A stretch of 36,311 bases of DNA. Origin: Archaeoglobi archaeon (GTDB lineage: Archaea > Halobacteriota > Archaeoglobi > Archaeoglobales > Archaeoglobaceae). Positions 1 through 36,311 of the stretch are shown here, one piece after another (position 1 is the first letter of the stretch; every line of letters starts with the position of its first letter). A model generated the notes under the pieces. That model did not search any database. It was not told the origin of the DNA and saw nothing but the letters and a program-made list of their open reading frames with translations. The position numbers were made by a program, and so were the translations under genes. The stretch covers positions 1 to 36,311 of the forward strand of contig JAPDIW010000077.1 in assembly GCA_029259415.1 (NCBI GenBank), written 5' to 3'.

Positions 1-280
1 AGTCATAAGTTCAAGCAGTTTCTTGCTGAACACGGTGTAAAACATATAGTTGCCAGGATAAAGCATCCTCAAACCAATGGTAAGATAGAGAGATTCTTTG
101 GCGAGGTTGAGAGAAGAGCAGAAAAAATTTGGCTCAGTTGAGGCTGTTGTAAGATGGCATAACGAGGTTAAGCCTCACAAAAGCCTGGACTGGGATGAAC
201 CGATCAATGCGTTCTGGTACAAGCTCCCTCCTGAGAGAGTTTTGTGGTTTGGTAGGGGGTGGTGGGATGAGAAAGTGTAA
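1..280 (+). pseudogene. 3' remnant of a frameshifted DDE transposase (IS481-like)
   Basis: Only the C-terminal part of an integrase-core transposase lies in the window; its 5' end is cut by the window edge. Frame 1 reads a typical rve-domain end with HPQTNGKIERFFGEVERR, where the Glu of NGKIERFF is the expected last acidic residue of the DDE triad, and then stops at 139-141. The protein continues in frame 2 (98-280) with VVRWHNEVKPHKSL, the usual tail of this family, ending in GRGWWDEKV. Joining the two needs one base to be skipped between about 105 and 130, near an A-run, so the copy is frameshifted as written. I see no terminal inverted repeat after 280. Family-level assignment (IS481-like integrase core) is by motif; the exact element is not determined. 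Confidence 0.8.
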
Positions 281-353
281 ATATAATTTGGGATACCACA
301 CACGAAATCCGTGAGAGAAAAAGCATATATTCCGTAAAACATTTGTGATAAAT

Positions 354-1091
354 ATGATTGCGATACTCTCGAACCTGCACTCAAATCTTCCAGCACTCGC
401 TGAGATTCTATCAAGAGTTGAGAAGCTGAAGGAAGAAGGAGTGGATGTGAAGAAAGTTTACATCCTTTCTGCCTTCGGATTGATGCCGTATCCCGAGGAA
501 ACTTACAAGCTTCTGTCAGGGAGCCAAGGAAAGATCATCAGCGTTGTCGCAGGAAAATACGACAGACTGCTTGCAAAGTGGAATGACCTGAGTGACGAAG
601 AGAAAGAAGAATTGGTGGGAAAAGAGCTGATGGATGTGATCGACCTCTACTGGGACATGCTGGGTCATGAAGGCAGGAAGTGGGTCAGAAACATGACTGA
701 AAGGTTCATCGCCGAAAAATTTGACTGGAATGAGTTCTACTTCACCTACGGACTTCTGGAGAATCCTGACGAGATGCCTGCTGAAAAACAACCACCCACC
801 TACTATGAGGCGAAGTTTGCCGACCTCAAAAAATACGAAGTGATAGCCGTCGCGGGAAGGGAGCCTTACGCGGTAAACACTAAAATTGGAAAGATAGTCT
901 GCCCCGGCATTGCCGGACTTGGCAGGGAGCCAACATTTGCACTTGTTGACACAAAAACACTTCACGTATCATTCGAAACCTTCAGCTACAACATCAAAGA
1001 GGTTGAGGACAGGATAAAGGAGCTTAACGTCCCCGAAACAACAAAGGAGTATTTGAAGGACATTCTCTACAGGGGAAGACCTTTTCCCTAA
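354..1091 (+). CDS. Calcineurin-like metallophosphoesterase homologue lacking metal ligands
   Basis: The protein (245 aa from ATG 354; an in-frame GTG at 345 is the alternative) follows the layout of YfcE/MJ0936-type phosphoesterases. The family blocks are recognisable but each has lost its ligand. MIAILSNLHSN stands where SDxHxN is expected, with Asp changed to Asn. ILSAFGLMPYP replaces the GDxxxYGPxP block. VVAGKYDRLLA replaces GNHD. VAGREPY replaces GHTH, and CPGIAGLG replaces NPGSVG. The fold is therefore supported but two-metal catalysis is unlikely; a binding or structural role is inferred. An insertion of about 60 residues (WNDLSDEEKEELVG onward) separates the second and third blocks. 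No strong ribosome site is seen. The neighbour downstream is convergent, so this gene stands alone. Confidence 0.8.
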   Translation: MIAILSNLHSNLPALAEILSRVEKLKEEGVDVKKVYILSAFGLMPYPEETYKLLSGSQGKIISVVAGKYDRLLAKWNDLSDEEKEELVGKELMDVIDLYWDMLGHEGRKWVRNMTERFIAEKFDWNEFYFTYGLLENPDEMPAEKQPPTYYEAKFADLKKYEVIAVAGREPYAVNTKIGKIVCPGIAGLGREPTFALVDTKTLHVSFETFSYNIKEVEDRIKELNVPETTKEYLKDILYRGRPFP

Positions 1092-1104
1092 TTTTATAAA
1101 AAAT

Positions 1105-2466
1105 TTAAAGTTCAGGATATTTATCCTGCCAGGGAGAGATGTCCTGAAAAGCCTTCGAGATTTTGAGGACTCCGGCATCGTCGTAGTGTTTTCCGACAAT
1201 CTGCATTCCTACAGGCAGACCCTCTTTGCTGAAACCTGCAGGGATTGATGCCGCTGGCTGGCTGGTGAAGTTGAAGGGATATGTGAAGGGCATCCAGCCA
1301 ATCGGCGTAATCGGCTTTCCGTCGATTTCGTCTGGGGAAATCTTACCGATTTCGAAGGGCTTGCACGCTACAGTTGGGGTTATGAGGTAGTCGTATTCCT
1401 CAAAAACACCCCTTAATGCTTTCCACAGCTCCATTTTTCTTTCCTCGATTTTGATGTACTCTCTGTATGTTAAGGACTGGGCAAGGGCCATGAAACCGAG
1501 ATAGGGCGGGAAAGCAACCTTCTCCCACTCCTCCATTCTCTCGCCTATGAACGTCACAACCTCAAGAACGACTTTCGTGACGAGCTGGTTTTCGAGGCTT
1601 GGAGCATTCAACTTTACCTCCTCCACCTCTCCAAACTTCTCCAGCCTGAATGCCGCCTTCCTCACAACCTCCTCAACCTCTGAATCGACCGTGGCGTAGC
1701 CGAGATCGGGGGAGAACGCGATTTTGACATTATCCGGCTGCTCTTCGATGGCCTTGAGGTAGCTAACACCGTCATCCGGCAGGGAGTTCATATCCCTGAT
1801 GTCCCTCCTTTTGACCAAGTCCAGCATGAAGGCATTGTCTTCGACATATCTCGTCAGAAATCCTTCCGAATGCAAACCCACGAAGATAGGCAGGGAAGGG
1901 TAGCATGGAACTCTGCCAAAGCTCGGCTTTAACCCGTAAAGGCCGCAGAAGGATGCAGGTATTCTTATGCTCCCTCCTCCATCGTTCCCGCTCGCCACAG
2001 GTAGTATTCCCGCTGCCACCGCGGCAGCACTTCCCCCACTGCTTCCCCCCACAGTTTTTGACAAATCAAACGGGTTTCTCGTTGGTCCAAAGAGCGGATT
2101 GTCTGTGTAGGCTATTAACCCAAATTCAGGCATGTTCGTCTTGCCCAGAATCACCGCTCCCGCCTTTTTCAGTCTCTCGACAAGAACCGCATCCTCCTCA
2201 GGGATATAGTTCTCGTAAAGTTTCGAACAGTACGTCGTCCTTATCCCCTTCGTCTCAACATTGTCTTTGATGGCAATCGGCAAACCTGCAAGAGGTGAGT
2301 TCGGGTCAACATTTCTCGCCTCCTCCACAGCCTTCTCATTCAGAGTTACGAAGGCGTTTATTTTTGGATTTATCCTCTCTATTTTCTCCAAGCACTCCTC
2401 TACAAGCTCGACAGCGCTTATCTCTCCGCCCCTCAATTTCTCCACAATATCAACAGCTTTTTCCAT
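1105..2466 (-). CDS. Amidase signature enzyme (GatA-like)
   Basis: A 453-aa amidase. The Ser-cisSer-Lys triad is visible: Lys67 in PIAIKDNV, cis-Ser142 in the [15 protein letters not shown] block, and nucleophile Ser166 in [12 protein letters not shown]. The length matches the family. Family members hydrolyse amides or act as the A subunit of Glu/Asp-tRNA amidotransferase (GatCAB). No gatB or gatC is next to it, and the C-terminal half contains a family-variable insertion (residues 290-370), so I favour a stand-alone amidase over a tRNA amidotransferase subunit, without being able to name the substrate. The ATG at 2466 has a GAGGTGG Shine-Dalgarno a few bases upstream. It diverges from pheS. 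Confidence 0.88.
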
Positions 2467-2507
2467 TCAACCACCTCAGATTTAATTGTTTAATATTGGT
2501 GAAGAAA

Positions 2508-2519
2508 CACTTTAAAACA
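2508..2519 (+). promoter_or_regulatory. TATA box of pheS, leaderless spacing
   Basis: CACTTTAAAACA is centred about 24 bases before the pheS ATG. At the usual archaeal TATA-to-start distance of 25-27 bases, transcription would begin at or within a base or two of the start codon. There is no Shine-Dalgarno ahead of that ATG, which fits leaderless translation. Confidence 0.5.
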
Positions 2520-2537
2520 TTTCCACTACCTCAAGCC

Positions 2538-3962
2538 ATGCTTTCAAAAATTGAACTCATGCTGATCCGCTCCCTCGAAACTGGAAAGACTTACACACCT
2601 GATGAAGCTTCAGAAAAATCGGGTCTGAGCAAGGATGCTGTTCTGAAAGCTGCATACATGCTTCAGGAAAAGGGATACATCAGAGTAATAGAAGACGTGA
2701 AAGTGCACTACAGTCTGACGGAGGAGGGAGAGAGATATCTCAAGGAAGGTTTGCCTGAGGAGAGGCTCTACTCGCTCGTTAAAAGTGGTGTAGATTCCAT
2801 CGAAGAACTACGGAAAAGAATGGGAAAGGAGTTTCAGATAGCCCTTGGATGGTTGAAGAGGAAAGGTGCTGCTGAGGTTAAAGACGGAAAGATTGTTTTG
2901 AGGGGTGAACCGAGCTTTGATGAGAAGAAAATTCTCCAAGCCATCAAAGAGGGAAAAGAAGTAGATGAAAAGGCGGTAAAAACGCTCCTTAAGAGGAAAC
3001 TAATAACCAAATCCGAGACCAAGCTCGTTTTCATAGAGGTTCTCAAAAAACCGGAAATTGAGCTTGAAGACATCATCACAGACCTCACGCCGGAGATGCT
3101 GATTGAGGGAACGTGGAGGGGAAAGCAGTTTTTGAAGTACGACATAACGATTCCGGCCAAAGAGGTTTATGGGGGAAAGATACACCCCTACGAGAGGATT
3201 ATCGAAGAGTGCAGGAAGGTCTTTCTTGAAATGGGGTTCACGGAGATTAAAGGCCACTACGTCCAGCCAGCATTCTGGAACTTCGACGCCCTTTTCCAGC
3301 CTCAGGACCACCCGGCGAGGGACATGCAAGACACCTTCTACTTGGACCGCTACGTCGAGCTTGAAGGAGAGGTTGTGGAGAAGGTCAAACAAACGCATGA
3401 GAACGGCTGGATTACAGGCTCTACAGGATGGGGTGGGGAGTGGAGTCTTGAGAAAGCCAGACAGCTAGTCCTCAGGACTCACACGACTGCCATAACCATC
3501 CATTATCTGGCCGAGAACCCAGAGCCACCACAGAAGGCGTTCTGCATAGACAGAGTTTACAGAAGAGAGACGATTGACGCCACCCATCTACCCGAGTTCG
3601 ACCAGCTCGAGGGAGTTGTTCTCGACAAAAACGTCGGTTTTAGGCACCTCCTCGGCCTTTTGAAAGAGTTCTTCACGAAAATGGGTTTTGAGGACGTTAG
3701 ATTCAGGCCCGGCTACTTCCCCTACACCGAGCCGAGTGTTGAGCCTGAGGTTTACGTGGAAGGCTTAGGCTGGGTTGAGCTTGGTGGGGCAGGAGTTTTC
3801 AGAAAAGAGGTTACCGAGCCGCTCGGCATTAAGGGCAAAGTCCTCGCATGGGGATTGGGAATAGGCAGGCTTGCTATGCTCAAAATCGGACTCAAGGACC
3901 TCAGGAGGCTTTATCTGCCAGACCTCGGCTGGTTGAGGAGTATGCCAATCGCCAAAAAGTAA
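2538..3962 (+). CDS. pheS: Phenylalanyl-tRNA synthetase alpha subunit
   Basis: A 474-aa class II synthetase alpha chain of the archaeal/eukaryal cytosolic type. It charges tRNA-Phe as an alpha2-beta2 tetramer with PheT. Residues 1-170 form several winged-helix modules typical of this type (EKSGLSKDAVLKAAYMLQEK and two more). The catalytic core begins near HPYERIIEECRKVFLEMGF. It contains the FDALFQPQDHPARDMQDTFY block, the THTTAITIHYLA and AFCIDRVYRRETIDATHLPE motif 2 region, and the motif 3 end GLGIGRLAMLKIGL. The open frame extends upstream to 2295, but that part is the antisense of the amidase; the ATG at 2538 starts the conserved MLSKIELMLIRSLE. pheT is not in the window. Confidence 0.96.
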   Translation: MLSKIELMLIRSLETGKTYTPDEASEKSGLSKDAVLKAAYMLQEKGYIRVIEDVKVHYSLTEEGERYLKEGLPEERLYSLVKSGVDSIEELRKRMGKEFQIALGWLKRKGAAEVKDGKIVLRGEPSFDEKKILQAIKEGKEVDEKAVKTLLKRKLITKSETKLVFIEVLKKPEIELEDIITDLTPEMLIEGTWRGKQFLKYDITIPAKEVYGGKIHPYERIIEECRKVFLEMGFTEIKGHYVQPAFWNFDALFQPQDHPARDMQDTFYLDRYVELEGEVVEKVKQTHENGWITGSTGWGGEWSLEKARQLVLRTHTTAITIHYLAENPEPPQKAFCIDRVYRRETIDATHLPEFDQLEGVVLDKNVGFRHLLGLLKEFFTKMGFEDVRFRPGYFPYTEPSVEPEVYVEGLGWVELGGAGVFRKEVTEPLGIKGKVLAWGLGIGRLAMLKIGLKDLRRLYLPDLGWLRSMPIAKK

Positions 3963-3988
3963 ATTTAATGATTAATTATTTTTCAACA

Positions 3989-4000
3989 AAATTTAAATTC
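3989..4000 (+). promoter_or_regulatory. TATA box of alba
   Basis: AAATTTAAATTC lies about 40 bases before the alba ATG, leaving room for a short leader of some 15 bases that contains the GAGGTGAG ribosome site at 4021-4028. Confidence 0.5.
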
Positions 4001-4034
4001 CTTTTCTTTTAAGGGTTGCTGAGGTGAGAAAAAC

Positions 4035-4304
4035 ATGGCAGAACACGTCGTCTATGTCGGAAACAAGCCTGTAATGAACTACGTGCTGGCTACACTGACA
4101 CAGCTGAACGAGGGTGCGGATGAAGTCGTTATTAAGGCGAGAGGCAGGGCTATCAGCAGAGCAGTGGATGTTGCAGAGATTGTCAGGAACAGATTCATGC
4201 CGGGTGTTAAGGTTAAAGAGATTAAGATCGACACCGAAGAGCTTGAATCCGAGCAGGGGAGAAGGTCAAACGTTTCTACAATTGAAATTGTCCTTGCCAA
4301 GTAA
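4035..4304 (+). CDS. albA: Alba family DNA/RNA-binding chromatin protein
   Basis: An 89-aa Alba (Sac10b) protein that coats DNA and RNA as a dimer. Key features are [10 protein letters not shown] with Lys11 (equivalent to the acetylation-regulated lysine known in Sulfolobus Alba), the basic [17 protein letters not shown] helix, and the flexible hairpin [17 protein letters not shown]. The length is typical. The ATG is preceded by GAGGTGAG with ideal spacing. A. fulgidus is known to have two Alba proteins; I take this to be one of them by recognition. It sits between pheS and the dehydratase operon and has its own TATA box. Confidence 0.97.
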
Positions 4305-4350
4305 ACTCTTCTCCGGAAAATTTTTAATTTTTTAGTTTGCAGAATTCTCC

Positions 4351-5340
4351 ATGAATGTTGGGTATCTCTGCACTTACACTCCAAAAGAGCTTATAGACGC
4401 CGCGGGTTTCACCCCCACCAGAATTTTTGCCGGTGACGCTCAAATCAGCCTCGCCACAGCCCACATACAGAGCTATGCCTGCTCTCAGGCAAGAGGAAGC
4501 TTTGAGAGAGCTTTAAGGGGAGAGCTTGATGTGCAGGCCGTGGTTTTCACAAGGTGCTGCGACACGTTGATGCGCCTCGCAGACATCTGGGAGAGGAACA
4601 CGGAGATGAAGGTTTACAACCTTGAGTTTCCGACAAGGGTTGAGGAGAAAAGCAAGGAGTATTACTTCGGGGAGCTAAAGGACTTCGTTAAAGTTCTCGA
4701 AGAATGGGGTGGTGAGGTAACGCTTGAAAGCCTCAAAGAGAGTTTTTCACTCTATTACGAACTTGAGGAGAAGCTGAAGGAGCTTTTCAACATCAAGCCG
4801 GATTACGATACTGCCAAAAAAGTTCAGGAAATGAATGTGAGGGATGCGATTAAGCTGGTGGATGAAAGGCTGAGAGAGGCGGAAGGTGAAGATAAGAAGC
4901 CGAGAGTTCTGATTACGGGAAGTGTTTGCCCCTTTGTTGAAGTCTACAAGCTTTTTGAGGATGCGGGATTTGCCCTCAAAGATGACATCTGCACGGGAAC
5001 GAGGTTTTTCACCTTCAACACACCTCCAAGGGATATAGGTTCGGTTGATGAAGGGTTGAGATTTCTGGTGGAGAAGTACTTCAACAAGGCTCCCTGCCCC
5101 ACGAAGCACTTCCCCAAGGACGACAGGTTTAACTACGTTCTGGAATTGGCTAAAGACTGTGAGGGCGTGGTTTTTCTTCTCCTAAAGTTCTGTGAGCCGC
5201 ACTTCTACGATTATCCCCAGCTTAAGGAGAGGCTTGAGGAAATGGGCAAGAAGGTTTTGCTCCTCGAACTCGAATTTCCGATTGCTTCATATGAGCAGCT
5301 CAGAACGAGAATAGAGGCCTTCTACGAGGTGATAGCATGA
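4351..5340 (+). CDS. 2-hydroxyacyl-CoA dehydratase family subunit (HgdB/FldC/BcrB family)
   Basis: A 329-aa member of the 2-hydroxyglutaryl-CoA dehydratase D-component family, which uses [4Fe-4S] clusters for radical dehydration of 2-hydroxyacyl-CoA or for aryl-CoA reduction. Candidate cluster ligands are Cys44 in SYACSQARG, Cys69/Cys70 in FTRCCDTL and Cys193 in TGSVCPF. The C-terminal block VFLLLKFCEPHFYDYPQLKE and LLLELEFPIASYEQLRTR is the family's usual closing segment. Its stop overlaps the next start (ATGA). With the following subunit and activator it forms a complete three-gene enzyme system. The substrate cannot be told from sequence. Confidence 0.88.
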   Translation: MNVGYLCTYTPKELIDAAGFTPTRIFAGDAQISLATAHIQSYACSQARGSFERALRGELDVQAVVFTRCCDTLMRLADIWERNTEMKVYNLEFPTRVEEKSKEYYFGELKDFVKVLEEWGGEVTLESLKESFSLYYELEEKLKELFNIKPDYDTAKKVQEMNVRDAIKLVDERLREAEGEDKKPRVLITGSVCPFVEVYKLFEDAGFALKDDICTGTRFFTFNTPPRDIGSVDEGLRFLVEKYFNKAPCPTKHFPKDDRFNYVLELAKDCEGVVFLLLKFCEPHFYDYPQLKERLEEMGKKVLLLELEFPIASYEQLRTRIEAFYEVIA

Positions 5341-6512
5341 CTCTGAAAAAGCTGAGAGCGAGCGACAAGATGAAGCAGATTATGGCTGGCTACTATATGA
5401 TGGGAAACCAGGCAGAGGTGAACGGATGGGTAACCAGCGGCGCTCCCGTTGAGCTGCTCTATGCAATGGACATCTATCCGGTTTACCCGGAAAACCACGG
5501 CGCACTGATTGGTGCGGCAAAGCAGGGGCCTTACTTCAGCGATTTTGCGGAGAAGAGGGGATTTTCGAGGGATCTCTGCTCCTATGCCCGATGTGATATT
5601 GGCTGTGTTTACGCTGGCACAAGCCCGATTGGTGGCCTGCCTAAGCCGACATTTCTGTTTGCCTGCAACAACATCTGCAACACGGTTGTAAAGTGGTATC
5701 AGGTGCTGAGCAGAATATTCAAAGTCCCGCTCTTCGTTCTCGATACGCCATTCGTAAGGAAGGAGCTTAAGGAGAGCTACGTTAAATACGTTCACGACCA
5801 GCTTTACGAGTTTGTTGATTTCCTTGAGAAGGTTACGGGAAGGGAGCTTAGCGATTCGAAGCTGAGGGAAACGATACTCAACTCAATCAAAGGTGTGAAC
5901 GCTTACTCTGAAGTTTTGAGGATGGCCAGGCACAAGCCGTCTCCGCTAACATGCTTTGACGCGTTCATAAACATGGCTCCAATAGTCTGTCTCAGGGGTA
6001 CCGAGTATCCCATCCACTTCTACGCCGAGATGAAGGAGGAGCTTGAGGAGAGGGTGAAGAAAGGAGAGGGAGCGGTTGACAACGAAGAGATAAGGCTGCT
6101 CTGGGACAATATTCCGGTGTGGTACAGATTGAAGTGGTTTGCAGAGTTCTTCGCGGAGAGAAATGCCTGTCTCGTAGCAGACACGTACACAAATGCCTGG
6201 ACCGGCTTTGTGTCAATGGACAAGAGCGACATCTTCTGGAGCATGGCCGAAACATACACTTTCATCTACCTGAACATCGGGCTTGAGCACATGGCGGAGG
6301 CGATAAACAGGCTCATCGACTTCTACGACGTTGATGGTGTTGTGATTCACTCAAACAGGAGTTGCAAACCCTACTCCTTCGGGCAGTACGGGCTGCAGAA
6401 GATGATAAATGTTCCATCGGTGGTTATAGAGGCGGACATGGTGGATTCGAGAGCCTTCAGCGAGGCTCAGGTGGAAACGAGGCTGGAGGCATTTCTTGAG
6501 ATGCTCAGGTGA
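5337..6512 (+). CDS. 2-hydroxyacyl-CoA dehydratase family subunit (HgdA-type partner)
   Basis: A 391-aa second dehydratase subunit. Its start overlaps the preceding stop by four bases, so the two are translationally coupled. Cysteines in DLCSYARCDIGC (81, 86, 90) and FACNNICNTVVKW (110, 114) are candidate ligands or active-site residues. The closing segment HSNRSCKPYSFGQYGLQKM and VVIEADMVDSRAFSEAQVET is characteristic: the last motif is the family's EAD-x-x-D-x-R signature. It pairs with the first subunit as a heterodimer. A class I aryl-CoA reductase would be the alternative, but only one activator gene follows, which favours a dehydratase. Confidence 0.88.
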   Translation: MTLKKLRASDKMKQIMAGYYMMGNQAEVNGWVTSGAPVELLYAMDIYPVYPENHGALIGAAKQGPYFSDFAEKRGFSRDLCSYARCDIGCVYAGTSPIGGLPKPTFLFACNNICNTVVKWYQVLSRIFKVPLFVLDTPFVRKELKESYVKYVHDQLYEFVDFLEKVTGRELSDSKLRETILNSIKGVNAYSEVLRMARHKPSPLTCFDAFINMAPIVCLRGTEYPIHFYAEMKEELEERVKKGEGAVDNEEIRLLWDNIPVWYRLKWFAEFFAERNACLVADTYTNAWTGFVSMDKSDIFWSMAETYTFIYLNIGLEHMAEAINRLIDFYDVDGVVIHSNRSCKPYSFGQYGLQKMINVPSVVIEADMVDSRAFSEAQVETRLEAFLEMLR

Positions 6513-6524
6513 TTGGGTGAGTTT

Positions 6525-7280
6525 ATGATAACGGCAGGAATTGACATCGGTTCCCTCACAGCCAAATGCGCACTGATGAGAGATGGGGAGCTGATAGCAT
6601 ACAAGATCATCAAGGTCTCCCCTGATTTGGAGGAAACAGCCAGAAAAGTCTTTCAGGAGACACTGAAGGCGGCTGGGATAAAAGAGGAGGAAGTTGAGAA
6701 GATTATCGCTACCGGATACGGAAGAAACAAGGTTGAATTTGCCGATAAAAGAGTGACGGAGATAAGCTGTCATGCCAAAGGAGCTCTCTACTTCATTCCC
6801 ACAACAAGAACTGTAGTAGATATTGGCGGGCAGGACAGCAAGGTCATTGCAATAGAAAATGGGAAGGTCGCGGAGTTCGTTATGAACGATAAGTGCGCTG
6901 CCGGCACAGGAAGGTTTCTGGAAGTCATGGCAGCAGCACTGAACCTAAAAGTTGAGGAGCTTGGAGAGGTGGCTGAAAAAGCTAAAAGGGCAACGAAAAT
7001 CTCATCAACCTGCACGGTCTTCGCCGAGTCGGAGGTTATCAGCCACCTTGCCTCAGGGGAGAGAGTTGAGGACATTGTGGCCGGAATTCACGAAGCAATA
7101 GCGTCGAGAATTGCAGCAATGGCGAGGAGGGTTAAAATCGAGCCGGATATTGTTTTAACCGGTGGGGTGGCGAAGAACAGGGCGATGAAGAAAGCTCTCG
7201 AAAAAGAGTTTGGGATGGAAATCAAGACACCTCCAGAGCCACAGATTGTTGGCGCTGTAGGGGCGGCTTTGTTTGCATGA
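6525..7280 (+). CDS. hgdC: ATP-dependent activator (archerase) of 2-hydroxyacyl-CoA dehydratase
   Basis: A 251-aa ASKHA-fold ATPase that injects a high-energy electron into the dehydratase at the cost of ATP. Seen: GIDIGSLTAKCALM phosphate loop, ATGYGRNKVEFA, VVDIGGQDSKVIAI, and the bridging-cluster cysteines Cys124 in NDKCAAGTGRFLEVMA and Cys163 in STCTVFAESEVISHL, one pair per monomer of a homodimer. LTGGVAKN closes the nucleotide site. ATG 6525 is chosen over the TTG at 6513 because GGTGAG lies just upstream and because the protein then begins at the family N-terminus. It is the third gene of the operon. Confidence 0.95.
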   Translation: MITAGIDIGSLTAKCALMRDGELIAYKIIKVSPDLEETARKVFQETLKAAGIKEEEVEKIIATGYGRNKVEFADKRVTEISCHAKGALYFIPTTRTVVDIGGQDSKVIAIENGKVAEFVMNDKCAAGTGRFLEVMAAALNLKVEELGEVAEKAKRATKISSTCTVFAESEVISHLASGERVEDIVAGIHEAIASRIAAMARRVKIEPDIVLTGGVAKNRAMKKALEKEFGMEIKTPPEPQIVGAVGAALFA

Positions 7281-7541
7281 TTATTTTTATTAATTTTGTT
7301 TTAATTTGAGAGGTATAAAGTAAATTCTCTGCTAAATGTTTCAAGAATTCCCAAGCAACAAACACAATGCTTTTAAAAATAATTAACAATAATTGGATTG
7401 CTTGTTGTGAGAAAGTTCTTGAGAAGAAAATAAATCTAACTTTTTTAATTAATTAAATTTTTAGATTACCTTCAACTGTTAAAACGTTAATTTTTTTAAT
7501 TTTTTAAAGAATATGATGTTTAAACTTCATTCTAACTCCTT
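7281..7541. terminator. AT-rich convergent intergenic region with T-runs
   Basis: A 261-base, very AT-rich space between two genes that point at each other. Repeated TTTTTTAATT-type runs occur on both strands (7281-7310 and 7440-7508). They fit factor-independent archaeal termination for both the activator gene and the helicase gene. I see no ORF or RNA fold here. Confidence 0.45.
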
Positions 7542-9152
7542 TTACTTATTCAGCCTGACAAAACCCCCATCTCTGAGGGCCGTGATCATAAACCTCGTGA
7601 GCAGAAGATTTTTTCCTTGCAGAGCCTTTGCGCTACCCACAGCGATGAACTTCTTCCTTGCTCTCGTTAAAGCGACGTTAAAGAGTCTTTTTTCAGAGGC
7701 AAAGTACGGATTTCTTGTTGCGGTGATGGAGTAGATTACGACATCCTTCTCCCTTCCCTGGTAGCTGTGGACAGTGCTGACCTCGACCTTTAAACCAAAC
7801 TCGGAAAGTATGTTTTTAATAAGCTCAGCCTGCTTGACGTAGGGTGTGATAACTCCAATATTCTCCTCTCCAACGCACTCAGCAAGCTCCTCGGTAATTA
7901 TCGCAACAACCTCTGCCTCCTCTTCATTTATTTTCGATTTTCCTGCCTTCTTCTCAGCACCGTTGCAGTCGATGAAAACCAAGGGCCTCTCAAGATCTCC
8001 TACTTCAGGAATGGTTGTCTTGCACGGATTAATTTTGATGTCATAGCATTTCTCATCGATTTCTAGGAATCCATAAACGTGCCTTGCGGCGAACTCAGCT
8101 ATCTTCGCATTGCTTCTGTAGTGCCTCCTCAGCCAGAGGTTCTTGCCGTAGATTTTGCTGAGAAAGTTGTATGCGCTGAACTTCACCGCTTTTTGTCCAC
8201 CCACTTCATAGACAGGAGGCAGCTGGTAGGGATCTCCAACAACCACAGCCTTATCTGCTTTTTCCAGTGCGAGCAGAGCGACGGAGATGCATGTATTGCT
8301 CGCTTCGTCTATTATAACCGTATCAAAGTCGTAGTTCTTCACTGCACTCATCATCCCCTTCAAAATCGTCGAGCCTACCGCGATCCTACCTTTCCTGATC
8401 ATATCGTTTTGAATCCTCGCAATCTCCCTGTAAGCCTCCGCAACCTTCGATGCGTACTCCCTGTAGTCGGAGAACCTTATCTGTGACAGCAGGTTGTATT
8501 CAACGCTGTGCTTTTTCACACCGTCGGTTATCTTCGACGGATGACCCACCCTTAGTGCTTTGTCCAGCTTTTCAAGGACGTTGTCAACCGCAATGTTTGT
8601 ATTCGAAGTCACCCACACTCTCTCCTCTTCCGAGAGCTTCTTTGCAGCCTCTGCGATAAACGTCGTTTTCCCACTACCCGGTGGGCCGATAACAAGCAGA
8701 ATCTCTCCCTCATCCAGTGAGCAGGTTGCCAAGTAGCATTTTCTCTGCCATTTGTCGAGGTATTCCGGTGCTTCAAGATCTCTGAACTCACCGCTCCAGT
8801 AACTGAAGTCTAGAATCTCCTCCGCTCTTTCAGCAGCCTCCTTCCTGAGCATTATGCTGAGAACGTTCTCCGCCTCAACGATTGCGTCACCCTCGAACTC
8901 CTCAACTTCTTTCACGGCGAGCAGGTAGGAGTTCCCGTACCTTCTCGCGTCAACAACCCAGCCAACTGGATAGACTGCGTCATCCTCAACCTCTGCAACA
9001 GCACTTCCAGCCTTTATTAAGCCTGACGAGCGCAGGACAGCTATCTCTCCTCTCCTCGCAAGTAGCTCGGCCGAGAAGATGTCTCTTTTTAACATTTTCT
9101 GTGTTGCCTTCCTCTCTATTCTGTCCAGAATCTCAACAAGCTCCTCAATCAT
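7542..9152 (-). CDS. SF1B DNA/RNA helicase (Dna2/IGHMBP2-like)
   Basis: A 536-aa superfamily 1 helicase. Motifs run in order: Walker A GPPGSGKTT (residues 156-164), Ia VTSNTNIAVDNVLEKL, Walker B DTVIIDEASNTC, motif III VVVGDPYQLPPV, motif IV LRRHYRSNAKIAEF, motif V VSTVHSYQGREKDVVIYS, and motif VI NVALTRARKKFIAVG. The N-terminal 130 residues carry a small beta-barrel-like region as in the Upf1/IGHMBP2 group. No nuclease domain or Fe-S cysteines are present, unlike true Dna2. Its ATG overlaps the stop of the upstream radical SAM gene by four bases, so they form an operon. Which nucleic acid is its substrate is unknown. Confidence 0.93.
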   Translation of the reverse strand: MIEELVEILDRIERKATQKMLKRDIFSAELLARRGEIAVLRSSGLIKAGSAVAEVEDDAVYPVGWVVDARRYGNSYLLAVKEVEEFEGDAIVEAENVLSIMLRKEAAERAEEILDFSYWSGEFRDLEAPEYLDKWQRKCYLATCSLDEGEILLVIGPPGSGKTTFIAEAAKKLSEEERVWVTSNTNIAVDNVLEKLDKALRVGHPSKITDGVKKHSVEYNLLSQIRFSDYREYASKVAEAYREIARIQNDMIRKGRIAVGSTILKGMMSAVKNYDFDTVIIDEASNTCISVALLALEKADKAVVVGDPYQLPPVYEVGGQKAVKFSAYNFLSKIYGKNLWLRRHYRSNAKIAEFAARHVYGFLEIDEKCYDIKINPCKTTIPEVGDLERPLVFIDCNGAEKKAGKSKINEEEAEVVAIITEELAECVGEENIGVITPYVKQAELIKNILSEFGLKVEVSTVHSYQGREKDVVIYSITATRNPYFASEKRLFNVALTRARKKFIAVGSAKALQGKNLLLTRFMITALRDGGFVRLNK

Positions 9153-10156
9153 ACGAGGTTCGTCAAATACTTCTCGGCAATTTTCGTCGCTCTCTTCATC
9201 TCTTCAGGGGTTAGTCTCCTTGCTATCTCCGGATACTCCCACGCCTTAAAAGTCGGATAGTACTGGAACATCAGGTTGAACCTCGTTTCCCTGCCGAGGT
9301 TCTCCGCAACCCACTTCACTATCCTCTCCGTGCAGCAATCAATGTGGTTGGGCATCACGAGGTGCCTTATGAGCAGCTCCCCGTTATCCCTGGATTTCAA
9401 AAAGTTTCTCGTTACAACTTCCCAGTAATTTGGAACTTTGGAATATTTCCTGGCGCATTCGTTGTTTCCGTACTTGAAATCTCCCAGCCAGACATCAACA
9501 AAGTCCTCAATTATCTCCCCAAGCTCCTTACTGTGGTACATGTTCGAGTTCCACACCACCGGAACGTTCGACTCAACATGAACCAGAATTTCTGCAATCG
9601 TGTGGGCGTGCTGGTCAGGATTTCCACCGACGAAGTTGACGTTTTTACTTCCCTGTCTCCTCCTGACGTCGATGATGTAGGCAAGCTCTTTCGGATCGAC
9701 TATGTAATCGTCCTCATACACGATATCGTAGTTCTGGCAAAAGACACACGCAAACGTGCAGCGGTTGAAGAAAATCGTGTGGGATGGGATTAGCTCAGGC
9801 TCTTCTCCAACGTGTAGAAACTCGCTGCTGAAGTAACTCGTAACACCACACTTGCAGAAACCCTTCTTTTCGTACCTGTTCACGTCACACCTGCGCTCGC
9901 AGAAGTTGCAGTTCTTCAGCATTTCATACAATATGTCTTTCTTCAGGTGCAAGAAGGAATACTGAGGGCTTTCCTCCGGGACTTCTCCGCTCTGGAGAAT
10001 TTTTTTGAATTCTCTTTTAAGTTTGCTGTGAATTTCCAGCATTTCATCCAGACTTTCAAGAGTTTCGGCCTCCTCCGCATCGATTCTTTTGGCTATCTGG
10101 AATTTAGCCAATGCTTCCCCTCTGTTTATCGCCTCGTACCTTTCAAGACCTCTCAC
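9149..10156 (-). CDS. Radical SAM protein, PflA-activase-like
   Basis: A 335-aa radical SAM protein. The cluster motif is Cys133-x3-Cys137-x2-Cys140 in NRCTFACVFCQNYDI. A second cysteine group precedes it, Cys83, Cys86, Cys90, Cys101 and Cys103 (NCNFCERRC and GFCKCG), typical of the PflX/YfkAB-type proteins often annotated as pyruvate formate-lyase activating enzymes. No glycyl-radical enzyme is near, so that function is not supported. NFVGGNPDQHAHTI is the SAM-binding GGE-like block. GTG 10156 is the longest start; a TTG at 10147 has a better-placed AGAGGT ribosome site. The operon partner is the helicase. Confidence 0.88.
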   Translation of the reverse strand: MRGLERYEAINRGEALAKFQIAKRIDAEEAETLESLDEMLEIHSKLKREFKKILQSGEVPEESPQYSFLHLKKDILYEMLKNCNFCERRCDVNRYEKKGFCKCGVTSYFSSEFLHVGEEPELIPSHTIFFNRCTFACVFCQNYDIVYEDDYIVDPKELAYIIDVRRRQGSKNVNFVGGNPDQHAHTIAEILVHVESNVPVVWNSNMYHSKELGEIIEDFVDVWLGDFKYGNNECARKYSKVPNYWEVVTRNFLKSRDNGELLIRHLVMPNHIDCCTERIVKWVAENLGRETRFNLMFQYYPTFKAWEYPEIARRLTPEEMKRATKIAEKYLTNLV

Positions 10157-10664
10157 CAGAAGAATTTTGGTGAGTGATTAAATAATGGTTTTTGTGGTGT
10201 GATTGGTTTTAGGTTTTGGAGGGTAGAGTTAGAGCATTGTAATTCATTTTGAAAAAAAGGGATTTTCTTAGAGAAAGAATCACAATTAGGCTTAAGCAGC
10301 GTGAGATCATCAGAATATGAAATGTAATAGCTCGTTGTAGCGAGGCACCTACTTAAAGGAGGAAGTTTTTGAACTTACCTGTTAAAGTAGTTGTTTACAT
10401 ATAAACATTTTATCACTTGCATTCGGGGGTTCAAACTTTTATGGTAGAGTGGATAAAAGTTATAGATGAGCGGGTGAGGGGGTGGTAGAATGGTACGAGA
10501 AGAGTTATTGAGCTCTACGTGCACGACATCCACCAGCATTGCAAGCAGACTGAGAAAAATTAATATAACTTGGAAATTAAGTATAAACAAGAATGATATC
10601 AAGAATGATATCTTCCAGACGAGGGTTCAAAAAATAAAAGCTTTATACTAAAGAGGTGTGCTTG
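10157..10664. other. Intergenic region of about 500 bases with no firm gene
   Basis: No confident gene. What I see: a quasi-palindrome TGTTTACATATAAACA at 10392-10407; an ORF of 53 codons from ATG 10490 (behind GGTGAGGGGGTGG) to TAA 10651 with no recognisable homology; in another frame ATG 10441 reads 15 codons, meets a TAG at 10486-10488, then reads about 24 more plausible-looking codons (RRVIELYVHDIHQHC); and a tandem 12-mer AAGAATGATATC twice at 10589-10612. The stretch may be decayed coding sequence. The upstream signals of the HD gene should lie at its right end. Confidence 0.4.
10589..10612 (+). repeat. Tandem 12-bp repeat
   Basis: AAGAATGATATC occurs twice head to tail, about 50 bases before the start of the HD gene. 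Each unit contains the GATATC palindrome. It could be an operator or a replication slippage product. Confidence 0.5.
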
Positions 10665-11636
10665 GTGCCGGGCCTAAGTATAAGAGATCCGATACACGGA
10701 TTCGTTCAGCTGCGTAATCACGAGTCGAAGATAATTCAGATGTACCCCTTTCAGAGGCTTCGATTCATACACCAGCTGGGCACAACGAACTGGGTGTACC
10801 CAACCGGTACTCATACTAGGTTCGACCACTCGCTAGGGGTTCTACAGCTTGCCTCACGTGTGATCGACAGATTAAGACTTTTGGGGGTGGAATTTGACGA
10901 AAGTGATGAAGAGGTGTTTAGACTGGCAGCACTCTTGCACGACATCGGTCACACCCCTTTTTCACATATCTCTGAGGAGATGGGTCTTTTCAAAAAGGGG
11001 ATGAATCATGAAAAAATGAGCGCAGAAATAATAAAACGGACGGAGATCGGAGAGATTATTTCGGAAAAGCTCGGAGATAGAGGTGTGGATAGAGTCACGT
11101 TTGTAATTACTGGCGAAGGAATTCCGCATTCTGAGTTGGATAACCTCTTCCACGAGCTGCTTGCTGGTCAGGCAGGTATAGACAGGATGGACTATCTTCT
11201 GAGAGATTCGCACTTCCTAGGGGTTATGTACGGCAGGTACGATATCGAAAGGCTCCTCGAAACACTTAGATTTGAGAGGGAGTCCGAGCACCCGCTTTTC
11301 TGGGAGGAGGGAGGGATTCACGCTTTGGAGCAGTTCTTCCTCGCCAGATACTTTATGTTCACGGAAGTTTACTTCCACAAAACTAGGAGGATCTTGGACT
11401 ACCACCTCGCGATGCTCATTAAGGATTATTTGAAGGATCGGTATGGTACGGGAGAGGATGAAGAAGTCGTCCTACCCTCGGATGTCGAAGAGTATTTAAA
11501 ACTGAACGATTTCGACGTGATGTCTTGGATGCTGAGAACCGATAACGAACACAAGGATGTATTTCTCAAGCGTAAGTTCTTTAGACTGACCATCGAATCG
11601 TCCGACCACCCAAACGAGGATGAACTTGTTCTGTGA
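10665..11636 (+). CDS. HD-domain phosphohydrolase (YwfO/SAMHD1-like), ends at an in-frame TGA
   Basis: An HD-superfamily phosphohydrolase of the dNTPase-like YwfO/EF1143 group. It begins with IRDPIHGFVQL and FQRLRFIHQLGTTNWVYP. The metal site is complete: His in GTHTRFDHSLGV, His-Asp in LAALLHDIGHTPFSH, and Asp in GQAGIDRMDYLLRDS. Related proteins are about 420-430 aa, but this frame stops at TGA 11634-11636 and resumes in the same frame at 11637 with the family's C-terminal domain. GTG 10665 is chosen because GAGGTG lies six bases upstream; GTG 10656 is the longer alternative. dNTP hydrolysis is inferred from the family. Confidence 0.88.
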   Translation: MPGLSIRDPIHGFVQLRNHESKIIQMYPFQRLRFIHQLGTTNWVYPTGTHTRFDHSLGVLQLASRVIDRLRLLGVEFDESDEEVFRLAALLHDIGHTPFSHISEEMGLFKKGMNHEKMSAEIIKRTEIGEIISEKLGDRGVDRVTFVITGEGIPHSELDNLFHELLAGQAGIDRMDYLLRDSHFLGVMYGRYDIERLLETLRFERESEHPLFWEEGGIHALEQFFLARYFMFTEVYFHKTRRILDYHLAMLIKDYLKDRYGTGEDEEVVLPSDVEEYLKLNDFDVMSWMLRTDNEHKDVFLKRKFFRLTIESSDHPNEDELVL

Positions 11637-11915
11637 ATGTGGCTGGAAGATGAGCTTAGAAAAAACTTCGGTGAAGAGAATTTTTATTTAGATGTGGCGG
11701 AAAAGTCTCCTTACAAAGTTGAGAAGGCAGATGTGATGGTGCTTAAGGAAGGGAAGATCGTCCCATTACACGAGGAATCCAAACTCATTGGATCTTTGCG
11801 AACCATAAAAAAGAAGAGGATCTACGCATCGGAAGGAAAACGCGATGAAATAAAAGAATTTGCGAGTAGCTTCCTCGATGAGAGGTGGGAGAAACTTGAA
11901 AGGGAAAAGGTATAG
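11637..11915 (+). CDS. C-terminal domain of the HD protein, separated by an in-frame stop
   Basis: A 92-aa frame that starts directly after the TGA of the HD gene and in the same reading frame. It has the look of the C-terminal domain of YwfO-type proteins: LRKNFGEENFYLDVAEKSPY, then a short beta region with KEGKIVPLHEESKLIGSL and KKKRIYASEG. No ribosome site is well placed before its ATG; GAGGA at 11616 is some 16 bases away. The simplest reading is one gene of about 417 codons broken by a single nonsense codon, or a sequence error. Separate expression by reinitiation on TGAATG is possible. Confidence 0.7.
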   Translation: MWLEDELRKNFGEENFYLDVAEKSPYKVEKADVMVLKEGKIVPLHEESKLIGSLRTIKKKRIYASEGKRDEIKEFASSFLDERWEKLEREKV

Positions 11916-11927
11916 GAGGTGGTGGAG

Positions 11928-12437
11928 TTGAATTCCCTCGACCGTTATGTGACCATTTTGAAATTGCTGAATAATGTGCGTAAGGAAGTGGGTAAGACGT
12001 TTATTCAGAAGGGTGTTTATATCTTGCAGAGTGGCCTCGGAAGGGATCTCGGATATTCATACAAGTTGTACTTCTACGGCCCATTTTCCCAAGAGCTCGC
12101 AAACGATCTTGATACGCTGCACGAGACGGGGCTGATAGATGTGAGATACGATGTTAGGAAAGGTTGGTATAGCATAAAAATTACGGAAAAAGGTAAGATG
12201 TTTTTAGAAAAATTCAAGGAGTTCGGAGCCAGAAATAGTGAAATTGAGGAAGTTCTATCACTTATCGAGGGTAAAGACGCTAGAAAAATGGAGCTTCTAG
12301 GAACGGTACTATACTTCGCCAAGTTAACATCCGACCTAAAAGAAATAAAAAGGCTCGTAAACATCGTCAAGCCACACTTCAACGACCGTGAGATCGAAGA
12401 GGCCCTTATGCTATTGCGGGAGGAGGAACTTGTATAG
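11928..12437 (+). CDS. YwgA/Panacea-like winged-helix protein, partner of the HD gene
   Basis: About 169 aa. The N-terminal half resembles the winged-helix-like fold of YwgA and Panacea (SocA) proteins: IQKGVYILQSGLGRDLGYSY, then KLYFYGPFSQELANDLDTL and ETGLIDVRYD, then a closing YSIKITEKGKMFLEKF wing. The second half is helical. The gene follows the HD fragments by a few bases behind an AGGAGGTGG ribosome site at 11914-11922. TTG 11928 is chosen for spacing; GTG 11919 or 11922 are in frame but too close to that site. In Bacillus, ywfO and ywgA are also neighbours, so I take this as a conserved pair; its function is not known to me. Confidence 0.72.
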   Translation: MNSLDRYVTILKLLNNVRKEVGKTFIQKGVYILQSGLGRDLGYSYKLYFYGPFSQELANDLDTLHETGLIDVRYDVRKGWYSIKITEKGKMFLEKFKEFGARNSEIEEVLSLIEGKDARKMELLGTVLYFAKLTSDLKEIKRLVNIVKPHFNDREIEEALMLLREEELV

Positions 12438-12753
12438 GGCATAATTTTCCGAGTTGATTTTTCTTTTTCTTAATTTTATGAAATTGCCTTTCAACAAAAT
12501 CTTTCCCCTTGGGCGGAGCCTTCTTCATCTCCTCCTCGTAGATTCGCTCCAGTTCCTCGAAGAGTTTCCGGACCCACGTGGAGATGACCTTCGCGTACCT
12601 GCAGAACTTCACGACCCTCTTCTTGTCGAGCCCCTTGGCGAGAAGATAACGCATGAACCTGCCGGCGATGAACTGACCGTTGAACTCAACTTCCCTTGGG
12701 TACTTCTCCCTGATGTTGGTGAGCTCCCTGTCAGGGTTGTAGAACGTTCCCAT
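12406..12753 (-). CDS. Unknown small basic protein
   Basis: A 115-aa protein I do not recognise. It is rich in Lys and Arg, with helical stretches (QFIAGRFMRYLLAKGLDKKR, VIRKLFEELERIYEEEM-like amphipathic pattern) and a Lys-rich run near residue 95. The last ten or so codons overlap the 3' end of the convergent YwgA-like gene by 32 bases. A TATA-like TTTTTTATA (plus-strand 12775-12783) sits 20-30 bases before the ATG. The coding bias in the first 95 residues looks real; the tail after the Lys run (LCPIQVPPPAIA) may not be conserved. Confidence 0.6.
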   Translation of the reverse strand: MGTFYNPDRELTNIREKYPREVEFNGQFIAGRFMRYLLAKGLDKKRVVKFCRYAKVISTWVRKLFEELERIYEEEMKKAPPKGKDFVERQFHKIKKKKNQLGKLCPIQVPPPAIA

Positions 12754-12812
12754 GATCTAGCTTCGTCTGAGAGGTATAAAAAAGGTGTAGGGATTTTACC
12801 CCAGGGTTTTAG

Positions 12813-12908
12813 TCCCGCCTCCCGGATTTGAACCGGGGACCATGGGATCTCCGCCTGCCGCGGAGTAGCGGACTACAGTCCCACGCTCTACCTCTGAGCT
12901 AAGGCGGG
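12813..12908 (-). tRNA. tRNA-Tyr (GTA) with a 24-base intron
   Basis: The minus strand folds as a full cloverleaf. Acceptor CCCGCCT pairs with AGGCGGG and gives the archaeal tRNA-Tyr identity pair C1:G72, with discriminator A73. The D stem is GCTC/GAGC, the anticodon stem TGGGA/TCCCA, and the T arm CCCGG-TTCAAAT-CCGGG. The anticodon GTA is at 12874-12876. Between anticodon-stem halves there are 24 extra bases after position 37, an archaeal intron. The spliced tRNA would be 72 nt. CCA is not encoded. A TATA box is present upstream. Confidence 0.96.
12849..12872 (-). other. tRNA-Tyr intron (canonical position 37/38)
   Basis: Removal of 24 bases between G37 and A38 restores the 7-base anticodon loop CTGTAGA. 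Exon CTGT can pair with intron GCGG (with G-U pairs), leaving three-base bulges AGT and AGA at the two cut sites, which fits a bulge-helix-bulge substrate of the archaeal splicing endonuclease. The intron itself is GC-rich and contains CCGC/GCGG segments that offer alternative pairing. Confidence 0.85.
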
Positions 12909-12930
12909 TTCGATAGTTTACTGATCAAAT

Positions 12931-12943
12931 CTGCTTAAAAATC
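12931..12943 (-). promoter_or_regulatory. TATA box of tRNA-Tyr
   Basis: On the minus strand the sequence reads GATTTTTAAGCAG, centred about 29 bases upstream of the first tRNA nucleotide, the expected position for a short-leader tRNA promoter. Confidence 0.6.
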
Positions 12944-12977
12944 TTGTGCCCTGGTTTAATTGGTGGAGAATTTAGTG

Positions 12978-12987
12978 TCTATATAAG
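12978..12987 (+). promoter_or_regulatory. TATA box of the secreted protein gene
   Basis: TCTATATAAG is a strong box A match about 75 bases before ATG 13057, giving a predicted leader of about 45-50 bases. A GGGGGAG ribosome site lies at 13045-13051. Confidence 0.55.
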
Positions 12988-13056
12988 TCTACGAAAAAGT
13001 TAAATTTGATGTTGTGATAATAGTTAGAATAGTGAGCATAAATTGGGGGAGTTTAT

Positions 13057-13404
13057 ATGGGTATTCTAAATAAGGCAAAAATTTCCAAGATTGAGTGGAA
13101 AACTGCACTATTGCTGATTGTAGTTTTATTAACCATCCAAACTGCGGCAGCTAGTTGCCCGACAGAAGTGTATGTTAAAAACCATTTAGCAGATCAAGTT
13201 CACGTGAAAGTATACAAAGATAGATCGTTAATCAAGACGCTATATTTGGATCCGGGAGAAAATATCTTTGTTGACAGGGTTGAGCTTGAAAGTGATTCTG
13301 GTGTACAGTATTACGTGTATTGGGAGGCAAATGATGGTATTGTTCATAAAACTGGTCGTTATATAAGAGGGTGCATATATCAGCAACAAACGGTAAGCAG
13401 ATAG
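13057..13404 (+). CDS. Signal-peptide start and first beta domain of a secreted repeat protein (frame 1 part)
   Basis: A 115-aa frame with a Sec signal: a basic start (MGILNKAKISKIEWK), the hydrophobic stretch TALLLIVVLLTIQTAAA (residues 16-32), then Ser-Cys. The mature part has VYVKNHLADQVHVKVYKD, LDPGENIFVDRVEL and YYVYWEANDG. This is the same beta-domain pattern (VxNxxxDxVxVxxYxD ... PGE ... W..xD) as the repeats of the next frame. It ends at 13404, overlapping the following ORF by 34 bases in another frame. I infer that both frames belong to one gene broken by a frameshift near 13370-13404. ATG 13057 has a clear ribosome site. Confidence 0.8.
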   Translation: MGILNKAKISKIEWKTALLLIVVLLTIQTAAASCPTEVYVKNHLADQVHVKVYKDRSLIKTLYLDPGENIFVDRVELESDSGVQYYVYWEANDGIVHKTGRYIRGCIYQQQTVSR

Positions 13405-16400
13405 AAACTCACCTGAGATCTTATGATGTTGAGGGAGTGGCTGGAGAGCAGATTCAGTTGAAATGTTATTTGAGAACGGATGATTCAGAGAAGTTGCCCG
13501 GAAAACTTGTTAAGTTTTATCTTAAAGAAGGATCTCTGTACAGGAAAATTGGTGAATCAAGAACCGACAGCTCTGGGTATGCAAAAGTATATTACACATT
13601 TTCGAATCCCGGAGAGTATTACTTCTACTGTAAGTTTGATGGTGACAGTGTTTACAAAGATGATAAAACCTCTAACAAGAGGATTACGGTAAAAGGCACC
13701 ACACAATATGTTGTAAAAGTTAAAGTTAGGAACAATGATGATGACACATTACATGGTGTGGATCTGTACATAGATGGTAATTTTAAGATAGGTATAGGAC
13801 CTGTTAATCCGGGTAGTTTGGCTGAATTCGGGATTTACAAGCTATCGGAAGGTGAACACGTATTTAAGATAAAGTGGTATGATCCTGATACCAAACAAAA
13901 TTATGAGAAAAATATACGCGTAAACATTTTGGGAGATGCCGTAGTAACACTCTCCATTGACAAACATGGTGAAGAAAATTTTAAGATTAAAGTTCAGATT
14001 TTGAACAGTGATGATGACAAAGTTAATGTACTGTTGTACATTGACAGTAACTTGGTTTGGAGAGGAGACATTGCCCCTGATGAGACATCTCGTTTTGGAG
14101 AGCATAGTTTAATGAAAGGCAAACACAAGTTCATGATAGAATGGTACGATTCTGATACGAAGAGGTACTATCAGAAGGTGTACTGGAAAGATATTTCTCA
14201 AGAAATGACAATTACATTAAATACTGAAAAACACGAGTCCACATATGCTGTAAAGGTTCGAGTTAAGAATTATGACGATGACGGGTTGAGTGTCAAGTTG
14301 TATATAGATGGAAAATATGAAGGAAGTTTAAGTGTATTATGGGATAAATCAGTTGAATTTGGGCCATATAAACTGTCAAAAGGATACCATACATTCAAGA
14401 TCACATGGACAGACCCGGATGTGGGAAGTGGAGAGCTTCAAAAGAGAATCTATGTTTCGAGTGACACAACCATTAATTTCGAGATAGATAAACCGTCTTC
14501 TGGAAAACCTGACCTTATTTTAGAAGACATTTCCGCTCCATCTACAGCTTATGCCGGTAAAGGTGTTAAAGTTACGTTCAAAGTTAAAAATCAGGGAGAT
14601 GGCGATTCAAGACTCTTTGTAGTTAAGGCTTACTTATCTAAGAGTCCAGGAACTCGTTTCGACTACTACCTCAATTGCTATGCAACTGTTGATGAATTGA
14701 AAGCAGGAGCAAGCGTGTATGCATCACCACCGGTGTACTGTACAATCCCAGGCTCAATCTCTCCGGGAACTTACTATCTGATTGGATATGTTGATGCAAA
14801 TAGGTATGTTGAGGAGTCCAATGAGCAGAACAATATAAAGTATAAGAAGATAGAGATATTAACAACGGAGCCAACTACACCAGCCATTACAACAACCACT
14901 CCAAAACCAACACCAACCACGACGACGGCAGTAACAACAACGACAGTGGTAACAACTCCAACCAAAAAGTATACTGTGAAAATAGGGGTTTTGAACAAAG
15001 ATGATGACAAATTATGGGTTGAACTTTACATAGATGGTGTATACCAGTGGACGGAAAGCATTGAGGCTGGTAAAACAGTATATTGGGAAAATTTTGAACT
15101 AAAGGAGGGATATCACACGTTCAAGATAAGATGGTATGATTATGATACAAGAGAATACTATCCAAAAGAAAAGGAAGTGAAAATTTCGGACGATGTGACA
15201 GTTACTCTTGAGACTGAGAGGCATGCTGAGAATCAACAGAATTTAGATGAAAATACAAGAGAGTTACTATTAACACTCAAAAAAACTTTAGAAGTTGGAA
15301 GGGAGATCTATGAAGACACCGAACAAGCGAGGAAATTTGCAGAGTATATTATATTAATAGATGAAGCGTTGGACACAGGAGTAGTACCTGAAGAACTGAA
15401 GGGTTTTATGGATGACATCAATCTTTTTGGAGATCTGATAAAGTCTGGAGACATAGTCATGAAATTGAACAGTGATAATCCAAGTGACAGATTGGAAGGA
15501 TACGTGGATACATACGCATTCTTAGCAGAGAAAGCACCAGATTTGGCAAAACTTCTTCTTGGCTTGAGTGGTGCTGAGGGAGCCGTTGTCAGTGTCATTA
15601 CACTTCCAGCAACGGTAGCAACAACTGGATATCTTGAACTGGCTAAGGGTATAGTGTTAGAAACAATGGACTGGCATCAGTATGTTAGAAAATACATGGA
15701 TTGTTATAACTGTATACACCATGGTTTCAAAGGTTATCTTGAGGGGCTAATTAAAGGAAACAAACCAGACGACCCAAGGCTATCTATGTGTAATGATTGT
15801 TACGATAATATACAAAAGGATCCAAACGTTAAAGAATACGTTCAAGGGTTGACGATCCTAGAATCTGGGGAGAAATTTTTAATAAAGTATTCAGAAAATG
15901 ATGTACCTCTAACAATATCTGTTAAATCTGATGAGAACAAGATATACATTGCTTATTCTACAGCAGACTTTTTCGAGGTAATAGGTAAGATTTCAGAAAC
16001 AGGTCACCCATACAATCCTCCTATAAATAGTCTGGAGATTAGAATTAAAGGAGGATATACAGAGAATGGCAATAAAATGCTATTTAGCGATGATAAAAGA
16101 AGATTGGTTTACTACGACACCAATGCACGAAAATTAGCAATAAGATCATTGGAACTCCCTAAAAGCCAATACATCAAAAATACTGAGGACCCGATTCTCT
16201 ACATCAAGTTGAGGTGGAGCGATGAAAGAGGCGAACATGAAGGATTGTGGAAAATTGATACAAAATTTGGCCGTGTTGAAAATGAGTATGTCAAAGATGT
16301 AGCATTCCACGATAATGTAAATGATTTTGTTAGTGGAGCAGTTAACACAGTTGTAGAAACTGGAAGGTCTATTGGAAACGCAATTGGTGCAGCAGTTAAC

Positions 16401-16463
16401 ACAGTTGTTGAAATCGGAGAGTCAATTGGTGAAGCAATTGGTGGATTTTTCAAAGGTTTCTGA
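13371..16463 (+). CDS. Large secreted multidomain repeat protein (Ig-like, four unnamed beta repeats, CARDB, Thr/Pro linker)
   Basis: A 1030-aa frame with no signal peptide of its own and a GTG start without a usable ribosome site. Domains: Ig-like 10-108; three related beta repeats 113-198, 203-288 and 291-373 (VKVRNNDDD...LYIDG...FGxYKLSxGxHxFKIxWYDxDTK); a CARDB domain 378-497 ending ANRYVEESNEQNN; a Thr/Pro-rich linker 498-532 that is a likely glycosylated spacer; a fourth repeat 533-618; and a C-terminal helical region with two CxxC pairs (778/781, 807/810) and a glycine-zipper-like tail. It is AT-rich compared with its neighbours. The function is unknown; a surface or cell-envelope role is inferred from the domains. 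Confidence 0.85.
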   Translation: MHISATNGKQIETHLRSYDVEGVAGEQIQLKCYLRTDDSEKLPGKLVKFYLKEGSLYRKIGESRTDSSGYAKVYYTFSNPGEYYFYCKFDGDSVYKDDKTSNKRITVKGTTQYVVKVKVRNNDDDTLHGVDLYIDGNFKIGIGPVNPGSLAEFGIYKLSEGEHVFKIKWYDPDTKQNYEKNIRVNILGDAVVTLSIDKHGEENFKIKVQILNSDDDKVNVLLYIDSNLVWRGDIAPDETSRFGEHSLMKGKHKFMIEWYDSDTKRYYQKVYWKDISQEMTITLNTEKHESTYAVKVRVKNYDDDGLSVKLYIDGKYEGSLSVLWDKSVEFGPYKLSKGYHTFKITWTDPDVGSGELQKRIYVSSDTTINFEIDKPSSGKPDLILEDISAPSTAYAGKGVKVTFKVKNQGDGDSRLFVVKAYLSKSPGTRFDYYLNCYATVDELKAGASVYASPPVYCTIPGSISPGTYYLIGYVDANRYVEESNEQNNIKYKKIEILTTEPTTPAITTTTPKPTPTTTTAVTTTTVVTTPTKKYTVKIGVLNKDDDKLWVELYIDGVYQWTESIEAGKTVYWENFELKEGYHTFKIRWYDYDTREYYPKEKEVKISDDVTVTLETERHAENQQNLDENTRELLLTLKKTLEVGREIYEDTEQARKFAEYIILIDEALDTGVVPEELKGFMDDINLFGDLIKSGDIVMKLNSDNPSDRLEGYVDTYAFLAEKAPDLAKLLLGLSGAEGAVVSVITLPATVATTGYLELAKGIVLETMDWHQYVRKYMDCYNCIHHGFKGYLEGLIKGNKPDDPRLSMCNDCYDNIQKDPNVKEYVQGLTILESGEKFLIKYSENDVPLTISVKSDENKIYIAYSTADFFEVIGKISETGHPYNPPINSLEIRIKGGYTENGNKMLFSDDKRRLVYYDTNARKLAIRSLELPKSQYIKNTEDPILYIKLRWSDERGEHEGLWKIDTKFGRVENEYVKDVAFHDNVNDFVSGAVNTVVETGRSIGNAIGAAVNTVVEIGESIGEAIGGFFKGF
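16338..16445 (+). repeat. Two 54-bp tandem units at the 3' end of the secreted protein gene
   Basis: Units begin at 16338 and 16392 with the same GCAGTTAACACAGTTGT. They encode AVNTVVETGRSIGNAIGA and AVNTVVEIGESIGEAIGG, 18 residues each, with Gly and small residues spaced to form an amphipathic or glycine-zipper helix. Confidence 0.85.
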
Positions 16464-16502
16464 ACGTAATCACATGAGTAATCAAGCTTAAACATAACCA
16501 AA

Positions 16503-16514
16503 CTTTTTTAAAAC
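16503..16514 (+). promoter_or_regulatory. TATA box of leuC, leaderless spacing
   Basis: CTTTTTTAAAAC is centred about 25 bases before the leuC ATG, so transcription should begin at or next to the start codon. Confidence 0.5.
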
Positions 16515-16533
16515 TCTCTGAATCCCCAGATAC

Positions 16534-17790
16534 ATGGCTCAGACCTTGGTAGAAAAGATATTCTCACGAGCAAGCGGCAAGGAGGTACAGGCCGGAGAGT
16601 TTGTAATGGCCGACATCGACCTCGCGATGATTCATGACATCACCGCTCCTCTTGCAATTAAAGCTTTCAGGGAAATTCTGGGGGAGAACGCGAAAGTTTG
16701 GGACAACAAGAAGGTTATAATGGCTTTTGACCATCAGGTTCCTGCTGACAGTATTCATGCCGCGGAAAACCACAAAATGCTGAGAAAGTTTGCCGAAGAG
16801 CAGGGAATTGTAAACTACGACGTTAAAGGTGGTATAGCTCACCAGATAATGGTGGAAAACCATGTTGAGCCGGGAATGCTGATTGTTGGTGCTGACAGCC
16901 ACACGTGCATGTATGGTGCGCTTGGAGCCTTCGCCACAGGAATCGGCTCGACTGATATGGGCTTCGTTCTGGCGATGGGGAAGCTATGGTTCAAGGTGCC
17001 GGAGTCCATTAAATTTAACATTCACGGAAAGCTTGAGAGACATGTTTACGGCAAGGATATTGTTCTGAAGCTGATAGGGATGGTTGGAGCGGATGGAGCG
17101 AACTACAAGGCCTGCATTTATGCCGGAGAGGTTGTTGAGAACCTCGGCATGGCTGACAGGCTGACTATGTGCAACATGGCAATCGAGATGGGAGGCAAGG
17201 CAGGGATTGTTGAACCGGATAAAACGACTCTCGAGTATCTGAAGGCGATGGGCAGACCTTATGACGGTGAACTGATGAAAAGCGATGAGGATGCCACATT
17301 TCAAGAAGTGGAGCTTGATGTGACGGGAATGGAGCCTCAGGTTGCTGCTCCGCACAGGGTTGACAATGTTGTTGGAATTTCCGAGGTTGAAGGTACAAGA
17401 GTTGATCAGGTCTTCATCGGTTCCTGCACAAACGGGAGATATGAGGATTTGAAGATTGCCGCTGAAATACTGAAAGGGGAGACGGTTGCATCGAATGTAA
17501 GGTTAATCGTCATCCCGGCAAGTGTGAGGGAGTACAAGAGGGCTCTGAAGGATGGGTTAATTGAGATATTCGTCGATGCGGGAGCGTTAGTTGAGGCACC
17601 GTGCTGCGGGCCATGCATGGGAGGGAGCTTTGGACTGATTGCGAGCGGAGAGGTCAGTGTTTCAACTTCCAACAGAAACTTCATCGGGAGACAGGGCAGC
17701 CCGGAGGGCAAGATTTACCTTGTTAATCCTGCTGTGGCTGCAGCAACTGCGATATACGGTGAAATAACTGACCCGAGAAAAATTAAGTGA
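16534..17790 (+). CDS. leuC: 3-isopropylmalate dehydratase (or homoaconitase) large subunit
   Basis: A 418-aa aconitase-superfamily large subunit that isomerises 2- to 3-isopropylmalate in leucine synthesis together with a small subunit. The [4Fe-4S] ligands are Cys298 in [13 protein letters not shown] and Cys358/Cys361 in [31 protein letters not shown] and [17 protein letters not shown] are family blocks. The length is right for the archaeal type. The small subunit gene is not next to it. Homoaconitase-like or methylthio-related isomerases have nearly identical large subunits, so the substrate is assigned by likelihood. Confidence 0.92.
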
Positions 17791-17953
17791 TTAGAAAAAA
17801 ACCCATGGGAACGAAACCTTCATCTATCAGCCTGTTCACTATCTCTCCAAGCTGGCTAATCACGAGCTCATCCTCAGCAAGAAGGTCTTGCGAGGGGCCA
17901 AAAAACGCGATTTCGGCTTTGCAATTATTATTACGAGCAGCTTTGATAAGCAA
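17783..17953 (-). pseudogene. Short DsrE-like coding remnant
   Basis: Reading the minus strand from TTG 17953 to TAA 17783 gives 56 codons that look like real protein: LLIKAARNNNCKAEIAFFGP, then SQDLLAEDELVISQLGEIVN and RLIDEGFVPM, then GFFLIT. The pattern of a beta strand ending in FFGP, an Asp/Glu-rich loop and a helix ending in LIDEGF resembles the middle of DsrE/DsrF-fold proteins, in which the next residues should be a strand with a conserved cysteine. Here the frame ends instead. It overlaps the 3' end of leuC by 8 bases. I read it as a truncated remnant; a small intact gene is possible. Confidence 0.5.
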
Positions 17954-17989
17954 AGTTAATAAATAATTTAAAAAGATTGTGGTTGTTGA

Positions 17990-18400
17990 ATGAAATCAAA
18001 GGGTTCGAGGTTTGAAAGGGACTTGATAGCAGAACTCTGGAAAGCCGGTCTGGCTGCAATCAGGGTTGCGGGTAGTGGAGTTTCTTCTTTTCCCTGTCCG
18101 GACATAGTTGCGGGAAACGGGAGAGTTTATCTGGCTATAGAGGTCAAGATGAGGAAAGATTTGCCCCTCTACCTCTCCAACGATGAAGTGGAGAAACTTG
18201 TGTCTTTCGCAGACGACTTCGGGGCTGAGGCATACGTTGCTCTAAAGCTTCCCAGGAAGAAGTGGAAGTTCTTTCCCGTGAGAATGCTTGAGAGGACGGA
18301 GAAGAACTTCAAAATTGACGATAGCATTTACCCACTCGGTCTCGACATTGAAGAGGTCGCTGGCAAATTCTTTCAAGACAGGTTGGGAGAGAAAATTTAA
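17990..18400 (+). CDS. hjc: Holliday junction resolvase Hjc
   Basis: A 136-aa archaeal Holliday-junction endonuclease with the PD-(D/E)XK fold. The catalytic residues are visible: Glu9 in GSRFERDL, Asp38 in PCPDIVAG, and Glu51 and Lys53 in LAIEVKMRK. The flexible AGSGVSSFP loop that precedes the Asp is also typical. It acts as a homodimer on four-way junctions during recombination and fork repair. A TATA-like AATTTAAAAAG at 17965-17975 gives a nearly leaderless mRNA. It is followed by the zinc-ribbon gene after 25 bases. Confidence 0.97.
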   Translation: MKSKGSRFERDLIAELWKAGLAAIRVAGSGVSSFPCPDIVAGNGRVYLAIEVKMRKDLPLYLSNDEVEKLVSFADDFGAEAYVALKLPRKKWKFFPVRMLERTEKNFKIDDSIYPLGLDIEEVAGKFFQDRLGEKI

Positions 18401-18425
18401 CTTCTGAGTGAGTTAAGGTGGGAAG

Positions 18426-19001
18426 GTGAAAAGAGAGTACATATACTGCGACACCTGCGGCGAGGAAACGCTTCACGAACTCATCAGGGAGGAGAAGCAC
18501 CTCTACAGGTGCACGGAGTGCGGAACTTTCACAACGCATCTGCCCAGGAAAGAGGTAGAGGTCAGGGCAATAATTAGCAGCGGAGCGGAGTCAGTCAGGG
18601 GTTCAATAAAAGCCTACGAAGGAGACGAGCTTGAGAAGGGAGATGAATATATCGTAGAGACTGAAGAAGGTCACAAAATAGGTGAAATCACCTCAATTGA
18701 GCTAAAGAACGGCAAGAGGGCAGAAAGCGGGAAGGTTGGAGAGATAGAGACGGTCTGGCTCAGAGATGTCGGTGAAGTGGAGGTCAGAATGAGCCTACAC
18801 AAGAGGAGTGTAACAACACCCTACAAGATGGTTGTTGATGGTGAGACTGAGTTTGAGGTGGGAGAGGTTCTGTACATAAACGGAAAGAGGTTTAGAATAC
18901 ACAGAATCAAGCTGATTTCCGGCGGTGTTTTGAGGGGAGAAGGTAAAAGAGCGAGAGCAAGAGAAATAAGAAGAATTTATGCAAAGTATGAAGGTCGATA
19001 A
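18426..19001 (+). CDS. Archaeal zinc-ribbon protein (HVO_0476-like family)
   Basis: A 191-aa protein with an N-terminal zinc ribbon: Cys8 and Cys11 in IYCDTCGEET, and Cys29 and Cys32 in YRCTECGTFTTH. The rest is two similar beta-rich segments (RGSIKAYEGDELEKGDEYIV and DGETEFEVGEVLYINGKRFR) that may be a duplicated barrel. It is a conserved archaeal family without a known role. GTG 18426 is preceded by AAGGTGGG. It follows hjc by 25 bases and overlaps the next gene by 23 bases, so the three are probably one transcript. Confidence 0.82.
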   Translation: MKREYIYCDTCGEETLHELIREEKHLYRCTECGTFTTHLPRKEVEVRAIISSGAESVRGSIKAYEGDELEKGDEYIVETEEGHKIGEITSIELKNGKRAESGKVGEIETVWLRDVGEVEVRMSLHKRSVTTPYKMVVDGETEFEVGEVLYINGKRFRIHRIKLISGGVLRGEGKRARAREIRRIYAKYEGR

Positions 19002-19971
19002 GCCAGTTCGACTGAGGGACTTCGTAAAGGCCGAGGGATGCTTTTTCTCAGTCGTCGGATACAGAAATGAGGAGAGAGTAAAGAGCTTTCTCAGATATGT
19101 TCCGGACAGCAGTGGGGACAGGGAGCTTAACGGAAGGAGGTACAGAAAACTCTCCCACGACGAAGCTGTAAGTTCTCCGCTTGCTAAGAAATACCTGAGC
19201 TCTGGCGTGTTCAGACTTCCGTACAGCGTTGTGGAGGAGGTGTACAAACCGGAAGAGAGGCTCGAATTTGCCATGAAATCGTCCGAGGTCAGAAAAATCG
19301 TCGATTTCTTCTCCGAAATACCGAAGGGCAAGATGGGCGTCACTGGCTCAAGGCTGATAGGGCTGGAAGGTGAGGATTCTGACGTTGACTTCATCGTTTA
19401 CGGCCATTGGTGGTTCAGGGCGAGGGAAAAGCTGAGAAAAAGCATAGAAACAGGGAAACTTTCTGAGCCGGATGATGCTACCTGGGACTTCATCTACCGA
19501 AAAAGGAAGATTCCACTCCCTTACGAAATCTTCATCCTGCACGAGAGGAGGAAGTACCACAGAGCGTTTCTGGGGAGCACTTACTTCGACCTCCTTTACG
19601 TCAGAGATTACGATGAAATTGGAAGAGACGTGCCCGAAGAGGTTGGCATCAAGAAGGGGAAAGCGGAGATAGAAGCGACTGTAAAGGATGACTCGCTGGT
19701 TTTCGACTACCCGGGGTACTACCCGGTGGAGCATCCTGAGGTAGAAGCCATTTTGAGCTTCACGCACACCTTTGTCGGGCAGGCGTTCAGGGGGGAGAGA
19801 ATCCTTGCAAGAGGGGACGTTGAGGAGATTAATGGAAAGCTTTACCTCATCGTGGGAACGAAGAGGGAGACCCAGGATGAGTTCATCGTTTCAATCGATT
19901 TAATGGAAAAAGCCGGGCTCATGGCTGATTTTGAGAAATGGCATCAAGAGCTAGAAGTGCTGCCCCCTTAG
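18979..19971 (+). CDS. Predicted nucleotidyltransferase-fold protein
   Basis: A 330-aa protein whose central part carries the nucleotidyltransferase hG[GS]...DxD pattern: VTGSRLIGLEGEDSDVDFIV. Before it is a domain with FSVVGYRNEERVKSFLRYVP, and after it a C-terminal beta domain with VGTKRETQDEFI. I take it as an archaeal predicted nucleotidyltransferase; the substrate is unknown. ATG 18979 lies inside the end of the zinc-ribbon gene; ATG 18988 (MKVDKPVRLRDF) is an equally good start. The 3' end overlaps the convergent ROK gene by 53 bases. Confidence 0.75.
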   Translation: MQSMKVDKPVRLRDFVKAEGCFFSVVGYRNEERVKSFLRYVPDSSGDRELNGRRYRKLSHDEAVSSPLAKKYLSSGVFRLPYSVVEEVYKPEERLEFAMKSSEVRKIVDFFSEIPKGKMGVTGSRLIGLEGEDSDVDFIVYGHWWFRAREKLRKSIETGKLSEPDDATWDFIYRKRKIPLPYEIFILHERRKYHRAFLGSTYFDLLYVRDYDEIGRDVPEEVGIKKGKAEIEATVKDDSLVFDYPGYYPVEHPEVEAILSFTHTFVGQAFRGERILARGDVEEINGKLYLIVGTKRETQDEFIVSIDLMEKAGLMADFEKWHQELEVLPP

Positions 19972-20683
19972 CCACAGCATAGTCATCTTTTACAGTTTTA
20001 ATTACAACATCTATCTCATCCGGAAGGTATCTGCCGACCCCTTCCCCAACCAATCTTTCGTCCAGCCTCCCACCTATTCTTCCCCCAATTGCTACTGCCT
20101 CAGGATTCAGAATCATGACTGCATTTGCTATAGACTGGCAGAAGAGAGTGAACTCTGCCATTCCGTAAATTTCACCCGATTCTATCAGCTCCTTAATACT
20201 CCTCAAACTCCAGCCTCCGAAGTAGGCCTCAAGATGTCCCCTGCCCCCGCACTTGCATCTCTTCTCCCCACCAACATATGTGTGCCCGATCTCGCCCGCA
20301 GCACCCCTGCCTCTGTAAACCCTGCCATCAGCGACGATTCCTCCTCCTATGCCAGTTCCAACCGTAACCCCAAGCAAATGCCTGAAGTTGAGGCTTTTTG
20401 CGGAAAAGTATGCAAAGCAGTTAGCGTCATTATCCAAAATGAACGGGATGTCAAGCTCTATAGCGGGAATTACTGGTAAGTTTGGCGCCTTAACAGCCTT
20501 GCCATCAACAAACCAAACAGCTAGACCAATTCCAACAGCATGAGCATCACCAAAGTTTTTCTTTATAAAATCTGAGAAGTTTTGAAGCACTTCGGAGGTT
20601 CTAAAGCTCTCAGTCAGGAATTTACCTTCTTCCAGAATCGCAACGTCTGTGTTGGTGCCTCCAACGTCAATTCCGACAATCAT
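19919..20683 (-). CDS. ROK-family sugar kinase
   Basis: A 254-aa ROK protein. Seen: the ATP phosphate loop [13 protein letters not shown], catalytic Asp in [41 protein letters not shown] with the zinc-binding His, and the zinc motif [13 protein letters not shown]. It is shorter than the usual 300 aa, missing parts of the C-terminal region. It is likely a glucokinase or N-acetylhexosamine-type kinase; the substrate is not resolved. No helix-turn-helix is present, so it is not a ROK repressor. It diverges from the AMMECR1 gene. Confidence 0.9.
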
Positions 20684-20698
20684 AAAGGGGCAACAACG

Positions 20699-20713
20699 TT
20701 AATAAATTTAAAA
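20699..20713. promoter_or_regulatory. TATA-rich element between the ROK kinase and AMMECR1 genes
   Basis: TTAATAAATTTAAAA lies in the 42-base gap between two divergent starts (20683 and 20726). It can serve either direction, and its closeness to both start codons implies leaderless or nearly leaderless transcripts. Confidence 0.4.
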
Positions 20714-20725
20714 CACACTATCCCC

Positions 20726-21334
20726 ATGGTCAAACTTCTGAGTAAGGAGGACGGCGAAAGAGCTGTTAAACTCGCGAGGGAGGCGATAGAGACTTACCTC
20801 GAAGAAAGGAAGATACTGCAAAAAAGACTTGACGGTGTTTTTTCTGAAAAGAGAGGTGTTTTCACAACTCTTACAAAGCACGGTAATTTGAGGGGCTGTA
20901 TAGGCTTTCCTTACCCGGTTAAAAGGCTTGATGAAGCGATTATTGAATCTGCAATAGCCGCTGCCGTCGATGATCCGCGCTTTGAACCTGTAAGGCTGAG
21001 CGAGATGAACGAAATTGTTGTAGAGGTAACAATCCTAACCCCACCTGAGAAAATAGAGGCGAAACCCAAGGACTTGCCAAATCATGTGGAAATTGGGAGA
21101 CACGGGCTTATTGTTAAAATGGGCCCATTCTCCGGACTTCTCCTACCGCAGGTTGCTGTGGAGTACAACATGGACGCTGAGGAGTTTCTGAGCGAGACGT
21201 GCATGAAAGCCGGCTTACCGCCCGACTGCTGGCTTACTGGGGCAGAAGTTTACAGATTTGAAGGGCAGATATTCAAGGAAAAAGAGCCGAGAGGAGAGGT
21301 TGTGGAGGTGGATATAAAAAGTTGTGAGGTTTAA
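20726..21334 (+). CDS. AMMECR1 domain protein
   Basis: A 202-aa AMMECR1 family protein. The hallmark LRGCIGF is in [14 protein letters not shown], followed by [19 protein letters not shown] and the [12 protein letters not shown] block. [20 protein letters not shown] and [20 protein letters not shown] close the fold. The family is found in archaea and eukaryotes; its biochemical activity is not settled. The open frame runs upstream to 20582, but that is antisense to the kinase gene; the ATG at 20726 fits the family N-terminus. Confidence 0.94.
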
Positions 21335-21335
21335 G

Positions 21336-22277
21336 CTAACTGGCGACGCTCTCCCATCTTTTCTGTATATCTCTGAACTTTTCCCTCGAAAGCTTGTAGT
21401 ACTCCTCAGCTTTCGAGTACTCTTTCATCTCTCTGTAGAGGTCTCCGAGGTGTCTGTAAGCTGTAGCGACGAACTGCATGAAGTCGGGGTCAATCTTTTC
21501 AAGATTCTCGAATATCTCAAGAGCTTCCTTGAACATTTTCTCCGCTTCCTGATACTTTCCGAGCTTCTTGCGGAACATTGCGTAGTTGCTCAGCAGGATG
21601 GCAAGGTTGAGTTTGAAAGATTCAGCCTCCTCAACTAGCTCTCTGTACAACTTCTCCGCTTCTTTGTAGCATTCCTCAGCCTCATCAAAATCTCCAAGCT
21701 TTACGTAAATTTCTGAAGCTGTTGCTAGGCTCTCTGCAAGCTCTTCCTTTGTGCCGGTCCTTCTTCTTATCTCCAATGCTTCCTCAGCCTTAACCTTGGC
21801 CTCGTTGTACTTGCCCATGTCGTAGTAAAGCGTTGCGAGGTCATTTTCTATTGCTGCAAGCAGCTCCTCGTCTTTAATTTCCTCGCATATTTTCTCAGCT
21901 TCTGTGTACATCCTCTCCGCGTTTTCCTTCATGTCCATCAGGATCAAAGCCCTGGCAGCGTTTCTCATTAGAATAGGCGTTATGCTCTTCATCCCAAGTT
22001 CAATGCTCAGCTTTATCGCGTTGACAGATGACACGACACAAGAAACAAGTGACTGTCTGTCCTGCCTCTCAACCGCATCCTGAGAAGCGTAAACGAAGTG
22101 AAGAATTAGCATGAGCTTTTTCCAGATTCCGTCAAGTTTTTTAATCTCCTCAGCATCTTTAAAGGACTTCTCTATTGTTTCTCTCAACTCTTCAGGAGCA
22201 GATTGCTTTACAAATTCAAAAGCGTCAAGAATTTTTCCTTCCCGAATCAGTCTCTCAACCTCTTTTTCTATTTCCAT
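21336..22277 (-). CDS. Tetratricopeptide-repeat protein
   Basis: A 313-aa all-helical protein. Clear TPR units are DLATLYYDMGKYNEAKVKAE, ASEIYVKLGDFDEAEECYKE, YAMFRKKLGKYQEAEKMFKE and YRHLGDLYREMKEYSKAEEY, with a weaker one around RMYTEAEKICEEIKDEELLA. The N-terminal 100 residues are a separate helical region. It is a likely scaffold for protein contacts; the partner is unknown. It ends one base from the convergent AMMECR1 gene. A CTTTTAAAGG box about 20-25 bases before its ATG suggests leaderless expression. Confidence 0.9.
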   Translation of the reverse strand: MEIEKEVERLIREGKILDAFEFVKQSAPEELRETIEKSFKDAEEIKKLDGIWKKLMLILHFVYASQDAVERQDRQSLVSCVVSSVNAIKLSIELGMKSITPILMRNAARALILMDMKENAERMYTEAEKICEEIKDEELLAAIENDLATLYYDMGKYNEAKVKAEEALEIRRRTGTKEELAESLATASEIYVKLGDFDEAEECYKEAEKLYRELVEEAESFKLNLAILLSNYAMFRKKLGKYQEAEKMFKEALEIFENLEKIDPDFMQFVATAYRHLGDLYREMKEYSKAEEYYKLSREKFRDIQKRWESVAS

Positions 22278-22387
22278 GGAGGCAATCTTTTCAATCCTTT
22301 AAAAGCTTTTTGAGGTTGTATAAACGCATTAATAGTTTAGTTTACGAAATTGAGCTTTATTCAAAAAGAAAAGTTAAAAACCTAAAT
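22278..22387. other. Short intergenic region: TPR gene promoter and hsp20 3' end
   Basis: AT-rich. The minus strand has T-rich runs after the hsp20 stop (TTTTTAACTTTTCTTTTT), a plausible terminator, then the CTTTTAAAGG promoter box of the TPR gene close to 22300. Confidence 0.4.
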
Positions 22388-22804
22388 TTACTCAATCTGG
22401 ACGGTCTTTCTGTCCTTCTTTTCCTTCGGAATCGTTATCTCAAGCACTCCGTTGTTGTACTTTGCTTTAACCGCATTTGTATCAATTCCTGCGGGCAGAG
22501 CTATCCTTCTGTAAATCTTGCCCATCCTTCTCTCTCTTCTCAGATACTCTCCCCTCTTCTCCTCAATCTCCTCTTTCTTCTCAGCCTTTATGACAAGGTC
22601 TCCGTCTTCAAAGTAAATCTCCAAGTCCTCTTTGTTGAACCCAGGCAGGTCGGCAACAACTCTAATCTGGTCTCCCTCGTCAATGACGTCAACCGGTGCA
22701 GAAAATCTGAACTCCCTAGTCTCCGGGAACTTGCCGAACTCCTCAAGCAACCTGTTGAACCTCTCCTGCATCCTTCTCAATTCCTCAAACGGGTCAAGGA
22801 ACAT
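22388..22804 (-). CDS. hsp20: Small heat-shock protein, Hsp20/alpha-crystallin family
   Basis: A 138-aa ATP-independent chaperone. The alpha-crystallin domain begins at SAPVDVIDEGDQIRVVADLP and ends at NNGVLEITIPKEKKD, with the conserved A-x-x-x-n-GVL motif. The C-terminal V-Q-I (KTVQIE) is the I-x-I type anchor used for oligomer assembly. The N-terminal arm (MFLDPFEELRRMQERFNRLL) is typical. A strong GGAGGTGAT ribosome site precedes the ATG. The upstream region holds an inverted repeat matching the A. fulgidus heat-shock regulator HSR1 site, so heat induction by derepression is inferred. Confidence 0.97.
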   Translation of the reverse strand: MFLDPFEELRRMQERFNRLLEEFGKFPETREFRFSAPVDVIDEGDQIRVVADLPGFNKEDLEIYFEDGDLVIKAEKKEEIEEKRGEYLRRERRMGKIYRRIALPAGIDTNAVKAKYNNGVLEITIPKEKKDRKTVQIE

Positions 22805-22820
22805 TACCCATCACCTCCCC

Positions 22821-22864
22821 CCTAACATTTTTTTCCTAACTTGCTTTACCTAACCTATTGTTAG
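22821..22864 (-). promoter_or_regulatory. HSR1-type heat-shock operator with phased half-sites
   Basis: CTAAC-CTATT-GTTAG at 22850-22864 is an exact CTAAC-N5-GTTAG palindrome. Two more CCTAAC half-sites lie at 22821 and 22835; with the one at 22849 they form a series exactly 14 bases apart. All lie between the hsp20 TATA element and its ribosome site. The consensus is recalled from published A. fulgidus work on HSR1; the phased half-sites are my own observation. Confidence 0.8.
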
Positions 22865-22871
22865 GTTAAAG

Positions 22872-22885
22872 TAATATAAATTTTT
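22872..22885. promoter_or_regulatory. TATA element in the hsp20-nmd3 divergent region
   Basis: On the minus strand TTTATATTAC is a very good box A for hsp20, with the operator just downstream around the expected start site. In the other direction AATATAAATT could also serve nmd3, about 45 bases before its start. Confidence 0.55.
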
Positions 22886-22923
22886 CGGTTCAGCTTTTTA
22901 AGAAGCTACGAATAAGGGATGAT

Positions 22924-23907
22924 GTGAGATGTGTTGTATGCGGAAGAGAAATTGAGAGCGGAAGTTTGTGTGGTAAATGCATGGTTGAGAAGCAGGAAGT
23001 AGCCAGAATTGATGAGTTTGAGATAACCATTTGCAGCAGATGTAATTTCATCAGAGTGGGGAACAGATGGGTGGAGAGCAGCATTGAGAAAGTAGTTGAG
23101 GACTTTGTGTTGAAGAACGCTTGGGTTTCCGAAGAGTTTGACGTCAGCGAGGTTGTGATATCCAAAGACTACTGCGTCTTTAAAGGAGAGATTGCCGGTG
23201 ACGAGGTTGAGGTTGTAGTTCCGCTGAAATACAGAATCAACAAGGTGCTCTGCGAGAGGTGCAGCAGAGAAGCTGGAGGCTATTACGAGTCCATCGTGCA
23301 GATAAGGGCGGATGGGAGAGAGCTAAGCGATGAGGAAATCGAAAAAGCCCTTGAAATTGTAGACGAGGTTATTTCGCACGCTCCTGAAGACCAGAAGGCT
23401 TTCGTTTCAAAGATAGAAAGAAAAAAGGAGGGTGTCAACGTTTTCTTCGGAAGCAGGAACATTGGTAAAAAAGTATCGAGAATGATTCTGAGAAAGTTCG
23501 GGGGGAGTTTGAAGGAAAGCAAGAAGCTCCACACGAGAATTGACGGCAGGGATGTGTACAGATTCACCTATTCTGTCAGACTGCCTGAGTACAGAGAGGG
23601 CGACATAGTTGAGAAAGATGGCAGATTTGTAGTTGTCAGGAACTCCGTGGTTGGGAAAGGCTCTGACATAATTACCGGAAAAACTGTCAACCTCGGCGAT
23701 GAGGGAGTTGCTGTGAGAAGAGAGGAGTTGAAGGGAGGAGTTGTGGTCAATGCTGACTCTGAGGCTGTTGAGGTCGTATGCGAGGATGGCAGAGTTGTGA
23801 CAACTCCCAGACCTTCGGGAGCAGACATAGGGGCTGAAGTCAAGGTATTTGAGAAAGACGGCAAATTTTTCTCCGTGTATGAAGGCAGTCAGAGTTCCGA
23901 AAAGTGA
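22924..23907 (+). CDS. nmd3: NMD3 family ribosome export/assembly protein homologue
   Basis: A 327-aa archaeal NMD3 homologue. Cysteine pairs form zinc ribbons: CVVCGREI, SLCGKCM, ICSRCNF and LCERCSREAGGYYESIVQIR. The last is the most characteristic NMD3 block. The later part, FGSRNIGKKVSRMILRKFGG and ESKKLHTRIDGRDVYRFTYS, matches the RNA-binding core, followed by an OB/SH3-like C-terminal region. In eukaryotes NMD3 binds the 60S subunit; the archaeal role in large-subunit maturation is inferred. The start is GTG 22924, placed where the family's first CxxC begins. Its 3' end overlaps the next gene. Confidence 0.92.
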   Translation: MRCVVCGREIESGSLCGKCMVEKQEVARIDEFEITICSRCNFIRVGNRWVESSIEKVVEDFVLKNAWVSEEFDVSEVVISKDYCVFKGEIAGDEVEVVVPLKYRINKVLCERCSREAGGYYESIVQIRADGRELSDEEIEKALEIVDEVISHAPEDQKAFVSKIERKKEGVNVFFGSRNIGKKVSRMILRKFGGSLKESKKLHTRIDGRDVYRFTYSVRLPEYREGDIVEKDGRFVVVRNSVVGKGSDIITGKTVNLGDEGVAVRREELKGGVVVNADSEAVEVVCEDGRVVTTPRPSGADIGAEVKVFEKDGKFFSVYEGSQSSEK

Positions 23908-24868
23908 GGCTGAGCAAGTCAGAAAGCTCGCTGAAAAGCTCGGAGTTAAGGATAAAAGCAGGAGGATAACTGCTTTTGGAGACTACGTGGAAATCCCAAT
24001 TGTTGACGGGGCTGAGAAGTTTTTTGAAGGATACACGATAGTTGAGCAGAAGAATCCCGTCTTCTCTAAAAAGAAGAATCTTAAAGAAGTTCTTAAGGGA
24101 AAGGTTCCTGAAGAGCTTATTCCAACGAATTACAAGGTGATAGGAGACATAGTCATTGTCAAGCTTGACGAGAAGGCGAAAAAGTATGCTAAAGCAATAG
24201 GAGAAGCGTTGATGCAAATTAACCCCTGCAAAGCTGTGTGGTGCGATTTTGGCAGGTTTGGGATGAAGAGGAAGCCGAAGATGGAGTTAATTGCCGGAGA
24301 AGGCAGCGTTACGGAGCACAAGGAGAACGGATGCAGGTTCAGACTTGATGTCACGAAGGTCATGTTCAGCTTGGGCAATCAGGCGGAGAGAATGAGGGTT
24401 GCGAAGCTCGTTGAGGATGGTGAAGTTGTTGTAGATATGTTCGCCGGGATTGGATACTTCTCAATACCGATAGCCGTTCACTCGAAGGCGAAGAGGATAT
24501 ATGCTATCGAGATAAACCCTGACTCCTATCACTTTCTTCTGGAGAACATGAGGCTGAATGGGGTGGAGAATATTATCCCAATTCTCGGAGACTCGCAGCT
24601 CGTCACTCCCGAGGGTGTTGCCGACAGAGTTGTGATGGGACATATTTACTGCCATGATTACCTATACGCAGCAATTAGAGCTTTGAGGGGAGAGGGAATT
24701 ATTCATTACCACGAATCGACACCTGAAGCGGTTATCGACAGGCCCATAAGAAGAGTGAAAAAAGCATGCGGGAAGATGGGGAAAAATTGCGAAATTCTGA
24801 ACTTCAAAAAGGTGAAAAATTATTCTCCGGGAGTTTATCACGTTGTTGTCGATGCTAGAGTTTACTGA
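23879..24868 (+). CDS. taw2: tRNA wybutosine/m1G37 enzyme of the Trm5/TYW2 family (TYW2 favoured)
   Basis: A 329-aa COG2520-type enzyme with an N-terminal domain ([29 protein letters not shown]) and a SAM-binding Rossmann domain: [48 protein letters not shown]. Trm5 has an N-L-P motif at the next strand; here it is [14 protein letters not shown], followed by [11 protein letters not shown]. That Gly-containing variant is what I expect of archaeal TYW2 (aminocarboxypropyl transfer in wyosine synthesis on tRNA-Phe G37). ATG 23879 lies within the nmd3 end (29-base overlap), giving a translation-related operon. Confidence 0.82.
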
Positions 24869-25830
24869 AGCTTTTCTACAATCTCTTTCGAGTGGTAGGT
24901 TATAATTAAATCTGCTCCAGCTCTTTTTATGGAAACGAGAATTTCGTAGATTGCTTCGTCGCTCAGCCATCCCTGCATTATAGCCGCCTTAACCATGCTG
25001 TACTCCCCACTGACGTTGTAGGTGGCAATGGGCAGATTAAAGCGGTCCCTAGCCATTCTGATGATGTCGAGGTATGGCAGGGCGGGCTTGACCATTATTA
25101 TGTCGGCTCCCTCTCTGATGTCAAGCTCTATCTCCCTCATCGCCTCTCTCGCGTTGTGAATGTCCATCTGATACCCTCTCCTGTCACCGAACTTGAAACC
25201 GCTCTCAGCGGCATCTCTGAAGGGAGAGTAGAAGTTCGAGGCATACTTTGCCGAGTAGCTCATTATGGGAACGCTTTCAAACCCTGCTTCATCAAGCGCC
25301 TCTCTTATTGCCTTAACCATCCCATCCATCATTCCGGAAGGGGCGACGATATCTGCTCCACTCTCTGCATGGCTTACGGCAGTCTTGCCGATTATCGGAA
25401 GCGTCTCATCGTTCACAATTTCCCCATCTCTCACAACACCGCAGTGACCGTGAGTGGTGTATTCACAAAGACAGACGTCAGTTATTATTACAGCATCCGG
25501 AAATTCGGCCTTAATCCGCCTTACAGCCTTCTGAATGACACCGTTCTCGTCAAAAGCGGAGGAACCCATTTCATCCTTGTAAGAGGGAATGCCAAACAGT
25601 ATAAAGCTCTTCAAACCCTTCTCAAGGCATTCCTCAACCTCCTTCTCGACCATTTCGAGAGGAATTCTGAAATAATCCGGCATTGATTCAATGGGCTTCT
25701 TTTCCTTGATTTTCTCGTCAACAAAAATCGGTGTTATGAGGTTTTCAGGACTTAACCTCGTTTCTCTGAACATCCACCTCAGGTTCGCTTTTCTCAACCT
25801 TCTCATTCTTACTTTCGGGAATTCTGCCAT
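24862..25830 (-). CDS. hemB: Porphobilinogen synthase (delta-aminolevulinic acid dehydratase)
   Basis: A 322-aa enzyme that condenses two 5-aminolevulinate molecules into porphobilinogen. Schiff-base lysines are Lys195 in MSYSAKYAS and Lys248 in [12 protein letters not shown]. Cys120, Cys122 and Cys130 in [14 protein letters not shown] form the catalytic zinc site, so this is the zinc-type enzyme. The frame is open to 25848, but ATG 25830 starts [14 protein letters not shown] behind GGTGGTGG. Its start lies 86 bases inside the end of hemA, giving a coupled hemA-hemB operon. Its end overlaps the convergent methyltransferase-like gene by 7 bases. Confidence 0.97.
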
Positions 25831-27058
25831 TTCCACCACCAAAAACATACTTTACAGACTCAATAACGTGAATTTCATCCTTTCTAGCAGCCTCTCTCAA
25901 CCTAACAGTCGGTTCTCTTAGGAATTTTTTGATTAAAGAGTTTGCGAAGTCGTTGAGAAGACTCTTCGCATCCTCACTGACACCATACTTCGCGCTTAGC
26001 TTCGCGTAAAGCTCCTCCACCTCTTCATCGACGAACTTCTCGGCGAGGGAGTACATTGCGGCAATTGCGTTTCTCGCTGAGATTTCCTTCAAAAGCAGCT
26101 TTAACTGCTCCAGCTCCTCTTCAATAATTCTTTCAACCTTCTCTATTTCTTTTCTCCTTCTGGCGAGATTTTCTTCACTTACCCTCCTCAAATCGTCAAT
26201 TGTTAGAAGTTCAACACCTTCAATCTCCGCCACACTTTCCTCCACATCTCGCGGCAATGCTATGTCGATTATGAGGAGTTTCTGTTTTCTACCATTCATA
26301 GCCTTCTCCACGTCGCTCTTGGTTATAACGAAGTGAGGGGCTGAGGTTGCTGAGATAACCACGTCAGAAATTTTGAGATAGTCAATCAACCTGTCGAACC
26401 TTACCGCAATTCCGCCAATTCTCCTTGCAAGCTCCTCAGCCTTCTCATATGTCCTGTTTGCGATCAGCACCGCCTCAACATCCTTTCCCGCTATTGCTTT
26501 TGCAACGAGCGTTCCCATCTCACCTGCTCCAACAAGCAAAACCTTTTTTCCCTTAAGAGTTCCCAGAGTCCTCTCAGCAACCTCAACCGCAGCAGAGCCT
26601 ATTGAGACCGAGCCCTTAGAGATTGCCGTTTCCCTTCTCACTCTTCTACCAACCTGCACGGCCTTACCGAAAACCCTCTCCAGAACTTCTCCCGCATGAC
26701 CGCTTTCCTTGCAGAGGTTGAAGCACTGCCTAACCTGACCGAGAATCTGTTCCTCTCCTACTATCATCGACTCTATTCCTGAAGCAACTCTTAACAAATG
26801 TCTCAAACAGTTCTCGCCGGTTAGAATTGTAACCTTATCCACTATGCCAAGCTCTTCAGCGATCTCTTTAAGGCAGGTTTCCAGATTCTCCCCAACAAGG
26901 TATATTTCAAATCGGTTGCAGGTGAAAATGTAAGCATACTCTGTGAAGTTGCACTTTGAGATAGTCTCCTCCAGCCTAGGCTTTACAGTAAGCCAGATCT
27001 TCTCAATTTCCTCAACACTGGCATTTTTGTGAGAAACCGATAAGCATCCAATGTCCAT
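25745..27058 (-). CDS. hemA: Glutamyl-tRNA reductase
   Basis: A 437-aa enzyme that reduces Glu-tRNA to glutamate-1-semialdehyde, the first step of C5 tetrapyrrole synthesis. The catalytic Cys47 is in [28 protein letters not shown] is the hallmark block, and [17 protein letters not shown] is the NADPH site. A C-terminal dimerisation helix follows, then a charged non-conserved tail (residues 406-437, [19 protein letters not shown]), inside which hemB starts. A CTTAAAAAG box about 25 bases before the ATG suggests a leaderless mRNA. hemL is not in the window. Confidence 0.97.
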
Positions 27059-27134
27059 CTTGAAGTGTAGAATTCACAAGTGCTTTTTAAGTTTTTTATT
27101 CTTCAGGAACCGAAAGTTCAAAATGATAAAAAGG

Positions 27135-27152
27135 TGGAGACTCCCGGAACGG
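27135..27152. repeat. 18-bp inverted repeat, copy downstream of pan
   Basis: GGAGACTCCCGGAACGGT sits directly after the pan stop codon on the pan-sense 3' side. Its reverse complement matches 28383-28400 in 17 of 18 positions. Confidence 0.85.
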
Positions 27153-28349
27153 TCAGACGAACATCACTCCCTTCAGATCGGGTACTGGAGTCGTCTTCTT
27201 GAGCACTTTTTCTATTGCCTTCGTGAAGTCGAGCATGGTTACTCTCGCTCTCTCTTCCCTGATTGCGAACATGCCTGCCTCGGTGCATATCGCCTTTATG
27301 TCTGCCCCGCTCGCACCTTCTGTGATTCTTGCAAGCTCCTTGAAGTCGACATCCTCTGCCAGCTTCATCTTCCTAGTGTGTATCTTGAATATCTGTATTC
27401 TTCCCTCGAAAGTTGGCATTGGAACTTCTATTATTCTGTCGAACCTTCCGGGTCTCAGGATCGCTGGGTCGAGGATGTCTATTCTGTTTGTTGCACCGAT
27501 GACCTTCACATCTCCTCTCGGATCGAAGCCATCGAGTTCAGCAAGAAGCTGCATCATCGTCCTCTGCACCTCCCTGTCTCCACTGGTATCGCTGTTTGTT
27601 CTTCTTGCTGCTATTGCGTCAAGCTCATCGATGAATATTATCGACGGCGACTTTTCCTTGGCAAGCTGGAACACCTCTCTGACCAGCCTCGCACCCTCTC
27701 CGATGTACTTCTGAACGAACTCGCTGCCCACTACCCTTATGAAGGTGGCCTTGGTCTGATTCGCGACTGCCTTGGCGAGCAGGGTTTTGCCTGTTCCCGG
27801 TGGGCCGTAGAGCAGCACGCCCTTGGGTGGCTCTATCCCAACCTCTGTGAAAAGCTCTGGCTTCAGCAGTGGTAGCTCTACAGCTTCCCTGATTTCCTCT
27901 ATCTGGACATCAAGACCTCCGATGTCTTCATAGCTGACCTCCGGTCTTTCCTCAACCTCAAAGCCGTAAACCATCGGGTCCTTTGAGGTTGGCAGGATAT
28001 TTACTATGGCCAGAGTTTGTTGGTTAAGAGCGACTCTCGCACCCGGCTTGAGTTCTTCTTCATTTATGTATTGAGAGGTATTTACAACGAATTTTGGCCC
28101 GGTCGAGCTTTTTACAACAACTCTCCCGTCTTCAAGAACATCTGAAATTACACCTACAAGTAATGGCGGTGAGCGTAATCTTTCAACCTCACTTCTGAGT
28201 CTTCTTACTTCTCTTTCATATCTTATTCTTTCGCTTTCTATAAACCTCTTTTCGTCTTCTAATCTGCGATAAAGCTCCCTAAGCTTGTAGTAATCCTCCT
28301 CCAGTTTCTTCAACTTTTCCAAGAGGTATTGTATCTCGCTATCTCCCAT
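27153..28349 (-). CDS. pan: Proteasome-activating nucleotidase (PAN)
   Basis: A 398-aa AAA ATPase that unfolds substrates for the 20S proteasome. Residues 1-60 form the N-terminal coiled coil ([20 protein letters not shown]) and 61-130 the OB ring. Walker A is GPPGTGKT at 182-189, Walker [15 protein letters not shown], the second region of homology has [19 protein letters not shown]. The last residues are GVMFV; the C-terminal HbYX proteasome-docking motif would be hydrophobic-Tyr-any, so here Phe replaces Tyr. The ATG is preceded by GAGGGAT. The gene is flanked on both sides by an 18-bp inverted repeat and diverges from mbf1. Confidence 0.97.
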
Positions 28350-28382
28350 ATTTTATCCCTCAATCATTATTTTTCTCCCTTT

Positions 28383-28400
28383 ACCGTTCCGGAAGTCTCC
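28383..28400. repeat. 18-bp inverted repeat, copy upstream of pan
   Basis: ACCGTTCCGGAAGTCTCC contains the palindrome TTCCGGAA. It falls between the pan TATA element and the pan start codon, near the expected transcription start. Its partner, in opposite orientation, follows the pan stop codon. Confidence 0.85.
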
Positions 28401-28403
28401 AAA

Positions 28404-28416
28404 TACATATATATCA
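28404..28416. promoter_or_regulatory. Palindromic TATA element shared by pan and mbf1
   Basis: TACATATATATCA is nearly symmetric and lies about 55 bases before the pan ATG and 40 bases before the mbf1 ATG. It could direct both divergent transcripts. Confidence 0.5.
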
Positions 28417-28450
28417 CTCATCATATAAGAACTTGTTGCTGGTGAGTGAA

Positions 28451-28921
28451 ATGAACTGCGAAATCTGCGGCAGAGAGATTAAAGGAAAAGGCTTCAAGAT
28501 TGTCGTCGAGGGTAGTGAGGTAACGGTCTGCAGTTCTTGCAGGCAATACGGGACTGAAAAAAAGCCATCTGTAGCTTCTCAGCCGGGAGCGAGGAGGGTC
28601 GTTCTTAAAAAGAAGAGAACCTCGACAAAAATAGAGTTTACGGAGGAGCTTGTTGAGAACTTCCACATTATAGTCAGACGCGAGAGGGAAAAGAGAGGTT
28701 GGAGCCAGGAGCAGCTCGCCAAGAAGATCCAGGAGAAGGAGTCGCTGATAAAGAAGATTGAGAATGCCGAAATAACACCGGAACCTGAAGTTGTGGAAAA
28801 GCTGGAGAAGCTCTTCAACATCAAGCTCAGAGAGCAGGTTCCCGAAATCAAAATTGAGAAGAGCAAAAGTCTCGTCCCGACGCTTGGCGACATTGTTGTG
28901 GTGAAGAGGAAAAAGAAATAA
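28451..28921 (+). CDS. mbf1: Archaeal MBF1-type transcription/translation factor
   Basis: A 156-aa MBF1 homologue. An N-terminal zinc ribbon (NCEICGREI and TVCSSCRQYG) is followed by a basic linker and a Cro-type helix-turn-helix: REREKRGWSQEQLAKKIQEK, then SLIKKIENAEITPEPEVVEK and LEKLFNIKL. Archaeal MBF1 has been linked to ribosome association. The frame is open to 28433, but ATG 28451 has GGTGAG four bases upstream and starts at the zinc ribbon. It diverges from pan. Confidence 0.95.
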   Translation: MNCEICGREIKGKGFKIVVEGSEVTVCSSCRQYGTEKKPSVASQPGARRVVLKKKRTSTKIEFTEELVENFHIIVRREREKRGWSQEQLAKKIQEKESLIKKIENAEITPEPEVVEKLEKLFNIKLREQVPEIKIEKSKSLVPTLGDIVVVKRKKK

Positions 28922-28948
28922 TTTAAGCCCAACACTTGAACTGGTAGC

Positions 28949-29257
28949 ATGTACAACTTCATTTACATAACTGCCCCCTCACTGGAGGAGGCAGAGAAGA
29001 TAGCGAAGAGACTCCTTGAGAAAAAAATCGCGGCATGTGTAAACATTTTCCCGATTAAATCTTTTTTCTGGTGGGAAGGTAAGATAGAAGCTGCCACCGA
29101 GTTTGCATTGATTGTCAAAACAACCACTGAGAAGTTTGCGGAAGTTAGGGATGAAGTAAAGGCGATTCACAGCTACACAACTCCGTGCATATGTGCAATA
29201 CCCATAGAGAGGGGGCTTAAGGAGTTTCTAGACTGGATAGAAGAGACAGTCGAATGA
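28949..29257 (+). CDS. cutA: CutA family protein
   Basis: A 102-aa CutA1-type trimeric ferredoxin-like protein. Seen: ITAPSLEEAEKIAKRLLEKK, the IAACVNIFPIKSFFWWEGKI block and the HSYTTPCICAIPIERG signature. It is often described as divalent-cation tolerance, but its molecular role is not settled. A TATA-like ATTTAAGC about 26 bases before the ATG suggests a leaderless transcript. Its stop overlaps the next start (ATGA). Confidence 0.95.
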   Translation: MYNFIYITAPSLEEAEKIAKRLLEKKIAACVNIFPIKSFFWWEGKIEAATEFALIVKTTTEKFAEVRDEVKAIHSYTTPCICAIPIERGLKEFLDWIEETVE

Positions 29258-29949
29258 GGAGGGTCGGAACATACGGTGGAAGGAAATTGATAGAATACAA
29301 TCAGGAGCGCTGGAACACACTCGCAGAGAAGAGGGAGAGAGCAAAAGAGGTAATGGAGTCACTACTGTCCTTCGGGATTGGCAGTGTTGTCTACGGTAGC
29401 GTTGCGAGGGGAGATGTTAACGAGAAAAGCGACGTTGACATCTTCATTCCGGAAATAATACCATCTTACAAGGTTGAGGTTGCCCTCGACGGTTTTGAGG
29501 TTCTTGAAAAAAGAATTGTCCAGGCAACTCCAAACTACGCCATAAAGGGGGAGCTTGTTCTCTCCGATAACACCACCGTGAGCTTCCCGATGGTCAGGAT
29601 GAGGGAGAGGGAGATGGACTTTTACAGGTTTGGAGGTTGCATCGACTACAATGGCCTGATGGAGAACCGGAGAGTGCCGGGTGTTGACAAGAGACTCGTC
29701 CTCATTATCCCAACCGGAAACGGACATCGTGAAATTCCCCTCACGGATATGCATCCGAGCAGCGTGGCAAGGATGCTTGGCGTGTCGATAGAAATCGTGG
29801 TTGAGAGGATAAGAGTGCTTACAAGGAGGAGAGAGGTTGGGCGAACCGGAATATTCCTTTGCGAAACTATTCCGTCATCTGAGTGCTTCGAGCAGGCTTT
29901 GAAGGAGATAGCTTCCAGAAACCCTGCTGTAAGGAGAAGGCTATATTAA
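29254..29949 (+). CDS. Predicted archaeal nucleotidyltransferase
   Basis: A 231-aa protein with the minimal nucleotidyltransferase motif VVYGSVARGDVNEKSDVDIF (Gly-Ser ... Asp-x-Asp). It then has a substrate-type domain with QATPNYAIKGELVLSDNTTV and a helix-turn-helix-like C-terminal end, SSVARMLGVSIEIVVERIRV. It starts with a four-base overlap with cutA, so the pair is co-translated. The substrate is unknown; family members are widely conserved in archaea. Confidence 0.8.
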   Translation: MRRVGTYGGRKLIEYNQERWNTLAEKRERAKEVMESLLSFGIGSVVYGSVARGDVNEKSDVDIFIPEIIPSYKVEVALDGFEVLEKRIVQATPNYAIKGELVLSDNTTVSFPMVRMREREMDFYRFGGCIDYNGLMENRRVPGVDKRLVLIIPTGNGHREIPLTDMHPSSVARMLGVSIEIVVERIRVLTRRREVGRTGIFLCETIPSSECFEQALKEIASRNPAVRRRLY

Positions 29950-30059
29950 TCAAACTTTTTGCTTAACTTTATCGCGTTGAGTAGTGTTAAAACATATACC
30001 ATAAGCAGAGCGACCAGAACAACCATCGAAGCTATTGCAACTGCGGTGTAGTCATTCAT
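29946..30059 (-). CDS. Tiny CcmD-like single-pass membrane protein
   Basis: A 37-aa ORF from ATG 30059 to TAA 29946. After a short polar start (MNDYTA) there is one hydrophobic span (VAIASMVVLVALLMVYVLTL) and a basic tail (NAIKLSKKFD). It starts inside the last codons of ccmC (8-base overlap) with GGTG upstream. Size, topology and the position right after ccmC match CcmD, the small subunit that releases haem-loaded CcmE from CcmC. The assignment rests on position and topology, not on sequence motif. Confidence 0.65.
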   Translation of the reverse strand: MNDYTAVAIASMVVLVALLMVYVLTLLNAIKLSKKFD

Positions 30060-30708
30060 TCCCGTTCACCTCCATTTTCTCCTTTATTTCCGAAACTTTC
30101 GAATCGAGAAGGAAATACGAAATGTAAAGCAGGATAAAAGCAATTATCATAACACCCAGCAGCATCCCCCTCTCCGCATCAAAGCTAACCTCGAAAGGTT
30201 TCGGATGGAGAGGGGAGAGAAGAGAGGAAAAGTAGCTCATAGGAACTGTCACGAACGCGAATATCGAATAAATTGCCGAGTGTCTCGCCTTAACCGCATA
30301 GTCGTCTATGCTTGCCCTCAAACCAAAGTAAGCGGCGTAGGCAAACCAGAGAACGAGGACGAACGTCTCTCTTGGATCCCAGTTCCAGTAGCTCCCCCAC
30401 GCAACCTTCGCCCATATCGACCCGCTTATCAGGGCTGTGGTGATCATGGCAAAACCAAATTTGGCGGAGCTAACAGCCTGCACGTCTCTGCGGTAGTTTT
30501 CGCTCCTCAAAAAAGCTATTGAAAAAACAAGGGTTACCGCAAAGGCCAGGAAAGCAGAGACCGCAGCGGGGACGTGAAAGTATATTATCCTGTAATTTTC
30601 AGCTATTGTTGCTGATGGGAGAGGAGGTAAAGTGAGCGCCTTGAAAACACCGTAAATGAGCATTACAAAGCCAGAGAAAAAGCATAAAGCCGAAACTTTC
30701 GACCACAT
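30052..30708 (-). CDS. ccmC: Haem exporter/handling protein CcmC
   Basis: A 218-aa membrane protein with six hydrophobic spans. The tryptophan-rich WWD signature is in WAKVAWGSYWNWDPRETFVL. External histidines lie in IIYFHVPAAV and SPLHPKPF and are the expected haem ligands. CcmC presents haem to CcmE during c-type cytochrome maturation. A tiny CcmD-like gene follows. A TATA-like AGCTTAAACTG about 28 bases upstream allows an independent promoter, though the znuB-type gene ends only 37 bases before. Other ccm genes are not in the window. Confidence 0.95.
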   Translation of the reverse strand: MWSKVSALCFFSGFVMLIYGVFKALTLPPLPSATIAENYRIIYFHVPAAVSAFLAFAVTLVFSIAFLRSENYRRDVQAVSSAKFGFAMITTALISGSIWAKVAWGSYWNWDPRETFVLVLWFAYAAYFGLRASIDDYAVKARHSAIYSIFAFVTVPMSYFSSLLSPLHPKPFEVSFDAERGMLLGVMIIAFILLYISYFLLDSKVSEIKEKMEVNGNE

Positions 30709-30745
30709 GATTGGCCTTAGATATCTTGCAGTTTAAGCTTTTCCC

Positions 30746-31531
30746 CTACTTTTTCCATGAGATGGCAAAGTAAACCAGCGATGCTATGGCCGCAGCGACA
30801 GCTCCAGAAGGAATGCTGAAGAAAAACGATGTTACCAAGCCCAGATAAAGGCTTGAAAGAGCTAAGATGAATGAAATCACGAATACGGACGAGAGACTTC
30901 TCCCAAGAATTCTGGCAGTTGATGAAGGTGCGATAAAGATTGAGAATACCAGAATGGCTCCAACTGCTTTCAATGCCGTTACGACTGAAACTGAGATTAA
31001 AGCGATCAGCAGGAAATCGTAAAGGTAGACATTCAGACACATCGCTTCAGCACCTGAAGGGTCGAAGGATATGAAGAGGAACTTGTGATAAAAGAAGGAG
31101 ACTGCGAGAAGAACAAAAACTGTTGAAATAGTTACGATGGCAAAATCATCGACAGTTAAAAGAAGAATATCCCCGAAAAGAAACTGCCAGGCGTTTGACG
31201 CTGAATTTCTTGTCAATGAGATGAATATCGCTGCCAGAGCCATGGACAGAGAGAAGGCTGTTGCAATGCCAACGTTCACATCTCCCCTCCTTGCTGCCTT
31301 CGCAGAGAGAAAGGCAAAGAAGAGGGCGGCAATCAAAGCAAAGAGGAAGTAGTGGGCATCAATGCCAATCGAGTTGAGGAAAAGGGCGAGAGCAACTCCG
31401 GCCAGCGCAGAGTGGGCAGAACCTGCGACGAGGAAGGATGCCCTTCTGAAGACTGTAAGAGTTCCAGCCACTGATGCGTTCAGAGAGATGAGCAGTGATG
31501 CGATTAAGGCTCTCAAAATGAGTTCATCCAT
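30746..31531 (-). CDS. Zinc/manganese-type ABC transporter permease
   Basis: A 261-aa ABC-3 family permease with seven to eight hydrophobic spans. Characteristic parts are VAGTLTVFRRASFLVAGSAH with SALAGVALALF, the GDILLLTVDD loop and AVGAILVFSIFIAPSSTARI. ATG 31531 overlaps the ATPase stop by 8 bases and has GGTGATT upstream; the longer frame to 31570 is inside the ATPase gene. It is the last gene of a regulator-binding protein-ATPase-permease operon. Metal (Zn or Mn) is inferred from the family. Confidence 0.92.
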   Translation of the reverse strand: MDELILRALIASLLISLNASVAGTLTVFRRASFLVAGSAHSALAGVALALFLNSIGIDAHYFLFALIAALFFAFLSAKAARRGDVNVGIATAFSLSMALAAIFISLTRNSASNAWQFLFGDILLLTVDDFAIVTISTVFVLLAVSFFYHKFLFISFDPSGAEAMCLNVYLYDFLLIALISVSVVTALKAVGAILVFSIFIAPSSTARILGRSLSSVFVISFILALSSLYLGLVTSFFFSIPSGAVAAAIASLVYFAISWKK

Positions 31532-32285
31532 GGTAATCACCGTAAAGCGGATGTGTGTAGCCTTCCTCACAAACCACGACTGGTATGGATGTACCGTACG
31601 CTTTTACAATGTTCTCTTCAGAGAACACTTCGTTTGGCTTTCCAGCAGCTACTATTCTTCTGTTCAGCAAAACCACTCTGTCAATGTTGTGCAACAATGG
31701 GTTGATGTTGTGCACAACCGCCACTACAGTCTTACCTCTGGAACTCATCTCAGCAAGCACTTCTACAATTTTCTCTTGAGAAATAACGTCAACACCGTTA
31801 AAGGGCTCATCGAGCAGTAAAATTTCGGGGTCAGACAGCAGAGCTCTTGCGAGAAGTACTTTCTGCTGCTGTCCCCCGCTTAGCTCGCTGAAGAGCTTGT
31901 CGGAAATATTTTCCAACCCAACGATTTTTAGAGCTTTTCGAACATTTTCCTCACCAATCTTCTTCCCTCTTGCCAGCATCGGAAGCTTCACGACTTGAGA
32001 GATTGTAAGGGGCGCTTCAAGATGAATATCCTCTCTCTGGGGGAGGTAGCCAACCTTATCAACGAACTTATCCCTCTCCTCGTATGCATTAAAGCCGAGA
32101 ACCTTAACAGTTCCTTTTTTCGGTCTCAAAAGGCCGAGAGTTAGCTTAAGCATCGTGCTCTTTCCCGCTCCGTTGGGGCCAAGTATAGCAACGAACTCTC
32201 CCCTCCCTATTTCTAAATTCAAATCGCTCAAAACTTCTTCGGAGTTGTAGGAGAAGCTTACATCCTGAAACTCAATAGCTTTCAC
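31524..32285 (-). CDS. Zinc/manganese-type ABC transporter ATPase
   Basis: A 253-aa ABC ATPase. Walker A GPNGAGKST, Q-loop in VGYLPQREDIHLEAP, signature LSGGQQQKVLLARAL, Walker B EILLLDEPFNGVD and the switch His in VVAVVHNINPLLHNI are all present. It starts with GTG overlapping the stop of the binding-protein gene (GTGA), with GGTGAG upstream. It powers the permease encoded next. Confidence 0.96.
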   Translation of the reverse strand: MKAIEFQDVSFSYNSEEVLSDLNLEIGRGEFVAILGPNGAGKSTMLKLTLGLLRPKKGTVKVLGFNAYEERDKFVDKVGYLPQREDIHLEAPLTISQVVKLPMLARGKKIGEENVRKALKIVGLENISDKLFSELSGGQQQKVLLARALLSDPEILLLDEPFNGVDVISQEKIVEVLAEMSSRGKTVVAVVHNINPLLHNIDRVVLLNRRIVAAGKPNEVFSEENIVKAYGTSIPVVVCEEGYTHPLYGDYHG

Positions 32286-33217
32286 GTTCTCACCTTGATC
32301 ACAGCAATGATGAGAGCTTCAACGATGCAGAGAACTGAGAGAACGTATATCCACATGCTGTCACTACTGCACTCGGAATGGCTTGTTGCGTAAGCGATTC
32401 TTGCAGCGTTAGAAATCAGCATGGTGTCGTAGGCGACATCTCCAGACGAGAACTTCACCCACGCTATTCTGGCATTGGTGCCTTTAACCAGCTCCTCAGC
32501 CAGTTCTTCTCCCTTTCCACCTTTCATGAACTCTGGAACTATTATTCCCCTGTACTCCCCTTTATTGAGCTTCTCTTTTATCTCTGTCAGCTCCTTTGCA
32601 CTCGCAGCTCCTGCACCTTCTGAGATAAGAACTGCTGCAACGCTCAAGTCATAAGTCTTGGCTATGTAGCAAACTCCTGGAACCATGGCAACGTACTTCT
32701 TTCCTGCTTCTCCTTCTGCAATCTTTTTAGCCTCTTTTTCAGCCTCCTCAACTCTCTCAACAAATGCTTTGTAGTTCTCTTCAAACTGCTCTTCTTTCGC
32801 AGGATACATCTCTGAAAGCCTGTTTTTAACTGCCTTTGCTATCCCGATTGCGTTCTCAGGTAGCATCCAGTAACCGTGCGGGTTTTTCTCGAATCCGGGA
32901 AAGTCGTAAAGTTTTGCATTGTAATCCTCAAAGTCAAGGGTGTTTGGGAACTCTCTGGCAATCTTTTTTTCAAAATCGAGCAGTTCTGAATTCGCCAGAA
33001 CGATTAGTTCAGCACTTTTCAGCCTCTCAACATCCTCCACAGTAAGGCTGAATGCATGAGGATCAGAGCCTGGAGGGAGCAGGCTGTAAACTTCAAACTC
33101 CTCGCCTGCAACCGCTTCGACTATTGGTTTGAAATCTGCCACAGTTACAACTATTGTTGACGCCTCGGCTGTGCTGATAAGAAGAAGCGTGAGTGCAGCA
33201 AGCAGTGCAATTCTCAC
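32282..33217 (-). CDS. Zinc/manganese-type substrate-binding lipid- or TM-anchored protein
   Basis: A 311-aa cluster A-I binding protein (ZnuA/TroA type). It has a signal peptide ([20 protein letters not shown]). Metal-ligand candidates are His in [11 protein letters not shown] and His in [11 protein letters not shown] third position near [12 protein letters not shown], where ZnuA often has His, differs. The C-terminus carries one membrane span ([18 protein letters not shown]), which anchors it to the outside of the membrane. GTG 33217 is chosen because GGAGGT lies just upstream and it starts the signal peptide; the longer frame to 33247 overlaps the regulator gene. Confidence 0.92.
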
Positions 33218-33219
33218 CC

Positions 33220-33624
33220 TTACACCTCCGGGATTTTCTTTCCACATGGGCAGACCTTCCTGTCTCCGTATCTCGCTTCGAGAGCTTCGACGAAGCTGCT
33301 GCCTGCAACCATGCCTATTTTCTCAGCTTCTCTGCAAAAATCCTCAACACCAAGTTCTGCAAGCAGGCATTCTATGAGCCTGTGCATTCTTATAGCTTCT
33401 TTGGCTTTCATCTCGCCTTTTTCGTTAAGAACCAACCCCTTTTTCGGAACGTAAACACCGTAACCAGCTTCAGACAGCTCATTAAGCAATTTATGTGCTG
33501 TGGACTTGGAGATACCCAGTTCTTCAGCAACCTGAGTCGGGCCTATGACAGCCAGTCCCTTTTCAAGAGCGCTGTAAACTGCTCTGAATACAACCTCTGT
33601 TTTAATATCGAACTTAGTTCGCAC
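33220..33624 (-). CDS. DtxR/MntR-like metal-responsive repressor with altered ligands
   Basis: A 134-aa DtxR-like regulator. The winged helix is [20 protein letters not shown] to [12 protein letters not shown]. The metal domain begins [13 protein letters not shown] with His81 and Glu85. Relative to DtxR, the later ligands differ: Cys97 stands for the site 1 His, Glu101 for the Cys, and Gly104-Met105 for Glu-His. The end [10 protein letters not shown] replaces the usual CPHGxPIP. There is no SH3-like domain; the length is that of MntR. It starts with GTG 33624 and is the first gene of the metal-importer operon. Operator-like repeats surround its start. Confidence 0.87.
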
Positions 33625-33631
33625 AACGAAC
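33609..33631. promoter_or_regulatory. Probable operator of the DtxR-like regulator
   Basis: Three CGAAC half-sites alternate in direction: CGAAC at 33609, GTTCG at 33617 and CGAAC at 33627, giving overlapping inverted repeats CGAAC-N3-GTTCG and GTTCG-N5-CGAAC. They cover the start codon and predicted transcription start of the regulator gene, as expected for autoregulation. Confidence 0.6.
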
Positions 33632-33645
33632 AGATCTGCACTCGC

Positions 33646-33660
33646 AATTTATATTTAACG
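33646..33660. promoter_or_regulatory. Shared TATA element for the metal regulator and ilvC
   Basis: CAATTTATATTTAAC lies about 27 bases from the ilvC ATG and about 28 bases from the regulator GTG. Read either way it is a good box A at leaderless distance. Confidence 0.55.
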
Positions 33661-33678
33661 GAGGATGTTACGCAAACC

Positions 33679-34677
33679 ATGGCAAAAATTTATCGCGATG
33701 CGGATGCGGATTTGAAGTACCTTGAAGGCAAAACGGTTTGCATAATCGGCTACGGAAGCCAGGGACATGCACATGCCCTGAACCTGAAGGACTCAGGCGT
33801 TAACGTGGTCGTCGGACTCCCTGAGTGGGACAAGGCAACCTGGGAAAGGGCTGAAAAGGATGATATGGTTGTTAAAAAGCTGAGTGAGGCTGCGGATGGT
33901 GCTGATGTTGTTGCAATGCTTATTCCAGACATGGTTCAGCCTGCAGTGTACAGAGAGCACATTCAGGACAAGCTGAAGGAGGGAACGATGCTGATGTTCG
34001 CCCACGGCTTCAACATTCACTACAACCAGATAGTCCCGCCAGAGTATGTGGATGTGGCAATGGTGGCACCAAAGGGTCCTGGACCTCTCGTAAGGAGGAT
34101 GTATGTCGAGGGTAAGGGCGTGCCATCACTGGTTGCTGTGGAGCAGAACTACACCGGCAAGGCTCTAGAAGTTGCTCTTGCCTACGCTAAGGGAATCGGA
34201 GCGACAAGGGCTGGGGTGATTGAGACAACCTTCAAGGAGGAGACCGAGACAGACCTCTTTGGAGAGCAGGTTGACCTCTGCGGTGGAGTGGCAGAGATGA
34301 TAAAGATGTCCTTCGAAACTCTAGTTGAAGCGGGCTACCAGCCAGAAATAGCCTACTTTGAAGTTCTTCACGAGCTGAAGCTCATAGTTGACCTGATCTA
34401 CGAGGGTGGAATTTACAACATGTGGAGTGCCGTGAGCGAGACCGCAAAGTACGGAGGAATGACAAGAGGGAAGAGAATCTTCACCGAGCAGACGAGAGAG
34501 GAGATGAGAAGAATTCTGAAAGAGATTCAGACGGGTGAATTTGCGAGAGAGTGGATTCTCGAAAACGTGGCCGGAAGGCCCGTCTACAACAAACTGCTGC
34601 AGATGGAGAGAGAGCATCCGATAGAAAAGGTTGGAAAAGAGCTAAGGGCGATGATGCCCTGGCTCAAAAAGGACTAA
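33679..34677 (+). CDS. ilvC: Ketol-acid reductoisomerase
   Basis: A 332-aa class I enzyme of valine, leucine and isoleucine synthesis. The NADPH site is [51 protein letters not shown] and the metal-binding [16 protein letters not shown] and [17 protein letters not shown] blocks follow, then [11 protein letters not shown]. The frame is open upstream to 33193, but ATG 33679 starts the conserved [25 protein letters not shown] at 33660 is too far for a ribosome site; the TATA position suggests a leaderless mRNA. Its end overlaps the convergent gene by 4 bases. Confidence 0.97.
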
Positions 34678-35285
34678 TAAACCTCGGCTTTCCCAACAAG
34701 TTCCTTTAACAAATTTTTTATAAATCTGCAGTTGTCGCCTTCACTCATAGCGTCGTTGGAGAATATATCTGCCGAAAAGAAGGCCATGTTGCCTTTCCTA
34801 ACTCCAAAAATCACGTTTTTGCCGGTTCTGAATGTTATGTCTCCAAGCAGAACCTTGGTGTTTCTGTTTCCGTTGAGTATTACCTCGCACTCCTCCTCCA
34901 CCTCCATGTGGTAAGGGTTAAGGAGTCTTATCACGTCAACGCCTCTGAAGTACTCCAGCCTTCCCCTCATTGCCGAGGCGTTGAGCTCAAGAAAATCTGC
35001 GACTGGCAGAAGGTCTTCTGAAAGGCGAATCGGAGCGTGGTTGTTTGTCACATGGAAAACCAGAATTTTGCTTTTTGCAAGCCTGGAAATTGCGGGCACT
35101 TCAGAGAACTCCAGTGGTTTGAGGAAAAAGATAATTTCGTAGGTGAATTCTATTTTGCTCAACTCTGCTATGTCTGTTGAAATCTGCCCCGTGTAATCTA
35201 CGTGGTAATCGTTTATCAGACATTCCTCAAGCTCCTTATAGCGGTACCACTCGCTATCCTCGGCAACTATCAGAACAGATAGCAT
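34674..35285 (-). CDS. Unknown protein with a GATase1-like/Rossmann pattern, partner of the CARF regulator
   Basis: A 203-aa protein I cannot name. It begins with a strand-like [20 protein letters not shown], has alternating strands and helices ([23 protein letters not shown]), and a late block [20 protein letters not shown] followed by [16 protein letters not shown]. That block resembles the end of GATase1-like or DUF4350-type domains, in which a strand with Asp precedes a Gly-x-Asn and a closing helix. It follows the CARF-wHTH gene by six bases, so they are co-transcribed. It could be a ligand-binding or sensing partner. Confidence 0.62.
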
Positions 35286-35291
35286 GCTTTA

Positions 35292-35942
35292 TCATCCGAA
35301 CATTGCTACAAATGCCTTTCCAAGTTCGGTCAGATAAATGCTCAAATTCTTTCCCTTTCTTTCGGTAACAACAAGCCCGTCTTCTTCAAGACCGTTGAGG
35401 TGGTAGCTCATTCTTGCCCTCTGAGCCATGTACTTCTTCTGCTCCTCAAGTTTTCCTTCCACAAGCTCAATGAGCTTGTTTATTGAATCGACACTACCAC
35501 CTTCTCTCTCAAGAGCTCTCAAAATTTCGAGTTTGTCCTCATTAACTTTCTTTATAGGCGGAGTGGGTATTTCGACAACAGAGTCTCCTTTCTTGATGTA
35601 TATCTTACCTTCAGAAATCTGGGCTGAGATAAAGCATGCGAGACAAGTAAGCTTGCTCGAATCCGTGATGTTGAAGAGCACAGTGTTCCCTGCGTCAATC
35701 TCCTTTCTTACAGTTTTGAGTATATCTACGACAGCATCATATACGCCATCGCTCTTCAGCTCAAGAGTTTCCACCTCAACTAGAGAACTCAGTGTATTTT
35801 TCACTTCATCAACGTATTTCTTTGCTTCATCCTTGTCAAATATTAGGTATGCTTTATGAATTGGATGCCCGCTCATTTTCACACTGTCAACAATTTCAGC
35901 AGTGTTTGATTCAACTGAAATAACATGTACGAAACTTACCAT
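35292..35942 (-). CDS. CARF-domain winged-helix regulator (Csa3/HFX_2341-like)
   Basis: A 216-aa protein with two parts. Residues 1-128 follow the CARF Rossmann pattern: VHVISVESNTAEIVDSVKM, KAYLIFDKDEAKKYVDEVK, and the ligand-loop motif LFNITDSSKLTCLACFISA at the position of the family's TGGTK segment. Residues 133-216 are a winged helix: NEDKLEILRALEREGGSVDS, then RARMSYHLNGLEEDGLVVTE and KNLSIYLTELGKAF. CARF domains bind cyclic oligonucleotides or other nucleotides; Csa3-like regulators control CRISPR or other defence genes. No CRISPR array or cas gene is in the window. A TATA box is about 26 bases before the ATG, a leaderless arrangement. Confidence 0.78.
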   Translation of the reverse strand: MVSFVHVISVESNTAEIVDSVKMSGHPIHKAYLIFDKDEAKKYVDEVKNTLSSLVEVETLELKSDGVYDAVVDILKTVRKEIDAGNTVLFNITDSSKLTCLACFISAQISEGKIYIKKGDSVVEIPTPPIKKVNEDKLEILRALEREGGSVDSINKLIELVEGKLEEQKKYMAQRARMSYHLNGLEEDGLVVTERKGKNLSIYLTELGKAFVAMFG

Positions 35943-35962
35943 AGCACTGAAAAAGTTTTGTT

Positions 35963-35974
35963 GTTTAAAAAATT
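35963..35974 (-). promoter_or_regulatory. TATA box of the CARF regulator gene
   Basis: On the minus strand AATTTTTTAAAC is centred about 26 bases before the ATG at 35942, implying a leaderless transcript. Confidence 0.5.
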
Positions 35975-36044
35975 TTCTATTATTAGAGTCTCAGAGTTTA
36001 CAATAGGGTTGCAAAACCAATACTAAAAATTAGTTGACAAAGCC

Positions 36045-36311
36045 ATGCAAAGGTTCGTCCCCAATCTATGCCTGAGACCGGCTCAGTCGGCGCGGGCGAT
36101 TAGTGACCGCGGGCTGAACGGCTCGCCGAAGCTCGCCGCTTACACCCCGGTCCTATCAACCCCGTCTTTTACGGGAGCCCTTAATGGGCGGCTCTTTTCG
36201 GGGGCGGTTTCAGGCTTAGATGCTTTCAGCCTTTAACCGCGTGGCGCGTAGCTGCCCGGCAATGCCCTGCCGGACAACCGGTAAACCAGTGGCGCCGGAG
36301 GCTCGTTCCTC
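36045..36311 (-). rRNA. 23S rRNA, 3' end (partial)
   Basis: The minus strand reads the 3' region of large-subunit rRNA. It begins at the window edge with GAGGAACGAGCC, the right part of the sarcin-ricin loop region, and continues with domain VI sequence such as GGCTGAAAGCATCTAAGCC. The gene continues beyond the right edge. The mature 3' end is uncertain by 20-30 bases; I place it near 36045, before the AT-rich flank. A T-rich stretch follows downstream near 36022-36030. Confidence 0.93.

What the first reader, a model, noticed from the sequence alone, without database searches (positions are those of the whole stretch)
10665..11915. HD phosphohydrolase gene split by a single in-frame TGA
Seen: the HD ORF ends at TGA 11634-11636 and the next ORF starts at 11637 in the same frame with what looks like the missing C-terminal domain. 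Joined, the protein would be about 417 residues, close to YwfO-type proteins. Either this is a recent nonsense mutation or sequencing error, or the product is made as two chains or by readthrough. The metal site is intact in the first part, so even the short form could be active.
Basis: partly seen in the sequence, partly recalled or inferred. Interest (0 to 1): 0.6.

Follow-up and report, generated by a model that had tools for sequence, protein, structure and literature searches.

The report
Broken SAMHD1-like gene in two-gene module
A stop codon cuts a SAMHD1-like nucleotide-hydrolase gene that sits next to an antitoxin-like gene; the stop itself is an ordinary inactivating mutation, but the gene pair is a conserved, apparently mobile toxin-antitoxin-like module whose enzyme half is broken again and again in related archaea while the partner half stays intact.

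Summary
An in-frame TGA (11634-11636) interrupts a 416-codon HD gene; 92 open codons follow. The two closest homologues (Aminicenantes, Deltaproteobacteria) read through with TGG (Trp) there. Pfam HD_assoc_2 spans the stop, which falls inside a helix of a confident AlphaFold model. TGA is the genome's commonest stop and no tRNA-Sec passes its cut-off, so readthrough is unlikely. The 3' part still shows purifying selection: the mutation is recent, or an assembly error, which I cannot exclude.

The context is more interesting. This is not the housekeeping HD gene (intact on another contig). It is the SAMHD1-like half of a two-gene module with a small winged-helix protein related to the SocA/Panacea antitoxin domain and to DarG's C-terminal, DarT-binding part. 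The pair recurs in about 20 archaeal loci and in bacteria, and here is an insertion beside tRNA-Tyr that a congener lacks. In this family the module HD gene is broken in 5 of 7 copies by different lesions, against 0 of 45 housekeeping HD genes; all six partners found are intact. I read it as a candidate toxin-antitoxin or defence pair whose toxin is being shed. Toxicity is untested.

The parts
10665..11636 (+). 5' part of the split SAMHD1-like HD gene (323 aa), with HD metal-site motifs H55, H92-D93, H115-E116, D173-R174 invariant in 16 module homologues
11634..11636 (+). in-frame TGA; Trp (TGG) in the two closest homologues; lies inside helix 318-335 of the model
11637..11915 (+). 3' part of the same gene (92 codons, end of HD_assoc_2 region), still open and evolving under constraint
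11928..12437 (+). partner gene, small winged-helix protein related to SocA_Panacea and the DarG C-terminal domain; likely start TTG 11928 (aligns with ATG starts of relatives and has GGAGGTG upstream), longest ORF from GTG 11919
10196..12773 (.). stretch carrying the module, absent from the collinear site of congener G004
12813..12908 (-). tRNA-Tyr(GTA) gene with 24-nt intron, next to the inserted stretch

Best explanation
A recent single-base nonsense change at a Trp codon has interrupted, and probably inactivated, a SAMHD1-like HD hydrolase gene. The gene is not core metabolism but the effector half of a mobile two-gene module whose second gene encodes a small winged-helix protein of the SocA-Panacea / DarG-C-terminal kind. 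Shown: the interruption, the uninterrupted homologues, the recurrent pairing, the sequence and fold relations, the insertion beside a tRNA gene, and repeated breakage of the HD half in relatives. Inferred: that the HD protein degrades dNTPs and is toxic or defensive when unrestrained, that the partner binds and restrains it as a type II antitoxin (as DarG does with DarT), and that hosts lose the enzyme first because losing the antitoxin first would be harmful.
For: TGG at the site in both closest homologues. HD_assoc_2 spans the stop. No acceleration of the 3' part: unique changes 13 in the window versus 15 and 11 in the homologues, dN far below dS. TGA ends 179 of 365 coding-like ORFs; no tRNA-Sec over cut-off. 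Full-length profile and fold match to SAMHD1-like enzymes. Partner matches SocA_Panacea, DarG and the DarTG complex structure 7yk3. Pairing in about 20 archaeal and three bacterial loci. Module HD broken in 5 of 7 family copies versus 0 of 45 housekeeping HDs (Fisher p=9e-6, computed with 44), partners 6 of 6 intact.
Against: The genome is a draft in 104 contigs and no reads were available, so the stop could be an assembly error. The window partner itself is below the Pfam Panacea cut-off; the link runs through its relatives. No direct evidence of toxicity, dNTP hydrolysis or binding. Breakage of HD only may reflect its greater length, and partners were found by homology (ascertainment); HD against partner gives only p=0.02. 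Two of the five broken copies lie at contig starts.
Confidence: 0.62

Rival explanations
1. Sequencing or assembly error: the gene is intact in the organism and the module is complete.
For: Draft genome in 104 contigs; the 3' part shows no decay; a one-base difference explains everything.
Against: Other module copies in the family are broken by unmistakable means such as mobile-element insertion, so loss is common in this gene; a lone substitution is less usual as an assembly error than an indel (general knowledge).
Confidence: 0.15
2. Functional split gene: translation restarts at ATG 11637, directly after the TGA, and the two chains assemble into a working enzyme.
For: An ATG follows the stop at once where the two homologues have Lys or Glu codons; the 3' part remains constrained.
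Against: No Shine-Dalgarno sequence at normal distance from 11637 (sequence); the cut lies inside a helix; no relative uses two chains without an evident lesion.
Confidence: 0.13
3. TGA readthrough or recoding (Trp or Sec) gives the full-length protein.
For: The homologues have Trp at this position.
Against: TGA is the commonest terminator in the genome, no tRNA-Sec over cut-off, and other same-frame neighbours across TGA look like separate genes.
Confidence: 0.03
4. The gene pair is an enzyme with its transcriptional regulator, not a toxin with its antitoxin; the HD gene breaks because it is accessory and long.
For: The partner has a winged-helix fold with weak matches to MarR/PadR regulators; accessory genes decay, and the HD gene is the larger target.
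Against: The best sequence and fold matches are to antitoxins; the breaks found in pairs lie in HD and none in the partner.
Confidence: 0.3

Closest known systems
SAMHD1 and bacterial SAMHD1-like HD proteins (PDB 2hek Aquifex; 2o6i/3irh/4lrl Enterococcus faecalis; YwfO type)
   Same: HD domain plus HD_assoc region; whole-length profile match (SAMHD1 E about 1e-52) and fold match (2hek TM 0.81)
   Different: Interrupted here; paired with an antitoxin-like gene; substrate untested
SocA/Panacea (DUF4065) antitoxin systems (PMC8832971)
   Same: Small antitoxin-like protein encoded next to an enzyme gene; 10 of 21 partner proteins match the Panacea model
   Different: The window protein itself is below the Pfam cut-off; an HD enzyme is not named as a toxin in the main text of that paper or of PMC10440598 (supplements not read)
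DarTG (C-terminal domain of DarG)
   Same: The partner family matches the C-terminal part of DarG and the DarG chain of the DarTG complex 7yk3 by sequence and fold
   Different: No macrodomain and no DarT; the neighbour is an HD enzyme
Clover (CloA dNTPase with CloB nucleotidyltransferase; PMC12265719)
   Same: A two-gene system with an HD dNTPase that is toxic without its partner
   Different: CloB makes an inhibitory nucleotide; here the partner is a winged-helix antitoxin-like protein, so direct binding is proposed

Membership tests
SAMHD1-like HD hydrolase | HD metal-binding motif residues conserved | tested here: met
   invariant in 16 module homologues and present in the window's 5' part
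SAMHD1-like HD hydrolase | full HD plus HD-associated C-terminal region in one chain | tested here: not met
   the window gene is interrupted by TGA; met in intact homologues
SAMHD1-like HD hydrolase | dNTP triphosphohydrolase activity | not testable with these tools
   needs an enzyme assay
SocA/Panacea antitoxin | match to the Panacea domain above the curated cut-off | tested here: inconclusive
   one HD-linked relative (G028) is over the cut-off and 10 of 21 match at E<=1; the window protein does not
DarTG antitoxin DarG | DarG-type C-terminal toxin-binding domain | tested here: met
   PADLOC DarG 9e-14 over its C-terminal part; fold match to 7yk3 E=6.5e-6
DarTG antitoxin DarG | macrodomain and adjacent DarT | tested here: not met
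   169-aa protein with only the C-terminal part; neighbour is HD
Type II toxin-antitoxin system | conserved two-gene pairing | tested here: met
   about 20 archaeal and three bacterial loci
Type II toxin-antitoxin system | toxicity of one product, neutralised by the other | not testable with these tools
   needs expression experiments
Clover | nucleotidyltransferase partner | tested here: not met
   partner is a winged-helix protein
TGA recoding (Trp or Sec) | TGA rare as a terminator, or a decoding tRNA present | tested here: not met
   TGA is the commonest stop (179 of 365); no tRNA-Sec over cut-off; a Trp tRNA reading TGA was not specifically sought

The most novel reading that the evidence does not exclude
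SAMHD1-like HD hydrolase plus a DarG-C-terminal/Panacea-like winged-helix protein is an undescribed toxin-antitoxin or anti-virus system shared by archaea and bacteria, in which the dNTPase is held off by direct binding, and hosts repeatedly disarm it by breaking the enzyme while keeping the antitoxin.
Probability: 0.4. Interest if true: 0.7.

Novelty: new variant of a known kind. Interest (0 to 1): 0.42.

Why it matters
The stop codon alone is a routine pseudogene-type lesion. The setting is more useful: it points to a two-gene unit joining the SAMHD1 fold to an antitoxin fold known from DarTG and Panacea, with a natural experiment (repeated enzyme loss with the partner kept) that predicts which half is toxic. 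If true it would extend dNTP-depleting immunity to archaea with a mode of restraint different from Clover's nucleotide signal.

Tried and rejected
Readthrough/recoding: rejected on stop usage and lack of tRNA-Sec. Two separate genes: rejected because homologues and HD_assoc_2 span the stop. Housekeeping identity (YwfO-like core gene): rejected, the core copy is on C44 and intact, and the module copies form a separate group. Phage or plasmid cargo: no close copy, only low-identity matches (42% or less in most listed rows) that mostly cover the generic HD region, and no viral contig hit. PADLOC gives only a generic dGTPase match for HD and DarG/PDC-M19A for the partner, so no described system fits as a whole. 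Paper searches for HD with Panacea or DarG found nothing. The tree's housekeeping group has only seven rows because my script picked few of them, and L044 lies on a long branch.

Full report
OBSERVATION. The HD frame from GTG 10665 ends at TGA 11634-11636 and resumes at once with ATG 11637, running 92 codons to TAG 11913-11915. Read through it is 416 residues. Pfam HD_assoc_2 matches on both sides of the stop and is nearly complete only in the read-through protein.

HOMOLOGUES. The two closest relatives, in an Aminicenantes MAG (L031) and a Deltaproteobacteria MAG (L032), have one open frame of about 402 codons. At the stop position both carry TGG, in the context VILWKWLE / IVIWEWLE against LVL*MWLE. 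More distant module homologues have other residues there but also read through. The 3' part of the window gene has changed no faster than theirs: unique substitutions 13 versus 15 and 11 of 85; dN 0.47-0.49 in all three pairs, dS much higher. So either the stop is recent, or the 3' part is still used, or the base is wrong in the assembly.

READTHROUGH IS UNLIKELY. In a 436-kb sample TGA ends 179 of 365 coding-like ORFs, and no tRNA-Sec candidate exceeds the family cut-off. A two-chain product by restart at the adjacent ATG cannot be excluded, but there is no ribosome-binding site at normal distance (sequence) and the cut lies inside helix 318-335 of a model with mean pLDDT 92.6. That is not where a natural domain split would be expected.

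WHICH GENE IT IS. The genome has a second HD gene on contig C44, an intact ORF, and most relatives have that copy. The window gene is in a different group: in the tree the module HDs separate from the housekeeping ones, and the window copy groups with the two bacterial sequences with full support, which indicates horizontal transfer. In a congener with a single-contig genome (G004) the flanks are collinear, but the 2.6-kb stretch 10196-12773 is absent and 520 bp of other sequence stands there. A tRNA-Tyr(GTA) gene with a 24-nt intron lies beside it at 12813-12908 on the minus strand.

THE MODULE. The next gene (11928-12437) has relatives next to an HD gene of this group in about 20 archaeal loci and three bacterial ones, in several with overlapping ends. 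Its relatives match the SocA_Panacea antitoxin model (10 of 21, best 3.4e-8; one over the curated cut-off) and all match DarG in PADLOC; in the window protein the match is to DarG's C-terminal part. A profile of the family finds the DarG chain of the DarTG crystal structure 7yk3 (E=1.6e-6), and the AlphaFold model (pLDDT 95.8) has 7yk3 as its best fold match, E=6.5e-6. The HD protein matches SAMHD1 and SAMHD1-like enzymes over its whole length by sequence profile and fold. Among known systems, Clover has an HD dNTPase that is toxic without its partner, but that partner works by a nucleotide signal (PMC12265719). Panacea antitoxins pair with many toxins (PMC8832971); 'HD domain' does not occur in the main text of that paper or of PMC10440598.

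REPEATED BREAKAGE. In 55 genomes of the family, seven module HD genes are seen: two intact (G317, G011 first copy) and five broken. The five are the window (nonsense); G011 second copy (a transposase-like gene between N- and C-part); G022 (N-part replaced by sequence recurring beside a transposase-like gene elsewhere in that genome); G167 (N-part replaced by sequence 79% like part of that same transposase gene, at a contig start); and G007 (frameshift, altered HD motif, lost C-part, no close partner). Outside the family three of fifteen module HDs carry frameshifts (G140, G303, G378). Of 45 housekeeping HD genes in the family none is interrupted (my count); Fisher p = 9e-6, computed with 44. 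All six close partners found in the family are intact. HD broken versus partner broken gives p = 0.02, with an ascertainment caveat, since partners were found by homology and some HD lesions lie at contig ends. This pattern is what a toxin-antitoxin pair would show, because the toxin must go first; it also fits simple loss of a dispensable longer gene.

VERDICT. The finding as given is correct but ordinary: a nonsense mutation (or one-base error). The surrounding module is the part worth keeping: a candidate SAMHD1-like toxin with a DarG/Panacea-like antitoxin. Toxicity, dNTPase activity and binding are all untested.

Noticed in passing
12813-12908 (-): tRNA-Tyr(GTA) gene with a 24-nt intron in the anticodon loop; missed by the default ARAGORN scan, found by Rfam and by ARAGORN with introns allowed.
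   Followed up: yes
12950-16532: A second stretch absent from the collinear region of congener G004; it holds a 1030-aa protein with CARDB and Ig-like domains.
   Followed up: no
L189:7524-7808 (-): In congener G004 the site where the module sits in the window holds a short ORF that by eye resembles a PIN-domain (VapC-like) protein; the tRNA-side site may be a hotspot for toxin-antitoxin genes.
   Followed up: no
L075 2518-3414 and L076 1-126: Mobile-element sequence is found in module HD genes of G011 and G022 (and G167), each time near the junction to the C-terminal part; the elements in G011 and G022 look different.
   Followed up: partly
L079 1025-2296: In G140 the module lies near a C-5 cytosine DNA methylase gene, and in G303 (L080) near a gene that by eye resembles a type I restriction methylase: possible defence islands.
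   Followed up: partly
10588-10611: Perfect tandem repeat CAAGAATGATAT x2 about 50 bp upstream of the HD start; could be an operator.
   Followed up: no
L084 4034-4555 (G000:C57): The same genome holds a second, distant partner-like gene on contig C57 with a sub-threshold Panacea match; no HD gene was reported there.
   Followed up: no
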